From positions 186,001 through 250,000 of the forward strand of contig NZ_AMZN01000055.1 in the NCBI RefSeq assembly GCF_000331535.1: a stretch of 64,000 bases of DNA, read 5' to 3'. The notes under the pieces were generated by a model that was given only the letters and a program-made list of their open reading frames with translations, ran no database searches and had not been told where the DNA came from. Source of the stretch: Fulvivirga imtechensis AK7. GTDB lineage: Bacteria; Bacteroidota; Bacteroidia; Cytophagales; Cyclobacteriaceae. This document shows positions 1 through 64,000 of this stretch, piece after piece. Each line of letters opens with the position of its first letter. Position 1 is the stretch's first letter. The translations under genes and the position numbers were made by a program.

Positions 1-1
1 T

Positions 2-364
2 AGAGATGACCGTGCACCTTTGCCGGCTATAGCTATTTCAGATCCCAGCTATATGTCTTGCGTAGGCAATGACTATGGTTATGAAAAAGTTTTTTCCAGG
101 TTTGTAAAAGCTTTTGCAACCAAAGACGATGTGCTGTTGGCCATCAGTACGAGTGGTAAGTCTAAAAATATTATTGAGGCTGCCAAAGAGGCAAAGCTGA
201 AAGGGGCTGCTGTAATAGCCCTTACGGGAAATAGTGGAGGAGAACTTGGCGAGATAGCTGATCTGGAACTAAGGGTGCCTCACTACGGCTATGCCGATCG
301 AATACAGGAAGTACATATAAAAATAATCCATATATTGATTTTGTTGATTGAAAAAACCATTTAG
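2..364 (+). CDS. gmhA: SIS-domain sugar isomerase, GmhA-like (3' part only)
   Basis: The gene enters from the left edge. The open frame runs from base 2, so the TTG at 20 is not the true start. The 121 visible residues are the C-terminal part of a single SIS domain: [14 protein letters not shown], then [11 protein letters not shown] (the SIS phosphosugar-binding Ser/Thr loop), ALTGNSGG and a terminal [13 protein letters not shown] helix. This order matches D-sedoheptulose-7-phosphate isomerases (GmhA), which make the heptose precursor of lipopolysaccharide and glycans in the cytoplasm. The stop lies two bases before the yifB start, so the two are probably co-transcribed. Family SIS is certain. 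The GmhA substrate is inferred from the DRxPLPAIA and RIQE signatures, and another phosphosugar isomerase is possible. Confidence 0.82.
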
Positions 365-366
365 CT

Positions 367-1905
367 ATGTTGGCAAAAACTTTTGGAGCGGCTGTCTACG
401 GAGTTGATGCCAGACTGATAACTATTGAGGTTAATGTTGGTCAGGGCACGAAATTCTTCATGAGCGGTCTGCCCGATAGCGCAGTAAAAGAAAGTGAACA
501 TCGTGTTGAGTCTGCTATAAAATACCACGGCTTCGCCATGCCCAGGAATAAAGTGGTGGTAAACCTTGCTCCTGCTGATATCAAAAAAGAAGGGAGCGCT
601 TATGACCTGCCTATTGCACTAAGTATGCTCAAAGCAGCAGGTCAGATCAGGGCTGGGGAGCTGGATAAGTACGTGATCATGGGAGAACTCTCCCTTGATG
701 GTGACCTGAGACCGATCAAGGGCGTACTGCCAATAGCCATAGAAGCTCGTAAAAATAAATTCAAAGGTTTTGTACTGCCGAAGGAGAATGCCAAAGAGGC
801 AGCCATCGTCAACGATATTGACGTCATAGGTGTCAGCAATATCAAAGAGGCTGTTGATTTTTTCGAAGGTGATATCGCCATTGATCCGCTTGAAGTAGAT
901 ACCCGTGATGTCTTTATGGCTGAGCTCAATAATTACGATGTCGACTTTAAAGATGTACAAGGTCAGGAAAACATCAAAAGAGCCCTGGAAATAGCTGCTG
1001 CGGGTGGCCACAATGTGATCATGATAGGTCCTCCCGGAGCAGGGAAGACCATGCTGGCTAAACGATTATCCTCCATATTGCCACCTTTGTCGCTTCACGA
1101 AGCTTTAGAGACTACAAAAATACATTCAGTGGCCGGCAAGCTGGGTTCGAATTCTTCATTGATCTCTACCAGGCCCTACCGCAGTCCGCACCATACGATA
1201 AGCGATGTGGCTTTGGTCGGAGGTGGCGGAAATCCGCAGCCAGGAGAGATATCATTATCGCATAACGGAGTATTATTCCTGGATGAGCTGCCGGAGTTTA
1301 AGCGCACTGTGCTGGAGGTGATGCGCCAGCCGATGGAAGAACGCAGGGTGACGATCTCCAGGGCCAGGGTCTCGCTGGACTACCCCGCTAACTTTATGCT
1401 GATCGCCAGTATGAACCCATGCCCTTGTGGCTACTACAACCACCCTGAAAAGGAGTGTGTCTGCGCCCCCGGAGTGGTGCAGCGTTACCTGAGCAAGGTC
1501 AGTGGTCCGTTGCTGGACAGGATCGACCTTCATGTGGAGGTGACACCGGTCTCTTTTGATGAGATGACGGCCAACAGAAAAACCGAAAGCAGCGAAGAGA
1601 TCAGGAACCGGGTGATCAAAGCGCGGGAGCGGCAGGCCATACGCTTTAAAGACAAAGAGGCTATCCATTCCAACGCCATGATGCCTTCGCAGATGGTAAA
1701 AGATGTGTGTGAAATACAGGAAGCAGGCCGTACCCTGTTAAAAACTGCAATGGAAAAGCTGGGTCTTTCTGCCAGAGCCTATGACCGCATCCTTAAAGTC
1801 TCCCGCACGATTGCTGACCTGGCAGATTCTGATGAAATCAAGATAGAGCATCTGGCCGAGGCTATCCAGTACAGGAGTTTGGACAGAGAGGGGTGGGCAG
1901 GGTAG
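367..1905 (+). CDS. YifB/ComM family Mg chelatase-like AAA ATPase
   Basis: A full-length (512 aa) YifB/ComM-like protein. The N-terminal ChlI-like domain (about residues 1-180) has the Lon-protease-like fold without a clear catalytic pair. The central Mg-chelatase AAA domain carries Walker A GPPGAGKTM at about 220-228 and Walker B LFLDELPEF at about 302-310. It is followed by MNPCPCGY near 350 with a cysteine cluster (CPCGYYNHPEKECVC) typical of the family, and a C-terminal helical lid. ComM is a hexameric helicase promoting branch migration during natural transformation in some bacteria. Whether this host is competent cannot be seen. It follows the SIS gene by two bases, and its GC content is clearly higher than that of the island downstream. 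Confidence 0.93.
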   Translation: MLAKTFGAAVYGVDARLITIEVNVGQGTKFFMSGLPDSAVKESEHRVESAIKYHGFAMPRNKVVVNLAPADIKKEGSAYDLPIALSMLKAAGQIRAGELDKYVIMGELSLDGDLRPIKGVLPIAIEARKNKFKGFVLPKENAKEAAIVNDIDVIGVSNIKEAVDFFEGDIAIDPLEVDTRDVFMAELNNYDVDFKDVQGQENIKRALEIAAAGGHNVIMIGPPGAGKTMLAKRLSSILPPLSLHEALETTKIHSVAGKLGSNSSLISTRPYRSPHHTISDVALVGGGGNPQPGEISLSHNGVLFLDELPEFKRTVLEVMRQPMEERRVTISRARVSLDYPANFMLIASMNPCPCGYYNHPEKECVCAPGVVQRYLSKVSGPLLDRIDLHVEVTPVSFDEMTANRKTESSEEIRNRVIKARERQAIRFKDKEAIHSNAMMPSQMVKDVCEIQEAGRTLLKTAMEKLGLSARAYDRILKVSRTIADLADSDEIKIEHLAEAIQYRSLDREGWAG

Positions 1906-1942
1906 GAAGGTTCAGTAGGCAGTAGCAGGGGCAGTTGGTGAC

Positions 1943-2632
1943 CTATATTGTGATCAGTTGGGAATAATCCAACCAAAAATGGGTAACGTCAATATTGTAA
2001 CCTCCGGTGACGGAATGAGCAGAATCAAACTTATAATTTGGTGAGCGTGTATCGTGAGTTAGGAGTTTAATTGTTTTTATATCTGTCCTTTTATCTAAGT
2101 TGTCGTTCATATTCTTTAATATTTCAAATGCTGATGGTTTTGCATCTTCTAAGAATGCAATCATACCCGCGTATCTTTGATCTATTGAAGGATAATACTG
2201 TTTACTAGTGAATCTTTTTATGCCATCTGAAATGTAGTAGTCTATTTTTGCCGCTTCATTTTTAAGTCTTTTACATTCGATTATTACATACGTGTTATCG
2301 CTTAGTTCAGCAAATTTGATATCAATTTTTCCGACTTCAATGTTTGATTTAACTTCTGAAATTTGAGTGGAAATGTAAATATATTGTAAACCAAATCTAC
2401 TTCTGTTGGGCCTTAAATAAAGGTTTACAAAGTCGTAGGTTAAATAGTCTTCAAGCGGGACACGTGAAGTTTTCTTTCCCTGTTCTCTGATTTCTTTCTT
2501 TATGCTTTCCAAGGAATAACGACTGCTACTTTCAACCAGTTGCTTATAAGCATAGAAAATCAAGTTCTCAATGTTCCTTCGATATTCCCTTTTTATATCT
2601 TCAGTGAAAATAAAACTCTCCAGTCCCTCCAT
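1943..2632 (-). CDS. Putative PD-(D/E)xK nuclease partner of an N6-adenine methylase
   Basis: A 229-residue protein with no motif beyond a plausible PD-(D/E)xK core: GKIDIKF (D104) followed by YVIIECKRLK (E119, K121) in predicted consecutive beta strands, then YYISDGIKRF. This D-x(14)-ExK arrangement is the usual catalytic site of restriction-type nucleases. Its ATG lies two bases after the stop of the large methylase, so the pair is translated together, and it is as AT-rich as the methylase. From context I infer the restriction subunit of a small type II-like system, or an accessory nuclease in a BREX-like fragment. The nuclease fold is inferred from motif spacing only. The gene ends 37 bases from yifB, tail to tail. 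Confidence 0.6.
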   Translation of the reverse strand: MEGLESFIFTEDIKREYRRNIENLIFYAYKQLVESSSRYSLESIKKEIREQGKKTSRVPLEDYLTYDFVNLYLRPNRSRFGLQYIYISTQISEVKSNIEVGKIDIKFAELSDNTYVIIECKRLKNEAAKIDYYISDGIKRFTSKQYYPSIDQRYAGMIAFLEDAKPSAFEILKNMNDNLDKRTDIKTIKLLTHDTRSPNYKFDSAHSVTGGYNIDVTHFWLDYSQLITI

Positions 2633-2634
2633 TT

Positions 2635-5600
2635 TTAGCTTGCTGATTCATTTATTGTCTTCATAATTTCCGATAAGTCTTCGTGAGCAATGGCTTCATG
2701 CCAAAATTTAAACTCCGAGGGCTTTATTATGTAAAAATAGTCTCGGCCAAAGCCCTTTAAATCGCTATCTAAATATATGCCTTGCGAAATCCTGTTGAGG
2801 GTTAACTGCCCAACATCTTGTAAGAAATTTGATTGCTCCCCGTAAGGAAGTACCTGTATGCTGTTATTGTTTTCTTTGGTAATTTGGAAAAGGCTAACGC
2901 TAAAATTTCTGCCAATACTTATAGTAATATTTAAATTGAGGCTTCCAAGCTTTCTAAAATGATCTGCGAAAATTTCTGAGTACATAGTTAGTTGAAGGCT
3001 TAATAACTTAAACTTTTGATTGCCTCCCATACGATAAACTGGATCCTCTATTCTTTTAAAGGATGGAATTGACACATTCATTGTATAGTCTATAAGGGAG
3101 CGTTCAATGGAATCCAGTTTATATGCATCATATATTAGCGAGTTAAGAATATTGAATTCCTCTTTTAACTGCTTTTCATATTCAACATCAAAGAGATGGT
3201 CAAGGTCAATGTACTCCTGTATTTTCTGTGATTGTATTGCGATTCTCTCATCGAGAACGATGGGGAAGTTTAGAAATTCTTCAAAATATATTCTGGTTCT
3301 ATCAATACCTGCAGAACTGCTTGTATTAAAAACAAAATAAGAAAATAGAGTAGAGTTAATTAATCCTGCAATATTCCAAAGAATTGTCCTTTGTTTGTGC
3401 GAGATTTGATTGTTAATTGGAACAATTGACATTACGGAAGAGGGGAAGCAAATGTCATTTTTACTAACTGCAGCCACACCTTTGAAATCATTTCCTACCT
3501 CTAATCCTTTTTTACAAAGTACCTTAAAACTCTTAAAAAATTTCAGGTCTGGAAGATAACCCATTTTATCATCCTGTAACTTTCCCTTAGATATTAAGTT
3601 ATTGATTTGTTCCCCTAAAGATAAAGTAGGGCAGGTGCGAAATTGCTTAAATTCCTTGCGCTCTTCTAATTCAAGAAATGGCATATTCATGATTGCAGCC
3701 ACATCAAGTCTTCTATCACCATCTTTATATTTTAACCCACCATTATAGGTAAAACCATATTCATTCAAAACTTTCCCCAAAGTGGTGTATGAGGTTTTAA
3801 GTCTATTAATAAAAGCAACATCAAAGAAAGATCCATGCACTAATATTTTCCATAGCCAATCATTTCCACCATATTTCTCTATAAATCTGTTTTGGTTTAT
3901 GAATTTTATATCTCTTTTTGTTACAGTGATCGCTTTAAAATAGAGGAAATTGATATTTGGTCGAAAAGTAATGTGCTTGACTAAATTTCTATGATCATTA
4001 GATGTTGTTTTTTTAAAATGAAGAATTGCCGGGGATTGCTTGGCTCCTTCAAATACTTCTGGACCACCTGTCACCTTATTATTTACTGGAGATAGTTCTG
4101 CTACTTGAATAAGCTCATAGAAATCTAAAAACCATTGCCTCCAGCTCTTGCTAATACCAGTGTTATAGAGAACCTTACCAGTTACAATAAACATGCACTC
4201 TGTACCAGCATGCATAAAATCGTTAACCCTTATTAAAAAAGCTTGAGATATTTCATGGTTTCCTATTTCAGGGAATACAGCTCTGTCAAGATTTTTAACG
4301 TAATTCATATAGGTAGATTCTTTAACTTTCCCCCACGGAGGATTGCCAATAATAAAATCCAAGTCTACATTACTAAGAAGGGGTTGGAAGTCCGCGTTTG
4401 TATTAAAGAAGTCATTCTTAGAGCCACTAAAAAGATTTATGCCTTTTAAAGGTCGAAATTTAAAATGTTCAATCTCAATCGGTGTTTTGTAGTCTAAAAG
4501 AGTTATATATATTGAAAAAATCGATATTTCTATCGCTTCACTATCTATATCAATTCCATATATGTTGTTTCTAACTATGTCCCAAAGCTCCTCATTTGAT
4601 ATTGCAGTATCTGAATTTTTTAGGTGATGCTGAACAAGCTTACGTATAGTTTCAACGAGAAAAATGCCTGATCCGCAAGACGGATCAAGTATTTTTGCTG
4701 ATGTAGTGTTCTGGTTATTAAGCTTTTTGTCAACAGTTTGCGATAGCACATAGTCTACCATGTAGGGAGGGGTATAATATGCTTTAATTTCAGATTGTCT
4801 GCTTTTTTTAAATAAGCTCAATGATTTTCTCTCATTCTCTTTGTTATCAGTGTCACCTAAGAAATTCTCATAAATATTACTTATTAGTTCAACGGGAATT
4901 ACTTCAAAATCATAAACATCGAAGAGTGATGGCTGAACATAATAACCTCCGATATTTTCACCAACAAAAAACTGAGAACAGCTAAATAAATGATGTAAAA
5001 TATTTAAGTGTACTTTTGTTACTAGCTCAATTTCATTTGTAGGGTCATGATCTCTAGGTTTGATAGGAAATAGGTCCCCTTGGAATTTGCTTGTTATATA
5101 GTGAAAAAATCTATATAGTCTCCCTTTGTGCATCAACAACCGATTTAAGCTTTGAGCCCTTTCCTTTTTGTTTGTCCCGGTTACAAGGTTTTGATCACTA
5201 AATTGGACATTTCTGTCTATTAAGTATCTAATAAAGAGTAATCTGCCTATTAATCTATTGGCTACTGTATGGGGCAAATTTCCAACATCAGTGGAAACCA
5301 AAAGTCTGCGTGCATCGACTACATTGCTAAGTAACCACTTGTCTACTTTTTTTACATTTTTATAATATTGATGATAAAGATGTCTCCAAGTTTCCCCTGA
5401 AGCCAATCTTTCAGATCGAAATAGATCAATATCTGCCTCTATTTTTTTTAAATGATCCCGTCCATTGCCTTCGAAATCATAGCCATGATAAATTTCTGGA
5501 TTTCCATCTTGATCTGTAATTAATACCACTGGGGCTTGGCTGAAGCTAAAACACTGACTAACTAATTCCTTTCTTTTTTCCTTACTTGGATTATCGTAAA

Positions 5601-5811
5601 TGAGAATTAGGGGGTTGTTTATTGGATTAAAAGATTCTCGTGGACCATTTTGGTAAGGACTAAGTACCGCAGTCGGTTCTAATACAAAATTTAAGACATG
5701 AGAAATACGAAACGGAAAAAGGTGATTCTTAGAAAGTATATCATCTTTAGTATGGAGCCCAGTTTCTTTATTATAGTTTAATTGATCAAGTAATCTTTTT
5801 AGCCCAGGCAT
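2635..5811 (-). CDS. Large class I N6-adenine DNA methyltransferase (Eco57I/PglX-like)
   Basis: A 1058-residue protein with the two hallmark methylase motifs: motif I LDPSCGSGIFL at about 375-385 (SAM binding) and motif IV IGNPPW with N490-P-P-W (adenine flipping/catalysis). The N-terminal 350 residues are helical and contain a LLFIRYLIDR segment seen in Eco57I-type enzymes. The C-terminal third probably recognises DNA. It modifies adenine at a specific site and would protect the host from the downstream-encoded nuclease (1943-2632). Unlike type IIG enzymes I see no nuclease motif inside this chain. There is no HsdS, helicase or BREX ATPase nearby. Base composition is clearly lower in GC than the flanks (19 of 60 in the line at 4561, against 39 of 60 in yifB at 1321), which suggests horizontal acquisition. 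Confidence 0.85.
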   Translation of the reverse strand: MPGLKRLLDQLNYNKETGLHTKDDILSKNHLFPFRISHVLNFVLEPTAVLSPYQNGPRESFNPINNPLILIYDNPSKEKRKELVSQCFSFSQAPVVLITDQDGNPEIYHGYDFEGNGRDHLKKIEADIDLFRSERLASGETWRHLYHQYYKNVKKVDKWLLSNVVDARRLLVSTDVGNLPHTVANRLIGRLLFIRYLIDRNVQFSDQNLVTGTNKKERAQSLNRLLMHKGRLYRFFHYITSKFQGDLFPIKPRDHDPTNEIELVTKVHLNILHHLFSCSQFFVGENIGGYYVQPSLFDVYDFEVIPVELISNIYENFLGDTDNKENERKSLSLFKKSRQSEIKAYYTPPYMVDYVLSQTVDKKLNNQNTTSAKILDPSCGSGIFLVETIRKLVQHHLKNSDTAISNEELWDIVRNNIYGIDIDSEAIEISIFSIYITLLDYKTPIEIEHFKFRPLKGINLFSGSKNDFFNTNADFQPLLSNVDLDFIIGNPPWGKVKESTYMNYVKNLDRAVFPEIGNHEISQAFLIRVNDFMHAGTECMFIVTGKVLYNTGISKSWRQWFLDFYELIQVAELSPVNNKVTGGPEVFEGAKQSPAILHFKKTTSNDHRNLVKHITFRPNINFLYFKAITVTKRDIKFINQNRFIEKYGGNDWLWKILVHGSFFDVAFINRLKTSYTTLGKVLNEYGFTYNGGLKYKDGDRRLDVAAIMNMPFLELEERKEFKQFRTCPTLSLGEQINNLISKGKLQDDKMGYLPDLKFFKSFKVLCKKGLEVGNDFKGVAAVSKNDICFPSSVMSIVPINNQISHKQRTILWNIAGLINSTLFSYFVFNTSSSAGIDRTRIYFEEFLNFPIVLDERIAIQSQKIQEYIDLDHLFDVEYEKQLKEEFNILNSLIYDAYKLDSIERSLIDYTMNVSIPSFKRIEDPVYRMGGNQKFKLLSLQLTMYSEIFADHFRKLGSLNLNITISIGRNFSVSLFQITKENNNSIQVLPYGEQSNFLQDVGQLTLNRISQGIYLDSDLKGFGRDYFYIIKPSEFKFWHEAIAHEDLSEIMKTINESAS

Positions 5812-5892
5812 TATCTGTTTTTTTCAAAAATGGGAAATATTGTCAATTCCTTCGCACTTAAATTTAATAATTTTATCTATAATTTTTTTAGT

Positions 5893-5915
5893 TTTTACTA
5901 AATATGTTAGTAAAA
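5893..5915. promoter_or_regulatory. Perfect palindrome upstream of the methylase (operator candidate)
   Basis: TTTTACTAA (5893-5901) and TTAGTAAAA (5907-5915) form a perfect 9-base inverted repeat around ATATG. It sits 82-104 bases upstream of the methylase start. Restriction-modification promoters are often controlled through such palindromes, but no controller protein is encoded next to it, so the function is a guess. Confidence 0.45.
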
Positions 5916-6064
5916 CGCTAGATGGGATGGTTTGTAAAGAATTTTTCCCCGTCCTCCTCGGTATTTTCCCTTACTTAAAAGCCGGAATACCGCCCTTGTA
6001 GCCCCCTCAGCGTTTAGTCAGCTTTGTATGCATAAACCAATGTATAACTAAACCGACTAAACAA

Positions 6065-6850
6065 ATGAAAAATTTAATGTATGTAATGTGCATTGCGGCC
6101 TTATTTTTTATGGGTTGTAATGAGGAGGAGAATCTAAACCCTGATCAACAGATCCAGGATAATCCCAGCCTGACTCAGGGTGATCAGAAGGTAGTTTCTG
6201 AAATTAATGTGAATGACAAGTCTGTAACCTTTATTTATCGCGATGGCCATGTGGGAATACTCGAGCGCTATCGTCCTGGTGACACCCCAATACTTGGAGA
6301 AGAGTTTGAAGGCATGACATTCTCCGAAATTCACAGACGGTTGGCTCCCGGCAGACCGGTACCCACTGAACTGGATCAGATCGATGAGCGCTTTGAGCTG
6401 AAATCCGAAGAGGTGGAGAATGGTTATCAAAACGAGCAATTGACCAGTGGTGATTTTCTTTACCTGGAACCCAAGGCAGGAGCTAAAGAGGAAGGGCTAA
6501 ATGATATCTGGTTCAGAGACAATTATTGTAACCCTAGCAGCTTTTACAATGGCTATAAAGCCTGTCTGCTCAACCGTTATGGTCCGGGTACAGACTGGGC
6601 CTGGGCTAATTGCTCCCGTTCAAGAGTATATGTTTATCCATTTCAGGGAGGGCAGATACACCTGCAAGGTAAAGTTAATGGATCAACATTATTCGATGCA
6701 GATCTTCTGGCCGGCTGGGTGTACACCTACTACATGTACAGCGGTAAAAACTTCTGGGGTTGCCGTGTGAATAAGCAGCACTACTACTCTATCACCAACA
6801 CCAGTGGTGACGGATGGCACTGGAGCCTGAGGTCTAATACCGACTGCTAG
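6065..6850 (+). CDS. Hypothetical secreted lipoprotein
   Basis: 261 residues with no family I recognise. The N-terminus is a lipoprotein signal peptide: MKNLMYVMCIAALFFMGC, lipobox FFMGC with Cys18, followed by an acidic/Asn-rich tether (NEEENLNPDQQ) typical of surface-exposed lipoproteins in this phylum. The second half (from about 155) is rich in aromatic residues and cysteines (DNYCNPSSFYNGYKACLLNRYG, shown here only as the C-x(10)-C spacing, and a terminal SNTDC), which suggests a disulphide-stabilised extracellular domain. It stands alone between the methylase promoter region and a hairpin at 6895-6943. The ATG gives a complete signal peptide and is a safe start. Confidence 0.72.
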   Translation: MKNLMYVMCIAALFFMGCNEEENLNPDQQIQDNPSLTQGDQKVVSEINVNDKSVTFIYRDGHVGILERYRPGDTPILGEEFEGMTFSEIHRRLAPGRPVPTELDQIDERFELKSEEVENGYQNEQLTSGDFLYLEPKAGAKEEGLNDIWFRDNYCNPSSFYNGYKACLLNRYGPGTDWAWANCSRSRVYVYPFQGGQIHLQGKVNGSTLFDADLLAGWVYTYYMYSGKNFWGCRVNKQHYYSITNTSGDGWHWSLRSNTDC

Positions 6851-6894
6851 AAACAAAGGTGTTTGCATCAAAGCTTCCGGGCTTTCGATAAAGA

Positions 6895-6943
6895 AAGGAT
6901 TTCACAGGGATCAAATTTATCTGATCAGCCTTGTGAGATCCTT
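6895..6943. terminator. Imperfect hairpin downstream of the lipoprotein gene
   Basis: AAGGATTTCACAGGG pairs with CCTTGTGAGATCCTT across a 19-base loop with two mismatches. It lies 45 bases after the lipoprotein stop. There is no clear T-run, so it may be a structured 3' end rather than a classical terminator. The remaining bases up to 7117 show nothing else. Confidence 0.4.
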
Positions 6944-7117
6944 CACTATTGGTGGAGTCTATTAAGGTAAAGCTGTTCTCCCTATTTATAATCGTCTAAA
7001 AACTAGCCCGTTAGTATGATCTGATATAAGCAGAGCGCCATTTGGCAGCATAGACAACCCTGTAACTCTGCCGAATTGATCGTTGTTGCCGATAAGTGAT
7101 CAGGTCCGACATATCTT

Positions 7118-8179
7118 TTATTCAATAAATTCAAATTCTACTCTTCGGCTATTTTCTGGTGAAACGTTGTCTGCAAGCTCACCCATTGGCAGGACGGTTA
7201 TTTTATGCCCGGAGATACCTTTGGATATCAGATGATTTTTGACTTCTATAGCGCGCAGATTGGATAGCCGCATATTGTAACTTTCTGAGCCCGTTGAATC
7301 TGCATATCCATATATTTTCAAAGAAAGATGTGAATTGATTTTAAGAAATCCGGCTAACTCAACTAAGGAATCTACTCCTTCCTTTGAAAGTTGGTATTTG
7401 TCATGATCGAAATATACACTAGTCAAAGTAAACCTCTTTCTGTTCCGAAATGATGTAGCCCAAAAAGTAATATCTTCTACGAGTAGGAGATTGTCAAAGT
7501 AATAGAATGCAAAGTTATTCACCTTTGACTTTCTATGGGCTGCAGCGGCAGGAGTGAGTACCATATCATTATTGTATTCAAAATTTCCGAGTGTGATAAA
7601 CTCTTCACCTCCGTGCGCAATGAAGCTTGCCTCAACAAGATGCCATTTGCCACTCGTAACCTCTGAAATATTTATACTAAAGAAGTTTGAAAATTTGTGT
7701 GCGGGCAGTTCTCCGGCCGACCGAATGGAAATGGGATCTTTTGAAAGCCCTAAATGAAGTAAATCTACTTTATAGCCGCTGTAGCTAGCCAATCTGAGAT
7801 ATGCTCTGAAACGATAGATACCACGTGACAACGGCTTCAGAAGTTTAATGGCTAAATACTCTTTGTAGTTGCCAGTTTTTGCAGCTAAGTAGATACCCGC
7901 ATATGACTTACCGGATTGGGGCGAAGCAACACCGGCAAAGTTTACAGGTACACCGTTAATTTCTGAGCAGTGATGGAAAACATCCGGAGTCCCTTCGGAT
8001 GGAGAGTACCAATATTCTAGTGGAGAGTCGCCACTGTTTAGGGAAAAGGTGACAGGACAAAATTCAATTTCCTCAAAATCGTAGTTTGGTACAAGATTGT
8101 GTTGGCAAAATACCTCATGAGACGCCAGGGTAAATACTGCTGTCTGTACGAAACGAATGATCTTTAGAGTCGATAGCAA
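7118..8179 (-). CDS. OmpA-family peptidoglycan-binding protein with N-terminal beta-sandwich domain
   Basis: 353 residues. A short N-terminal hydrophobic segment (to about residue 26, ending FCQH) is a signal peptide. Residues 27-230 start LVPNYDFEEIEFCP and have the look of a carbohydrate-binding-type jelly roll common in secreted proteins of this phylum. Residues 245-353 form an OmpA C-terminal domain: YFDHDKYQLSKEG, IYGYADSTGSESYNMRLSNLRA and a closing NSRRVEFEF, the peptidoglycan-binding signature. The protein is likely periplasmic or outer-membrane anchored and tethers the envelope to murein. It is transcribed alone, after the globin terminator. A CACCTTTG (-7-like) box lies just upstream at about 8212. 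Confidence 0.82.
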   Translation of the reverse strand: MLSTLKIIRFVQTAVFTLASHEVFCQHNLVPNYDFEEIEFCPVTFSLNSGDSPLEYWYSPSEGTPDVFHHCSEINGVPVNFAGVASPQSGKSYAGIYLAAKTGNYKEYLAIKLLKPLSRGIYRFRAYLRLASYSGYKVDLLHLGLSKDPISIRSAGELPAHKFSNFFSINISEVTSGKWHLVEASFIAHGGEEFITLGNFEYNNDMVLTPAAAAHRKSKVNNFAFYYFDNLLLVEDITFWATSFRNRKRFTLTSVYFDHDKYQLSKEGVDSLVELAGFLKINSHLSLKIYGYADSTGSESYNMRLSNLRAIEVKNHLISKGISGHKITVLPMGELADNVSPENSRRVEFEFIE

Positions 8180-8234
8180 TGGTTGTTATTTATTCAATTT
8201 TGACACGTTAGCAAAGGTGTGCCTATTGAGTATT

Positions 8235-8266
8235 AAAAAAAGGCAGGGTTTTTTTATACCCTACCT
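8235..8266 (-). terminator. Rho-independent terminator of the globin gene
   Basis: Read on the minus strand, AGGTAGGGT pairs with ACCCTGCCT (one mismatch) and is followed by TTTTTTTAAT. It lies 20 bases after the globin stop. Confidence 0.85.
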
Positions 8267-8286
8267 TGGTTGATCGATCCATCTTC

Positions 8287-8697
8287 TTACGCACTGATTT
8301 GTGCTTTCGTCATAGTTGCGGCCAGTATTCCATACAGCGCAGTCCATGCTTCTTCATGCTCCTTTGACCATATATCGCCCGCGCCCTTTTCAAGTGTCCA
8401 TAGCAGTGCCTGACCTACGATTTGATAATGCTCCTCTTTTACATTATATCTGCTATGGCGTCTGCCCAAAGCCTCAATATCTTTGACGATCAGGTCAAAT
8501 TGCTCTAGCTTGTCTATGGCAAAACTTATCATTAAAGTAAGCTTTTGAGATTGATCCTTGATATTTCCTTTAAATAGCGGCCGTACTTCAGGTGCGATAT
8601 CAAAAAGTCTATCATAAAAAATCATCCCGGCTTCATGCACATTCTCGACAACGTAGCCCCATGAATCTCTGATTAATTTAATTTGATGTTCATTCAT
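8287..8697 (-). CDS. Single-domain haemoglobin (flavohaemoglobin-type globin)
   Basis: A 136-residue single globin domain. Phe42 is in the CD1 position, and the family signature ALGRRHSRYNVKEEHY places the proximal haem ligand at His90. The likely distal residue is Gln51, as in Vitreoscilla-type globins. Length equals that of a stand-alone globin, and there is no FAD/NAD reductase domain, so it is not a full Hmp. Such proteins bind O2 or NO in the cytoplasm and serve in oxygen delivery or NO detoxification with a separate reductase. It is monocistronic, closed by its own terminator. No NO- or Fnr-type operator was recognised. Confidence 0.92.
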   Translation of the reverse strand: MNEHQIKLIRDSWGYVVENVHEAGMIFYDRLFDIAPEVRPLFKGNIKDQSQKLTLMISFAIDKLEQFDLIVKDIEALGRRHSRYNVKEEHYQIVGQALLWTLEKGAGDIWSKEHEEAWTALYGILAATMTKAQISA

Positions 8698-8841
8698 AAT
8701 CTAAATTATTTGCTCCAACATATTAAAAGGCAGCAAGATAATATTTATGAATGTAACATTCTCATAATCAGTGGTCTACAAAAGGTCTACAGTCTTCGTG
8801 AAGAAATGAAAAAAACGTGCAGATGATCTGAAAAGGCTAAA

Positions 8842-8900
8842 AAAGGTTTCTTCAAAGGCCGTTTGCTTGTAGTAGTAGCCTGGCTTTTGAAGAAACCTTT
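8842..8900 (-). terminator. Long-stem terminator of the blaI/blaR-type operon
   Basis: AAAGGTTTCTTCAAAGGCC (8842-8860) is complementary to GGCTTTTGAAGAAACCTTT (8882-8900) at 18 of 19 positions. On the minus strand the stem is followed by six T, so it fits as the terminator of the regulator operon ending at 9018. The rest of the 320-base gap 8698-9017 shows no gene. Confidence 0.75.
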
Positions 8901-9017
8901 GGATATTTATTTAGAGTCTCTAAGAAAACACCAGCATCTGCGTTACGCATCCGACAGGCGGCAACGGAACCGTTTTTTAGTTGATATGTTTGCTTAAAGC
9001 CACATGGATTTTCAATA

Positions 9018-10433
9018 CTATTTAAATGCGAGGGTCTGTAATTTAAAACCTTCTCTGATTACAACTACTTTGCCGGAAGTGTTGTTGTCATCAAGCTTCA
9101 ACCTGAATTCCCCGTATTGATTAGTCGTAGCGCCTTCTTTTTGCCCGGTTACAATAATATTCGCTCCCGAAACAGGTTGATCGGTTTCACTGGTCACTTT
9201 GCCCGTTAAATATTTTGAACCGTGCTCTGTAACAACTTTTTGATTTACTGACAGCGCTTTTAATTCATCAAAGGGTGTTCCTTTAAAATTGGGGTCGTCA
9301 CTAAGTTCAAAGTCAATGACCGATTTATTTCCAACAGCAATCGTTTCAGAATTCATACCGATAAATGACGCTGTCAGGCTGCTTCCGGCAGGCACCTGTA
9401 GACTGTAGTTACCGTTGACGTCAGCTACAGTTCCTATTTCTGCTCCTTCTATAATAATATTTACTCCCGGAAGGGCTCTGCCATCTGTGCCAACAACTTT
9501 ACCTGCAACGGTAATCATGTCAGTAACATGACCGGAGGTATTATAATTTTCACCGGTCTCACTTGAAGTAGTTTCGATCTCTTTAAGCTCATTAGGATCA
9601 CAAGCCAAAATGAGGGCTGCTGTGATAGGGATGATCAGCAAATATTTCACTTTTTTCATAATTGAAGGTGTTTTTTGGTTTAACATATAGATTCTTTTTT
9701 TTACAGATACCTCGCTAAACTGGCTCAGCAATGGTAAGTCGGATCTTTTAAACAGCGAACTGATCAACAGCTTTTCATAGCTGGACTGCTCGCAGTGCTT
9801 AACGGCTTCCGCATCACAGATGTATTCATGAATCGTTTTAAGTGAGCGATCCATCATATATACCATAGGGTTGAACCAGTAAATGATCTTTGCTGCTTCC
9901 ATCAATAGCACATCTAGGGAATGCAGATCAGTAAGATGTTTGCTTTCATGCAGCAGGATTCCTTCCAGTTCCTCCTGTTCAAAATTTTCCCGGGTAGATA
10001 TGAAAATGTATCTGAGAAACGAGGAAATGGGCATGGCCTGGTTGACATACACCAAAGTATAATGCTCATATTTTTCAAGTGTACTTGTCTTGAGGATCAG
10101 GAAAAGCTTCCTGAAATTTAATACCAGCCTGACGAACATCAACGCCACACCCAGAAAGTAGATGTATTGTACGTAGTCCCAAAGTGCATAATTCTGGCTT
10201 TTTTGCATACTGGCCTCCGTTACCGGTAAATTTTCCATAGGAAAATAAGTGGCCTCTAGGGGAGAAGTGGTGTTATTCCATTCGAGGTCAACCATGGGAA
10301 TTGCCAGGGAAATAGCTAATGCGGTAAGCAAAAAAGTACGCTGCAATGTCATGAGCTTGTCACCTCTTAGGAAAAGATAGTAACACAAGTAGAAAGCGGT
10401 CAGGCAGGCAGTGGAGGTCAATATATAGTTCAT
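9018..10433 (-). CDS. BlaR1/MecR1-type M56 peptidase fused to two CarboxypepD_reg-like domains
   Basis: 471 residues. The N-terminal half is a M56 (BlaR1/MecR1) membrane metallopeptidase: hydrophobic segments at about 5-22, 33-50 and 88-108, then the zinc site HESKH with H162, E163 and H166, and the EYICDAEAV helix that supplies the third ligand. A fourth hydrophobic segment (LLIIPITAALILAC, near 265-280) is followed by two extracytoplasmic CarboxypepD_reg-like beta domains (about 305-375 and 412-470). In place of a penicillin-binding sensor it therefore has carboxypeptidase-regulatory repeats, so the signal is unlikely to be a beta-lactam. It overlaps the repressor gene by four bases (ATGA). 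Inference: it senses an envelope signal and cleaves the BlaI-type partner. Confidence 0.88.
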   Translation of the reverse strand: MNYILTSTACLTAFYLCYYLFLRGDKLMTLQRTFLLTALAISLAIPMVDLEWNNTTSPLEATYFPMENLPVTEASMQKSQNYALWDYVQYIYFLGVALMFVRLVLNFRKLFLILKTSTLEKYEHYTLVYVNQAMPISSFLRYIFISTRENFEQEELEGILLHESKHLTDLHSLDVLLMEAAKIIYWFNPMVYMMDRSLKTIHEYICDAEAVKHCEQSSYEKLLISSLFKRSDLPLLSQFSEVSVKKRIYMLNQKTPSIMKKVKYLLIIPITAALILACDPNELKEIETTSSETGENYNTSGHVTDMITVAGKVVGTDGRALPGVNIIIEGAEIGTVADVNGNYSLQVPAGSSLTASFIGMNSETIAVGNKSVIDFELSDDPNFKGTPFDELKALSVNQKVVTEHGSKYLTGKVTSETDQPVSGANIIVTGQKEGATTNQYGEFRLKLDDNNTSGKVVVIREGFKLQTLAFK

Positions 10434-10792
10434 GGTTCTTCGTCTTTATATTTTTTGCTCAATTCTTCGAAAGTCTTGAGGTCGAGCTCTTTGTTTTTTA
10501 TGAAATGCGAAAACATATTCTCTACCGACCCCTCAAAATACTTGGATACGAAGCCCTTCATCAGGAAGCTGGTGTATTTACTTTTCGCTACTAAGGGGTG
10601 ATATTGAAAGGCGCCACCATACTTTTTTCGTGCAACAAACCCTTTATCTTCGAGAATTTTAAGAAACGTGCCAACTGTGTTATATGCCGGCTTTGGTTCC
10701 GGAAGCTGATCGATAATGTCTTTAATAAACACAGGTCCTTCCTTCCAGATAACACGCATAATCTGTTCTTCTGCCTTGGTGAGTTCTTTCAT
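10430..10792 (-). CDS. BlaI/MecI-family winged-helix repressor
   Basis: A 120-residue protein of normal BlaI/MecI length. The N-terminal winged helix reads MKELTKAEEQIMRVIW with the recognition region PAYNTVGTFLKILEDKGFV, nearly the family consensus (YTTVxTxLxxLExKG). The C-terminal part forms the dimerisation helices where BlaR-type peptidases cut. It represses its own operon and perhaps the divergent gene at 10873. A GTAATATTAC palindrome lies 16 bases upstream of its ATG. Its stop overlaps the peptidase start. Confidence 0.93.
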   Translation of the reverse strand: MKELTKAEEQIMRVIWKEGPVFIKDIIDQLPEPKPAYNTVGTFLKILEDKGFVARKKYGGAFQYHPLVAKSKYTSFLMKGFVSKYFEGSVENMFSHFIKNKELDLKTFEELSKKYKDEEP

Positions 10793-10807
10793 ATTCCTAA
10801 ATTTTTC

Positions 10808-10817
10808 GTAATATTAC
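10808..10817. promoter_or_regulatory. GTAATATTAC palindrome, candidate BlaI-type operator
   Basis: This perfect 10-base palindrome lies between the divergent repressor gene and the gene at 10873. It resembles the half-site layout of BlaI/MecI operators (TAC-n-GTA). Two near-copies of CCTAAATTTTTCG (10797-10809 and 10836-10849, as CCTAAAAATTTCGG) flank it as direct repeats, so the whole 10797-10850 stretch may be regulatory. Confidence 0.5.
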
Positions 10818-10872
10818 TAAAACTTTAGTTTAACTCCTAAAAATTTCGGATAATTGTGAAAACCTCGCTAAA

Positions 10873-12576
10873 ATGATAAGAAGAATGAGTCCTCGATTTG
10901 ATATAATATGTTTGTTAATACTTATTTCCTCCGGTTCATTTGCGCAGAAAAGATTCGTTTCCGGCCTTGTATATGATTCTGTGACCCGTGAGCCAATTCC
11001 TTATGCTGGCATTGGTGTTGAGGGCGGCTACCAGGGAACGGCTTCAAATGTTAATGGCGTGTTCGAGTTTATATTTGATTGCGAGGATACCTGCTCCATA
11101 AAAATCTCCTGTCTGGGTTATTTCTCGAAGAAGGTATCAGCAGATATGCCTTATGATACAATATGGCTCAAACCTGCTTCGAAGATATTGAAGGAAGTGG
11201 TGGTATTATCAAAGGAGGTTAATGCATACAAAATTGTAAAGAAGGCGATCAGGTCAATTAAAAAGAATTATATCACCGATCCTTTCGTCATGCAGGCTTT
11301 TTACCGGGAATATTGCCAACGGAGTGGGACCTATACCCGATTGATTGAAGCTGCTTTTGATCTCTATCAGCCCAAGGGGTATAGAAAACGTCTTTATCGC
11401 GATACTACTTTTAACGGAAAGCTGAAGTTGGTACAAACGCGAAGGTTATTCAATCAACATGACAACGGCTTTCATCCACCTATTGCCGTACGATCGGCTT
11501 TGACCGCTGATATTGTGGGTAGCAGGGGGGAAATGTATGCTTTAGCCATGGAGACCACCTTTACCTCTCCTATTATGTGGTCAAAACAATTGCTGAAAGA
11601 CGGGTATTCTTTCACATTGAATAAAATGAGCTATTTAGATGGGGAGGAAGTGTTTGAGATCGGATTTTACAAAGAATTGTATACACGTTATGATGGAATC
11701 AAGGCCGAGCATACGGGTAAACTATATATATCTTCTAAGAGTTTTGCCATACTGCGATACGAAAGTAACAAAGGTGATGAAAATTTAAATTTTATAACAG
11801 GTGTGACCAGGGTGGACTACAAACTTTTCGGTAAGAGATATTCTCTATTCAGAATAGAAAAGAGTAGAAGATTTGGTAAGGATCATGTAGACCATTTTGA
11901 GATTTTAAATACCAGGGTGACTTTGGGTAAATCCACTGATACATATAAAAACAGTATAACACGGGCAGATATAGCTTACAGCACCTATGATCCTCAATTT
12001 TGGGATACATATAATGTGTTAACGAGAAATAAATTAGAGCAAAAAATAGTTGAAGACTTACAGCAAAATTCCGAATTGAAGCTGAATGAACACTATTTTT
12101 CAGAGCAAGAATTGGAATTGAAGATTTATGAAGAAGAACAAAACAACAGAAAGGCTTTGGATAGTCTTATCAGGCACAATGACGCACTGCTGTGTATTGC
12201 CTTTTATGAATACAATGGCAGATTTTCTCTAGCAGATCAGTACCAAAGGGCGGTAGATAACATTAAGAGATTAAAGAACGCAGGAGTTAAATTTGTTTTT
12301 GTGTCTTTAGATTATAATAGACATGACTGGCTGACCTATATTAAGAAAAATGATCTGGAGGGAGAGAAGCATTTGCGACTAGGTGTCGATGTGAAGAAAG
12401 AAAAATATCACCTGAGGAGAACTATTGGTATGACACAATATCAGATCTATTATAAAACAAGACTTATAGATGGTAATGTTGAACCACCTTACTCAAAGAA
12501 GTTTATAGAAGTCATCAATCCTTACCTGGAAAAGATCTCTAAAAGATCAGAGGGAGCTATGAGCCCAGGGGATTGA
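10873..12576 (+). CDS. Secreted CarboxypepD_reg-like domain protein
   Basis: 567 residues. The signal peptide (about 8-24, LLILISSGSFAQ) ends at a type I cleavage site. Residues 26-105 are a CarboxypepD_reg-like domain (VSGLVYDSVTREPIPYAGIGV, here cited for its VxGxVxDxxTxxPIPxAxI pattern) as at the N-terminus of TonB-dependent receptors, but no plug or barrel follows. The rest (about 110-560) is an uncharacterised region found behind such domains in this phylum (often annotated DUF5686-like), which I cannot assign firmly. Likely periplasmic or outer-membrane associated. It is divergent from the BlaI/BlaR-type pair, whose sensor also carries CarboxypepD_reg-like domains, so it may be a regulatory target. 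Confidence 0.72.
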   Translation: MIRRMSPRFDIICLLILISSGSFAQKRFVSGLVYDSVTREPIPYAGIGVEGGYQGTASNVNGVFEFIFDCEDTCSIKISCLGYFSKKVSADMPYDTIWLKPASKILKEVVVLSKEVNAYKIVKKAIRSIKKNYITDPFVMQAFYREYCQRSGTYTRLIEAAFDLYQPKGYRKRLYRDTTFNGKLKLVQTRRLFNQHDNGFHPPIAVRSALTADIVGSRGEMYALAMETTFTSPIMWSKQLLKDGYSFTLNKMSYLDGEEVFEIGFYKELYTRYDGIKAEHTGKLYISSKSFAILRYESNKGDENLNFITGVTRVDYKLFGKRYSLFRIEKSRRFGKDHVDHFEILNTRVTLGKSTDTYKNSITRADIAYSTYDPQFWDTYNVLTRNKLEQKIVEDLQQNSELKLNEHYFSEQELELKIYEEEQNNRKALDSLIRHNDALLCIAFYEYNGRFSLADQYQRAVDNIKRLKNAGVKFVFVSLDYNRHDWLTYIKKNDLEGEKHLRLGVDVKKEKYHLRRTIGMTQYQIYYKTRLIDGNVEPPYSKKFIEVINPYLEKISKRSEGAMSPGD

Positions 12577-12616
12577 AAGCCTCGTAATTCGCAATCCCAA
12601 AGCTCATAGCTTATCA

Positions 12617-13057
12617 TTATTTCAGCCAAGCCTTCATCATCCAGAGCGTTTTTTCCTGCTCGTCAATAAAGTCTGACATCAGGTCTTCCGTACCGTCATC
12701 GCTGGCTTCAACGGCCAATTCCTTAATTTCCCTTTCTAACTCCAAAATATTTTTCAAGTCATCAATAATGGCAGACACTGCGCCTTCTCCATCATGAATA
12801 TTCTTCTTTGCTTTTATTGTAGAAGTTTCAATATAGTCGTCAAACGCGTGCAAAGGTTTGCCTTCAATAGTCAATATCCTTTCAGCTATGTCATCGATCT
12901 TGAGGGCGGAGTCTGTGTACAACTCTTCAAACTTATCATGCAACTGAAAGAAATGCTTACCCTGGATATTCCAGTGGAAGCCCCTTAGGTTTTGATAGTA
13001 GATCTGATAATCTGCAAGTAGTATGTTTAGTTTTTGAATAATATTCGAATTCTTCAT
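12617..13057 (-). CDS. dps: Dps family DNA-protecting ferritin
   Basis: 146 residues, a little short of E. coli Dps (167 aa) as is usual in this phylum. The inter-subunit ferroxidase site is complete: H28, H40, D55 and E59 reproduce the spacing +12, +15, +4 of E. coli H51/H63/D78/E82. The surrounding text RGFHWNIQGKHFFQLH and IDDIAERIL is family-typical. The dodecamer oxidises Fe(II) with H2O2, stores iron and shields DNA under stress. The N-terminus is short and only modestly basic, so DNA binding may be weak. A CACCTTTG box at 13098-13105 (minus strand) is a possible -7 element. It is monocistronic, convergent with the gene ending at 12576. Confidence 0.93.
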   Translation of the reverse strand: MKNSNIIQKLNILLADYQIYYQNLRGFHWNIQGKHFFQLHDKFEELYTDSALKIDDIAERILTIEGKPLHAFDDYIETSTIKAKKNIHDGEGAVSAIIDDLKNILELEREIKELAVEASDDGTEDLMSDFIDEQEKTLWMMKAWLK

Positions 13058-13175
13058 TATTAATAATTGTTTTGGTTTTCATTCATTTTTATTAACGCAA
13101 AGGTGCGGTCTAATGATACGTAAATCAGATTGATTGTCTTTATAGCTTTATAGACGATACTTATGAATATAACAG

Positions 13176-13197
13176 GCGGCTCAATAGCCGTTTTTTT
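13176..13197 (+). terminator. Small GC hairpin with T7 run just before nuoA
   Basis: CGGCT (13177-13181), loop CAAT, AGCCG (13186-13190), followed by seven T. It has the shape of an intrinsic terminator pointing into nuoA, but it lies upstream of the nuoA -7 box, so it would stop readthrough rather than attenuate nuo transcripts started downstream. Confidence 0.5.
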
Positions 13198-13198
13198 C

Positions 13199-13206
13199 TA
13201 TATTTG
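13199..13206 (+). promoter_or_regulatory. -7 box (TATATTTG) before nuoA
   Basis: TATATTTG matches the Bacteroidota -7 consensus TAnnTTTG and lies 20 bases before the nuoA ATG. No TTG is seen at the -33 distance. Confidence 0.45.
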
Positions 13207-13225
13207 AACGGAAGCACAAGAACAC

Positions 13226-13714
13226 ATGGATTACCCGGAAATATCAGCATTTGGAGAAATATTGATCTACCTGATAGGAGGTCTGCTATTCGTTATGGGT
13301 GGGCTGGTCACAGCATGGATTGTTCGCCCACACAGACCCAACGAAGAAAAGCTATCCACCTATGAGAGTGGGGAGCAGCCATTAGGTTCTGCCTGGGTCC
13401 GTTTTAATATCCGGTTTTATATTGTGGCATTACTTTTTGTGCTCTTTGAGGTGGAGATCGTCTTTCTTTTTCCCTGGGCAACAGTGTTTGGTCAGAAGGA
13501 ATTAATAGAACAAACCAATGGTTTATGGGGGTGGTTTTCGTTGATAGAAATGGTTGTGTTCATCGGAATACTTGCACTCGGTCTGGCGTATGCGTGGGTA
13601 AAAGGATATCTCGACTGGCCTAAGCAGGAGGGAAGAACCACAACTGATTACAAATCACCAGTGCCAAAAACACTATACGATAGAATTAACAAAAAATATA
13701 GTTCCAGCAACTGA
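13226..13714 (+). CDS. nuoA: NADH-quinone oxidoreductase subunit A
   Basis: 162 residues with the three transmembrane helices of NuoA (about 10-32, 70-95, 105-130). The family motif [20 protein letters not shown] precedes helix 2, and [13 protein letters not shown] carries the conserved membrane acidic residues. It is part of the membrane arm of complex I near the quinone site and proton channel. The C-terminal 35-residue extension ([20 protein letters not shown]) is longer than in E. coli, common in this phylum. It is the first gene of the nuo cluster. The stop codon sits inside the heptamer repeat that fills the spacer to nuoB. Confidence 0.96.
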
Positions 13715-13755
13715 GAACTGAGAACTGAGAACTAAGAACTGAGAACTGAGAACTG
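13709..13755 (+). repeat. Heptamer tandem repeat (AACTGAG)6 in the nuoA-nuoB spacer
   Basis: Six full 7-base units AACTGAG (one is AACTAAG) and a partial seventh. The array begins at the last codons of nuoA and ends five bases before the nuoB ATG, so it occupies the whole leader of nuoB. Related words recur at 30198-30215 and 61922-61940. Confidence 0.9.
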
Positions 13756-13759
13756 TCAA

Positions 13760-14275
13760 ATGGGTCTACTAGATAAAAAATTCAATAGCGGAGGAGTGAT
13801 CATCACAAAAGTGGATGATCTGATCAATTGGGCACGGCTGTCATCTATGTGGCCGATGACTTTTGGTATCGCGTGTTGTGCTATTGAGTTCATGGCTACC
13901 GGCACTTCCATTTATGACATGGATCGTTTTGGGATGGCTCCCAGAGCTACTCCCAGGCAGGCAGATGTAATGATAGTGGCGGGCACAGTCACGTTTAAAA
14001 TGGCAGACAGGATCAGACGCTTGTATGAGCAGATGTCGGAGCCGAGGTATGTTATCTCAATGGGATCGTGCTCCAACTGTGGGGGGCCTTACTGGCAGCA
14101 CGGCTATCATGTAGTTAAAGGGGTAGACCGCATTATTCCTGTTGATGTGTATGTACCGGGTTGCCCGCCAAGGCCGGAGGCTCTGATAGGGGGATTTATG
14201 AAGCTACAGGAAAAGATCAGGAATGAGTCATTGATGGCACCAAAAGCATTGGAAAAGTTGATGAAAGAAATATAA
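13760..14275 (+). CDS. nuoB: NADH-quinone oxidoreductase subunit B
   Basis: 171 residues. All cluster N2 [4Fe-4S] ligand regions are present: tandem Cys39-Cys40 in GIACCAIEF, Cys104 in MGSCSNCGG and Cys135 in [12 protein letters not shown]2 is the last iron-sulphur centre before quinone. The protein is a soluble subunit docked on NuoD/NuoH. It ends 12 bases before an AAA ATPase gene instead of nuoC, which is the only unusual point. The ATG follows the heptamer repeat and has no Shine-Dalgarno sequence. Confidence 0.97.
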
Positions 14276-14287
14276 CTATCTTTATTT

Positions 14288-15298
14288 ATGCAAAAGGAGC
14301 ACCTAACATCTATTCGGCTTGATAATTTTAAACGATTTGACGCACTTGAAATTGAAAATATTAGCCAGTTCAATTTAATATTGGGTGACAATAATGTTGG
14401 AAAAACCTCCTTATTGGAGGCCCTTCTTTTTAATAAGAATTTAAATGTATTGTGTGAGAACCTGTTAACAGCACTGTCGTACAAAAATTTCGGAGGTCCA
14501 GCCATAAGATATGAGAATATAAAGTACTTTATTCGAGATATAGAAGAAAATACTTCAAATGTTCTATTCAAATTCGATTATTTCGCTCAGACAAGTGAGA
14601 ATTACCAGCTAACTATTGACTCATCTAATGTTAGTTTACATTGCATCACTGGATTGCTGAATGAAAAGAAAGATCAAAATGTAAGTCCATCCAAGGAGTT
14701 TCATGTAGCTGGGTTTAATTCTATCCCTTATATACCATTTTATAAGGGGCATGATTTTGACCTTGTGAATCTGTATTCGAATCACATTCAGAAAAATAGA
14801 GAAAGAAAAGAGCAGTTAATTAGTGCACTGAGAACCATAGCTCCTGATCTTGACAACATAGAAATTTCTTTACCAGCGGGAAAACCTATTTTAGTTATTT
14901 CACAGAAACATTCTAATTCAGTGCTCCCTTTGGCAATTTTTGGAGATGGAGCTCTAAAATTGTTTCGTTTTTTTATCGAAATTATTGTTTTTCGAAATAC
15001 AAGATTGATGATCGATGAAATAGATACAGGTATTCATTATAGCCGATTTACCGAGTTTTGGGGTATATTACTTCAAACTGCAATAGAAAATAATGTGCAA
15101 TTGTTCATGACAACTCATAATAAGGAGTGTATCCAGTATTTTGATAAAGCCATAAGACAACTTGGTTGTGAAAGTGATGCAAGAGCTATTACGCTTGTCG
15201 AAAATCCCAAAGAACATGATGTGAAAGCCTTTACCTATACTTTTGATCAGCTAAATCATGCTCTTGAGGTAGGTAATGAGATAAGAGGAGGGTATTGA
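14288..15298 (+). CDS. AAA ATPase (AAA_15/AAA_21, OLD/AriA-like) inserted in the nuo operon
   Basis: A 336-residue SMC/OLD-type ATPase: Walker A GDNNVGKTS at 33-41, a signature-like FGDGALKLFRF near 218-228, Walker B LMIDEIDTG with D243/E244, and switch histidine in MTTHNKE (H277). There is no coiled coil of the length seen in SMC or RecF. ATPases of this type pair with a TOPRIM partner in split OLD and PARIS (AriA/AriB) anti-phage modules, and the next gene is a TOPRIM protein one base away. The gene is AT-rich (18 G+C of 60 in the line at 14401, against 31 of 60 in nuoD at 17101). It starts 12 bases after nuoB. Inferred function: ATP-dependent trigger of a nuclease during infection. Not proven. 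Confidence 0.82.
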   Translation: MQKEHLTSIRLDNFKRFDALEIENISQFNLILGDNNVGKTSLLEALLFNKNLNVLCENLLTALSYKNFGGPAIRYENIKYFIRDIEENTSNVLFKFDYFAQTSENYQLTIDSSNVSLHCITGLLNEKKDQNVSPSKEFHVAGFNSIPYIPFYKGHDFDLVNLYSNHIQKNRERKEQLISALRTIAPDLDNIEISLPAGKPILVISQKHSNSVLPLAIFGDGALKLFRFFIEIIVFRNTRLMIDEIDTGIHYSRFTEFWGILLQTAIENNVQLFMTTHNKECIQYFDKAIRQLGCESDARAITLVENPKEHDVKAFTYTFDQLNHALEVGNEIRGGY

Positions 15299-15299
15299 A

Positions 15300-15875
15300 A
15301 TGGCCGAGCTTTCGTTTATAGTGGAGGGAAAATCAGATAAGCATTTTCTTAAGCATTTTGTTCAATATCATTTTGGAGCTACTATTGAAGATGAGGATTT
15401 TATTGTGGTTGAGGGAAATATTGAGAAGATTCATTTAGTGGAACAAAGTATTAAGTCCAGTTCTCAGGCAGGGAAAACTAATCTCCTCTTTTTTGATGCA
15501 GATACAGATTGTTATGGAACAATTGACCGAATTGAAGAAAAAAGAAACGAGATGAGTTTTGAATTTGATGTTTTTCTTTTTCCTAATAACCATGATTCTG
15601 GAAATCTTGAAACGTTATTAAGGGGATGCATAAATAAAGATAATGATCAATTGTTTGAGTGTATAGATTCGTATGCTTCCTGCATCGACCGGCTACAACT
15701 CGATAACCTTCAAAGGTTTGATGAAAAAGCTAAATTTTTTGTTTATGTAGAATCTTTTAGTGTAGGAGGGTCGGGTAAAGGGGATAAGCGGGAATATTTT
15801 GAAAAACAGCTTTGGAATCTTAATTCAGAAGGTTTAAAGCCATTAAAGGAATTTTTAGATATTCATTTACAATGA
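15300..15875 (+). CDS. TOPRIM-domain protein (DUF3226/DUF4435-like), partner of the AAA ATPase
   Basis: 191 residues. The N-terminus matches a TOPRIM fold: SFIVEGKSDKHFL with catalytic-type Glu9, then LLFFDADTD with Asp66 and Asp68. FLFPNNHDSGNLETLL (about 92-107) is a motif common in DUF3226/AbiLii-like TOPRIM proteins. The chain is shorter than AriB of PARIS. TOPRIM partners of OLD-type ATPases act as DNA or tRNA nucleases. It starts one base after the ATPase stop and its own TGA overlaps the nuoC ATG (ATGA), so ribosomes can pass straight from it to nuoC. AT-rich like its partner. The nuclease activity and a defence role are inferences. Confidence 0.75.
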   Translation: MAELSFIVEGKSDKHFLKHFVQYHFGATIEDEDFIVVEGNIEKIHLVEQSIKSSSQAGKTNLLFFDADTDCYGTIDRIEEKRNEMSFEFDVFLFPNNHDSGNLETLLRGCINKDNDQLFECIDSYASCIDRLQLDNLQRFDEKAKFFVYVESFSVGGSGKGDKREYFEKQLWNLNSEGLKPLKEFLDIHLQ

Positions 15876-16357
15876 TTACTAATGATATAGTTCTTCTACT
15901 TAAAACCAAATTCACAGAACACGTCATCGTGCAGGTGGACGAAAATGCGTCACCAAAGGCTATTGTTATCGAGGCAGCCAACTTATTGGATGTGTGCAAA
16001 GAGCTTCATGCCAATGAAAAGACCTACTTCGATATGCTTTCCTGCATCACCGGCCTGGACAATGGTCCGGAAGCGGGTACTATGGAGGTCGTTTACAACC
16101 TTTATTCCATTCCCTATGAAATTTCATTAATGATCAGGGTGGTTATAAGCAGGAAGGATCCTGAGGTAAGCTCTGTGACTGAAGTATGGAAAACAGCAGA
16201 TTGGCTGGAGCGCGAAATTTATGACATGTTTGGGATCTGGTTTACTGGCCATCCAGACATGCGAAGGATATTGATGCCGGCTGATTGGGAGGGGTATCCT
16301 TTGAGGAAAGACTATCAGCAGCAAGAGTATTATAGAGGCATAAAAGTAGAATATTAG
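15872..16357 (+). CDS. nuoC: NADH-quinone oxidoreductase subunit C
   Basis: 161 residues of the 30-kDa subunit. The C-terminal signature [20 protein letters not shown] and [17 protein letters not shown] is complete. It is a separate protein, not fused to NuoD as in E. coli. It is part of the peripheral arm that contacts NuoD and NuoB. The only in-frame ATG near the N-terminus overlaps the TOPRIM stop (ATGA), so its translation is probably coupled to the inserted gene. Confidence 0.96.
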
Positions 16358-16359
16358 CC

Positions 16360-17577
16360 GTGGCTAACGACATACAATATCGCTACGAAGAGGATAATCT
16401 GATCAAGTCGGAGCCCAACAAGTACCGGGAGGAAGACCTGAGATCGGAAGAGATGGTCATTAACCTTGGGCCGCAACACCCTTCTACTCATGGGGTATTA
16501 CGGCTTGAGGTAGTGAGTGATGGTGAGATCATCAAAGAGGTAGTGCCCCATTTGGGCTACCTGCACCGGTGCTTTGAAAAACATGCCGAATCGCTGCCCT
16601 ACGGACAGGTAATTCCCTTTATAGATCGGATGGACTATCTGGCAGCTATGAACTCCGAACATGTCTATGCGATGGGTGTGGAGCGTATGTTGGGTATTGC
16701 GGATAAGCTGCCAAAAAGGGTAGAGTATATCCGTGTGTTAGTGGCTGAGCTTAACCGAATAGCTTCGCATTTTGTCGCCATAGGTACCTATGCGATGGAT
16801 ATAGGCGCTTTTACACCCTTTTTCTGGCTGATCAGGGACCGGGAGCACATCATGCGTATGTTGGAATGGATCAGCGGGGCGCGTATGCTTTATAATTATA
16901 TGTGGATTGGCGGGCTGTTTTATGATCTGCCTGTTGGGTTTGAAGAGCGTTGTGTGGAGTTTGTAAAGTATTTGCGGCCTAAGCTTGTTGAGCTGGAGAA
17001 ACTGATCATTGAAAATAAAATATTTATAGAAAGGACTGCCAATATAGGCGTACTTCCGTTGGATTTAGCCATCAACTATGGCATAACAGGCCCGATGCTC
17101 CGTGGCTCAGGCCTGAAGTATGATCTCAGGAAAGTGGACGGGTATTCGGTATATCCCGAAATTGACTTTGATATTCCCGTAGGGGAGGGGAAGATGGGTA
17201 GCGTGGGAGATTGTTGGGATCGTACTGATGTACGGGTAAGGGAGATCCACGAATCGCTGAAAATTATAGAGCAGTGCCTGCAAAAGCTGACACACGAGCA
17301 TAAGCGCACACGCGAGTTTGATCCGCAGGAGCTGGTGCCGAAAAAGGTGCGCCCCAAAGCACAGGATTTTTACGTGCGTGGAGAGACCCCTCGTGGTGAA
17401 CTGGGCTTCTTTTTCAGAGCGGATGGGAAGAGCGATGTTCCTTTCCGCTGCAAAGGCCGGTCATGTTGTTTTGTAAACCTTTCGGTCATTTCCGAGTTAG
17501 CAAAAGGGAGTCTGATAGCGGATTTGATAGCCATATTAGGTTCAATTGATATTGTTTTGGGTGAAGTAGACCGTTAA
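16360..17577 (+). CDS. nuoD: NADH-quinone oxidoreductase subunit D
   Basis: 405 residues of the 49-kDa subunit with GTG start two bases after nuoC. Key parts: [14 protein letters not shown] (about 32-45, quinone pocket loop with the conserved His), [16 protein letters not shown] and the C-terminal [16 protein letters not shown] followed by the conserved terminal GEVDR. It forms the quinone-binding site with NuoB. The next gene is not nuoE but the NAD(P)HX repair gene four bases on, so the cluster here is limited to ABCD. Confidence 0.97.
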
Positions 17578-17581
17578 ACCG

Positions 17582-19078
17582 ATGAAAATACTTTCAGCAG
17601 AGCAAGTACGTGAGGTTGACAAATATACTATTGAAAATGAACCCATACCGTCTATTGACTTGATGGAAAGGGCTGCCCATGCCTTTACTGATTGGCTTAT
17701 TTCTCACTTCAGCCCCAAATCTAAGGTGGCGGTCATTTGCGGTACGGGCAACAACGGTGGCGATGGACTGGCCGTGGCTCGTATGCTGCTGGGAAAGAAA
17801 TATCAGGTAGATACTTTTGCAGTTAAAAGATCTAACGAAGCTTCTGCGGACTTTAAAATAAACGAAAAGCGGCTTAATGAGATCAAGCCGGTGAGGGAAG
17901 TGACGACCGAAAAAGGGATTCCTCTCCTTGAAGAGTTTGATGTGATTATCGATGGCCTTTTTGGTTCAGGCCTGAGCCGGGAGGTGCAGGGCCTCCATGC
18001 TGATGTTGTGGAAATGATCAACAAGTCACGCAAAACTGTGGTGTCTATCGACATACCTTCCGGCCTGTTCACTGATCACCATACCTTCCCGGGTGCGGTT
18101 GTAGAAGCAGATTATACGTTGACATTTCAAGTACCTAAACTGGCTTTTTTCTTTCCTGAGAATGCTCAATACGTTGGGGAGTGGTATGTTGTAGACATTG
18201 GTTTAAGCGCTGAAGCTATTGATCAGCAGAGGTCGCACTATTATATGCTGACCAGCGAAATGATAAGCAAACTGCTGAAGCCACGAAAGAAATTTGCCCA
18301 TAAAGGCGACCATGGCAGGGCGTTGATTATGTCAGGGAGCTATGGAAAAATGGGGGCAGCGGTGCTTTGTGCCAGGGCTGCGCTGAGGACCGGCATCGGA
18401 CTGCTTACGATGTATATACCTACCTGTGGTTATGATATTATTCAATCAACAGTACCCGAGGCAATGGCCATACCGGATGAGGGAGATCATTTCCTTACCA
18501 GCTATACTGATCTGGAAAATTATGATGCTGTTGGCGTGGGACCCGGCATTGGGAAAGAACAGGAAACGGTGTACAGTTTGATGCAGTCTATCCAAACCTA
18601 TAAAAAGCCCATGGTAATTGATGCTGATGGCTTGAATATTATTTCCGAGCACGGGGAGATGCTTGAAATTCTACCAAAAAATACTATCATCACTCCGCAC
18701 CCGAAAGAGTTTGAGCGCCTTGTAGGAAAATGGTCGGATGACTTTGAAAAACTTGCGCTACAGAAAGACTTTGCCAGAAAGCATGACATCATAGTAGTAT
18801 TGAAAGGGGCACATACCTCCGTAGCCTTACCTTCAGGTGATATATTTTTTAATAGCACCGGCAATCCCGGGATGGCAAGTGGTGGCTCGGGTGACGTATT
18901 GACAGGCATGATCACTTCGTTGCTTGGGCAGGGATATATTCCAGAAGAGGCGGCTAAGATCGGAGTCTTCATGCATGGATTAGCGGCAGATCTAGCAGCA
19001 GAGGTTATTGGTGAGATCGGCATGGTAGCTACTGATATCACTGATTTCATACCCGAAGCCTACCAACAATTCAAATAA
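17582..19078 (+). CDS. nnr: Bifunctional NAD(P)HX epimerase/dehydratase
   Basis: 498 residues, the usual length of the fused enzyme. The N-terminal YjeF_N epimerase (1-215) has GTGNNGGDGLAVAR, DGLFGSGL and SIDIPSGL. The C-terminal ADP-dependent dehydratase (about 225-498) has the ribokinase-like VGPGIGK, VIDADGLN, ITPHPKEFERL and the anion-hole GNPGMASGGSGDVLTG. Together they repair hydrated NADH/NADPH. The gene follows nuoD by four bases, so a cofactor-repair enzyme is co-transcribed with complex I, a sensible functional link. Confidence 0.95.
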   Translation: MKILSAEQVREVDKYTIENEPIPSIDLMERAAHAFTDWLISHFSPKSKVAVICGTGNNGGDGLAVARMLLGKKYQVDTFAVKRSNEASADFKINEKRLNEIKPVREVTTEKGIPLLEEFDVIIDGLFGSGLSREVQGLHADVVEMINKSRKTVVSIDIPSGLFTDHHTFPGAVVEADYTLTFQVPKLAFFFPENAQYVGEWYVVDIGLSAEAIDQQRSHYYMLTSEMISKLLKPRKKFAHKGDHGRALIMSGSYGKMGAAVLCARAALRTGIGLLTMYIPTCGYDIIQSTVPEAMAIPDEGDHFLTSYTDLENYDAVGVGPGIGKEQETVYSLMQSIQTYKKPMVIDADGLNIISEHGEMLEILPKNTIITPHPKEFERLVGKWSDDFEKLALQKDFARKHDIIVVLKGAHTSVALPSGDIFFNSTGNPGMASGGSGDVLTGMITSLLGQGYIPEEAAKIGVFMHGLAADLAAEVIGEIGMVATDITDFIPEAYQQFK

Positions 19079-19234
19079 TTTTAAAGATTATCAGGTATTC
19101 ATACAACATTTAGTTTCGTTCTTCGTATTCATTAGGAGGTCTGCAACGCGAGGAGCTCAAAAAAATTGTGAATGACGGCAAATTGTGGATCGGTTTTTGT
19201 TCAAGGTTAATTATAAAATTGACACCGATTGCGC

Positions 19235-19603
19235 ATGAAAATATATCTACTATCAATATTATTAACAGTGATTACAGTTTTGGGAAGTAACTCCCTGTTT
19301 GCCCAATCCGGGGAGGTGAATCGTTTCAGCAATGAATCACTGGAAGCCCGTGTAAACGATGTTAAATTATTCCCCAACCCCACTGTGGAGCATCTGAATG
19401 TCAGAATTGATAACTCCAGGTTGTCGGAAGCCAGCTTCACCGTTCATAATATCATTGGCAATATTGTAGAAACCAATGTGGAGAAGGTGGGGGAAAATGA
19501 ATATAAAATAAAAGTAAAAGACCTTGCTCCGGGATACTACCTGTTGGCTATTCGTGATGAGAAAGGTTACTTCAAAGAAACCTACAAATTTTTGAAAAGG
19601 TAA
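19235..19603 (+). CDS. Small secreted protein with T9SS type A sorting domain
   Basis: 122 residues from the ATG at 19235 (a TTG two codons earlier is open but weaker). Signal peptide KIYLLSILLTVITVLGSNSLFAQ. From about residue 45 the protein is nearly all a Por-type C-terminal sorting domain: LFPNPTVEHLNV, FTVHNIIGNIV, DLAPGYYLLAI and KETYKFLKR. There is almost no cargo between signal and sorting domain (about 20 residues). This implies an organism with type IX secretion. It may be a tiny surface protein or a remnant of a larger one. A strong terminator follows. Confidence 0.85.
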   Translation: MKIYLLSILLTVITVLGSNSLFAQSGEVNRFSNESLEARVNDVKLFPNPTVEHLNVRIDNSRLSEASFTVHNIIGNIVETNVEKVGENEYKIKVKDLAPGYYLLAIRDEKGYFKETYKFLKR

Positions 19604-19622
19604 TTTTAATGGGTTATTGAAG

Positions 19623-19654
19623 AGCCTCCGGGACTTTGTTCTGGGGGCTTTTTG
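19623..19654 (+). terminator. Rho-independent terminator
   Basis: AGCCTCCGGGA pairs with TCTGGGGGCT and runs into TTTTTG. It lies 20 bases after the T9SS gene stop. Confidence 0.85.
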
Positions 19655-20245
19655 TTTTTAGTTAGTTTGGCATGTCAGTACTCAGATCCTTTGTGTCTGA
19701 GCTATCCACACGTTATCGTTATTAAAAGACAGAGATAGGGCTCCCTTGATAATTGTTTTTGGTCTATAAACTGATTATTGAACGCTACAACCATGGATTT
19801 GGCTACTGGTTTGGTTTCTGCAAACCTCAAAAGTCGCCATTTTTGCCACTTTTTGAGGTTTCAACTCTGGTTTTCATCCCGATGTTCCAATCGGGACGAA
19901 ACAAAAGAAAAAGGCGCCACAGGCAAGGTACTGACAGAATCGTCAGGGCAAAGCCCGTTTTCCCCACTAAACGCTATTTCCAACGCCTAAAGCCGCTTCC
20001 GCACGTGCCTCAAACGGGCCACGCTGCCCGTGGACATCCATCCTCCTGTCTCTAAATCAATTTTCAAGGAAGGCCGAGATAAAGATGACTGGTACGGACA
20101 CGGAGCGACTTCTCTGTGATCTCTGTTTCTCCTCAGTTTGCTCTGCGGTTAATCATTTACTTACCCTTATTTCATTTATTATTAACAAGCTGCAGGTTTG
20201 ATTGCCTCAGAATGACGAAAAGGGAAAGCTTTCCTTTGGTGTTGG
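19655..20245. other. Gene-free stretch with several small hairpins
   Basis: No credible gene. It contains AACCTCAAAAGT / ACTTTTTGAGGTT (19823-19860, one bulge) and TCCCGAT / ATCGGGA (about 19878-19898), then a GC-rich stretch with overlapping open frames in two phases. From memory, short hypothetical proteins read from very similar DNA recur in many Cytophagales genomes, so this is probably a dispersed non-coding repeat. That last point is recall, not something the window shows. Confidence 0.5.
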
Positions 20246-23200
20246 TCAAGTCGGAATTTCTATGGTAAACTCTGTGAATTCATTCTCTTTGCTTTCCAAA
20301 GCAATGGCCGCCCCCAGCTTGTCGAGACACATTTTTACCAGGTATAATCCCAAGCCGCTTCCCTTGGATTTATCCGATCCACGGAAAAACATTTGAAAAA
20401 CTTTACTGGTATGTTCTGATTGGATGCCGATTCCATTATCTCTTATTTTTAAACAAAATGTTCCCTTTGAGGAAGAGGTAGATATTTGTATGTGATGAGG
20501 CTCTTTCTCCGGATTTTTTCTGAAGACCAGTGCATTTTCCACCAGGTTTTTAATAATAATGCCCAACAAGTAACGGTCTGAGTTCAGCATGATAGCTTGC
20601 AAATCAAAAGCATACTTGGTATTTCTGCCCTTGTCAAGAAATTTGACTTCTTCCCTGACTTCGCTGAGCAGAGAAGGTATATCTATTTCTTCCTTATCCA
20701 CCCGTGTATTGATGATCTCGTGTACCTGAGCAAGCTTAGACAGCAATACGCCCATATCTTTTGCAGTCTCTTCGATCAAATTAAAGTATTTAAGATTGAT
20801 GGTATCCGGTGATTCTAATTTTGCTAAAGATGTAATGCCATTGATCCGGCTGATGGGGCCTTTCAGGTCATGTGAAGCCCTATAAACAAATGTATCCAGC
20901 TCCAAATTGATCTTCTGAAGCTCTTTTAGCGTGGCTTTGATCTTAGAAGTTCTTTTTTCGACTTTTTTCTCCAGATATGTATTCAGTTCAGTTAGCTTTT
21001 GATTCATATTCAGGATCTCTTCCTGTGAATCCTGTAACTGCCTGTTTTTAAATTCAATGTCGTCCTTTTGCTTGCTGATTTCTTCATTTTTAGTTTTAAG
21101 AAGCGCATTTTGATTCTCGATCTCTTTCTTTTGCGACATCACTTCGTAAGTACGGTCTGCCACAATCAGCCGTAGTTTTTTTCGCTGTATCCTTACTCTC
21201 AGAGAGTACGCCATGGTGATAAGCCAGATTAACCCGCCTCCCAGCAGAGAAAATCCCGCGTAGGCCCAGGAGGTGCGGTACCAGGGAGCTAGTATTACAA
21301 ACTGGTAAGTTGCGGTTTTCCCTTCGGTATCGTAGATATTCTTTGATTTTACATGAAAAGTATATTTGCCCGGAGCCAGGTTGGTATATTCCTTTTTCGT
21401 TTCATAGCTCCAGTTTGACCAGCCTTTGTCGTTGTTGGCCAAATAGTAGCTGAACTGATTCTTTTCCGGTACCTCGTAAAAGGTAGCGGAGTATTCGAAG
21501 GTAATATTGTTGTTGTCGAAAGTGAGGGTGGGGATGTAGGACTTAGGCTGCTCTATGCTGATGCCAGGTATATCGGAGCCTTCAATTTCCTTTGGATAGA
21601 ATCCATGGAAAATGGTTGAGTCAGCAAGATTTACTTTGCTGACAACAGTATTGAAAGGAAGAGTATAATCTTTTTTTACATTTTCATCGTATCTGAAGAG
21701 GCCTTCGGAGCCTGCAATCCATGTAATACCGTTGTCTTCAGGGTAAATGGCAATGATTTCCATTTCAGGAAGTCTTTTGTATGGAGTGATTTCGTGTTTA
21801 TATTCACCGGACCTGTTTTTAAATATTCTTCCAATAGTTTGTACTGTACCTCCGGTAACAACTGAAGCAATGTAATTTCCATTTTTATTCTGAGCGATGG
21901 TGTTGATATTGGTTCCATCAGGAAAGAGAGTTGTATCGCTAGCAAAAATTAAAGATTTCTCATTGTTGGACCTAAGTATGCTATAAACACCATGGTTAGT
22001 AAAAAATAAAGGTTTACCGGCATTGCTGCAGATCATTATGTCATTAACATCAGGTAATCCATTTTTTTTATCATAAAGTTGAAAAGCTTGTTGATCACCT
22101 TGTTTATAGATATGATATATTCCTTTAGCCTTTGAGCTAACCCATATATCCCCTTTTTTATCTTTATAGATGCTGCTAAAAGTATGTCTTGGTACATTTA
22201 TAAGATTTTTTTCATAATAGCCATCATGAAAAAAAACTTCACTTATACCATTATTGCTTGCTACAATAATCTTTTCAGGAGATTGAGGTGGCGTGTAAAT
22301 TTTTGTGATTCCTGGAATATGTAAAATTTTCTCAGCGGTATTGTTAACTATCTCATATAAACCACTTTCTGATCCAGCTAGTAATGTCTTTACCCCTTTT
22401 TTATTTATGGTGCCTAAAGACCAGATCTTACTACTGAGGTTGACGACTGGCAGGAATAGATTGTCCTGCATAAAATATAATCCAGTGGTGGTGCCGACAT
22501 ACAGCGTGTTATTAAATCGAATTATATCCCACGGTGTCCCTTTTACTCCGTCTTCTTCATTCCAATGTTTCCAAGGAGAATTAATTTCAATGCGCGAAAT
22601 GCCTTCTTGCATAGCTGTCCACAAGCCGGAATTTTTATCCATTGTCAAACCTCTGATCATATTGCTCTGTAATCCGGTGTTTTTGTTGACAATAGAAAAT
22701 CCTTTAAGATGATTATCTGATATAATTACTCCATTTTTGAAGGTTCCAAATGCGAAAATTGATGAGTCACCTTGTTCTATTATTGCTCCAGTGTACAATG
22801 TATTAGATGACAAATATTGAGATATATCTGTACTAACCTTTAGTGATTGACCATTAGCCATCTTGTACAATCCGTTAGACGCTGTGCCAAGTACAAGTGT
22901 GTCATGTGACAAGTGCGAAATGTATGTAATAGGAGAAGTGTTGGGAATAATTTCGTGCTGAAATAAGACATCTGGGGTGTCAGATATGAAAGATATAAGT
23001 CCAACGTTTTCTTGGATGCATGTAGCTTTACCATTTAGTTCGTGTAGGGTATAACCAAACGAATTCATACCTGCTTCAATGGATGTAATTGTTCCATTGT
23101 TATCCAACAGAAAAATAACTTCTTTCGAAAAAAAATAAACCCCAGCTTCAGTGGAGATAATCTTACTAATACCGGAAACTTTGATGTTTCCGGGAACCTC

Positions 23201-23551
23201 CTTAGCTAAGGAAATGAACTCTAGATTTCCTTTTTTGTCTGCAGTTAGATATCCGAAATCGTCTTTCAAATTCACAAATACCCTATCATTGGTGTCACTG
23301 GCTATTGAGTAGGCCGTGGAACTGCTGGGAAGGTTTACCACATTCCAATTTTGGCCGTTAAATAGCAACACTCCGTTATAATTAGCCACATAGATGATCC
23401 CATTAGAATCCTTTGTGATGCCAAAATTTGCAATAGAAGCTTGATAATCCTTTCTATTATAATTTTTAATAAAGTGGTTTGCTAGGTATTGCGAGAATAC
23501 AACAACAGGCAGATGAAATAGTAAAAGAGCTGCAATGAGCCTAATAAACAT
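20246..23551 (-). CDS. Hybrid-propeller sensor histidine kinase (two-component propeller, Y_Y_Y, HisKA, HATPase_c)
   Basis: 1101 residues. Signal peptide (1-20), then a periplasmic two-component-propeller region of short blades to about residue 690 (patterns such as GLYKMANG, DKKGDIWVSSKAKGI), a Y_Y_Y domain (about 695-755, TFEYSATFYE to GKYTFHVKSKN), one transmembrane helix (about 765-785), a long coiled coil (about 800-885), HisKA with phosphoacceptor His894 in RASHDLKGP, and a full ATPase domain with NLVENAL, RDNGIGI and GSGLGLYLVK. Unlike the glycan-sensing hybrid HTCS proteins, it has no receiver or AraC domain, so a separate response regulator is needed and none is adjacent. Its gene starts 124 bases after the GRDP-like gene on the same strand and could be part of that transcript. 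Confidence 0.9.
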   Translation of the reverse strand: MFIRLIAALLLFHLPVVVFSQYLANHFIKNYNRKDYQASIANFGITKDSNGIIYVANYNGVLLFNGQNWNVVNLPSSSTAYSIASDTNDRVFVNLKDDFGYLTADKKGNLEFISLAKEVPGNIKVSGISKIISTEAGVYFFSKEVIFLLDNNGTITSIEAGMNSFGYTLHELNGKATCIQENVGLISFISDTPDVLFQHEIIPNTSPITYISHLSHDTLVLGTASNGLYKMANGQSLKVSTDISQYLSSNTLYTGAIIEQGDSSIFAFGTFKNGVIISDNHLKGFSIVNKNTGLQSNMIRGLTMDKNSGLWTAMQEGISRIEINSPWKHWNEEDGVKGTPWDIIRFNNTLYVGTTTGLYFMQDNLFLPVVNLSSKIWSLGTINKKGVKTLLAGSESGLYEIVNNTAEKILHIPGITKIYTPPQSPEKIIVASNNGISEVFFHDGYYEKNLINVPRHTFSSIYKDKKGDIWVSSKAKGIYHIYKQGDQQAFQLYDKKNGLPDVNDIMICSNAGKPLFFTNHGVYSILRSNNEKSLIFASDTTLFPDGTNINTIAQNKNGNYIASVVTGGTVQTIGRIFKNRSGEYKHEITPYKRLPEMEIIAIYPEDNGITWIAGSEGLFRYDENVKKDYTLPFNTVVSKVNLADSTIFHGFYPKEIEGSDIPGISIEQPKSYIPTLTFDNNNITFEYSATFYEVPEKNQFSYYLANNDKGWSNWSYETKKEYTNLAPGKYTFHVKSKNIYDTEGKTATYQFVILAPWYRTSWAYAGFSLLGGGLIWLITMAYSLRVRIQRKKLRLIVADRTYEVMSQKKEIENQNALLKTKNEEISKQKDDIEFKNRQLQDSQEEILNMNQKLTELNTYLEKKVEKRTSKIKATLKELQKINLELDTFVYRASHDLKGPISRINGITSLAKLESPDTINLKYFNLIEETAKDMGVLLSKLAQVHEIINTRVDKEEIDIPSLLSEVREEVKFLDKGRNTKYAFDLQAIMLNSDRYLLGIIIKNLVENALVFRKNPEKEPHHIQISTSSSKGTFCLKIRDNGIGIQSEHTSKVFQMFFRGSDKSKGSGLGLYLVKMCLDKLGAAIALESKENEFTEFTIEIPT

Positions 23552-23675
23552 CCTTTCAAGAGTTACTAATTGACTTTTTAAGATTTATCGAATTTCTTGT
23601 AAAAGCTCTAAAATAACCTTTGAACGGAAATAAAAAAATAATGAGTGTATTTAGATCGAAAAGTTTATAAATTAC

Positions 23676-24161
23676 TCAATACTTTTTTATTGATTTAATA
23701 TACTCGGGTGTGTATTTTTCTGCCATAATTTCATACCATTTAAGCAACGTCTCTGGTCCTAAATGGTCATATATAAAGCTGTATTGACGAGAAAGTCTTT
23801 CTTCTTGTCTTTGTAGAGCTTTTGTAGGGTTTTTTAACAGTTCTTTTTCTGCTTTGATCTTTTCTCTAGGAGGTGTAGGTTGATGATGGACAAAACGTCT
23901 GAAGTTTTGCAAACAAAACTTGTAATATTGTTTAGTGTGCAAAATAAAGGTGTGCCACATTTCATCAATAATCAATAGAGGTTTATCTATAAATAAAGGA
24001 GTATCTTCTTCAGAAGTTTTAGATGCCAGCCACAGCCATTTTTTTGTTTCTGTGAATATGTCAACTGCTTCTTCATATGAAACATTATATCGCTCCATAA
24101 AGCCTTCAACTATGGCTGTTTCATTCTCGCATTCTAAGGCTTCAATCAAATCTTGCGTCAT
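23676..24161 (-). CDS. GRDP-like (glycine-rich-domain-protein-like, DUF1399-type) protein
   Basis: 161 residues, cytoplasmic, no signal peptide. The centre carries IIDEMWHTFILHTKQYYKFC followed by FRRFVHHQP, which closely follows the vDxxWHxHxLHTxxYxxFC...HxP pattern of GRDP/DUF1399 proteins (known from plants and scattered bacteria, no proven chemistry). The conserved His and Cys residues (WH, HT, FC, HH) suggest metal or cofactor binding. The C-terminal half is a basic helical region. It lies directly downstream of the small peptide gene 24240-24380, separated by a perfect hairpin, and readthrough would give low co-expression. A role in handling the peptide is a guess from position. Confidence 0.65.
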   Translation of the reverse strand: MTQDLIEALECENETAIVEGFMERYNVSYEEAVDIFTETKKWLWLASKTSEEDTPLFIDKPLLIIDEMWHTFILHTKQYYKFCLQNFRRFVHHQPTPPREKIKAEKELLKNPTKALQRQEERLSRQYSFIYDHLGPETLLKWYEIMAEKYTPEYIKSIKKY

Positions 24162-24203
24162 GAGGATTTACTTAAAAGAACAGAATTGAAAATAAAAAAT
24201 GAT

Positions 24204-24234
24204 AAAAAGTGAAGGAATGGTACCTTCACTTTTT
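24204..24234. terminator. Perfect 12-bp hairpin between the peptide gene and the GRDP-like gene
   Basis: AAAAAGTGAAGG (24204-24215), loop AATGGTA, CCTTCACTTTTT (24223-24234). It begins five bases after the peptide stop. On the minus strand it is followed by ATCATTTTTTATTTT, a good intrinsic terminator. Placing a leaky terminator after a highly expressed small gene is usual for peptide precursors. Confidence 0.9.
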
Positions 24235-24239
24235 GTTTT

Positions 24240-24380
24240 CTAGAAAACAGGAACACCGCATATTCCACCGCCTCCCTCACAAGGATAGGGGCCATTTTTT
24301 TTATTCTTTTGAACAAGCTTTTGAATAAGATCCTCTTTTTTGAGGTTAACAGACGAGTTTTTAGCCAACTGATAGTTCAT
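24240..24380 (-). CDS. 46-residue Gly/Cys peptide, RiPP-precursor-like
   Basis: A short gene that falls under usual length cut-offs. Read on the minus strand it gives 46 residues: a polar leader-like half (MNYQLAKNSSVNLKKEDLI, with NLKKEDLIQKL as a possible recognition helix), a basic linker KNKKNG, and the C-terminal core PCEGGGGICGVPVF with Cys34 and Cys41 bracketing E-G4-I. This is how ribosomally made, post-translationally modified peptides look (leader, then Gly/Cys core). Support for reality: a TTG-18-TACCTTTG promoter at 24420-24450 about 40 bases upstream, and a strong terminator five bases downstream. No lanthipeptide dehydratase, radical SAM enzyme or transporter is adjacent. Product and function unknown. 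An alternative is a small metal-binding or regulatory peptide. Confidence 0.7.
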   Translation of the reverse strand: MNYQLAKNSSVNLKKEDLIQKLVQKNKKNGPYPCEGGGGICGVPVF

Positions 24381-24419
24381 AGTTTTAAGGTTTTAGTTTT
24401 GGAATTTTGATTGCGGCTG

Positions 24420-24450
24420 CAAAGGTAGTTGAGATTTTTTTCTTTCAAAA
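24420..24450 (-). promoter_or_regulatory. Promoter of the small peptide gene
   Basis: On the minus strand TTTTG (24450-24446), 18 bases, then TACCTTTG (24427-24420). This matches the Bacteroidota -33/-7 consensus (TTG ... TAnnTTTG) almost perfectly. The predicted 5' leader of the transcript is about 33 bases. Confidence 0.75.
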
Positions 24451-24638
24451 CTTACACACGTAATTTTTTTATAAAATTTGATTTTCTATTATAAATTAAA
24501 TTTTACATAAAAATGATGTAAAAAAGCGTCCTTTAGAACTGTAAAAAATTGAACAACCGTGGAGATTATTACACAGAGCTTACGTGGGTAATGAAGAAAA
24601 ATATAGTGGTTGGGGGAGTGGTTAGTTGGTTTTTAATA

Positions 24639-24665
24639 GTCCATGACCAGGGAAAGGTCATGGAC
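24639..24665 (-). terminator. Perfect 10-bp hairpin after asnS
   Basis: GTCCATGACC (24639-24648) and GGTCATGGAC (24656-24665) around a 7-base loop, 14 bases after the asnS stop. No T-run follows on the minus strand, so it may protect the 3' end rather than terminate. The remaining bases 24451-24638 are AT-rich with no gene. Confidence 0.55.
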
Positions 24666-24679
24666 CGGTTATCTATCAT

Positions 24680-26122
24680 TTAGAATTCGGCATTGTCCGG
24701 AGTACGTGGAAAAGGAATTACATCCCTTATGTTAGTCATCCCGGTGATGAACTGTATCATACGTTCAAAACCGAGGCCAAAGCCACTGTGCGGAGCAGAG
24801 CCAAACTTCCTTAGCTCAAGATACCACCACAGGTCTTTCTCCGGGATATTCATTTCTTCAATTCTCTGCCTTAGGTTGTCATATCTTTCCTCTCTCTGCG
24901 ATCCTCCGATTATTTCTCCAATGCCAGGGAAAAGCACATCCATTGCAGCTACAGTTTTGCCATCTTCATTGAGCCGCATGTAAAACGCCTTAATATCTTT
25001 TGGATAGTTGTATAAGATCACCGGCTTCTGGAAATGCTTCTCAACCAGAAATCTCTCATGTTCTGACTGCAGGTCAGAACCCCAGCCTTCAATGAGGTAC
25101 TGGAATTTTTTCTTCTTATTGGGCTTTGAATTCCTTAATATGTCAATGGCCTCAGTGTAAGTAATGCGCTCAAAATCATTTTCAACAATGAACTTGAGTC
25201 GGTCGAGAAGGCTCATTTCATTTCGCTCCTGCTGAGGCTTGTTCTTCTCATCATCCAGGGCACGCTGATTGAGAAATGCCAGATCCTCTGCACAATTGTC
25301 AAGCGCGTAGTTCACCAGGTATTTTAAAAACTCTTCAGCGAGGTCCATATTGTCATTAATATCGTAGAAAGCCATCTCAGGCTCTATCATCCAGAACTCA
25401 GCCAGGTGGCGTGATGTATTGGAGTTTTCTGCTCTGAATGTCGGGCCAAAAGTATAGACTTCCGACAGTGCCATACAGGCTGTCTCTACTTCCAACTGTC
25501 CTGAAACCGTCAGGTTGGTTTCCTTGCCAAAGAAATCCTCCTTGTAATTTACATTGCCCTCATCATCCTTAGGAGCATTTAGCGGGTCCAGCGTAGTTAC
25601 CCTGAACATTTCTCCGGCTCCCTCAGCATCTGACCCTGTGATAATGGGGGTGTGAACATTGAAGAAGCCTCTTTCGGTAAAAAACTGATGCACGGCAAAA
25701 ATCATGGCATGCCTTACCCTGTAAATGGCTCCAAATGTATTGGTTCTTACCCTCAGGTGGGCAATTTCACGGAGAAATTCCAATGAATGCTTTTTGGGTT
25801 GGAGGGGATACTTTTCAGGATCAGCATCACCAAGTATTTCGATATGCTCGACAATGACTTCCACACTCTGTCCCTTGCCTTTTGATTCGGCAAGGTCTCC
25901 GGTCAGTGAAAGACACGCCCCTGTTGTAATCCTTTTCAGGGTTTTTTCATCGGTATTTTCAAAGTCTACAACACATTGCATATTATTAATAGTAGACCCA
26001 TCATTAAGAGCGATAAACTGATTGTTTCTAAAGGTTCGCACCCACCCTTTTACGTTCACTCTTTTGCCGATGATCGGAGCTTCCAAAAGCTCTTTAATCT
26101 TTGTTCTTTTCAAGTCTTTCAC
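24680..26122 (-). CDS. asnS: Asparaginyl-tRNA synthetase
   Basis: 480 residues, a full class IIb enzyme. N-terminal OB-fold anticodon-binding domain (about 1-120, [13 protein letters not shown]). Catalytic core with motif 2 [25 protein letters not shown] near 220-245 (written here only for its FRAE and HLxEF parts) and motif 3 [12 protein letters not shown] near 450-461. It charges tRNA-Asn directly. With a GatC homologue in the same window (37221-37508), the amidotransferase is likely needed for Gln-tRNA rather than Asn-tRNA. It is divergent from rpoN with a 150-base spacer. Confidence 0.97.
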
Positions 26123-26223
26123 AACTAAAATCAGATTGATTTGTTAATGCTTACTGAATAGTAAAACAGAACGGCAAAAAAACGATAATTTACGCTTTTA
26201 TTCAAAGAATCATGGAAATATAA

Positions 26224-26231
26224 TAACTTTG
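26224..26231 (+). promoter_or_regulatory. -7 box (TAACTTTG) upstream of rpoN
   Basis: A clean TAnnTTTG match 41 bases before the rpoN ATG. The -33 element is not obvious. Confidence 0.5.
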
Positions 26232-26272
26232 GCGTAAATTTATTTGAAGCAAGATTTAAGAAAAATCAGAGG

Positions 26273-27706
26273 ATGCAGAAGCTTGGATTAACCCAAAGTT
26301 TACAACAGAAATTATCTCCACAGCAGATACAGTTTATCAAGCTGTTGCAGATACCTACTGCCGAGCTTGAAGCTCGTGTAGAGGAAGAGCTGGAAGATAA
26401 CCCGGCTTTGGAAGAGGGAAAGGAGGAGCAGGATGACGCGCCTGAAGAATACGAAGAACAGGAGTCTTCTGATGATAATGAACTGGATGTTGAGGATTAT
26501 CTGAGGGATGACGACTTCAGTGGGTATAAAATGCATGGGGACGGGGACAATGAGGATAAGGAGATGCCTATTGCTATGCATACAACATTAAACGAGCGCT
26601 TGATGGATCAGCTCGGTTTCCTGCGTCTCGATGAGAGACAATATACCATTGGGAAGCAACTTATAGGAAGCATAGAAAGTGACGGTTATATCCGCAGAGA
26701 GTTGGAGGCTATTATTAATGATCTGGCCTTCTCTCAGAACATCGACACAGATGTAGATGAAGTGGAGGAGATCCTTAGAAGGATACAGGAATTTGATCCT
26801 CCGGGCATTGCAGCCCGCGACTTACAGGAATGCCTGCTCTTGCAGCTCGAAAGAAGATCAGACGAACAGAATGTGGATGTAATAGTGGCTAAACAGATCA
26901 TCAGCGAGTGCTTTGATGAATTTACAAAGAAGCACTACGGTAAGATCATGAAAAAGCTCGACCTTGAAGATGAGGATTATATCAAGGATGCCATAGAGCT
27001 AATAAGGAAGTTAAACCCTAAGCCCGGGGGCAGTTCTTCGGGGCTGGTAAGGACACAATACCTGATACCGGATTTTATCCTGACCAATAATAATGGGGAG
27101 TTGGAAATAGCGCTGAATTCAAGGAATGCTCCCGAACTGAGGGTGAGCAGATCGTACTCCGAAATGCTTCATGCTTATGATAAAAGTGATAAATCGGATA
27201 AGAAGCTTAAGGAAACAGTATCCTTTGTGAAGCAAAAGCTGGACGCAGCCAAATGGTTTATCGATGCGATCAAACAACGCCAGCACACACTTCTAAACAC
27301 CATGCGGGCTATTGTTGACTTTCAATACGAATACTTTCTGGAAGGAGACGAAAGCAAGTTGAGGCCTATGATATTAAAGGATATCGCCAATATTATTAAT
27401 ATGGATATATCAACGGTATCCAGGGTGGCTAATAGTAAGTCTGTGCAGACAGATTTCGGCATTTTCCCATTGAAATATTTCTTCTCGGAGGGTATTGCTA
27501 CTGATTCAGGTGAGGATGTAAGCAGCAGGGAGGTCAAGAGCGAGTTGAAGAAGATTATAGATGATGAGGAAAAGAAAAGGCCTCTCAGCGATGACAAGTT
27601 AGAGAAATTACTTAAAGCAAAAGGATACAACATAGCCAGAAGGACAGTTGCCAAATACCGTGAGCAGTTGAATATTCCCGTGGCCAGATTAAGAAAAGAG
27701 TTATAG
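26273..27706 (+). CDS. rpoN: RNA polymerase sigma-54 factor
   Basis: 477 residues with the three RpoN regions: N-terminal activator-interaction domain (LTQSLQQKLSPQQIQFIKLLQIP, recognisable by its LxQxLxQxL/QQIQ pattern), an acidic region II (about 45-105), core-binding domain (about 110-310) and the DNA-binding domain ending in the diagnostic RpoN box ARRTVAKYRE at 455-464. It directs transcription from -24/-12 promoters with AAA activators, none of which lies in this window. The stop overlaps the GTG start of the next membrane protein gene by one base, so the two form an operon. Confidence 0.97.
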   Translation: MQKLGLTQSLQQKLSPQQIQFIKLLQIPTAELEARVEEELEDNPALEEGKEEQDDAPEEYEEQESSDDNELDVEDYLRDDDFSGYKMHGDGDNEDKEMPIAMHTTLNERLMDQLGFLRLDERQYTIGKQLIGSIESDGYIRRELEAIINDLAFSQNIDTDVDEVEEILRRIQEFDPPGIAARDLQECLLLQLERRSDEQNVDVIVAKQIISECFDEFTKKHYGKIMKKLDLEDEDYIKDAIELIRKLNPKPGGSSSGLVRTQYLIPDFILTNNNGELEIALNSRNAPELRVSRSYSEMLHAYDKSDKSDKKLKETVSFVKQKLDAAKWFIDAIKQRQHTLLNTMRAIVDFQYEYFLEGDESKLRPMILKDIANIINMDISTVSRVANSKSVQTDFGIFPLKYFFSEGIATDSGEDVSSREVKSELKKIIDDEEKKRPLSDDKLEKLLKAKGYNIARRTVAKYREQLNIPVARLRKEL

Positions 27707-28326
27707 TGTTAAAACATCTGGCTAATATAATTTCCATCGTGTTCCATCCATTGTTGATGGCAACGCTGTTAATCGCAACCTTGTATTTTTTCCTGCCAAC
27801 GGCTATTCAGCCGGTTAACGAGAATGCCATTTTGCCTGTACTGCTCATGGTTTTTCTGCTTACATATGTGCTCCCTTTGCTGAGTGTAGGAATGCTGCGA
27901 CTTACCAACACCATCAGTAGTTTGAGGTTGGTCGACAAGCGTGAAAGATTGATGCCTTTCTTGTTTATCACTATTTATTATGCGTTTGCTACCTATATTT
28001 TTGCCATCAGGTTTGAATTAGGACAGGTGTTTATGGTGATATTCGGATCCATAACACTTTCTGTTTTGCTGGTAACGATCATTACTAAGTTCTTTAAGGT
28101 AAGCGCTCATTCGGTGGGTACAGCGGGGCTGATCGGCTTCCTGCTGGCATTTCATATAAGATATATCGACAGCCGGCTAATTTTGCCTTTAGTTGCCGCA
28201 TTTATATTGCATGGCATCGTTAGCTCTGCGCGCCTTTATCTCCATACACATGATCCTAAAGAAGTTCACTTTGGGTCATTGTTGGGATTTATTATTAATT
28301 TCGGGGCAGTATATTTTCTAACATAA
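27706..28326 (+). CDS. PAP2-like integral membrane protein
   Basis: 206 residues with about six transmembrane helices. SAHSVGTAGLIGF (about 128-140) recalls the PSGH-type motif of PAP2 phosphatases, but the first (KxxxxxxRP) and third catalytic motifs are not convincing, so activity is doubtful. The late HDPKEVHFGSLLGF is a conserved ending of this Bacteroidota family. GTG start overlapping rpoN by one base (TAGTG). Probably a cytoplasmic membrane protein linked to lipid phosphates. Function not established. Confidence 0.65.
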   Translation: MLKHLANIISIVFHPLLMATLLIATLYFFLPTAIQPVNENAILPVLLMVFLLTYVLPLLSVGMLRLTNTISSLRLVDKRERLMPFLFITIYYAFATYIFAIRFELGQVFMVIFGSITLSVLLVTIITKFFKVSAHSVGTAGLIGFLLAFHIRYIDSRLILPLVAAFILHGIVSSARLYLHTHDPKEVHFGSLLGFIINFGAVYFLT

Positions 28327-28344
28327 AATACACTTTGGATAAGG

Positions 28345-29124
28345 ATGTACGAATTTTTAAAATATGAAAATAATAATGGAGTAGCTACGGTTACGCTTAA
28401 CCGTCCGGAGGTTTACAATGCTTTGAACGATGGCATCACCTTTGAACTCCAGGATGCTTTGAAGCAGGTGGGCAAAGATGATACTGTGAGAGTTGTGGTG
28501 CTTACCGGTGAGGGTAAGGCTTTTTGTTCCGGTCAGGACCTTAAGGCTTCTTCCACTCAGGAGAAACGCTCTTTTATAGACTCATTGCATAAAAGATATA
28601 ACCCTATCATTCGTGCTATGCGCAACCTGCCTAAACCGATAATTTGCAGGTTGAACGGAGTGGCCGCCGGAGCGGGTTGCTCCATTGCTTTAGCTTGTGA
28701 TATAATTGTAGCTGCAGAGGAAGCCATGCTTACGGAGGTGTTTGTTAACATTGGTCTGGTTCTGGATTCCGGGTCTTCATACTTTCTTCCTCGTTTGGTG
28801 GGTAGCGCTAAGGCTTTTGAATTGAGCACTATGGGCTCCAGGATCAAAGGTCAGGAAGCATATGATATCGGGTTGATCAATAAGGTAGTGCCTGCTGATC
28901 AACTGGATGAAGCGGTGAAAACTTATACCGATTATTATTCACAAGCGCCTACCAAGGCCATTGGGATGATGAAGAAGATGCTGAATAAATCCGGAAATTC
29001 TACGCTGGATGAAATGCTGGAATATGAAGCATTTTGTCAGGAAATTGCTGGTAGCTCCGAAGACTACAAAGAAGGTGTAACAGCCTTTTTGGAGAAAAGA
29101 AAGGCGCAGTTCAGAGGTAAATAG
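28345..29124 (+). CDS. Enoyl-CoA hydratase/isomerase, PaaG-like
   Basis: 259 residues, a complete crotonase fold. The CoA-binding/oxyanion strands read FCSGQDLKAS (about 68-77) and NGVAAGAGCSIALACD (about 107-122). The family Glu of hydratases is replaced at the second site by the GLVLDSGSSYFLPRLVG pattern with Asp, as in PaaG (ring-1,2-epoxyphenylacetyl-CoA isomerase) and related isomerases. No other phenylacetate genes are present, so a general beta-oxidation isomerase is as likely. It starts 18 bases after the preceding gene and is probably in the rpoN operon. A long hairpin ends the unit. Confidence 0.85.
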   Translation: MYEFLKYENNNGVATVTLNRPEVYNALNDGITFELQDALKQVGKDDTVRVVVLTGEGKAFCSGQDLKASSTQEKRSFIDSLHKRYNPIIRAMRNLPKPIICRLNGVAAGAGCSIALACDIIVAAEEAMLTEVFVNIGLVLDSGSSYFLPRLVGSAKAFELSTMGSRIKGQEAYDIGLINKVVPADQLDEAVKTYTDYYSQAPTKAIGMMKKMLNKSGNSTLDEMLEYEAFCQEIAGSSEDYKEGVTAFLEKRKAQFRGK

Positions 29125-29141
29125 TTAAGTAATTATGTCAA

Positions 29142-29283
29142 AAAAAAGGGGCTGTCTCAAAAATCCCCTTCTGACGTCATCCCGAACTTGATTCAGGATC
29201 CCCCGATTAGTTTCTGCTCATTTCCAAGGGATTCCAAATCAAGTTTGGAATGACGACTGATTTTTGAGGCAGCCCCTTTTTTA
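29142..29283. repeat. Long imperfect palindrome between convergent genes (terminator/MITE-like)
   Basis: Outer arms AAAAGGGGCTGTCTCAAAAA (from about 29146) and TTTTTGAGGCAGCCCCTTTT (29261-29280) pair with one wobble. Inner arms GTCATcCCgAACTTGATT and AATCAAGTTTGGAATGAC continue the pairing, so the whole 140 bases can fold. T-runs at both ends make it a bidirectional terminator. CTTCTGACGTCATCC (29168-29182) recurs exactly at 46633-46647. Confidence 0.85.
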
Positions 29284-29297
29284 TATCAAAATAACGT

Positions 29298-30059
29298 TTA
29301 GAATCCTGTGAAAGATAAACCCACAGTAATATTTGAAGTGTTTTCGGTACCGAATGGACCACCATCAAACATTTCGGAAAGGCTGTGGTAGTAGAACAGG
29401 TTAAAGCCTCCGATGCCTATTCTTCCGGTTAAGCCATATCTGAATCTGTTGAGACCGAAATCACGCTTGTTTTTAGTTTTTACATTTTCGCCATCCAACT
29501 CATACTTTAACTTGGTGTGAGAGCTGAAGCGGATGCCTGCTCTACCTCCTACACTTACATTAAAGCTTCTTTTCTTGTCGTCAGGATTAGCATAAAAGCG
29601 AAATTCGATGGGGATGTCTATATAATTCGCTATTAGCATCGATTTTTTGATGTCAGCGCCTGCAAGTCCGGTGCTCAGATCGCTTACTGCAACAACATCA
29701 TTACCATCTGTGTCCTGAGCGTGTACCAGTGTTACATCATTGTCAAATTTAAAACGATTTAACCCAACACCTATACCTGGCATAAACACGAAGTTGGAAT
29801 TGCCGATAGGCATGTCGTAGTAATAATACATGTTCAATGTTCTGGATCCCATAAGGCTGAGCTCCAGGGTTGAAGGTTCACTTTGAAGTAAATTCCAGCC
29901 AATATCGATAAGAAAAGTACCGGGAATATCGGGCCTTGCAGCTCTTTTTCGGATCTTCATCGGACCATTGTGATCGGATGATTCTTTTTCATCTCCATTT
30001 CCGGCATAAGCAGAAAGGCTAACAGTAAAAGTGAGTATGTAAACGAAAATTTTCTTCAT
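29298..30059 (-). CDS. Outer membrane beta-barrel protein (PorT-like)
   Basis: 253 residues with signal peptide KKIFVYILTFTVSLSAYA and a mature part of alternating hydrophobic strands. The last strand ends NITVGLSFTGF with the C-terminal Phe typical of outer membrane barrels. Strand-rich text such as FVFMPGIGVGLNRF and YIDIPIEFRFYANPDDKKRSFNV (shortened here to its IDIPIEFRF core) matches the outer-membrane-protein family that includes PorT of the T9SS. I cannot tell PorT itself from general members. A TATCTTTG (-7) box lies at 30101-30108 on the minus strand. Confidence 0.75.
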   Translation of the reverse strand: MKKIFVYILTFTVSLSAYAGNGDEKESSDHNGPMKIRKRAARPDIPGTFLIDIGWNLLQSEPSTLELSLMGSRTLNMYYYYDMPIGNSNFVFMPGIGVGLNRFKFDNDVTLVHAQDTDGNDVVAVSDLSTGLAGADIKKSMLIANYIDIPIEFRFYANPDDKKRSFNVSVGGRAGIRFSSHTKLKYELDGENVKTKNKRDFGLNRFRYGLTGRIGIGGFNLFYYHSLSEMFDGGPFGTENTSNITVGLSFTGF

Positions 30060-30145
30060 AATATCTTAACCTAAATCCCTCTTTTTTATTGTGAGGCAGG
30101 CAAAGATAAGGTTTTTTAAAAAAGTATGAATCAATAACACTTTTT

Positions 30146-30171
30146 TTGAGAACAATAATTATTTACATTTG
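30146..30171 (+). promoter_or_regulatory. Promoter of tRNA-Arg
   Basis: TTG (30146-30148), a 15-base spacer and TACATTTG (30164-30171). The spacer is short but the -7 match is exact. The tRNA starts 59 bases downstream. Confidence 0.5.
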
Positions 30172-30229
30172 CACCGCGTTAACGGTTTGACTGTTTACTG
30201 TTCTCAGTTCACAGTTAATCTGAAGCAAT

Positions 30230-30303
30230 GGCCTCGTAGCTCAACTGAATAGAGCACCTGATTACGGCTCAGGAGGTTTCAGGTTTGAATCCTGACGAGG
30301 TCA
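30230..30303 (+). tRNA. tRNA-Arg (anticodon ACG)
   Basis: A 74-base cloverleaf. Acceptor GGCCTCG pairs with CGAGGTC (one G-T). The D arm contains AGCTCAACTGAATAGAGC. Anticodon stem CCTGA/TCAGG encloses TTACGGC with anticodon ACG (Arg, CGN codons). The T arm CAGG-TTTGAAT-CCTG is intact. The CCA end is not encoded, and A30303 is the discriminator. Confidence 0.95.
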
Positions 30304-30308
30304 CAAAG

Positions 30309-30335
30309 AGCCTGGCAGTAATGTCGGGCTTTTTT
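30309..30335 (+). terminator. Terminator after tRNA-Arg
   Basis: AGCCTGGCA and TGTCGGGCT pair through two wobbles around GTAA, followed by TTTTTG, six bases after the tRNA. Confidence 0.85.
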
Positions 30336-30339
30336 GTTT

Positions 30340-31237
30340 GAAATTTAATTCTGAATTCGGCTAGAGCATCTCGATGCTCAAAACGCGAAAAGTTTAGTAC
30401 TAAACCTCGCACAAGTAGATTTTTTTATGCGCCACATTCAAGCTTGGGAAGATGAGAAGGCTATTTTGGCGCATCCATGCTTACTAAGGTAAATGCTTCG
30501 AACTCATTCCTGCCATGTGTGCCAAGGAAGCCTGTGTTCCATGGTTGGGCCTTCCTATGGCACACTCAACTTCTCGTTTAAACCCGGGGCTTCACCCCGG
30601 GCTACAAAGATTTACCCCCTCTGGGGGCTCGTTATTCTCTTAAGTTAACGGCTATGGGACCCCGTTCCGGCACCCTTCAGCAAAGCACCTCTTAAGAAGT
30701 AGCCCTACTAACCCCAGCTATGGAATAGCACAGAAATCCATTTCTTCGGAGTTTCATAGTTTTGGAGAAGGATCACTTCGGTTATTGCCCTTTCTCCCAG
30801 GGGCTCCGGCAATGTTATTAAGTTAAAGGTGTCATCCCGCTCTGGAGGTATCTACGCACAAGTAACTGCTTCAAAGGTGCATGGATTTCTCCCTTGGGGT
30901 CCCCGAGGGCAAGCTCGGGACAGGCGAGATGACTGTACTTCTTAAAAGAGTTTTTCAAGCCTTTAGCGGAGGCCGTAAGAATTTCAATGCCACACGTATA
31001 CTTTGTAAATCACACTGTTTGATACCGATGATGCTATCATCTCACTATCAGCATGTAATGAAAACTTGTCATTGGTACGAAAGGAAGGGTCTTCCTAAGT
31101 TGCTGGTAGTATCCTTGAACTTAGTTAGATTCTTCATGCCTTCCAGAGGCAAGTTCGGGGACCTTAAAAAGAGGTTTTTTAGGTCTTTTTTATAAGAATA
31201 CAATTTAATCGGTTCTACTATATCGAACTCACGTTAA
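30340..31237. other. Non-coding stretch of 900 bases with clustered hairpins
   Basis: No credible gene. It holds GTGTGCCAaGGAAG / CTTCCTATGGCACAC (30517-30565), CCCGGGG / CCCCGGG (30583-30601), CCCCC / GGGGG (30615-30627) and CCCGAG / CTCGGG (about 30902-30919). Composition shifts along the stretch. One open frame on the plus strand (30881-31195) shows no family, no signal and no promoter and is not called. It could hold remnants of dispersed repeats or a structured RNA. Confidence 0.6.
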
Positions 31238-31699
31238 TTATGGCTGTAGTACTAGCTTCTTCACCCCCGAAACATGTGAAGAAATGGCTTTCCATGATCC
31301 ATTTTGTCGAATAAGTACATTACTGGATTGATAAACGGTTTCCGATGAATCGCTCAGGATGTGGCCGGTTCCGGAAATGATAGCCGTACCATTGTCAAAA
31401 ATATCGAGTCGTTTGATTTCATAGTAAAACGAGTCGGGTTTATAAGTGCTATTCTCCACCCATTCCAACTCACCATTTCTGTCTGACCATCCTCCCTCGT
31501 GGTCTATCATTTTAAACTCATCATGTAGAATTTCAGCAAGTAAAGTGGCATCATGATCGTGATATGCCTTCGGCCAAAGTACTTCTTTTAGATTTTTTAA
31601 TGTAGTCGTATCCTGCTGTGTGATTGGAGTGATTTTTTGTTTTTCGTAGGAACAGGATAATGCGGTCAGACTAATGGCGAGAATTAAGGCGTTTTTCAT
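31238..31699 (-). CDS. SnoaL/NTF2-like (DUF4440-type) lipoprotein
   Basis: 153 residues. Lipoprotein signal MKNALILAISLTALSC with Cys16. Residues 35-150 are an NTF2-like fold of the DUF4440 type: LAEILHDEFKMIDHEGG, NSTYKPDSFYYEIKRLDI and the strand GTAIISGTGHI, closing with NGSWKAISSHVSGVK. Such domains bind small molecules, and many are non-enzymatic. It probably faces the periplasm. It stands alone with no clear operon partner. Confidence 0.78.
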   Translation of the reverse strand: MKNALILAISLTALSCSYEKQKITPITQQDTTTLKNLKEVLWPKAYHDHDATLLAEILHDEFKMIDHEGGWSDRNGELEWVENSTYKPDSFYYEIKRLDIFDNGTAIISGTGHILSDSSETVYQSSNVLIRQNGSWKAISSHVSGVKKLVLQP

Positions 31700-31901
31700 A
31701 AGTGGATTTGGATGATTGTGATTTATGTACGCACGTATACTTGCAACAGTTCTATTTTTAACAAAGCATTAACAATTTAAATCGTCACGTCCTGTTTCAG
31801 ATAATATAGTTCTGTTTTCAGAAAAATATCTGTAACCGGGTAGTATGGAATTTGATTCTTATCAACCAAGGCTTTAACTATGTAAAAATTATACATTGCT
31901 T

Positions 31902-32228
31902 ATGACTATAAAAGAAGCACAACAGGTAGTTGACAAATGGATTACTACAACGGGTGTCCGGTATTTCAACGAACTGACCAATACGGCTATTCTAGCCGAG
32001 GAAGTAGGAGAGGTGGCGCGGATCATGGCGAGAAGATATGGTGAACAATCGGAAAAGGAATCCGATAAAAATAAGGACCTGGGAGACGAATTGGCAGATG
32101 TGCTATGGGTGCTTATATGCCTTGCTAATCAAACCGGGGTGGATCTTACCGAAGCTTTTCAAAAAAATCTGGAAAAGAAATCGATGAGAGACAAAGACCG
32201 GCATCAAAACAATCGCAAGCTCAGGTAA
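31902..32228 (+). CDS. MazG-like nucleotide pyrophosphohydrolase
   Basis: 108 residues from the ATG at 31902 (a TTG two codons upstream is also open). Single MazG-like all-alpha NTP pyrophosphatase domain. The Mg-binding signature EEVGEVARIMARRYGE with downstream DELADVLWVLICLAN supplies the ExxE-x-ExxD acid cluster. It hydrolyses a (d)NTP to the monophosphate as house-cleaning. It is convergent with comB, with 14 bases between stops. Confidence 0.9.
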   Translation: MTIKEAQQVVDKWITTTGVRYFNELTNTAILAEEVGEVARIMARRYGEQSEKESDKNKDLGDELADVLWVLICLANQTGVDLTEAFQKNLEKKSMRDKDRHQNNRKLR

Positions 32229-32242
32229 GCCTGCGATTCGGA

Positions 32243-32965
32243 TCAGGGGGTCGTAGTTTCTTGTAGAAGTACGATCTCACCATCTTTTAAAACCGGAACG
32301 ATATTGTACAGATCCATTTTCAGACAGTACTCAATGTCTTCGTAAATATTCAGTTTATGAAGCCTTTTGGCATGAGATGAGCTTTGCACCAACGCCAGCA
32401 GGTTATGGCTCATATCCTGATAGGCGGCCTGTACTAGCAGAGGAGCATCGCATTCATTAGCGAAATCATTTTGAAGCTTTTCCACAAGAGCTCCCGCAAA
32501 CAGAGAGTCCTCCATATTCACTTTACCTTTCCATCCTGCACACAATATCAATGCATCGTTTTCCTGCTCCTTCAGGTACTCAGCTACTGCGGAAATATTC
32601 AGGAAACATCCGATGACAATCTGTGAGGCTTCTTGTGACTTCTCAATGGCAACTGTACCATTAGTAGTGGTAACAGCGATACTTTTGTCTTTTAACAGCG
32701 GATCCATGTAGTCGAAGGGAGAATTACCGAGGTCAAATCCGGGTACTTTATCGCCATTACGTTCACCGGCTATGAAATAACCTTCTGATTTCATAGCCCG
32801 GCATTCATCAAGGCTGGCAAAGGGCCTAATGGCTTTTACGCCATAGGCAAGTCCGGTTGCCATACACGATGTCGCTCTTAAGATATCAACGACCACAACG
32901 ATTTTATTTTTTACCTCGAAAAGATGGATGAGGTCGGGGCTAAGGCAAACGTCAATTGTTTTCAT
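32243..32965 (-). CDS. comB: 2-phosphosulfolactate phosphatase (ComB family)
   Basis: 240 residues from the ATG at 32965. A longer reading starting at 33013 would run through the gcvT terminator and lacks conservation. ComB-type motifs: VVVVDILRATSCMATGLAYG, IAGERNGDKVPGFDLGNSP, AVTTTNGTVAI and LCAGWKGKVNMEDSLFAGA. The enzyme dephosphorylates 2-phosphosulfolactate. In archaea this is a step to coenzyme M, while in Bacteroidota the likely destination is sulfolactate or sulfonate-containing lipids, which is inference. No ComA or ComC is in this window. Confidence 0.88.
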   Translation of the reverse strand: MKTIDVCLSPDLIHLFEVKNKIVVVVDILRATSCMATGLAYGVKAIRPFASLDECRAMKSEGYFIAGERNGDKVPGFDLGNSPFDYMDPLLKDKSIAVTTTNGTVAIEKSQEASQIVIGCFLNISAVAEYLKEQENDALILCAGWKGKVNMEDSLFAGALVEKLQNDFANECDAPLLVQAAYQDMSHNLLALVQSSSHAKRLHKLNIYEDIEYCLKMDLYNIVPVLKDGEIVLLQETTTP

Positions 32966-32997
32966 AGGAAATTTGGTAGAAGGAATACTGTGGGATA

Positions 32998-33030
32998 AAC
33001 AAGGTGGTAACATAGTAGTACCACCTTGTT
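32998..33030 (-). terminator. Terminator of gcvT
   Basis: AACAAGGTGGTA (32998-33009) and TACCACCTTGTT (33019-33030) form a perfect 12-bp stem with a 9-base loop, five bases after the gcvT stop. Its position also argues that comB starts at 32965. Confidence 0.85.
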
Positions 33031-33035
33031 TTATA

Positions 33036-34127
33036 TTATATTAAAGGAAGCTTAGCAACTTCTGCTTTTAGCTTTCTGTTTCTTACGGCAATATATATTT
33101 CGGTTCCCGGTGTGGCAAATTCCTTTTTTACATACCCCAGGCCAATGCCATGATTGAGTACCGGTGACATGGTGCCTGAAGTAACTTTTCCAATTTCATT
33201 TCCCTCTGCATTTTCAATAACATAGTCATGTCTCGGAATACCTTTATCCACCATTTTAAAGCCTACTAGCTTTCGGGTTATACCTTCTTCTTTTTGTTTC
33301 TTCAGGTTTTCTGAGTTGGTAAAGTCTTTGGTGAATTTTGTGATCCATCCTAAACCGGCTTCCAATGGAGATGTAGCATCATCAATATCATTGCCATACA
33401 GGCAGTATCCCATTTCCATTCTTAAGGTATCACGAGCACCCAGGCCAATAGGTTTGATACCCTCAGATTGGCCGGCTTCGATTATCTTGTGCCATACCTT
33501 TTCGGCATCTTCATTCTTTACATAGATCTCAAAACCTCCGGCACCTGTATAGCCTGTTGCAGACATAATTACATCAGGTACTCCTGCAAATTCGCCATGC
33601 ACGAACGTATAGAATTTTACCTCTGACAGATCAGTGTTTGTGAGCTTCTGCAAAACCTCCGTAGCTTTTGGCCCCTGTACTGCAAACAGTGACATCTCAT
33701 CTGAAATGTTCTGCATCTCAGCGCCTTCAGTGTTGTATTTCTGGATCCAGTTCCAATCTTTTTCAATGTTGGAAGCATTCACCACCAGCATATACTCATT
33801 GTCTTTTAACTTGTATACGAGCAGATCATCTACGATACCGCCGTTTTCATTTGGCAGACATGAATATTGGGCTTTGCCATCCTCCAGCTTTGAGGCATCA
33901 TTGCTGGTCACTCTTTGTATCAGGTCCAGGGCTTTTGGACCGCGTACCATGAATTCCCCCATATGAGAAACATCAAATATGCCCACGCCATTTCTAACAG
34001 TGTTGTGCTCCTCAATATCAGATGAATATCTGACAGGCATGTTGTAGCCCGCAAAAGGAACCATTTTGGCGCCTAAATTTTCATGTATATCGTTAAGCTG
34101 TATTTTCTTTAATTCCATAGTATCCAT
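33036..34127 (-). CDS. gcvT: Aminomethyltransferase (glycine cleavage T protein)
   Basis: 363 residues, the normal length of GcvT. Folate-binding and catalytic landmarks are present: [29 protein letters not shown], the conserved Asp region [31 protein letters not shown] and [13 protein letters not shown]. It transfers the methylene group to tetrahydrofolate in the glycine cleavage system. gcvH and gcvP are not in the window. The start could also be the Met three codons in (34118), which fits family alignments equally well. Confidence 0.95.
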
Positions 34128-34193
34128 AATATTCCAAATTTAGAGATTCAAAGGTAACAATTCTGCCGTACAGATCGAACGGGCCGTAAAGTT

Positions 34194-37100
34194 CTAAAAA
34201 TTTTGTTCTGCTTCTTCTACTTTTTTAACCAATTCCTCGTATTCTTTGACAAATTGATTATAAGAATTATCGGATACAAGCACCTGAAGCTCCTCCAGGC
34301 TGTGCCGGGCATAGCTATTGAGTTGTACACGAGCGCACTGGAGTATATACGCTTTTAATAACTTTATTGACCTTGGGTTGATCTCAATAGCGCTTAGCAG
34401 GATGTTATATGCTTCAAATCGGTCATTAATGCCTAGAAAATTAGCCGCTGCTATTACAGCTTCTTCAAAAAACGGATTCTTGTATGCAATAAAACTATAG
34501 TTTTGCCTTGCATTCACCGTATCGCCACTAGCTTCATTGATCAGGGCGGTGTAGTAGTGCTTTTCGATAATGCGATTCTCATCAAACGCTATCCCCTGGT
34601 TAATCTTTGTAGATAGCCCTCTTACCGTGCCTCTGGCTGCCAACATCTTTAACTCATACCAATGGATGTCATCAAACAACTGTTGATCAGTAATCTCGAG
34701 TCCGGAAAGGCGAGTGTAATAGTCAATGGCTGGTTCGGTTTGATCATTTTTCCAGAGTTTTTGTGACATATCGAAAATAGCTTGTGCCTTGTAGTTGCTG
34801 CTTTTTATTTCCGATACAAGCTTGTTGAACTTCAACGTATCTGTGTGATCGATGAAGTAGCGCAGGTATAAATACTTGTCGCTATCATTAAAAGCGGGAT
34901 AGTCTGTTGGTTGTGTATTTAATATCTTCAGGATAGTATGAGCCATAGCCTTTACTTTACTGTCTCCGACTGTGAGTAATTCTTCCCATGCAGCTCGTGC
35001 CATTTCAAGACTTCTGTTCTCAGTTAAAGTAATGGCTAAATGAAGCTTTGCCTCTTTGAAATTACGATCCGCTGCCCACGTGAAGTATTCCACGGCTACA
35101 TCGGGGGCTTTTTGCTGAAGCGCCCAAAGTCCGATAAGATTGAAATATTTTCCCCCGTTCGCAACACTCGTATTGGCCAGCCAGTTGAGCTGCCGAAAGG
35201 CCCGGTTAACATCCTGATCATCGTACCGATTGAGGCATAATGCCAATTGAAGGCTCTCTTTATGATTTAAATTGGCGCTGACATCAATAAATTGACTGAT
35301 TTTACCTGTATTTATGGAGTCCCCTTCAAATAAATGGTTGAATGCCTGATTGTATAGGATCGAGGCATCCAGAAAACTCAATACCGAGTCTTCGGGAGTG
35401 AACTCTTTGTTCAAATATTCATGCGCTCTGTTCTTTAATACGAAACTATTGTTTAGTGATATTGGATCTTCACGGACATCAAAGGCATTAATAATTGAAT
35501 CCGCATTTAGCCGTAGATCATGCTTGGCTAGTAAAGCAAGGATGTTGCTGCTAGCTGTATATTGTGTGACCTTGTTTTCAAATGCTTCATTTAAATAATA
35601 TGCTGCTGTATCCAGGATGTTTGTTTTGGCATATGCCAGCCCCAGGTTGTTGAGGATATGGCCATTTTTGGGTGTATTTTCCAAGCCTTCGTTAAGAACA
35701 AATAGTGCATCAAAAAATCTCGATTGTTCTAAATATAAATTGCTCAGATTAACATAACCTTGTGGTGATGGGTTTTTAGCAATAGCAGTTTTGTAGTAAA
35801 CAGCGGCTTTAACAGGATCTTTTCGCTGAGCGGCCAGTAAGCCCAGCATGTAATGAGACTTATGGTTTCTATACCCGAACACCGCTGCCTCATGATAGTA
35901 GGTTTCCGCTAGTCGCAATTCTTTGTTGTGATAGTGCATATCCGCTATACCATTATAGTAGGCAGATATACTTTGATTAACGGGCACCTCCCAGTTGGAT
36001 TTTACCAAAAAGGCTGTAAATGCAATAAGCCCGGCCAGTCTGAAGGTGAAATAAGGCATAGCTGTGGGCTTGTAAAGTACCTTGTATACAGGCATACTTC
36101 TCTTTAGCGGATCGAGAAAGTTGCTGGTGATATATACCACGAATATTATTCCATAACCCAGGTGTGCATAAATAATGAAGTCACGGAATACTTCAATGCC
36201 GGGGTCGTTAAAAGTTCCAAAGAAATGTGCAATGGTGGTAAAGCAGCATATTGCCAGCGTAACATAGGCGATAGCTCCCAGGGGAAAGAAGTTAAAGAGG
36301 TATTTGTACTGCTCCTCTCGCTGCCTGAAGCCCCAAAGTCCTAGCAGCGCTGATATTAATAGTAACAGGAATAAGTTAACATAAATAATATTCCAGTTGA
36401 TGACGTTAGTTTCGTAGAGATATGCCAGCACCAGGTTGGTAAGGTAAATTGCCGTTATCAGGTAAAAGTGCAGCAAAGTATTACGACCTGATGTGCTACC
36501 TGAGCTGGTGAGCAGGTATATGAAAGATGCAATGATCTCATGTGCGATCATCAGTATAAATATGAGGCTAATGACCAACGCATTGCTCATGCCGTAAGTG
36601 GCGAGGTATAAGAATGGTGTCTCCACTTCAGCAAAGAAGGCTACCAATAAGGCCATTATGACAGTTATCGATAAAAATGTCAATAGCCTTTTTAGAAATG
36701 GCACTTCCTGCCTGACAGCGTTAAAAAAATATGATGCCGGCAAGTACAGAAGAAGGGCAATGATCAACCCCCATTTTTGTTCGCTACCAAACAGTAGCAG
36801 TAATTCGAGCTTGTAGTTTACCAATACAAAAGCGAAAATGGCCATACCGGTGAAATACCAAAATCTGGGCAATGCCGATATCACAGCCACCAGTATGTTG
36901 ATACTCAATACGGCAACCAGGAGGAAGATGTAATAGGATAACACGTTGGTGTCAGGAGCACTGCCGCTAAACTGTTGAAAAAAAAGAATATTGTCTGCAG
37001 AGGTGGTCAAATTAAATGGTCCTGTGGAAAAAGTGTCAATAATGATATTAACCCGATCGGTTTTTCCCAATATGTCCCAGCCAATGACAGATTCTACCCC

Positions 37101-37214
37101 TCCCAGAAAGTTATAGCAAAACCAAAGTATAGATAAAGTAATAACGAAAAGAAGGACCAGGTATAGCTGCTTATATGGTGATGGCCAGTTTTTCCAGAAA
37201 AATTTAGACTGCAT
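34194..37214 (-). CDS. Large membrane protein with C-terminal TPR repeats
   Basis: 1006 residues. The first 390 residues hold about ten transmembrane helices. From about 410 to the end, tetratricopeptide repeats are recognisable (LAETYYHEAAVFGY, PVKAAVYYKTAIAKNPSPQGYVNLSNLY, shortened here, and GHILNNLGLAYAKTNILDTAAYYLNEAFE by its A-x-N-x-G-x-A-Y pattern). The topology puts a TPR scaffold on one side of the membrane. I do not recognise a family function. The gene is six bases from gatC and belongs to the plsC-gatC transcript. Confidence 0.7.
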   Translation of the reverse strand: MQSKFFWKNWPSPYKQLYLVLLFVITLSILWFCYNFLGGVESVIGWDILGKTDRVNIIIDTFSTGPFNLTTSADNILFFQQFSGSAPDTNVLSYYIFLLVAVLSINILVAVISALPRFWYFTGMAIFAFVLVNYKLELLLLFGSEQKWGLIIALLLYLPASYFFNAVRQEVPFLKRLLTFLSITVIMALLVAFFAEVETPFLYLATYGMSNALVISLIFILMIAHEIIASFIYLLTSSGSTSGRNTLLHFYLITAIYLTNLVLAYLYETNVINWNIIYVNLFLLLLISALLGLWGFRQREEQYKYLFNFFPLGAIAYVTLAICCFTTIAHFFGTFNDPGIEVFRDFIIYAHLGYGIIFVVYITSNFLDPLKRSMPVYKVLYKPTAMPYFTFRLAGLIAFTAFLVKSNWEVPVNQSISAYYNGIADMHYHNKELRLAETYYHEAAVFGYRNHKSHYMLGLLAAQRKDPVKAAVYYKTAIAKNPSPQGYVNLSNLYLEQSRFFDALFVLNEGLENTPKNGHILNNLGLAYAKTNILDTAAYYLNEAFENKVTQYTASSNILALLAKHDLRLNADSIINAFDVREDPISLNNSFVLKNRAHEYLNKEFTPEDSVLSFLDASILYNQAFNHLFEGDSINTGKISQFIDVSANLNHKESLQLALCLNRYDDQDVNRAFRQLNWLANTSVANGGKYFNLIGLWALQQKAPDVAVEYFTWAADRNFKEAKLHLAITLTENRSLEMARAAWEELLTVGDSKVKAMAHTILKILNTQPTDYPAFNDSDKYLYLRYFIDHTDTLKFNKLVSEIKSSNYKAQAIFDMSQKLWKNDQTEPAIDYYTRLSGLEITDQQLFDDIHWYELKMLAARGTVRGLSTKINQGIAFDENRIIEKHYYTALINEASGDTVNARQNYSFIAYKNPFFEEAVIAAANFLGINDRFEAYNILLSAIEINPRSIKLLKAYILQCARVQLNSYARHSLEELQVLVSDNSYNQFVKEYEELVKKVEEAEQNF

Positions 37215-37220
37215 GTTTTA

Positions 37221-37508
37221 TTATTCCAATACTTTAGGCACCCTGAAATAGTCAGAATCTTTTTTGGGCGCATTTTTTAGTGCCCGCTCATGACTTAGGT
37301 GTGGTTTTACCTCATCTTCCCGTAGTGCGTTTACTTCGTAAGACATAGTCGTTAAAGGCTCTATGCCATCAGTATCTATTTCATTCAGTTTTTCTACCCA
37401 CGTGATGATCTTGGTCATATCCTCCATCATTTCCTTAGAGGTATTTTCATCAAACTCCAAACGAGCAAGGTGTGCTATTTTATATAACAGATCCTTATCT
37501 ATGTTCAT
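37221..37508 (-). CDS. gatC: Glutamyl-tRNA(Gln)/aspartyl-tRNA(Asn) amidotransferase subunit C
   Basis: 95 residues, the usual GatC length, with IAHLARLEFDE near the N-terminus and a PLTTMSYEVNALREDEV segment with the closing YFRVPKVLE. It stabilises the GatA-GatB interface in Gln-tRNA(Gln) formation. gatA and gatB are elsewhere. Its start overlaps the upstream plsC gene by 14 bases, so translation is coupled. Because the genome has asnS, I infer a Gln-tRNA role. Confidence 0.94.
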   Translation of the reverse strand: MNIDKDLLYKIAHLARLEFDENTSKEMMEDMTKIITWVEKLNEIDTDGIEPLTTMSYEVNALREDEVKPHLSHERALKNAPKKDSDYFRVPKVLE

Positions 37509-38283
37509 TTAGTTGTTTTTTTAGTTCTGAATCAATGACTTCGAAAGTTTTTTTCTTCAGATAGTCTATATCACTTATTGTTAAGCCTTTCGTTTCAATA
37601 GGCTCGTGGTAGATAATTTTCATTTTACGCCTTCTGGGCAAAAAACTGGAATCCGGTAAAATTATCCAATTAAAGGGAATAGTTACAGGAATGATGGCAA
37701 TTTGTTTTTCAATAGCTGTACGAAAAGCGCCATCTTTTAGCCGTGCCATGTCCGGAGGATTTACCGTTATTATGCCGCCTTCAGGAAATATTGTCAGGTT
37801 TTTTCCCTGGTCAATGGCTTCGCAACTCTTTACGAACGTACTATACCGGCTTTTGAGGCTATCCCGGTTGACCGTTATATGCAGTTTCTTATACATGAAG
37901 CCAAAAAGTGGGATCTTTTCCATGTCACTTTTACCTACAAATATGCTGTTGACCTCATTAAGGCCCATCGAGGGAATATCAAGGTAAGAAAAATGATTAG
38001 GACAAAAAATGTATTGTCTGCTCGTATCCAATTTCACCCTGTAGTCATTTTCATATGGTATGAAAGACGCGCTTAAAAAGATGCGCGCCCACCATCTGTT
38101 GAGAACACCAACCAAATGAAAATGCCTGGGAAATATTACGGGTAACATGAGAAGAGGGAAAAAAAATATAAAAGTAGTAGCAAAAATTACTACTGCATAA
38201 GCGGCATGCAAACCTTGCATGAACTTTTTAAGGCTCAACCAGTTAGGGATGCGGTTCTTCACTATTTCTTTTGCCAAAAACAT
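37495..38283 (-). CDS. plsC: 1-acylglycerol-3-phosphate acyltransferase
   Basis: 262 residues. One N-terminal transmembrane helix (about 28-50). The acyltransferase H(x4)D motif lies in CPNHFSYLDIPS (about 94-105) and the second motif FPEGGII at about 165, both diagnostic of PlsC-type enzymes that acylate lysophosphatidic acid at sn-2 at the membrane. Its end overlaps the gatC start by 14 bases. It is the first gene of the plsC-gatC-TPR unit. Confidence 0.92.
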   Translation of the reverse strand: MFLAKEIVKNRIPNWLSLKKFMQGLHAAYAVVIFATTFIFFFPLLMLPVIFPRHFHLVGVLNRWWARIFLSASFIPYENDYRVKLDTSRQYIFCPNHFSYLDIPSMGLNEVNSIFVGKSDMEKIPLFGFMYKKLHITVNRDSLKSRYSTFVKSCEAIDQGKNLTIFPEGGIITVNPPDMARLKDGAFRTAIEKQIAIIPVTIPFNWIILPDSSFLPRRRKMKIIYHEPIETKGLTISDIDYLKKKTFEVIDSELKKQLNEHR

Positions 38284-38366
38284 GAAGTTAAAGGACTATC
38301 TTGTTATAGAATTCCGGATTATCCAACTTCAATTAAAGTGAAATAGTTTAATTAGCACAATAAAAA

Positions 38367-38921
38367 TCAATGTAATTTGACGATGCATCGCTGATCTCTT
38401 AATATTTCGAGTGCATGATCAAGGTCCAATCCTGATTTTGCTTCATCCATTTTTGCGTTAAAAGAAAGTTTCAGTTCTCTTCTTTTCAGGGACTCAACAA
38501 ATCGTCTTACTTCCTCTTTGTTTTCCAGTATCAGCGGTGGCACTGAAGTAGGGTTATTATTGTCGTCTTTCGCCACCATGGTTACATAAGAGGTGTTGGT
38601 ATGCTTAACTGTTCCGAGTTTTACATTTTCCGCTATCACCTTTATTCCTACTACCATTGAAGTGTTTCCTGCGTAGTTTACAGAAGCATGCAGCGATACC
38701 AGGTCGCCTACTTCCACAGGTTGAAGAAACTCAACACCATCCACCGATACGGTTACACAATAGTTGCCGGCATGTTTCGAAGCACAGGCGTAAGCTACTT
38801 TATCAATTAGAGATAACAAGATGCCTCCATGTATTTTTCCACCAAAATTGGCATATGATGGGATCATAAGTTCTGTAATGGTGGTTTTTGAGTAGTTTAC
38901 CGAGCGTCCGGGATGTTCCAT
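38367..38921 (-). CDS. Acyl-CoA thioesterase (hot-dog fold, BACH/YciA type)
   Basis: 184 residues from the ATG at 38921 (a TTG five codons upstream is open). The hot-dog core ANFGGKIHGGILLSLID carries the catalytic-type N25 and D40, and GGILLSLIDKVAY is the family hallmark helix. The length is one hot-dog domain plus a 60-residue helical tail. It hydrolyses acyl-CoA in the cytoplasm. Substrate length is not predictable. It is transcribed alone toward plsC, 83 bases away. Confidence 0.88.
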   Translation of the reverse strand: MEHPGRSVNYSKTTITELMIPSYANFGGKIHGGILLSLIDKVAYACASKHAGNYCVTVSVDGVEFLQPVEVGDLVSLHASVNYAGNTSMVVGIKVIAENVKLGTVKHTNTSYVTMVAKDDNNNPTSVPPLILENKEEVRRFVESLKRRELKLSFNAKMDEAKSGLDLDHALEILRDQRCIVKLH

Positions 38922-39081
38922 GGCGAAAGATAGCAAGAAGTTTTTAAATTATGTGAGGGGGTCATTTATTTGTAAATAGCCGATCATATATATATTTGGG
39001 AAAAAGATACAAATAGGTTTGACTGTTTTGGCAAGTAAGCCTATATTACATAATTTTCAATATTAAACGACTTAACATCTG

Positions 39082-41415
39082 GTGAAAGTAAGGGGATTAA
39101 AATATAAGCTACTCATGATGACTATGCCGGTAGTTATTCTGGTATTTTTAGCTTGTATCGGGTTTATTGTTGTTACATTAAGATCACAGGCTATTGAGGA
39201 TAATGAAAAGCTAGCCTTTAGCTATGTTGAAAATCTTGCCAACGAAGTGAAAGCCAGGCTAAATGAAGATATAGGGCTTTCAAGAGCGATTGCTTCTTCT
39301 GTCGTCCCATATAAAGATTCCACCGGTGTGGCAAGGGAGAATTTTATTAAAGGGATGTTATCCGGTATTATCCAAACTGAAGAACGATATCATAGCGCCT
39401 GGTTGAGCGTTGAATTACAACATTTTGAACCTACTTGGGACAAGGCTTATGGCCGAAAAAGGTATACGTTTTATCATACTGGAAGCCCGGCTATTGACTC
39501 TGCCAACCTGGAAGGAGACCTGAAGGGCAGTAACTATCTGCAATTGAAGCAAACAAGAAAGGAAGAGGTAAACGACCCTTACTACTATACGCAATATAGT
39601 GATGCCGGTGATGAACGGAATGACGTATTTGGCACCTCGATATGTGCCCCCGTACTTATTAATGGTCAATTTGGGGGTGTCGGTGGAGTGGATATTTCCC
39701 TGGAGTATTTTCAGTATGTATCAGACTTCAAACCATTTGAAAATTCAGAAACCTTTCTTCTTTCTAATAATGGTACTTTTGTAGCGCACCCCAATAAGAC
39801 CCTGATTGGTAAAAATATGGATGAGATGATCTCTCCCGATATTGTTGAGGAGTTTGCGCTTGATCTTCGTGTAAAAAAAGGCCAATCTTACCTGGTAGAC
39901 GTTGAACTTAATAATGGGGAAAGCCACTTGCTGGCGCTGGCTCCAATAGAGCTTGGCAATTCTGATTACCCTTGGGCTATTGGTATTGCCGTACCAAAAA
40001 GCGTGATCCTTTCGGAGGTAAATAAAAGTCTGCTACAATCACTGCTGATAGCATTGTTGGGTATGGGTATTGTAGGTTTTGTGTTGTGGAAAATAGCAGG
40101 GTCGATAACAGATCCGCTAAAAAGAGTAAATGCATTAATAAAAGATATCGCACATGGTGATATTAACCTCAATAAGAAGGTATCCAAACCTTCTGAAGAT
40201 GAGGTAGGTGAGATCAGCGTGTCTGCCAATATCCTCATAGATAACCTGAATAATAAGGTGGAGTTTGCCAAGGGAATAGGCGAAGGTAACCTGGATCTTG
40301 TTCACGAGGTAGCTGGTGAGCAGGATATCCTCGGACAATCACTGATCACCATGCGGGATAGCCTGAAGGAGGCGCGTGAGGAAGAAGAGAGGAGAAGCTG
40401 GGTCAATCGTGGTTTAGCCAAATTTACTGAAATACTCAGGCTGAATGAGGAGGAGCTTGAGGCATTTTACATAAAAGTGATCAGTGAGATGGTCAAATAT
40501 TTGGGGGTAAACCAGGCGGGGCTATTCATAATTAACGATGATGAAGAGAACGACATATACCTGGAGTTGGTAGCTGCTTACGCTTATGAAAGACGGAAGT
40601 TCCTGGAAAAACGCATAGAACTTAATCAGGGACTTGTCGGGCAGTGCTATCGTGAGAAGGATAAATTGGTGCTGACTGAGCTTCCCGATAATTATATCCG
40701 CATAACCTCGGGTTTGGGAGTAGCCCCTCCGACACATGTCTTCCTGGTACCTATTAAGCTAGAAGAGGAAGTGCTGGGTGTAATGGAATTTGCCTCTTTT
40801 GAAATAGTGGAGGATTATAAAATTGAATTCGTAGAAAAGGTGGCTGAAAACCTTGCCTCTACAATATCTACATTAAAGACCAACCAGCGCACCAGGGTTT
40901 TGCTTGAGCAGTCACAGCAACAATCTGAGGAGCTGAGAAGCCAGGAAGAAGAGATGAGGCAGAATATGGAGGAAATGGAAGCCACTCAGGAAGAAATGAG
41001 AAGAACGCAGCGCCTTGTTGAGAAAAATCAGATGCTTATGGAAGTACTGCTCAACCAGGCGGGAGATTCAGTAATTGTATTCGACCAGCAATTTAATATA
41101 GTACTGCTCAACGAGGTACTTAAGAAAAGGTATCATGGCACGCAATTTCAGATGGCTGTGGGGGATAATATTTTAGAAAGGTTAGGCGACCACAGAACTT
41201 TATGGGAAAAACATTATAAAAAAGTGCTTGCAGGAGAGAGCCTTCAATTTACCATTAAAAGCCAACTCAACGAAGCTGAAAACTACAGGTTCTATTTTAT
41301 GAGTCCTATCCGGGATTCCAGTGGAGATGTTCTGTATGCCAGCGTTATCACCAGAGACGCTAATGTAGATCAATACGGCCATGTTTTAAGTAAAGAGGAA
41401 TTTGAAGCGTTGTAA
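39082..41415 (+). CDS. Cache-HAMP-GAF-PAS sensor without a visible output domain
   Basis: 777 residues, GTG start. Two transmembrane helices (about 10-32 and 313-335) enclose a dCache-type periplasmic sensor (about 35-305) with the GTSICAPVLINGQFGGVGGVDISL strand-loop (shortened to its GGVGGVDIS core) and SYPW-like DYPWAIGIAVP. HAMP (about 336-390) and GAF (about 440-590) domains follow, then a coiled coil QSQQQSEELRSQEEEMRQNM and a final PAS (about 655-755). No histidine kinase, GGDEF, MCP signalling or PP2C domain follows, so the output is unclear. It may act through another protein. It is not clearly in an operon, with pepP starting 74 bases after it. Confidence 0.83.
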   Translation: MKVRGLKYKLLMMTMPVVILVFLACIGFIVVTLRSQAIEDNEKLAFSYVENLANEVKARLNEDIGLSRAIASSVVPYKDSTGVARENFIKGMLSGIIQTEERYHSAWLSVELQHFEPTWDKAYGRKRYTFYHTGSPAIDSANLEGDLKGSNYLQLKQTRKEEVNDPYYYTQYSDAGDERNDVFGTSICAPVLINGQFGGVGGVDISLEYFQYVSDFKPFENSETFLLSNNGTFVAHPNKTLIGKNMDEMISPDIVEEFALDLRVKKGQSYLVDVELNNGESHLLALAPIELGNSDYPWAIGIAVPKSVILSEVNKSLLQSLLIALLGMGIVGFVLWKIAGSITDPLKRVNALIKDIAHGDINLNKKVSKPSEDEVGEISVSANILIDNLNNKVEFAKGIGEGNLDLVHEVAGEQDILGQSLITMRDSLKEAREEEERRSWVNRGLAKFTEILRLNEEELEAFYIKVISEMVKYLGVNQAGLFIINDDEENDIYLELVAAYAYERRKFLEKRIELNQGLVGQCYREKDKLVLTELPDNYIRITSGLGVAPPTHVFLVPIKLEEEVLGVMEFASFEIVEDYKIEFVEKVAENLASTISTLKTNQRTRVLLEQSQQQSEELRSQEEEMRQNMEEMEATQEEMRRTQRLVEKNQMLMEVLLNQAGDSVIVFDQQFNIVLLNEVLKKRYHGTQFQMAVGDNILERLGDHRTLWEKHYKKVLAGESLQFTIKSQLNEAENYRFYFMSPIRDSSGDVLYASVITRDANVDQYGHVLSKEEFEAL

Positions 41416-41489
41416 TTCTTCTCAGTGGCTTTGCCAAATCAAGCAAAATATTAAGTAACTTAATAATAATTATAAATCTCTAAGCAATA

Positions 41490-42893
41490 ATGGAAATCAA
41501 ATTATTTAGCGCTCAAACATATGTGGAACGGAGAAATACCCTGAAAAAAACACTGGGTAAAGGTGTCGTTTTGCTTTTGGGAAATGATGAGAGTAGTATC
41601 AACTTCAAAGACAACTGGTACCCTTTTCGTCAGGATAGTACTTTTTTATATTATTTCGGACTCAACCTCCCCGGGATAAGCGCTCTGATTGATATTGATA
41701 ATAATAGAGAAATTATTTTTGGTAACGAGCTAAGTATTGATGACATCGTTTGGACAGGACCTCAGCCTTCCCTGGCCTCGCTAGCCGAAAAAGTTGGGGT
41801 TACACAGGTATTGCCAACTTCCAAAATCAGTGACCATGTGTCCAATGATACAGCTTATTTGCCTCCATATAGACCTGAACATACCGTAAAGATAAGCCAG
41901 TGGACAGGCAAAGGTATTGCTTCAGCCAATTCGGATTATTCCGTGCCTTTAATAAGGGCCATTGCACAGCAAAGGTCTGTGAAATCTGCCGCGGAAATAG
42001 ACGAGATCAACAAAGCAGTGTCTATTACCAGCGATATGCACCTGGCCGTTATGCAGGCAGCCAAACCCGGCATGAAGGAGCATGAACTGGTGGGAATTGC
42101 CGTGCAAAAGGCTGCTGAAAATAATGTACACCTTTCCTTTCCGCCGATAATGACGGTGAATGGCAATATTCTTCATAATCACTATTATGGAAACACACTA
42201 AAAGAAGGGCAGATGCTGCTCTTTGATGGCGGTACCGAGTCATCATCTCTGTATGCGGGTGATATGACCAGGACCTATCCCGTTGGGTCTAAATTTGATA
42301 GCCGTCAAAGGGCGCTCTACGATGTTGTAATAGATGCTCATTCTGCTGCTGTGGATGCATTAAAACCCGGAGCGCTTTTCAAGGATATTCACCTGCTGGC
42401 GTGTAAGAAACTTGTTCAGGGGCTTACTCAGGTAGGGCTGATGAAAGGAGATGCCGATGAGGCAGTGTCGGCCGGGGCGCATACCATGTTTTTTCAGTGT
42501 GGTCTGGGCCACATGATGGGCCTCGATGTACATGACATGGAAAATCTCGGAGAGCAATATATCGGGTATACCGAGTCTTTAGTGAAAAGCAAGGAATTCG
42601 GACTAAAATCTTTGCGCCTGGGTAAGAAGCTGGAAAAAGGCTTTGTAGTGACAATAGAGCCTGGTATTTATATTATACCCGAATTGATTGACATGTATAA
42701 ATCTGAAAACAAATATGCTGATTTCATTAACTACAAGGAGCTGGAGAGCTACCGGGAGTTTGGTGGAATACGTGTTGAAGATGATTATGTAGTAACAGAT
42801 GCCGGCAGCACACTTTTAGGCACACCTCTCGCCAGGTCTTCAAATGATGTGGAGCAGGTGCGAGCCAAGGCGCTGGAGCCTGTAGCTTTGTGA
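41490..42893 (+). CDS. pepP: Xaa-Pro aminopeptidase (M24B)
   Basis: 467 residues. N-terminal aminopeptidase-P domain (about 1-165, with LGNDESSINFKDNWYPFRQDS by its conserved RQDxxFxYxxG) and a pita-bread catalytic domain with all metal ligands: Asp in LLFDGGTE and GDMTRTYPV, His in GLGHMMGLDVHD, Glu in TIEPGIYI and Glu in GGIRVEDDYVV. It removes N-terminal residues preceding proline, in the cytoplasm (no signal peptide seen). A hairpin of the shared stem family separates it from the convergent EF-hand gene. Confidence 0.94.
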   Translation: MEIKLFSAQTYVERRNTLKKTLGKGVVLLLGNDESSINFKDNWYPFRQDSTFLYYFGLNLPGISALIDIDNNREIIFGNELSIDDIVWTGPQPSLASLAEKVGVTQVLPTSKISDHVSNDTAYLPPYRPEHTVKISQWTGKGIASANSDYSVPLIRAIAQQRSVKSAAEIDEINKAVSITSDMHLAVMQAAKPGMKEHELVGIAVQKAAENNVHLSFPPIMTVNGNILHNHYYGNTLKEGQMLLFDGGTESSSLYAGDMTRTYPVGSKFDSRQRALYDVVIDAHSAAVDALKPGALFKDIHLLACKKLVQGLTQVGLMKGDADEAVSAGAHTMFFQCGLGHMMGLDVHDMENLGEQYIGYTESLVKSKEFGLKSLRLGKKLEKGFVVTIEPGIYIIPELIDMYKSENKYADFINYKELESYREFGGIRVEDDYVVTDAGSTLLGTPLARSSNDVEQVRAKALEPVAL

Positions 42894-42980
42894 TAAATTA
42901 AAATAAACAAGGCTGTGTTTTAAAGCCTTCCCAAGCGGGATGCTTTTGGAGGACAACTCTAAAAATTCCATCATTCAAAT

Positions 42981-43014
42981 GAGGCCGTCTAAGAATACTT
43001 CCTGAGACGGCCTC
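42981..43014. terminator. Bidirectional hairpin (GAGGCCGTCT stem) between pepP and the EF-hand gene
   Basis: GAGGCCGTCT (42981-42990) and AGACGGCCTC (43005-43014) form a perfect 10-bp stem. The same stem sequence opens the hairpins at 46611 and, with variation, at about 29149. Confidence 0.8.
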
Positions 43015-43049
43015 AACTTTACTCATTAGCTTACAACGGTATTCGCTGA

Positions 43050-43472
43050 CTAGTCAATGTCATCATTATACCATTCGCCATATTCATTTTCATCCACATA
43101 ACTGTCGTTATTTCCATCCCATAGCTTAAAGGTGCCATCCCTGTATTCATTTTCGTCCAGGTAGCCGTCACCGTTCATATCCCAGTCATCGAATAGCCCA
43201 TCATCAACGTCACGATCTTGGTAGTATGAAGTGAAATTATTATTCCATTCATTTTCATCCAGTCGACTATCGTTGTTGGCATCCCAATCCATATAGGGAT
43301 TATTATCTCTGAAACTATTGTTAAACTCATTATTGTCTATTCTTCTATCAGCGTTGGCATCCCAGGTGCTGAAGTTATTGTCATTAACATCAGTTTTGAT
43401 TTGTGCGAAACCAGCAGATGCCAGAAATAAGGATAGACATAAGGTGAGTATTATCTTAATTGACGTTTTCAT
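43050..43472 (-). CDS. Secreted EF-hand calcium-binding protein
   Basis: 140 residues from the ATG at 43472 (seven codons inside the longest frame, giving a clean signal peptide KTSIKIILTLCLSLFLASAGFA). Four EF-hand-like Ca sites follow: DANADRRIDNNEF, DANNDSRLDENEW, DMNGDGYLDENEY and DGNNDSYVDENEY, each with D-x-N/D-x-D-x-x-x-D/N-E spacing. No other domain. It would bind calcium outside the cytoplasm. It is monocistronic, and a hairpin follows in the spacer to pepP. Confidence 0.88.
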   Translation of the reverse strand: MKTSIKIILTLCLSLFLASAGFAQIKTDVNDNNFSTWDANADRRIDNNEFNNSFRDNNPYMDWDANNDSRLDENEWNNNFTSYYQDRDVDDGLFDDWDMNGDGYLDENEYRDGTFKLWDGNNDSYVDENEYGEWYNDDID

Positions 43473-43630
43473 AGCTTTAAAATTTGGATTCAAATTAGAT
43501 TTAACTACTCAGATTAGTTCAAAAAAGCTGCCAGAAGAAAATTATTGGCTGTTAAAAACCCGCTGAATGGATATCCCTGTGAAGGTCAGGATGTTCATGG
43601 ATACAGTTGTGAGGGCATGGAAATAAAAAA

Positions 43631-43667
43631 CGTGGATAATATTTCTGTTCAAGAAATATTATCCACG
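43631..43667 (-). terminator. Strong terminator after the SET-domain gene
   Basis: CGTGGATAATATTTCT (43631-43646) and AGAAATATTATCCACG (43652-43667) form a perfect 16-bp stem with a 5-base loop. On the minus strand it is followed by TTTTTTATTT. Confidence 0.92.
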
Positions 43668-43698
43668 ACACCAACAATAATACCGGAAGAGACAGTGG

Positions 43699-44316
43699 TT
43701 ATCCCACAGTTCTTACTTCTCCAAGTTTTTTATCCTCCTGGTAGTAACAACTGAGCAACGACTCCATCTGCTCTTTACCCATAGCGATAGCCTCGATCTT
43801 TTGCCAGAGCTCATCTTTGACCAACCTTCGGAGGGGTTGCTCCAGGGTAGGGATCTGCTTAAACGGTTTGAGTAGCTTTTTATCCCAGACTTTAGCATAT
43901 TTGACCAGATCATCCGGATATACAACCTTTCTGCGCGTTCCTTCCGGAAAAGCTCTAAAAGGCTCAGATAAGTTCAGGTAACCATAATCATCGGTGAGTT
44001 GCTCACCTGGCTCTATGTCTCTGATAGCTATCTCGAAGTCATAGGGAGTGGTGAAGCAATTTGAGTTAAAACTGTGGTTTACAAATCGACCGTTATCCCA
44101 GCAAAGAATAAAATTGCCGACACTGTTGCGATAGGCATAAGTGTCTAAAATATTTCGGTGAAGGTCGTCCAGCGCCATTATTTCCGAGGGGGTGAATTCC
44201 CGGTCCAGTTTATCCAAAACCCAGGTAATAGTACCTGCGGGAATGAAAGACGTAGCTACAACCCCGTAGCCAATGTCTTTGTTAATGAATTTTAGTTCGG
44301 TATGTGGATGTATCAT
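43699..44316 (-). CDS. SET-domain protein (putative lysine methyltransferase)
   Basis: 205 residues, a bacterial SET protein. SET landmarks in order: GYGVVATSFIPAGTI (about 16-30), RFVNHSFNSNC (about 76-86, the NHS cofactor site), EIAIRDIEPGEQLTDDYG (about 93-110, with the catalytic Tyr in DDYG). The post-SET-like tail (to 205) is helical and not recognised. SET proteins methylate lysines in eukaryotes. Bacterial members may modify ribosomal or small DNA-binding proteins. It is monocistronic with a 16-bp stem terminator. No signal peptide. Confidence 0.85.
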   Translation of the reverse strand: MIHPHTELKFINKDIGYGVVATSFIPAGTITWVLDKLDREFTPSEIMALDDLHRNILDTYAYRNSVGNFILCWDNGRFVNHSFNSNCFTTPYDFEIAIRDIEPGEQLTDDYGYLNLSEPFRAFPEGTRRKVVYPDDLVKYAKVWDKKLLKPFKQIPTLEQPLRRLVKDELWQKIEAIAMGKEQMESLLSCYYQEDKKLGEVRTVG

Positions 44317-44518
44317 AGTTGAAAATACAAAAAAAGCTTACTTGTTAAAGTTTTTGGTCAACAATTCTTTTTTAGCAATAATCCAGCCTCACGCTCTGTG
44401 AGCCCACTTTTTTCGGGTTTGCATGGGCGCAGGGTATGATGCTTATACTACTAATGGAAAATGAAGCCTTTTTGTTATCTTCTGCATTGGTAATTTATAG
44501 TACACTATGGTACGCCCT

Positions 44519-45091
44519 TTAATCTTTGGCCTTATTCAAGGGTTCATCAGTGAAATGTTCGTGCCTTCTTTCCTTCGAAAACTTATCGGTATTAAACTCT
44601 TCAGATTTTCCTTTGGGAATGGAAAGGCTCTTCCATCGATTTCCCTTCAGCATTTTTCCAATAAAAATTATCTGACCTATATGATATGGGTAATGAGCCA
44701 ATTGGCGGTTGATGGCTTCTAACACGGTATGACCCTGATTGCGAATGTAAATTATTTTCTCTAAATCCTCTGCTTTCAGAGTTTCGAGTGCTGTAAAAAG
44801 GCAATCCCATCCCTCATTCCATTTTTTAAGTAGCTCACCCTTTGATAACGCACTGTTTTCAAACTCTTCATCCCGTTTCCTTGTCTCTTTTTCACCATCG
44901 GTAGTTAAAAAGTCTGTCCATCGTGAGAGCATATTTCCCCATAAATGTTTAATGATGATGGCAACGCTGTTACTCTCTTCGTTGTATTGCCAAAACAGTT
45001 GCTCTTCAGAAAGCTGTTCTATGGTCTTCTCACCCAATTGACGATAATATACAAATTGCTTCTTACTACTTTCTATATAGTTGTGGTTCAT
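44519..45091 (-). CDS. DinB-like (DUF1572) four-helix protein
   Basis: 190 residues with the DinB/YfiT fold: helix-rich, with HLWGNMLSRW carrying the first His, and QLAHYPYHIGQI (about 133-144) carrying the second and third metal-type His. DUF1572-type members of this family sit as stand-alone cytoplasmic proteins in Bacteroidota; many DinB relatives are thiol-dependent metalloenzymes. The exact reaction is unknown. The preceding 200 bases (44317-44518) carry no gene. It is divergent from ahcY. Confidence 0.8.
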   Translation of the reverse strand: MNHNYIESSKKQFVYYRQLGEKTIEQLSEEQLFWQYNEESNSVAIIIKHLWGNMLSRWTDFLTTDGEKETRKRDEEFENSALSKGELLKKWNEGWDCLFTALETLKAEDLEKIIYIRNQGHTVLEAINRQLAHYPYHIGQIIFIGKMLKGNRWKSLSIPKGKSEEFNTDKFSKERRHEHFTDEPLNKAKD

Positions 45092-45213
45092 ATGCTGTAC
45101 GATTCGGGATTTTGAATAAAATTAATACAAAAATAATGTATGATTATAGTCTATAGCTTCAAATTATTTAGCAAATAACCACGGTGAGGAATAGAGGTGC
45201 GTTATCTTAAGAA

Positions 45214-45244
45214 TTGCCCTTCTCGAACCTTTATCGTAACTTTG
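45214..45244 (+). promoter_or_regulatory. Promoter of ahcY
   Basis: TTG (45214-45216), 20 bases, TAACTTTG (45237-45244), a good match to the phylum consensus, with a leader of about 33 bases before the ATG. The short leader leaves no room for an S-adenosylhomocysteine riboswitch. Confidence 0.65.
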
Positions 45245-45282
45245 TATCCACATTTTAAAAGAAACAAAACACATTTCATATA

Positions 45283-46584
45283 ATGATCGAGGAAAAATTG
45301 AAATACAAGGTAAAAGACATTTCTCTGGCTGCCTGGGGCCGAAAGGAGATAGAGTTAGCAGAAGCTGAAATGCCTGGTCTAATGGCGCTCCGTGAGGAAT
45401 ATGGTAAGCAAAAACCACTAAAGGGAGCCAGAATAGCGGGCTGTTTGCATATGACCATACAGACTGCTGTTTTGATAGAAACACTGGTTGAATTAGGGGC
45501 AGAGGTCACCTGGTCATCTTGTAATATCTTCTCTACACAGGATCATGCTGCTGCTGCAATAGCTGCTGCCGGAGTTCCTGTATATGCATGGAAGGGAATG
45601 ACAGCCGAAGAGTTTGACTGGTGTATAGAGCAGACATTGATCTTCCCTGATGGCCAGCCTTTGAACATGATCCTTGATGATGGCGGTGACCTTACCAATA
45701 TGGTTTTTGATAAGTACCCTCAGTATGTTGATGGCATTAAGGGTCTTTCAGAAGAGACAACTACTGGTGTTCACAGACTGATCGAGCGAGAGAAAAATGG
45801 TACGTTGGTAATGCCCGCTATCAACGTAAATGACTCCGTTACGAAATCTAAATTCGACAATAAGTACGGATGTAAAGAGTCTCTTGTTGACGCGATAAGA
45901 AGAGCTACTGATGTAATGATGGCTGGAAAAGTAGCGGTTGTCGCCGGTTATGGCGATGTCGGAAAAGGGTCTGCGGCATCCTTAAGAGGAGCCGGTGCTC
46001 GTGTACTTGTTACGGAGATCGATCCTATTTGTGCTTTACAAGCTGCCATGGACGGATATGAAGTAAAGAAAATGGATGATGCCGTTAAAGAAGCTGATAT
46101 TGTAGTTACCGCTACAGGTAATAAGGACATCATCGTTGGACGCCATTTTGAATCAATGAAAGACAAGGCTATTGTTTGTAATATCGGCCACTTTGACAAT
46201 GAAATAGACGTAGCCTGGTTGAACAAAAATGCTGAAAAAGATGAGATCAAACCTCAGGTGGATAAGTACAGGCTGTCTAATGGCAGGGATGTGATCTTGT
46301 TAGCTGAAGGCAGGCTCGTAAACCTGGGCTGTGCTACAGGACACCCTTCATTCGTAATGTCCAATTCATTTACTAACCAAACTTTGGCGCAGATCGAGCT
46401 TTGGAACAATACTGACAACTACGAAAATAAGGTGTATACATTGCCAAAGCACCTGGACGAAAAAGTAGCAAGACTGCATCTTCAAAAAATAGGTGTGGAG
46501 CTTGAAACTTTGAATGAAGACCAGGCTAAGTATATCGGTGTAACGGTTGAAGGTCCCTATAAGCCTGATTATTACCGGTATTAA
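45283..46584 (+). CDS. ahcY: S-adenosylhomocysteine hydrolase
   Basis: 433 residues. Substrate-binding half with [12 protein letters not shown] and [15 protein letters not shown], the NAD-binding [10 protein letters not shown] (about 223-232) and the closing [20 protein letters not shown]. It splits SAH to adenosine and homocysteine in the methyl cycle. It is alone in its unit, with the promoter above and a 24-bp-stem terminator below. Confidence 0.97.
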
Positions 46585-46606
46585 TACCTGTTTTGAATAA
46601 GCAGAA

Positions 46607-46682
46607 ATAAAAGAGGCCGTCTCAAAAGCCTGCTTCTGACGTCATCCTATGACACGTTGGCTTTTGAGACGGCCTCTTTTAT
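46607..46682. terminator. 24-bp perfect-stem bidirectional terminator after ahcY
   Basis: Arms 46607-46630 and 46659-46682 are perfectly complementary (ATAAAAGAGGCCGTCTCA and onward), with a 28-base loop that contains CTTCTGACGTCATCC, identical to 29168-29182. A and T runs at the two ends serve both convergent genes. Confidence 0.92.
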
Positions 46683-46697
46683 TCTAAGATATTTCCT

Positions 46698-47228
46698 TCA
46701 AAACTGCACTTCCGTTCGTCTGCTTCTGAAAAAAGGCCTGAGCACCACCCTGTCCAATAGTAACAGCGCAAGTATGACCATGGTAAAAAGAAGGCCATCC
46801 GTTAGTATCTTTAAATTAACGGTATCAGGCATATTTACTTGCGGTATTTCAATAGGGGCATTGTACCGGGTAAGATCAATTGAGTTAAAAAGATCAATAC
46901 TGACAACGCTTTCTGTCATAAACATTGATCCGGCGATTACCGTAAGCAGCGCAAGAGCTAGTACAATAAATCCGTTCCTCCTGGAATAATACGGCTGATC
47001 AACAATAGGCTTATGAAGGTTTGCCATTACCTTTGATGTGAAATTCCTGGATGGTGTTTCCAGAATTTGAGTACTCAAAAACTGATCAATTTGCTTTAAC
47101 TCCTTCAATCTCTCGGCAGTTCCAGGGTCATTGAGTGACTCATTGACCTGAGCAGTTTGCTCGGGAGTCAGGCTACCATCTATATAATCAAGTAACAGCT
47201 CGTCTGTTATTTTTAGCGGCTTTTTCAT
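46698..47228 (-). CDS. Anti-sigma factor-like membrane protein
   Basis: 176 residues. The N-terminal 80 residues resemble an anti-sigma domain (LLLDYIDGSLTPEQTAQVNESL, shortened to its LLxDYIDGxLTPE pattern, similar to zinc-less anti-sigma N-termini). Two transmembrane helices follow (about 85-105 and 143-163). It lies three bases after the ECF sigma gene on the same strand, the standard sigma/anti-sigma pairing. It would hold the sigma factor at the membrane until an envelope signal arrives. No HxxxCxxC zinc motif. Confidence 0.8.
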   Translation of the reverse strand: MKKPLKITDELLLDYIDGSLTPEQTAQVNESLNDPGTAERLKELKQIDQFLSTQILETPSRNFTSKVMANLHKPIVDQPYYSRRNGFIVLALALLTVIAGSMFMTESVVSIDLFNSIDLTRYNAPIEIPQVNMPDTVNLKILTDGLLFTMVILALLLLDRVVLRPFFRSRRTEVQF

Positions 47229-47231
47229 AAG

Positions 47232-47792
47232 CTACAAATTTAACGCTTCTTCTTTTAACATTGTTTTTATTTCATCAGCCAACCGTTTCCGGGCTCTGTG
47301 TAACCTTACCTTCACGGTATTTACATTTAAATTAATGATTTCTGAGATTTCTTCAAGAGAGAACTCTTTTAAATAGAAAAGTGTAATTACCGTTCTGTCA
47401 AGTTCAAGCAGTTTTTGCAGTGCCTCATGAATATACTTTTGCTGGTCTTTTATCTCCATTTCGGAAGAGTGGCCCTCATAATAAGTATATTTAATAGTTT
47501 CCAGCGTCTCTTTTTTAACTTTTTGCTTTCGTTTGTACGAAACAGAAGTGTTAAACACAATTCGGTACAGCCAGGTTGAAAACTTCGATTGCCTATTGAA
47601 ACTTTTTAAATGCTGATATGCCTTAATGAAGCTATCCTGAGTGGCTTCCTCCGCATCTTCTCTGTTATTTAAGATGTTCAGGGCGATCGTAAAGGTATAA
47701 CTTTTATATTTCTCTATAATATGATTATAAAGATCCGTTTCTCCATTGATGATCCGATCGAGTAAAATATCATCATTCTGAATGTTCACCAT
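47232..47792 (-). CDS. ECF RNA polymerase sigma factor
   Basis: 186 residues with regions 2 and 4 only: region 2.1-2.4 with NILNNREDAEEATQDSFIKAYQHLKSF (shortened to DAEEATQDSFIKAY) and FSTWLYRIV, and region 4 with FYLKEFSLEEISEIINLN and VKVRLHRARKRL, the HTH recognising the -35 element. RpoE/SigW-type sigma. It pairs with the membrane anti-sigma protein three bases downstream. The target regulon cannot be told from sequence. It is divergent from the gene at 47998. Confidence 0.95.
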   Translation of the reverse strand: MVNIQNDDILLDRIINGETDLYNHIIEKYKSYTFTIALNILNNREDAEEATQDSFIKAYQHLKSFNRQSKFSTWLYRIVFNTSVSYKRKQKVKKETLETIKYTYYEGHSSEMEIKDQQKYIHEALQKLLELDRTVITLFYLKEFSLEEISEIINLNVNTVKVRLHRARKRLADEIKTMLKEEALNL

Positions 47793-47997
47793 GCTTTGAC
47801 GCTAATACCCTTTATCAAGTTACACATAAAAATGATATTTTTAGTTTTTTCATTTTTAGCATAAATTAACTGGCTCACACGCCTTAATAAGGGAGATGTG
47901 CGGATTCGGAGTGCGATGAAAAATTTTATTACCCCTGTGTAACCTGCTTGAAGAAGGGTGCGTCAAAGGAGCAAATGTTTTAACAAAAGGTAAGAAA

Positions 47998-48351
47998 ATG
48001 GAACCAGAAATTTTAGCAATCTTTATTCCTATCATAGCCATTATCGGAGGCATTGTAATGGTGATATACTTGAGGAAATATGAAAACGATGAGCGCATGG
48101 CCATGATAGAAAAGGGCCTTCATCCGGCAGAGCTTCCGAAAAGAAAATCCAATACCTCCGGGCCGTTAAGGTTTTCCTTACTCCTTATCGGAGTAGGTCT
48201 TGGATTTATTGTGGGCTACTTTATAGAGAGTAACACCAATATGGGAGAACTCAGCTATTTTTCAATGCTGTTCATCTTCGGTGGTTTAGGGCTCGGCTTA
48301 TCTTACATTATTGAAGAAAAGAAGGCCAGGGAGGAAGCCATGTTAAAGTAG
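47998..48351 (+). CDS. Small membrane protein (DUF6249-like)
   Basis: 117 residues with a first hydrophobic helix (about 4-24), a basic loop with NDERMAMIEKGLHP (a segment typical of the DUF6249 family) and two more helices (about 58-75 and 84-103). Unknown function. DUF6249 genes frequently neighbour ECF sigma factors in this phylum, as here. It is divergent from the sigma gene and tail-to-tail with the SLC13 gene two bases away. Confidence 0.7.
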   Translation: MEPEILAIFIPIIAIIGGIVMVIYLRKYENDERMAMIEKGLHPAELPKRKSNTSGPLRFSLLLIGVGLGFIVGYFIESNTNMGELSYFSMLFIFGGLGLGLSYIIEEKKAREEAMLK

Positions 48352-48353
48352 TA

Positions 48354-49790
48354 CTAGAGAAATACCCACTTTACCAGAAAATTTGTGGCCGCCACCAATA
48401 AAATGGCGGCCATTATATTTAGCCATATCCCTGCCTTCATCATTTCTCGCATTTTTATATGACCACTGGCAAATACAATGGCATTGGGAGGGGTAGAGAT
48501 GGGCATCATAAAAGCACAACTGGAGGCCAGAGTGGCAGGTATTACCAGTATAAGTGGATTTACGTTCAGTCCATTGGCTACGCCAATAACTACAGGAATA
48601 AAAATAGCTATCAGAGCTACATTGCTCATTAATTCTGTCATCATTAGAACAATGGCAGTGATTATAAGAGTTAATATCAAAAGATTGATGTTATCGTAGG
48701 CGCTGACAGCTTCCCCGATTAACTGGATAAGTCCGACTTTTTCCAGCGCCTGAGCCAGACACATTCCTCCTCCGAAAAGGATCAGTATCCCCCAGGGCAA
48801 TTTTGCAGTATCACCCCATTCTAACAAGAAACCTGATCCCTCTGAGTTGGTGGGGACTATGAACATCAGCACCCCGCCTGCCATAGCTATTGTAGTATCT
48901 GTCAACAAGTCACTCCCAATAAGTTGATTCAACTGAGATTTAAATATCCAGTTGATGGCTGTAAGTCCGAATATTACCAATACTAATTTTTCCGCTTTTG
49001 AAACCGGTCCCAGTTGATGTAGCTTATTGGTGATAAGGTCTTCGGAGCCAACGATTTTTTTCATATGGTTTGGAAACAATACTCTGGTTAATAAAAAGTA
49101 ACAGACCAATAGTAAAAGCATACCTACAGGGATACCCATAAGTAACCATTTACTGAAGAGCATTTCATAACCCAGGATTTGCTTCAGGTATCCGACCATT
49201 ACTATGTTAGGAGGGGTACCGATGAGCGTCATGGTGCCACCAATATTGGCTGCGTAAGCAATACTCAGCATAAGTCCGGGGGCGAAGTTTTTGCTGTTCT
49301 TGCCTATCGTCATATGATCTGAGAGCAAATGAATTACCGATGCCGCTACAGGAAGCATCATTACGGCAGTGGCAGTATTACTTATCCACATACTGAGTAG
49401 CGCAGTAGCAAGCATAAACCCCAGAATAATCCCGTTGCCACTGGTGCCGGTGATCTTGATAAGGTTCAGGGCTATTCGTAAATGTAAATTGTGTTTCTCC
49501 AAAGCTATTGCTATAATAAAGCCTCCCATGAAAAGAAAGATAATTGGACTGGCATAGGGGGCGGCAGCTTCTCCTATTTTGAAGATTTCCAAAAGAGGAA
49601 GTAGGATCATTGGTAAAAGTGCAGTGATGGGAATGGGTGCAGCCTCACTAACCCACCAGGAGATCATCCATCCGGCAAGCGCTAAGACTTTCCAGATTTC
49701 CGGGGTAAAAAATGAGGAATGTTGAAATTGCAGGAGAACGATGAAGATAAAAGGACCAAGGAATAGCAAAAACCAGTTGAGCTTTTTCAT
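48354..49790 (-). CDS. SLC13 (DASS) family sodium/dicarboxylate-type transporter
   Basis: 478 residues, about eleven transmembrane helices. Substrate and Na+ sites of the family are present: SNTATAVMMLP (about 135-145, first SNT motif), IGTPPNIVMVG (about 192-202) and the second-half pair LMSNVALIAIFIPV and MMPISTPPNAIVFASG. It takes up C4/C6 dicarboxylates or sulphate with sodium. The exact substrate is open. It is transcribed alone. Confidence 0.92.
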   Translation of the reverse strand: MKKLNWFLLFLGPFIFIVLLQFQHSSFFTPEIWKVLALAGWMISWWVSEAAPIPITALLPMILLPLLEIFKIGEAAAPYASPIIFLFMGGFIIAIALEKHNLHLRIALNLIKITGTSGNGIILGFMLATALLSMWISNTATAVMMLPVAASVIHLLSDHMTIGKNSKNFAPGLMLSIAYAANIGGTMTLIGTPPNIVMVGYLKQILGYEMLFSKWLLMGIPVGMLLLLVCYFLLTRVLFPNHMKKIVGSEDLITNKLHQLGPVSKAEKLVLVIFGLTAINWIFKSQLNQLIGSDLLTDTTIAMAGGVLMFIVPTNSEGSGFLLEWGDTAKLPWGILILFGGGMCLAQALEKVGLIQLIGEAVSAYDNINLLILTLIITAIVLMMTELMSNVALIAIFIPVVIGVANGLNVNPLILVIPATLASSCAFMMPISTPPNAIVFASGHIKMREMMKAGIWLNIMAAILLVAATNFLVKWVFL

Positions 49791-50485
49791 GTAATCAGTA
49801 TTGAGATATTAGTATTGAGTATTGGGTATTGAGACTAGAGACTAGAGTATCTCATTTTATAGTTAGTATTGCTGCTCTTCTACTCAATACTCACGACAAA
49901 GTCTCACGACTCAAGACTCAGGCATATTTAACCATAAAAAACATTTCTCACAAAAACATCAGAGGACATTTCTGAAGACCGAATATTATTTGGTGAAATT
50001 TTGAATTTTCAGAATTTATCATTAGAATAGGGTGTGGATTCTGTTAAGACATACCGAAGCCGCCTGCGGGATTGCGGTTATCACTCTAAACCAATCAGCT
50101 TGCGCAACCTGCAGCCTATCTTCGACTGTTAGTCGAGCCATCCTTTCTTTTTCTTTTATTAACACTAAACACACGCCTTGTGGCTAAGTGGAAAAGCGGT
50201 AGATGTGGAAGTCTGACGAGCAGTCAATAGTTGGTAATCACAACCGATGGTCAGCTTATACCCATGCACCACTCTCCTCCGGGGGAGGAGGTACAGAGGT
50301 GGGGTAAAAAAGTGGGTATGTACAATCGTTTTACAGCCTGAAGCCTCATGCTGGTTATTACAGCCACCGCTTTTGTTGATCGTAGATTTTCTCCACCGGA
50401 TTTGATACCCGGAAATACTGTCTGATCCTGGCCTTGGCTTAAGGTAGTGTTGTTGGTGTATTCTATAACCTAAAAACCCAACCAA
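49791..50485. other. Gene-free stretch with degenerate short repeats and a GC hairpin
   Basis: From 49800 to about 49920 the sequence is made of variants of TATTGAGTATT, GAGACTAGAGACTAGAG and their complements (ACTCAATACTCACGA). At 50274-50290 CTCCTCC/GGAGGAG form a short stem. Nothing else is seen, and no tRNA or credible open frame is present. The promoter of the next gene must lie near 50440-50480. Confidence 0.65.
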
Positions 50486-51568
50486 ATGAAAACTTCAATA
50501 AAAAGTGGGCTGGCTTTAGCCTGCGCAATGTTCTTTATGTTTTCCTGTGAGGAAACAACAATAAACCCTGAAAATGAGAATGACACTAATGGGACAACCG
50601 AAATTCCGGGTAAAAAAAGTAAGAGTACCGGAAGATCCAGTGCTTCTATAGGAATAGTAGGTAGTGAGGCTGATGTTTCGCGAACCACCACTCAGGGTAC
50701 GGTTTTAATGGGTGGTGGCAATGATGTTGATGAGGCCATACAATGGATGATCAATAAATCCGGGGGCGGTGATTTTGTAGTGCTTCGGGCTACGGGAACG
50801 GACGCTTACAATAGCTATATCTATGGGCTGGGGTCTGTTAATTCTGTAGAAACATTGCTGATCAATTCTCGAACTTTAGCCAACGACCCTGGTGTAGAGG
50901 CTACGATTAGAGGTGCTGAGGCGCTGTTTATTTCTGGTGGAGACCAGTATAATTATGTCAACTATTGGAAAGACACAAAAGTTGAAAGTGCCATCAACTA
51001 TTTGATCAACACTAAAAAAGTGCCGGTTGGTGGCACAAGCGCAGGCTGCGCTATACAGGGCGATGCCTATTTTGATGCTTCAAATGGCACCGTATATTCA
51101 GATGAAGCGCTTGATAACCCTTACAATCAGTATATGACACTGCAAAGGGGGAATTTCTTAAATGTTCCATATTTGGGCAATACTATTACCGATACACACT
51201 ACGACAATCCTGACAGGAGAGGGCGGCATCTGACGTTTCTTGCCAGAATGAACAAAGACTGGGGAATGACCGCCAAAGGCATAGGTGTAGACGAGGGCAC
51301 GGCTGTCTGCATTGAAAGTAATGGTAAAGCACGTGTGTTTGGATCAGGCTACGCATTTTTCCTGAGGCAAAATGGTGCGGGACCCGAGCGTTGCCAGGCT
51401 GGAGCCTCGCTAGACTGGTATCGCAACAGGCAGGCTGTCAGGGTTTATAAAATAATGGGTAACTCCTCCGGGAGCCGCTACTTGTGGCTTGATACATGGA
51501 CTTCAGGATCGGGGGGAAGCTGGCAATATTACTATGCCGACAGGGGTACATTAAGAATTTCTTATTAG
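50486..51568 (+). CDS. Cyanophycinase-like peptidase (S51) lipoprotein
   Basis: 360 residues. Lipoprotein signal with lipobox FMFSC at about residue 21, then a low-complexity Asn/Thr tether. The catalytic domain (about 65-335) has GGGNDVDEAIQWM, LFISGGDQYNYVNYW and the nucleophile elbow GTSAGC with Ser185, which are S51 (cyanophycinase/peptidase E) features. As a lipoprotein it would degrade polyaspartyl-type or other peptides outside the cytoplasm, not intracellular cyanophycin, which is inference. A terminator follows 30 bases after the stop. Confidence 0.88.
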   Translation: MKTSIKSGLALACAMFFMFSCEETTINPENENDTNGTTEIPGKKSKSTGRSSASIGIVGSEADVSRTTTQGTVLMGGGNDVDEAIQWMINKSGGGDFVVLRATGTDAYNSYIYGLGSVNSVETLLINSRTLANDPGVEATIRGAEALFISGGDQYNYVNYWKDTKVESAINYLINTKKVPVGGTSAGCAIQGDAYFDASNGTVYSDEALDNPYNQYMTLQRGNFLNVPYLGNTITDTHYDNPDRRGRHLTFLARMNKDWGMTAKGIGVDEGTAVCIESNGKARVFGSGYAFFLRQNGAGPERCQAGASLDWYRNRQAVRVYKIMGNSSGSRYLWLDTWTSGSGGSWQYYYADRGTLRISY

Positions 51569-51597
51569 CTGGGAAGCAGGTCGCTCCGGAGTACTTT

Positions 51598-51620
51598 GAG
51601 GCTTTGGGGTGGCCTCTTTT
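51598..51620 (+). terminator. Terminator after the S51 peptidase gene
   Basis: GAGGC (51598-51602), nine-base loop, GCCTC (51612-51616), then TTTTA. Short stem but correct place. Confidence 0.65.
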
Positions 51621-52209
51621 ATGTGGGTAGCGCCAGAAAGAACTGTATCAGCATGTAATACCCAATCGCCAGAAATATCACATGGAGCCATACAGTTCTG
51701 TTGAAATATGCTGCTGTTGCAGCGAGCACTACTCCGCCTCCTCTGATAATATTCTGGACAAGTACATTGCCAATATCATTGTAAACAAATGAGCTGATAA
51801 TGGTAAGCACAAAATACACTGCAAAAAGGGCAAATAACCAACGGGTGTTGCCATAGAAATACTCCTTCATAACTACTTTCTCCTGATTTTTAAAATCAGG
51901 GAATAGTATGACGCTGATTAAATAAAACAGAAAAATGGGAAGCAGAGAGTAGATAAAAAAGAAAATACTTTGATTGATATCTGCCACACGAGGCCATATG
52001 CCCCACCAGTTTTGAATGAACATTACAAATGCAAAAATGGTCCAAAGCAGATGTTGCCAGTAAGACTGTATGTGTTTTCGGTTCCTGATAATGGAGCCCC
52101 ATCCCTGGAAGTACTCAGCGCCTACGTATCCGAAGATTATGGCATTAAAAACCGTCAGGTATTCAGTATGAGTGAAGCCTTCAATAATATCGGGTACCTG
52201 ATCAAACAT
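51619..52209 (-). CDS. Hypothetical membrane protein
   Basis: 196 residues, about six transmembrane helices (for example FNAIIFGYVGAEYF, HLLWTIFAFVMFIQNWW, FFIYSLLPIFLFYLISVILF). Aromatic-rich, no motif that I recognise. It lies 22 bases downstream of recN on the same strand and could be read from the recN unit. I do not know its function. Confidence 0.65.
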   Translation of the reverse strand: MFDQVPDIIEGFTHTEYLTVFNAIIFGYVGAEYFQGWGSIIRNRKHIQSYWQHLLWTIFAFVMFIQNWWGIWPRVADINQSIFFFIYSLLPIFLFYLISVILFPDFKNQEKVVMKEYFYGNTRWLFALFAVYFVLTIISSFVYNDIGNVLVQNIIRGGGVVLAATAAYFNRTVWLHVIFLAIGYYMLIQFFLALPT

Positions 52210-52231
52210 AATCCCTAAATATAATAAAAAA

Positions 52232-53887
52232 TCAGCTCGAGCTGATCAGCTCTTTTGCATTTTCAAAAGCTACACTGGAAGGATTTTCTCCCCCTATCAT
52301 TTTGGCTATCTCTTCGATACGCTCACTATTTGTTAGCGCTTTTATCCTGCTTTGTGCTTTTTGTGACGAACTGTCCTTAAATACGAAGTAGTGCTTATCC
52401 CCCTTAGCAGCAATTTGCGGCAGGTGGCTGATGGTGATCACCTGGTGATTTTGTGCCATTCTTTTCATCATGCCGCCAAGCTTCATGGCTACTTCCCCTG
52501 ATACACCTGTGTCTATTTCGTCAAAAATGATCGTAGGCAATGATACTTTATCGGCAAGTATATACTTCACACAGAACATCAGCCTCGAAAATTCTCCTCC
52601 TGACGCTACTTTTGAAACCTCCTGTGGAGCTACGCCTTTATTGGCGCTAAAAAGTATGTTGATCTGATCGATACCTTTATCAGTCAGATCGGTCTTGGTG
52701 TTAGTGATCTTAACCGAGGCTTCAGGAATGCCTACCTGACTTAAAAGCGATGTCAGGTCCTTTTCAAGGTTGCCAAACACAGCATCTCTTTTCTTGCTAA
52801 GCTCTTTGGCTTTTTCCTCTGCAACTTTGCGCAGTTGTGCTACCTGATCTTCCGCCTGTTGGATAGCCTCATCCATATTGTTGAAGCGATCAGCTTTGCC
52901 TTCCAGTGACTGTTGTATTTCAAGCAGGCTTTTTATATCCGGCACGTGGTGTTTCTGCTGTAGTTGGTATATTAAGCTCAGCCGGTCTTGAGTGGCTTGT
53001 GTTTGTTCAGGGTCAAACTCTACCTGGTCTTCTTCTTTCTCAAGTTCCCTGATAATGTCTTGCAACTCAATAAATACGCTTTCTAATCTCTCGGAAAGAC
53101 TTGAATAGTTTTTGCCGTATCTGCTCAGTTGGGCGAGGAGAACTTTTCCTTGTTGTAGTCCTTCAATTGCAGCAAATTCATTATTGGAAAGGGCTGCCAG
53201 CGAATCGTTAAGCCGGGTCTTTATTTCCTCGGCATGTTCCATTACTTCCAATGAGGATTCCAACTCTTCCTGCTCATCAGCTTTCAATGCCGCTTTTGTT
53301 AATTCCTCAAGAAGGAAAGCATTATAATCAGCCTCTTTGCCAATTTCGGCATTCTCCCTCTTCAATTGATCAAGGTGCTGCATGGTAGAGCGGAAAGCCT
53401 GATAATCTTTTCTATACGACTCACGTAATGCGGAGGTACCTGCAAAAGCATCTACGAATGCCAGTTGATAGGTATGCTTCCCCAAGTGTAGAGTTTCATG
53501 CTGGGAGTGTACGTCCATTAGCCTTTCGCCTAACCTCCTGAGTACATCCAGCGTCACGGGAGTATCGTTTATAAAAGCCCGGGATTTGCCTGATGGGCTT
53601 ATTTCTCTTCTGAAGATCGATAGGTCGGCATAATCCAGCTCCTCCTCGTCAAAGATTTTTTTAATATTGTAGCTTTTAACATCAAACTGCCCTTCAATAA
53701 CACATTTATCTTCCTCGTTAAAAAGCACCTTCGTATCTGCCCGGTTGCCTAGAAGTAAGCCAACGGCACCCAGCATAATAGACTTACCTGCTCCTGTTTC
53801 ACCTGTAATGATATTAAGATTAGCAGAGGGGTCGATCTCCAGGTGTTGGATCAGCGCATAATTTTTAATTAAGAGATGTTTCAGCAT
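52232..53887 (-). CDS. recN: DNA repair protein RecN
   Basis: 551 residues, standard length. SMC-like: Walker A GETGAGKS at 29-36, coiled coil (about 155-360), C-terminal ABC signature VASGGEFSRLMFCVK and Walker B TIIFDEIDTGVSG, with HLPQIAA after it. Cohesin-like factor for double-strand break repair. It belongs to the bamD-rpoZ-coaBC-DUF4835-recN block and is preceded by the small 71-aa gene (6 bases apart). Confidence 0.96.
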   Translation of the reverse strand: MLKHLLIKNYALIQHLEIDPSANLNIITGETGAGKSIMLGAVGLLLGNRADTKVLFNEEDKCVIEGQFDVKSYNIKKIFDEEELDYADLSIFRREISPSGKSRAFINDTPVTLDVLRRLGERLMDVHSQHETLHLGKHTYQLAFVDAFAGTSALRESYRKDYQAFRSTMQHLDQLKRENAEIGKEADYNAFLLEELTKAALKADEQEELESSLEVMEHAEEIKTRLNDSLAALSNNEFAAIEGLQQGKVLLAQLSRYGKNYSSLSERLESVFIELQDIIRELEKEEDQVEFDPEQTQATQDRLSLIYQLQQKHHVPDIKSLLEIQQSLEGKADRFNNMDEAIQQAEDQVAQLRKVAEEKAKELSKKRDAVFGNLEKDLTSLLSQVGIPEASVKITNTKTDLTDKGIDQINILFSANKGVAPQEVSKVASGGEFSRLMFCVKYILADKVSLPTIIFDEIDTGVSGEVAMKLGGMMKRMAQNHQVITISHLPQIAAKGDKHYFVFKDSSSQKAQSRIKALTNSERIEEIAKMIGGENPSSVAFENAKELISSS

Positions 53888-53893
53888 CTGCAG

Positions 53894-54109
53894 TTAATAG
53901 TCTAAAATGATTTCGGAAATCTGATTCAGGTCCAACTTTTGTTTAGCGAGACGTGTATCTTTTATTTCCAAATTCCCATTCTTCAGTTGGAGTAATGTAG
54001 CTAACAACACGCCTCCATTACCAAACACAATATTAACCTTTTTACCCGAAATTTCTGCCCACTTTTCAGGTATGGTGTGTGCGGGAATTCTGAGCAAGCG
54101 TTTGGCCAC
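53894..54109 (-). CDS. Small conserved hypothetical protein between DUF4835 and recN
   Basis: 71 residues, basic at the N-terminus (MAKRLLRIPAHTIPEKWAEI), predicted five-strand sheet (KKVNIVFGNGGVLLATLLQL, NLEIKDTR, ISEIILDY). It starts two bases after the DUF4835 stop and ends six bases before recN, so it is translated in this operon. The fold hints at an Sm/Hfq-like barrel, but that is only a visual impression. No family assigned. Confidence 0.65.
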   Translation of the reverse strand: MAKRLLRIPAHTIPEKWAEISGKKVNIVFGNGGVLLATLLQLKNGNLEIKDTRLAKQKLDLNQISEIILDY

Positions 54110-54111
54110 GA

Positions 54112-55005
54112 TTATTTGATGATTTTTTGATATTGCTCTCTTTTGGAAGGATCGAGTGTTGATAGCACGTCAAAAACTTCTCTGCGAACCTGGATGTTAC
54201 CTTCTGAAAATATACTGATCAGTTCATCGGATTTAGCGTCAAGAAATGATATTACCAGTATCGAGTTGGGATAGGTATCCTTCACCTTTTTTAACTCTTT
54301 TAATACCTCCAGGATCATTTGTCGGCTCTTATCACGATCTTGTTCGTAGGTATCGAGCGCCAGCCGGTGATATTTATAGATCCCCTTTCTGATCTCGATC
54401 ATTTGCTGGTTGTTCAGGTTTTCCATTAACCAGTAGCGATTCCGGGTGCTTCCTAAGGCTTCCCATCCAGGACGATTAGCTCGTTGAGCATTGTTTACAA
54501 TAGTTTGCGCTTTTCTTAAATGAATCGAGCCACCCAATTCGCTAAATGAATCATAATCAAGTCCCAGAATTACATAGGCATAATATGCCAGCATCGATGT
54601 CAGGTTAGTGGTGAAAGTATTTTCATTAAACTGGAGAGGCTGTGATTCCACATATTCAAAAAGCCAGTCACGGTCGGCAAAGTTGAAAAGAATAGATTCA
54701 TAGTTGGAGTTGTAAATGGGTCTGGCTGACTGTATCTGTACCGAGGCCTCGTAATCGCCAATGGATTTAGGATTTTTGAGCGTGATGATGATATTGCACT
54801 TTATTCTTTCGTGGCTATCGAAAGAATCGTCAGTCCACCGGGTATTGTTAAGGAACTGGGAAAAAGCTGTTTCCATATCCGAAAATATCCTTCGGTCAGT
54901 GGTTTGTACCTGATCGGCATTAATGGTCACCCGGCAGTTGAGCTCCTGTGCGCTAACAAAAGTATTGGTGAGTAAAAATAAAAGTACAACAATTGACTTA
55001 TACAT
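54112..55005 (-). CDS. DUF4835 family secreted protein
   Basis: 297 residues. Signal peptide YKSIVVLLFLLTNTFVSAQ. The mature part begins ELNCRVTINADQVQTTDRRIF and has VILGLDYDSFSELGGSIHLRKAQTIVNNA (shortened to DYDSFSELGG), features of DUF4835, a Bacteroidota-restricted family next to coaBC. Probably periplasmic. The function is unknown. Its ATG overlaps the coaBC stop by eight bases. Confidence 0.88.
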   Translation of the reverse strand: MYKSIVVLLFLLTNTFVSAQELNCRVTINADQVQTTDRRIFSDMETAFSQFLNNTRWTDDSFDSHERIKCNIIITLKNPKSIGDYEASVQIQSARPIYNSNYESILFNFADRDWLFEYVESQPLQFNENTFTTNLTSMLAYYAYVILGLDYDSFSELGGSIHLRKAQTIVNNAQRANRPGWEALGSTRNRYWLMENLNNQQMIEIRKGIYKYHRLALDTYEQDRDKSRQMILEVLKELKKVKDTYPNSILVISFLDAKSDELISIFSEGNIQVRREVFDVLSTLDPSKREQYQKIIK

Positions 55006-56200
55006 GGATAGTATCTATGATGGTCTTAACAATGTCCTGAGCCACATCTTTTTTATTCTTTAACTCAAAATCCCTGACATTATTTTGTTTATCAATAATA
55101 GATATTTTATTGGTGTCATACCCGAAGCCTGCACCTTTATCATTTAATGAATTGAGAACGATCATGTCAAAGTTTTTTGCTTTGATCTTTTGTATGGCAT
55201 TCTCCTTTTCGTTTTCAGTTTCGAGGGCAAACCCAACTGTAAACTGCCCATTTTTTTTCAATTTTCCCAATGCTGCGGCAATGTCCTGGGTTTTAACCAG
55301 TTCAAGAGTTAGCGATTCAGATTTCTTCTTAATTTTCTGAGGGGCCTGTTGTGCAGGTTTGTAATCTGCAACTGCAGCAGCGAGTATGGTGATGTCAGTT
55401 GTTGGAAAATAGCCGATACAGGCATCATACATTTCCTGAGCGGAAGTAACTTTAACGAGATGCACACCTGCATGAGCAATTGTGGCGTTTGAAGGACCAC
55501 TCACAAGTGTAACTTCTGCACCTTGTGCCGCCATGGCATTAGCCAGAGCGTAACCCATTTTCCCGCTGGAATGATTCCCAATGAACCTGACGGGATCCAG
55601 CGCTTCATATGTAGGACCTGCAGTGATCAGGACTTTTTTGTTAGTCAGAGCTTTTTTTTTATCAGGGGCGCTTGTGATAATGGCCAGTATATTTTCCGGC
55701 TCGGCCATTCTTCCGGTGCCTGTTAAGCCACTTGCCAGTTCGCCATGCTCCGCATCAATGATATGGTTGCCGAAACTCTTGAGGTGGGCGATGTTGCCCG
55801 CTGTGGCAGGGTGCTGATACATATCCAGGTCCATGGCAGGCGCGATATATACAGGGCATCGCGCTGACAGATAAGTGGCCAGTAAAAGATTATCACATAT
55901 GCCCTGAGCCATTTTTGCCATAGTATTGGCACTGGCTGGTGCTATTACCATGAGATCGGCCCAAAGGCCAAGCTCTACATGATTGTTCCACTCACCGCTT
56001 TCATTTTTTACAAAGTCGGTAAGTACAGGGTGCTTTGATAGTGTAGATAGTGTGAGGGGGGTAATAAAATCAGTTGCAGAGGCAGTCATAATAACTTTTA
56101 CCTCTGCACCTTCCTTTATGAGTAGCCTTGTTAGTAAAGCAGATTTATAAGCAGCAATGCTCCCACATACTCCTAATAAAATTTTTTTTCCCTGGAGCAT
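54998..56200 (-). CDS. coaBC: Bifunctional phosphopantothenoylcysteine decarboxylase/synthetase
   Basis: 400 residues. CoaC half (1-180) with GVCGSIAAYK, the conserved catalytic-type His in WNNHVELGLWADL, APASANTMAKMAQG and YIAPAMDLDMY. CoaB half (185-400) with TAGPTYEALDPVRFIGNHSSGKMGYALA, AAVADYKP and KKSESLTLELVKTQDI. It makes 4'-phosphopantetheine for coenzyme A. The last eight bases overlap the DUF4835 start. Confidence 0.97.
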   Translation of the reverse strand: MLQGKKILLGVCGSIAAYKSALLTRLLIKEGAEVKVIMTASATDFITPLTLSTLSKHPVLTDFVKNESGEWNNHVELGLWADLMVIAPASANTMAKMAQGICDNLLLATYLSARCPVYIAPAMDLDMYQHPATAGNIAHLKSFGNHIIDAEHGELASGLTGTGRMAEPENILAIITSAPDKKKALTNKKVLITAGPTYEALDPVRFIGNHSSGKMGYALANAMAAQGAEVTLVSGPSNATIAHAGVHLVKVTSAQEMYDACIGYFPTTDITILAAAVADYKPAQQAPQKIKKKSESLTLELVKTQDIAAALGKLKKNGQFTVGFALETENEKENAIQKIKAKNFDMIVLNSLNDKGAGFGYDTNKISIIDKQNNVRDFELKNKKDVAQDIVKTIIDTIHV

Positions 56201-56214
56201 GATGCCACTGATAA

Positions 56215-56538
56215 TTAAAGTTGCAAACCGCCTTCTTCCTCTTCTCTTCGTCTGAATAGCACTTTACCTTCGGCAAATTCTTCGATTGCTACATTGGTAG
56301 ACTTAGGCATTCTTTCGTAGAACTTTGAGATCTCGATCTGTTCTCTGTTTTCGAATATCTCTTCAAGATTGTCTACAGTAGATGCAAACTCAGCCAATTT
56401 AGCATTGAGTTCTTCTTTTACATTTACCGCTATCTGTCTGGCTCTTTTAGAGATGACCGCTACACTTTCATACACATTTCCGGTAGGTTCCGAAAGTTTG
56501 TCCATATCTCTTGTAACAATAGATGCTTGAATAGCCAT
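56215..56538 (-). CDS. rpoZ: RNA polymerase omega subunit (Rpb6-like)
   Basis: 107 residues. The omega/Rpb6 pattern is visible in GNVYESVAVISKRARQIAVNVKEEL (shortened to YESVAVISKRARQIA) with the helical N-terminus and the FAEGKVLFRRREEE tail as seen in this phylum's omega proteins. It assembles the beta' subunit. The gene lies 14 bases upstream of coaBC and 21 bases downstream of bamD, in one operon. Confidence 0.9.
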   Translation of the reverse strand: MAIQASIVTRDMDKLSEPTGNVYESVAVISKRARQIAVNVKEELNAKLAEFASTVDNLEEIFENREQIEISKFYERMPKSTNVAIEEFAEGKVLFRRREEEEGGLQL

Positions 56539-56559
56539 AATTATATTGATTAAGTTAAA

Positions 56560-57372
56560 TTATTTCTTTGCGAGTTCGGTTGCTTTTTCCAAACTGTCAT
56601 TGTATTTCTTTTCTGCCTCACGGGCATATTTGCTGTTAGGGTAAGTATCTATGAATTCCAAATAGAACTCATTTGCCTCACGATATCGTTCCAGTTGCCT
56701 GGATGTAATACTTTTTTTTGCCAGTTCGTATTGTGCCATAAATTTTAAGAATGCTATCTCCTCATTAAACTCAGAATCCGGAAAATCATTCTTAAAAGTT
56801 TCGAAAGCTACAACAGCGGCCTTATATCTCTCCATTTTATAATACTGACGGGCATTTTCATAACCCTTCCTTTCCAACTTTTCCTGGATGTCGTCAATAA
56901 CCGCTGTGGCTTTATCTCTGAACGCGCTTGTTGGATACCTGTTCACAAATGCCTGCATGGCTATAACTGCCTCTATGCTGCTTGTTTGGTCAAGGTTATA
57001 CGCAGGAGAGTTAGCATACAGCGAGTAGGCATGCATATATTGAGCTTCCTGTGCAAACTCACTGCGCGCATAAGTTTGATAGAACACCTTGAAGTGATGT
57101 GCTGCTAACAGGAAAAAGTCCTGATTATACTGGGTATATGCAAAGTAAAACTGCACTTTTTCGCCTTCCGGAAGACCACGGACTATTGGCAATATCTGCT
57201 CAAACAAAGCGCCTGCTCTGTAATAATCCTTGTTTTCATAGTAATTAAGAGCGGCATCATACTTTACACGCCAGTCTTCACTTTTTTCTATTCTTCTGAA
57301 TTTACTGCATGAAGCCAGCGAGAAAAGTAAAAAAGCAATCAAAAAATGATTAAAAAATACCCGTTTCAACAT
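56560..57372 (-). CDS. bamD: Outer membrane assembly lipoprotein BamD
   Basis: 270 residues. Lipobox LFSLASC with Cys22 after a hydrophobic signal. TPR-like repeats follow: KYDAALNYYENKDYYRAGALFEQILP, SEFAQEAQYMHAYSLY, NRYPTSAFRDKATAVIDDIQ and TYPNSKYAREAEKKY (read here only as pattern). It is an essential partner of BamA in inserting beta-barrel proteins. It is first in the block toward recN. Confidence 0.9.
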   Translation of the reverse strand: MLKRVFFNHFLIAFLLFSLASCSKFRRIEKSEDWRVKYDAALNYYENKDYYRAGALFEQILPIVRGLPEGEKVQFYFAYTQYNQDFFLLAAHHFKVFYQTYARSEFAQEAQYMHAYSLYANSPAYNLDQTSSIEAVIAMQAFVNRYPTSAFRDKATAVIDDIQEKLERKGYENARQYYKMERYKAAVVAFETFKNDFPDSEFNEEIAFLKFMAQYELAKKSITSRQLERYREANEFYLEFIDTYPNSKYAREAEKKYNDSLEKATELAKK

Positions 57373-57477
57373 AAGGGTGCAAATATAGGTTAGTATTTAT
57401 TAATAAGCAATAATGCAACATTGGCCAAACCGGGTATTATAACGTAGGAATTTAGCAGGTAGTTTTAAAGATCGGAA

Positions 57478-58188
57478 TTATTTTCTTACGATAAGCTTTC
57501 TTGTCATTACACCATCATTATCTATGTATAGTGTATAAAAGTAGACCCCTGGGTTAAAGTTTTCTGTTTTGATCTTCAGTTTGGTTTCCAGATATGCCAG
57601 TTCGTATTCTCCAATTATGCTTCCAAGTACGTTGTGAATAACAATCTTGGCTTTTGTGTCTTCTTTTAAAAGGTTATAATCTACTATGGCGAAATCTACA
57701 ACAGGATTGGGGTATACATCATTTATACGAACATCTTCTGATGTGAAAATGGTAGGCTTCGCGGAGTCATCCTCTACTGTGTACGTAATTTCATACTCAA
57801 TGGCATCAGCAGGGTTATTTCTGTCGTAGATCAAATATTTAACTGTGCTAAAGCCGGCTACTAAGCCAGATTCCAACACGCTGCGAAATTTGGCGCTTGT
57901 TTCTCCGGGTTCTATCCGCTTTGATAATGGTACCTGGTTAACGTCCGCACCATAACATTCTCCATCCCAGCAAATATAGTTTTCCTGACTGGTGCCGATC
58001 ACTTTATCTATTCTTTTGACAATGATTTGAAGAGGCTTATCAGATAAGTTTTTGATCTTGATAGGAGCAGATATTTGCTCCCCTATGTGACCTTTATATG
58101 TGCCGGAATGTTCAACAATTTCAAAGTTTTGAGCATGTGTATAACACATTACCATAAAACTCAATATTGTTGTTAGAAATATTCTCAT
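57478..58188 (-). CDS. Secreted protein with T9SS type A sorting domain
   Basis: 236 residues. Signal peptide MRIFLTTILSFMVMCYTHAQ. Residues 22-150 form a beta-sandwich domain with two cysteines (CWDGECYGADV) of no family I know. Residues 160-236 are a T9SS sorting domain: DVYPNPVVDFAIVDYN, VLGSIIGEYEL, FNPGVYFYTLYID and a terminal TRKLIVRK. It is exported by the type IX system and attached to the cell surface or released. It is monocistronic with a likely promoter at 58251-58282. Confidence 0.88.
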   Translation of the reverse strand: MRIFLTTILSFMVMCYTHAQNFEIVEHSGTYKGHIGEQISAPIKIKNLSDKPLQIIVKRIDKVIGTSQENYICWDGECYGADVNQVPLSKRIEPGETSAKFRSVLESGLVAGFSTVKYLIYDRNNPADAIEYEITYTVEDDSAKPTIFTSEDVRINDVYPNPVVDFAIVDYNLLKEDTKAKIVIHNVLGSIIGEYELAYLETKLKIKTENFNPGVYFYTLYIDNDGVMTRKLIVRK

Positions 58189-58250
58189 ATCAGCAGCACA
58201 TAATAAATTTTTACCTTATTTGTTGAAGGTGTCTAACTGTTTAATATACG

Positions 58251-58282
58251 CAAAAATATTTATTATTGATACTAATCGACAA
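58251..58282 (-). promoter_or_regulatory. Promoter of the T9SS-cargo gene
   Basis: On the minus strand TTG (58282-58280), 21 bases, TATTTTTG (58258-58251). This fits the phylum consensus with a spacer at the long end. Confidence 0.5.
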
Positions 58283-58309
58283 GATTCCGGTAACCTTTTT
58301 TTGGAAACT

Positions 58310-59929
58310 TTAACGGTTGTCTGTTTTTCTTAACTGCTTTTTAATTGGTTTTGTTTTCATTACCTTTTGGTTTTCAATCTCTTCAGTGACTGGGGGCAGG
58401 TTTTTATCCGGTGCTAATATACTGTTACTCAGCATATCTTCTTTATTCGGTTTTTCCTCTTCGCGCCAGTCAAAGTTCTTTAATTTCTTTTGCGGTTCCT
58501 GGAGTTCATGCGGAGGAATAAATGATGCCTCAGGATTGACATAAAAGGAAATATTATCTGCTTTATTTGCTTTGAAATTAATGACCATATAGCTGCAAAC
58601 AATTTTATTCATGCCTACAAGGTATGATTCGGTATCATCGAGTGCATAAAACAGACTTTCTCCATTGCCATTGACATCTACCTTCTTTAGTTGCCCATTA
58701 TTGAAGTGAGCCACCATCATCCGGCCTTTGATCTGATTGAAGTTGTCGATGCTGTCCTGGGAGATCACAAATGAATTTACCGACATGTTCAATTTATCTA
58801 TGGTGCCGTTGGAAATCTCTATATTGATGGAATCGGCCGTCATCTGGTTTCCACTCGACCAGAGGACCGGGTCGTTATACATGTAAATAATAGAGTCGGC
58901 ATTGAAGTAAGCCAGTGAATCAGCTCTTCCCTGCAGGTCTGTTTTGAATATTTTCACATTTTTATACGCCAGCAGTCTCTTTTTCTGAGGATCTTGATTT
59001 TCTATAGCTACTAATGTATCGGCTGTAAGGTAAAGGGTGTCTTCCTTCATGATTTTTTTCATCAAGGCATGTCCGAATACCTTTGCTATACCAGTTCTTT
59101 TATCATAGAAGCTTTTATCACCGGTGATCACTACATCCTGCTCTTTAGAGATCATCTCCACATTTCCGGTAGCGGTGTAGTACTTTCTGAGGTCGTCAAG
59201 GAAGAGACTATTTCCGGAAAGAATGTATGACCTGGTCTCTATCTCTCCTAAATTAAGGTCCGAGCGTTTTCCTTTGGTGTCATATTGCCCCTCCTCATAG
59301 GTAAATACGTTGCCTTCAGTATCGGTGAGCTCGGTTTCTGCCCGAAAGTATACAATGTTGGTCTCCGTACTATATTGCAGCGTGTCTGATTTAAGAGTGT
59401 AATCGGGATTGGTACCCACTACATTAGACTTAAAGGACGCCATATTGGTAGTTAGATCATAATACCCTTTTTTGCTGGTAAGCACGTTGATGCTATCGAC
59501 TAATTTTCCTCCGTTGTAGTACCGGGCCTCTTGTTCTACCCGGTTATAGTCTAAGAAATCGGTGTAAAGTGTAGCCTTTCCCTTTTTTACAAAAACGACA
59601 TTGTTCCGAAGTCTTGCTTCTTTTTTATTGCCTTCATAAAAAAGCTTTTCGGCAGTGATCTCAACGGAATCTCCATCTGTTATTCGAACATGTCCAAAAG
59701 CTTCGATATAGTTTCTCTTTTTATAATGGTGCGCAGAATCGCTGTAAATATTGGTATCTTTATGTCTGAAGATCACATTGCCAATGAACCTGCTTACCTG
59801 CTCACCATCGGCAGTTCCTCCTTTCAATACGTCAGTAGCTATAAGTTCAACCTGTGTCTGAGCCAGCCCGGAAAATGCCGTAGTTGTAATAAGTGCAAGG
59901 ATATATGTTATCTTTAGAAGTAATTTCAT
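58310..59929 (-). CDS. OstA/LptA-like periplasmic protein
   Basis: 539 residues from the ATG at 59929. The frame is open 21 codons further, but this start gives a signal peptide (LLLKITYILALITTTAFSGLAQ). The mature part is a run of short OstA-type repeats about 25 residues apart (IEAFGHVRITDGDSVEI, ARLRNNVVFVKKGKATLYTD as patterns), as in LptA/LptD proteins that carry lipopolysaccharide across the periplasm. The C-terminal 60 residues are charged and low complexity. The Bacteroidota version is longer than LptA (185 aa). It is divergent from tilS. Confidence 0.85.
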   Translation of the reverse strand: MKLLLKITYILALITTTAFSGLAQTQVELIATDVLKGGTADGEQVSRFIGNVIFRHKDTNIYSDSAHHYKKRNYIEAFGHVRITDGDSVEITAEKLFYEGNKKEARLRNNVVFVKKGKATLYTDFLDYNRVEQEARYYNGGKLVDSINVLTSKKGYYDLTTNMASFKSNVVGTNPDYTLKSDTLQYSTETNIVYFRAETELTDTEGNVFTYEEGQYDTKGKRSDLNLGEIETRSYILSGNSLFLDDLRKYYTATGNVEMISKEQDVVITGDKSFYDKRTGIAKVFGHALMKKIMKEDTLYLTADTLVAIENQDPQKKRLLAYKNVKIFKTDLQGRADSLAYFNADSIIYMYNDPVLWSSGNQMTADSINIEISNGTIDKLNMSVNSFVISQDSIDNFNQIKGRMMVAHFNNGQLKKVDVNGNGESLFYALDDTESYLVGMNKIVCSYMVINFKANKADNISFYVNPEASFIPPHELQEPQKKLKNFDWREEEKPNKEDMLSNSILAPDKNLPPVTEEIENQKVMKTKPIKKQLRKTDNR

Positions 59930-60049
59930 ACTGTTGTTTCGCCCGGCTAAGATTTTGCCTTTAGGCACATTTAAATTCAATATGTTTGTCAACTTGTTGT
60001 GTAATTCGACATTTACGATTTCAAAATTAAATAAAAAAGCGGTGCATCG

Positions 60050-61369
60050 ATGTTAAAAGCCTTTTTAGATTTTATCAATCTCCAAAAGCTCTTTGAGCCG
60101 CAGGACAAAATTCTGCTCGCAGTCAGCGGGGGAGTTGATTCTGTCGCACTCACTGTTTTATTTAAAGAGGCTGGATTCAACTTTGCCATTGCTCATTGCA
60201 ACTTTCAGCTCCGCGGTGAAGAATCTGACACCGATGAAGCTTTTGTAAAGGCATTAGCTGAATCTGTTGGCGCTCAATTTTTCGTTCGCTGTTTTGATAC
60301 CAAAAATTATGCCGCTGTTGCAAACATTTCCACGCAGATGGCTGCGCGTGAGTTGCGTTATGATTGGTTCAGTGAATTGATAGCCAGGCATTCGTTTACG
60401 GCTATAGCTACTGCGCACCATCTTGATGATAATATAGAGACAGTACTTTTTAACCTGGCGAAAGGAACGGGCATAGCCGGATTACGCGGAATGCTCCCGA
60501 AAAACAATGGCATTATCAGACCATTGCTATTTGCTTCAAAATCTCAGATCGTGGATTTTGCTCATGCTGAAGGTTTGCAATGGAGGGAAGATAGCAGTAA
60601 TGATTCTGTGAAATACACCAGGAATCTGATCAGACACAAAATTGTGCCTGTGTTGAAGGAGATCAATCCTTCCCTGGATGATACTTTTAGGCAGACCCTG
60701 GAAAAAATGAAGGAAACGGAGGCCGTACTGAGGTATCGGGTTGCTGAGATAGAGGGCAAGTATATTAGTAAAAAAGGGTCAGATATATTTATAGCCATTG
60801 AGGGAGTAGTTGACAGGGAGGCAGTGCTTTTGGAGGAGCTGATAAAGCCCTATGGTTTCAATTATTCTCAGGCTCAGGAGCTGTACTCAATGCTAAGACA
60901 TCGGTCATCCGGGAAAATTTTAGAATCCGATCGATATAAGCTCAATGTGGATCGTGAGATTTTGATCGTAAGCCCCATGGGGCAGGTAATCACCGAGCAG
61001 TTGTTAGCTCATGACGCCAGCAAGGTAAGCAACGAAGTGGTACAGTTGGTCATTGAGGTTGCTACCGATAAAAGGATTTTGACAGGAAAAAACGAGGCAA
61101 GCCTGGATTATGATAGGCTGAGGTTTCCTTTAAAATTGAGGAAGTGGAGGCAGGGAGATACCTTTCGTCCACTAGGGATGAAAGGCAAAAAAAAGATAAG
61201 TGATTTTATGATAGATGAGAAAATTCCTTTAAACTTGAAAGAGCGTGTTTGCGTACTTGAGTCTGATGGTGAGGTGGCTTGGATAGTAGGTTATCGCATT
61301 GATGATCGTTTTAAAGTTCGCCCTGATAGCAAAAGAATCTACAATATTGTAATGCATCGCAATGATTAA
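60050..61369 (+). CDS. tilS: tRNA(Ile)-lysidine synthase
   Basis: 439 residues. PP-loop SGGVDS at 26-31, HCNFQLRGEESDTDEAFV and AHHLDDNIETVL (about 123-134) in the N-terminal ATPase; the C-terminal TilS domains carry FRPLGMKGKKKISDFMIDEKIP (shortened to GMKGKKKISDF). It lysidinylates C34 of tRNA-Ile(CAU), essential for decoding AUA. Its end overlaps the next gene by eight bases. Confidence 0.96.
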   Translation: MLKAFLDFINLQKLFEPQDKILLAVSGGVDSVALTVLFKEAGFNFAIAHCNFQLRGEESDTDEAFVKALAESVGAQFFVRCFDTKNYAAVANISTQMAARELRYDWFSELIARHSFTAIATAHHLDDNIETVLFNLAKGTGIAGLRGMLPKNNGIIRPLLFASKSQIVDFAHAEGLQWREDSSNDSVKYTRNLIRHKIVPVLKEINPSLDDTFRQTLEKMKETEAVLRYRVAEIEGKYISKKGSDIFIAIEGVVDREAVLLEELIKPYGFNYSQAQELYSMLRHRSSGKILESDRYKLNVDREILIVSPMGQVITEQLLAHDASKVSNEVVQLVIEVATDKRILTGKNEASLDYDRLRFPLKLRKWRQGDTFRPLGMKGKKKISDFMIDEKIPLNLKERVCVLESDGEVAWIVGYRIDDRFKVRPDSKRIYNIVMHRND

Positions 61370-61880
61370 TCCTTTTAAGAAAACGTTTACCGCCCATGAA
61401 CATAACATGTTCGTGTTTCTTGCAAAGATCCGACTGTTTTCTAATCTGAATTACAAGCAAATGTCTCTGTTTCTGCCATTTATGCATGAACGGAAATATG
61501 TTCAGGATGAGGTGGTTTTCTTTCGCGGAGATCCAAGTCATGCGCTGTACCTACTTAAAAAAGGAGAGGTCTCATTAACTATAGATGTAAACGAAACTTT
61601 CGAAAGTCTGACTAAGGTACAGGCAGGGATAGCCTTAGGTGAAAGTTGCTTGCTTCGTGATGCCAACAGGCTGCTCAATGCTTTTGTAAGCTCCGAAAGT
61701 GCTGAGTTTTATGTAATTCCACAAGACAATATCTTTGATATTTTTGATAGCAATTTAAAAATCAAAGCAAAGATGCTGGAGGCGCTGGCGGAGATATATA
61801 ATGACTATAATTCAAACCTTTTCAAAGCCTATAAATCATCACTCGGTTTCTTTAATTTGAGCCAGGTTTATAGAGGCTAG
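61362..61880 (+). CDS. Cyclic nucleotide-binding domain protein
   Basis: 172 residues. One cNMP-binding domain (about 15-145): IRLFSNLNYKQMSLFLPFM, VVFFRGDPSHALYLLKKGEVSL and the phosphate-cassette-like LGESCLLRDANRLLNAFV, in which the family Arg is conserved. The last 30 residues are helical and hold no HTH, so it is not a CRP-type regulator. It overlaps tilS by eight bases and is translated with it. Whether it binds cAMP is unknown. It could act on a partner protein. Confidence 0.82.
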   Translation: MINPFKKTFTAHEHNMFVFLAKIRLFSNLNYKQMSLFLPFMHERKYVQDEVVFFRGDPSHALYLLKKGEVSLTIDVNETFESLTKVQAGIALGESCLLRDANRLLNAFVSSESAEFYVIPQDNIFDIFDSNLKIKAKMLEALAEIYNDYNSNLFKAYKSSLGFFNLSQVYRG

Positions 61881-62035
61881 GAAAAATCGGAGATCTGAAA
61901 TCTGAAATTAGAAGTGCCAGTAAACTGAGAACTGATAACTATTTATTGCCTCATAATTTAGCGAAATTCTGCGGATTGGTTAAATTTGCTCACCTTGAAA
62001 TTCAAATCATTCATTCAAAATCATAGAATAAAATT
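61881..62035. other. Short spacer with simple direct repeats and the mdh -7 box
   Basis: Repeats GGAGATCTGAAATCTGAAAT (about 61890) and AAACTGAGAACTGATAACT (about 61922), the latter related to the heptamers at 13709-13755. TAAATTTG at 61981-61988 is a clean -7 match for mdh, 48 bases before its ATG, without an evident -33 element. Confidence 0.6.
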
Positions 62036-62977
62036 ATGAAGATAACCGTAGTTGGGGCAGGTAATGTAGGCGCTACCTGTGCCGATGTACTAGCCTATCG
62101 AGAAATTGCTAATGAAGTAGTACTTGTAGACATTAAAGAGGGTGTTGCCGAAGGCAAATCATTGGATATTTGGCAGAAAGCTCCTATTAATCTGTACGAC
62201 ACCAGAACCATCGGTTCTACCAACGACTACTCTAAAACAGCCGGTTCTGATGTGGTTGTAATAACTTCAGGCCTTCCAAGAAAACCTGGTATGACTCGTG
62301 ACGATCTTATCGAAACCAACGCGGGTATTGTAAGATCGGTAACAGAAAACGTTATTAAGCATTCTCCGGAAGCTATCATTATAGTGGTATCCAATCCTCT
62401 TGATGTTATGACCTACCAGGCTCACCTGAGCTCTAAGCTGCCAAGAACAAAAGTGATGGGTATGGCTGGTATTCTTGATACGGCCCGTTACAGAGCGTTC
62501 CTTGCAGAAGCATTGAATGTATCGCCCAAAGATATTCAGGCAGTGCTAATGGGTGGCCATGGTGATACTATGGTGCCGCTACCAAGGTATACAACAGTCG
62601 GTGGTATCCCGGTAACGGAGCTTATTGAAAAAGATAAACTAGACGCCATTATCGAAAGAACTAAAACCGGTGGAGGTGAGCTGGTGAAGCTGATGGGTAC
62701 TTCTGCATGGTACGCTCCCGGTTCGGCAGCAGCGCAGATGGCCGAGGCCATTGTAAGGGACCAAAGAAGAGTTTTTCCCGTGTGTGTGAAGCTTGAAGGT
62801 GAGTACGGTATTGATAATTGCTACTTGGGTGTACCTGTCATTCTTGGTAAGAATGGTATTGAGAAAATAATCGAGCTTGACCTCAATGACGAAGAAAAGG
62901 CATTGCTTAACACATCACGTGATCATGTGAAGGAAGTAATGGATGTGCTTGATAAACTAAATACCAGCAAAGTTTAA
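62036..62977 (+). CDS. mdh: Malate dehydrogenase
   Basis: 313 residues, LDH-like MDH. NAD-binding GAGNVGA at 7-13, the Asp that selects NAD in VVLVDIKEG, substrate Arg in GLPRKPGMTRDDL and the catalytic His in LMGGHGDTMVPL. It interconverts malate and oxaloacetate in the TCA cycle. It is monocistronic with a strong terminator. Confidence 0.97.
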   Translation: MKITVVGAGNVGATCADVLAYREIANEVVLVDIKEGVAEGKSLDIWQKAPINLYDTRTIGSTNDYSKTAGSDVVVITSGLPRKPGMTRDDLIETNAGIVRSVTENVIKHSPEAIIIVVSNPLDVMTYQAHLSSKLPRTKVMGMAGILDTARYRAFLAEALNVSPKDIQAVLMGGHGDTMVPLPRYTTVGGIPVTELIEKDKLDAIIERTKTGGGELVKLMGTSAWYAPGSAAAQMAEAIVRDQRRVFPVCVKLEGEYGIDNCYLGVPVILGKNGIEKIIELDLNDEEKALLNTSRDHVKEVMDVLDKLNTSKV

Positions 62978-63007
62978 GAGTAAGGTATTCCTTTCAGGAA
63001 TTATTGC

Positions 63008-63043
63008 AGGCTGCTTTTGGTTAAAGGCAGCCTTTATTTTTGT
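63008..63043 (+). terminator. Rho-independent terminator of mdh
   Basis: AGGCTGC (63008-63014) and GGCAGCCT (63026-63033), flanked by TTT/AAA extension, followed by TTATTTTTG, 30 bases after the mdh stop. Confidence 0.88.
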
Positions 63044-63085
63044 TTTTAATCTGTTGAAGGTATATTGACATCACAAATTAAAGAT

Positions 63086-63484
63086 ATGGCCGGATATTCG
63101 GGAACCCCACTTGCCAAAAAGCTGGGTATTAAAAATGGTTTCAAAGTCCTTATTGTCAACCAGCCTGATCATTATTTTGATCTTTTTGATAACTTTCCGG
63201 AGGTGGAGGAAGGTGATGAACATGAGGTGCTGGATTTTATTCATTTTTTTACTACAGGAAAAGATGAGCTGGAGGAACAGCTCCGTTTCCTGAAAGAACG
63301 AATGAAAAAAGACGGCATGCTATGGGTCTCCTGGCCAAAAAAAGCCTCCCGGATACCTACAACTGTTGATGAGAACCTTGTGAGATCAATGGCATTACAG
63401 AACGGATTAGTAGACGTGAAGGTGTGTGCGGTTGATGATGTATGGTCTGGGTTGAAATTGGTATATAGAGTTAAAGACAGATGA
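63086..63484 (+). CDS. DUF3052-like protein
   Basis: 132 residues from the ATG at 63086 (a TTG seven codons upstream extends the frame and is less likely). AGYSGTPLAKKLGIKNG is the DUF3052 opening, then FIHFFTTGKDELEE and the WVSWPKKASRIPTTVDENLVR and DVWSGLKLVYR segments. Cytoplasmic, no known function. Its stop overlaps the next ATG (ATGA), so the lipoprotein downstream is co-translated. Confidence 0.8.
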   Translation: MAGYSGTPLAKKLGIKNGFKVLIVNQPDHYFDLFDNFPEVEEGDEHEVLDFIHFFTTGKDELEEQLRFLKERMKKDGMLWVSWPKKASRIPTTVDENLVRSMALQNGLVDVKVCAVDDVWSGLKLVYRVKDR

Positions 63485-64000
63485 TCAGAGATATATTCTT
63501 TATAGCTTGTTTGGTTATAGTGGTTGGCTGTACGAAATATCAGCCGTCTGATAGCAAATTAGAAGTAGCGGAAGAGTTTCATAAAGATCAGGAACAGCGT
63601 GTTTCACGTGATTTTGATAGGTTGAAGTTATCCGATAAGCTGTCGGCTGAAAGCCTGGGAGGGGCCAGAAATATCGGTGAATTCTTCGATCATCGGTTGA
63701 TATTTTATAAGATCGACTATCCGGCTATAAGATTTGCTCGCACAGGGGTGGAAGAACTGGTCTTTTATTTTGTGGACTCTGCTCTTGTTAAACTGAGGTA
63801 TAAGGTGAGGGGCAATGTATCAGACTATTTGCTTGATTCGTTGGGTTTGTCAAAATTTAAACCTCTGGACGAGCACAGTAAGCAGCTATTGAAAGAAGGG
63901 GATATTGTGAAAAAATATGGGAGCTACTATGAATTGAATAAAGCACTTAGAAACTATGAGCTCATATGGCGGGAAAGCAATACGGTATCCAGGTTCAGAG
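63481..64000 (+). CDS. Lipoprotein, N-terminal part only (runs off the window)
   Basis: 173 codons up to the window edge with no stop. The signal MIRDIFFIACLVIVVGC gives a lipobox VVGC with Cys17, so it is an outer-membrane or periplasmic lipoprotein. The visible mature part (KLEVAEEFHKDQEQR, FYKIDYPAIRFARTGVEELVFYFVDS as patterns) is not a family I know. It overlaps the DUF3052 gene by four bases. Confidence 0.75.
   Translation, partial: MIRDIFFIACLVIVVGCTKYQPSDSKLEVAEEFHKDQEQRVSRDFDRLKLSDKLSAESLGGARNIGEFFDHRLIFYKIDYPAIRFARTGVEELVFYFVDSALVKLRYKVRGNVSDYLLDSLGLSKFKPLDEHSKQLLKEGDIVKKYGSYYELNKALRNYELIWRESNTVSRFR

Follow-up and report, generated by a model that had tools for sequence, protein, structure and literature searches.

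An AbiL-like ATPase/TOPRIM gene pair, probably an immune cassette, between nuoB and nuoC in the complex I operon of Fulvivirga imtechensis AK7

The complex I operon of Fulvivirga imtechensis AK7 carries, between nuoB and nuoC, two adjacent genes encoding an AAA ATPase and a TOPRIM protein. Searches for defence genes mostly look to islands, prophages and plasmids. The AbiL-type pairs described below are found inside core operons at recurring, lineage-specific junctions, and at one of these junctions the interior of the pair varies between close species. We consider it probable that the pair is an AbiL-type immune cassette, of the abortive-infection or toxin-antitoxin-like kind, hosted as a guest by a housekeeping operon.

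The pair was studied in a window of 64,000 nucleotides, the whole stretch of DNA that was analysed, and its surroundings are listed in Table 1. Open reading frames were called crudely, as the longest non-overlapping frames of at least 60 aa, and the products of the surrounding genes are confirmed by Pfam as NuoA, NuoB, NuoC, NuoD and NAD(P)H-hydrate dehydratase. The ATPase gene begins 12 bp after nuoB, a single base separates it from the TOPRIM gene on the same strand, and the latter overlaps nuoC by the 4 bp ATGA, coordinate 15875 being the last base of its stop codon. Both nuoB and nuoC are intact despite the inserted pair. This arrangement had been described in an earlier note on the same DNA, and its placement, two gaps and stop/start overlap all agree with the ORF coordinates and with Pfam. 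From the spacing, we infer that the pair may have taken over the promoter and the translation of the nuo operon. A Bacteroidetes-type promoter pattern matched the window 4 times against 3.9 expected, and none of the matches was near the pair. Elsewhere in the window, at 1943-5811 on the minus strand, two further AT-rich genes encode proteins of 229 aa and 1058 aa; by reading of their sequence, these resemble a restriction endonuclease and an Eco57I-like methyltransferase/restriction protein.

Table 1. The ATPase/TOPRIM pair and its neighbours (window coordinates)
Feature	Coordinates	Strand	Evidence
nuoA, host operon	13226..13714	+	ORF, Pfam
nuoB, left neighbour of pair, host operon	13760..14275	+	ORF, Pfam
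AbiLi-like ABC-type AAA ATPase gene, 336 aa	14288..15298	+	ORF, Pfam, PADLOC, alignment, model
DUF3226 TOPRIM gene, weakly AbiLii-like, 191 aa	15300..15875	+	ORF, Pfam, PADLOC, alignment, model
nuoC, right neighbour of pair	15872..16357	+	ORF, Pfam; ATG overlaps TOPRIM stop
nuoD, host operon	16360..17577	+	ORF, Pfam
NAD(P)H-hydrate dehydratase/epimerase, co-directional after nuoD	17582..19078	+	ORF, Pfam

Pfam assigns the ATPase to AAA_15/AAA_21 and the TOPRIM protein to DUF3226 (1.2e-14). The Walker A motif GDNNVGKT (33-40), D243/E244 and H277 of the ATPase are invariant among 10 aligned homologues; its middle, about residues 50-180, is poorly conserved. The TOPRIM motif acids are E ... DxD, a pattern provided by E9, D66 and D68, which together with E104 are invariant among 11 aligned homologues. 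The residues that the earlier note had named in both proteins were thus correct. Among PADLOC profiles, the ATPase matches AbiLi (E=1.6e-43; 147.6 bits in two stretches, the best of which aligns ATPase residues 160-333 of 336 with profile positions 176-340 of 340), PDC-M38A (6.5e-40) and AriA (1.3e-15). The TOPRIM protein matches PDC-M38B (1.6e-9), AbiLii (7.4e-6, residues 61-188) and the AriAB fusion (0.0025). OLD-like_TOPRIM (PF20469) scores 17.7 bits on the latter protein, under the cut-off of 23.2; in NCBIfam all ATPase matches fell under their cut-offs and the TOPRIM protein had none. The AlphaFold model of the ATPase has a pLDDT of 76, with values below 50 in residues 111-142, and its best Foldseek match in the PDB is PtuA of Septu/retron complexes (E 6.9e-12). 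The TOPRIM model (pLDDT 92) had no Foldseek match in the PDB at E<=1e-3, and the sequence profile of this protein had none among solved structures at E<=1. Judged by these profiles the pair is built like AbiL, with good membership for the ATPase and a weak AbiLii match for its partner, which supports the claim of a defence-type ATPase/TOPRIM pair. The TOPRIM protein is a probable nuclease effector. The earlier note took its shortness as a sign of a possible new variant; a length of about 190-225 aa is in fact usual among the homologues seen.

AbiL itself (AbiLi/AbiLii) is a plasmid system of Lactococcus lactis (Deng 1999, as cited in PMC3985639 and PMC10440598). It likewise consists of two adjacent genes for an AAA ATPase and a TOPRIM protein, but the window pair is chromosomal, lies within a housekeeping operon, and has a TOPRIM protein that fits DUF3226 and PDC-M38B better than AbiLii. 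Both window proteins also match the PADLOC candidate PDC-M38, for which PADLOC gives no description and under which name we found no paper. PARIS resembles the pair in keeping ATPase (AriA) and TOPRIM (AriB) as separate genes; AbiLi, however, scores far better than AriA, and no AriB profile appears among the 8 TOPRIM matches at E<=10, so that the PARIS kinship suggested earlier was not upheld. The predicted ATPase fold is shared with Septu/retron PtuA, whose partner is the HNH nuclease PtuB according to PMC10440598, whereas the window partner is a TOPRIM protein. OLD nuclease and Gabija GajA also combine ABC ATPase and TOPRIM domains, but in one fused protein (PMC10568477) instead of two genes. 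Membership in PARIS and in OLD/Gabija was therefore ruled out, by the profiles and, for OLD/Gabija, by the unfused genes. In the open-licence PMC literature, our searches turned up no AbiL-type pair described within the nuo operon or another housekeeping operon.

The pair differs from its host operon in composition. GC and GC3 are 0.337 and 0.279 for the ATPase gene and 0.333 and 0.250 for the TOPRIM gene, against 0.432-0.480 and 0.442-0.527 for nuoA-D, and among the 47 ORFs of the window that reach 150 aa the TOPRIM gene ranks first and the ATPase gene third in AT-richness, which confirms an earlier impression that the pair is AT-richer than nuoA-D. The same offset recurs among relatives, collected by a scan of one genome per species in which the best 80 of 115 relatives and the window made up 81 tree rows. 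GC was compared for the 48 single-type cassettes (those with an unfused ATPase) that have two co-directional neighbours, 33 of the 81 rows being excluded as fused or for want of two such neighbours; 46 of the 48 lie below their neighbours (45 with GC rounded to three digits), with a mean offset of -0.106 (Wilcoxon p 1e-13). Tight embedding, defined as both flanks co-directional and within 50 bp, could be scored in 62 of 69 single-type cassettes. It holds for 31 of the 62 and, among ordinary two-gene units in the vicinity, for 23 of 90 (p=0.003, the loci not being independent), for 1 of 10 scored helicase-fused relatives and for 1 of 13 scored OLD genes from the same family (25 fetched). The idea that the embedding is extraordinarily tight is weakened, as the enrichment over ordinary two-gene units is only moderate; the strong signal is address fidelity, not tightness. 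Junctions checked by eye for an insertion footprint displayed no convincing target duplication.

Within the genus, all 14 sampled congeners lack a close ATPase and in all of them nuoB adjoins nuoC, the two overlapping by 11 bp at one extreme and, at the other, 56 bp lying ahead of the nuoC match; the spacing in these relatives is thus short and uninterrupted. One congener (G014) has a weak ATPase match (E 1.2e-4) confined to residues 217-291. Across the family, 390 genomes were searched; an ATPase match at E<=1e-12 is present in 19 of them and a close one (E<1e-60) in 11. Six of the 11 carry it at nuoB|nuoC, in six genera: the window genome G000, Marinoscillum furvescens (G021) and Imperialibacter sp. 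EC-SDR9 (G135), both named from identical translations, G174, G290 and G345. The other five carry it elsewhere and belong to one genus, g18. Occupancy of nuoB|nuoC is therefore 6 of the 153 family genomes with a nuoB match. Five of these six carriers and several of the g18 and Flavobacterium ones exist under two locus numbers, and one copy was used per analysis. The view that a module has landed inside an essential-type operon is upheld in so far as the pair is patchy and missing from 14 congeners; seen as a one-off it was too narrow, with five more genera occupied.

Other inserts are seen at the same junction: a 17-20 kb island in two genomes of genus g95 (G109, G244), gaps of about 150-430 bp with no ATPase match in four genomes (G033, G084, G112, G147) and a 0.7 kb antisense gene in G027. 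The junction thus tolerates other inserts, and the one found in most genera is the pair (six). The g95 island (L153:780-17587 and L154:732-19901) is mostly antisense between nuoB and nuoC; we take its content to include a Ro60/TROVE-like protein, nucleotidyltransferases, a HigA-like protein and, in one of the two, a Thg1-like protein, and presumably it resembles an RNA-repair island. The single G027 gene (L022:2022-2744, minus strand) encodes a membrane protein, presumably ZIP-like.

A purely vertical history could be imagined, in which a family ancestor had the pair at nuoB|nuoC and near-universal loss followed with no horizontal movement. The divergence between genera would be within reach of fast-evolving proteins, the ATPases of these diverged pairs being 36-49% identical where NuoC is 49-61% identical, and the nuoB|nuoC and g18 copies fit a single clade, which the AU test did not reject (the constrained tree was 2.6 log units better, p-AU 0.597); the nuoB|nuoC copies alone as a clade were not rejected either (p 0.099). 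In the NuoA-D tree of 30 sampled rows, however, the window is nested among its congeners (15 rows, support 98/97), as sister to three empty ones (support 100/99). On this tree, presence of the pair takes 5 changes by parsimony and 10-11 losses if only loss is allowed; a vertical history also requires that all other sampled congeners lost the pair. We regard this history as unlikely.

The five g18 genomes with the pair (G325, G329, G343, G363 and G404) are all outside the 153 genomes with a nuoB match, absence here meaning none at E<=1e-70, a search outside of which more divergent complex I would lie. Three of the assemblies are 99-100% complete (G325, G329 and G343, with G329 in one contig), G404 is 89% complete and G363 consists of 500 contigs. 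In G329 and G363 the pair is preceded by a marker gene that we take to be VOC-like. A homologue of this gene directly precedes nuoA in G345 and lies about 1.1 kb away in G216; among the three nuo-bearing g18 genomes viewed, G333 lacks it in the stretch viewed. G325 has two neighbouring genes of the marker cluster, G343 has other neighbours and G404 ends at a contig edge, and the stretches fetched contained no copy of the downstream GT-like gene. We read the g18 pair as a cassette that may have outlived its operon, a reading that draws on part of the left flank. The proposal that insertion ties loss of the pair to loss of respiration was not borne out in g18, where these five genomes keep it. 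One g18 TOPRIM gene (L052:2527-3091) is split over two frames, by frameshift or assembly error, next to an intact ATPase ORF.

A number of addresses recur among the relatives, at which neighbour genes were named by Pfam. In 12 of the best 80 of 115 relatives, a large protein that we take to be helicase-like precedes the ATPase in one fused chain (1369-1981 aa in total), and the rest are single-type; in the fused relatives L060 (an open frame of 1569 aa), L103, L111, L118, L121, L123, L125, L131, L132, L134, L137, L140 and L145, a TOPRIM gene mostly comes next. With the window included, the best 80 give 6 loci at nuoB|nuoC, 6 at nuoE|nuoF (in Flavobacterium and Chryseobacterium) and 1 at nuoF|nuoG. 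Seven have methionine synthase upstream, 5 lie between UDP-glucose dehydrogenase and an epimerase-family gene, 6 have an M42 peptidase downstream and 4 a carboxyl transferase upstream (one locus with both), and 2 have GatB downstream. A further 6 occupy a Kapaibacteria/Ignavibacteria site, where the upstream neighbour is common to 4 loci and the downstream one to 4. Mapped onto the ATPase tree, the methionine synthase, nuoE|nuoF, UDP-glucose dehydrogenase and GatB addresses need 1 change each, the M42/carboxylase and Kapaibacteria ones 2 each and nuoB|nuoC 3. Addresses and clades nearly coincide: with 'other' and 'fused' among the 11 labels, 15 changes are needed on 81 rows against a shuffled mean of 51.7, although non-recurring contexts account for 25 of these rows. 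A single clade of nuoB|nuoC with nuoE|nuoF and nuoF|nuoG copies was weakly rejected (p-AU 0.0345), and two entries into complex I operons are therefore likely, not certain. No relative was found in phage records or viral contigs; 146 plasmid records match, all with less than 30% identity among the 10 matches listed. Cargo of phages or plasmids was ruled out on these grounds.

Some of these operons hold further genes. In the Chitinophagales nuo operon whose nuoF|nuoG junction holds the pair, an MFS-like gene and others lie between nuoE and nuoF (L147:3870-6541) and what we take to be a Doc/Fic-like gene lies between nuoH and nuoI (L147:11924-12319). Extra genes also occur in a Chryseobacterium nuo operon that contains the pair: they lie at nuoF|nuoG (L133:11023-11895) and at nuoH|nuoI (L133:14110-14478), the latter presumably for a four-helix-bundle-like protein.

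That two ATPase lineages use complex I junctions could suggest that the pair serves complex I, in its assembly, its quality control or the regulation of respiration. Other lineages, however, adjoin genes for methionine synthase, UDP-glucose dehydrogenase, GatB and M42 peptidase, a close pair is missing from the junction in 147 of the 153 family genomes with a nuoB match, and the five g18 carriers without such a match argue against a role of this kind. We give it hardly any credence: an accessory function was set aside on account of the lineages in unrelated operons and of the g18 carriers with no nuoB match at E<=1e-70.

The nuoE|nuoF address offers a view of the cassette in close species. The genus examined, of 249 genomes, was taken as Flavobacterium on the strength of G474, whose NuoF shares 99% identity with the F. 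salmonis protein, and of G738, whose ATPase shares 100%. An ATPase of the nuoE|nuoF type (E<=1e-30) is present in 6 of the 249 genomes, in all 6 between nuoE and nuoF. In G474 and G509 the junction is empty and tight (1 bp), with NuoF 99% and 94% identical to that of a carrier. Seven Flavobacterium cassettes (L146 included) were compared, identities of NuoE and NuoF being taken over the 83 residues that adjoin it. Among L159, L160 and L162, these ends are 96-99% (NuoE) and 96-100% (NuoF) identical, yet the ATPase middles are 30-55%, the cores 27-92% and the TOPRIM proteins 30-72% identical. Between L163 and L164 the values are 95% and 100% for NuoE and NuoF, and 23%, 35% and 41% for middle, core and TOPRIM protein. 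For L143 and L149, two of these species, whole proteins are 98% (NuoE), 99% (NuoF), 73% (ATPase) and 32% (TOPRIM) identical. Since the NuoE and NuoF ends are 95-100% identical and the interiors differ, the cassette has been replaced in place at this address, a variation that vertical descent leaves unexplained.

The first 48 residues of the ATPase are 92-100% identical across the Flavobacterium cassettes, and its tail tracks the TOPRIM type. L159, L162 and L146 share one type (tail 79-91%, TOPRIM 69-90%), L160 and L161 a second (tail 68%, TOPRIM 84%) and L163 and L164, loosely, a third (tail 49%, TOPRIM 41%), with 33-59% between tails of different types. At nuoE|nuoF, we infer a cassette built from three parts: a nucleotide-binding head that stays constant, a middle that varies and would be the sensor, and an exchangeable effector made of tail plus TOPRIM protein. 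Synonymous identity is 0.79 in the head against 0.65 in nuoE and 0.68 in nuoF over 21 pooled, non-independent Flavobacterium pairs. At fourfold sites over four addresses, the head (0.25-0.52) has no clear excess over the flanks (0.28-0.51), and recent exchange of the head is left as a hint. No donor tracts were identified in the flanking genes.

The clean insertion at fixed junctions, the conserved targets and the lack of evident mobility genes beside the pair would also suit a selfish element of the homing type, whose TOPRIM/ATPase would cut junction alleles devoid of the pair and be copied in during repair; the related enzyme GajA nicks DNA site-specifically (PMC10568477). The junctions were inspected by eye for a shared motif. 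The low occupancy, 6 of 249 genomes in Flavobacterium and 6 of the 153 in the family that have a nuoB match, is unlike an efficient drive and disfavours homing, and the closest named system acts in abortive infection. We hold homing to be very improbable.

The immune cassette thus remains the favoured reading, and an anti-phage role of the window pair is probable by homology. In published work, the AAA proteins paired with TOPRIM toxins are regarded as antitoxins, with no convincing modelled interface between the two (PMC10440598), and AbiLii of Fusobacterium is toxic in Escherichia coli, lactococcal AbiLi and AbiLii being non-toxic there (PMC3985639). By analogy, the ATPase would act as sensor and antitoxin, its variable middle being the likely recognition part, and the TOPRIM protein as a nuclease effector freed or activated upon infection. 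Transcription of both genes would start at the nuo promoter, and they would be coupled to translation of nuoC. Homologous recombination through the conserved genes on either side would bring the cassette in, remove it or exchange it; this would account for a fixed address in the absence of evident mobility genes beside it. A broader proposal, which we advance tentatively and consider possible instead of likely, is that AbiL-type pairs of Bacteroidota are 'operon-guest' immune cassettes, with no evident mobility genes and presumably promoterless, bound to one core-operon junction per lineage (complex I having been colonised at least twice) and moved and reshuffled through homologous exchange at flanking core genes; dependence on a housekeeping transcript would itself be the trigger, as shut-off of host transcription by a phage would deplete the ATPase antitoxin and so free the TOPRIM nuclease.

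If confirmed, these observations would reveal a route by which immune genes spread with no visible mobile element. Annotation by neighbourhood would fail in such cases, as the pair would pass for accessory genes of complex I. The cassettes that share one address and differ in middle and effector would then form a natural allele set for finding what the ATPase senses.
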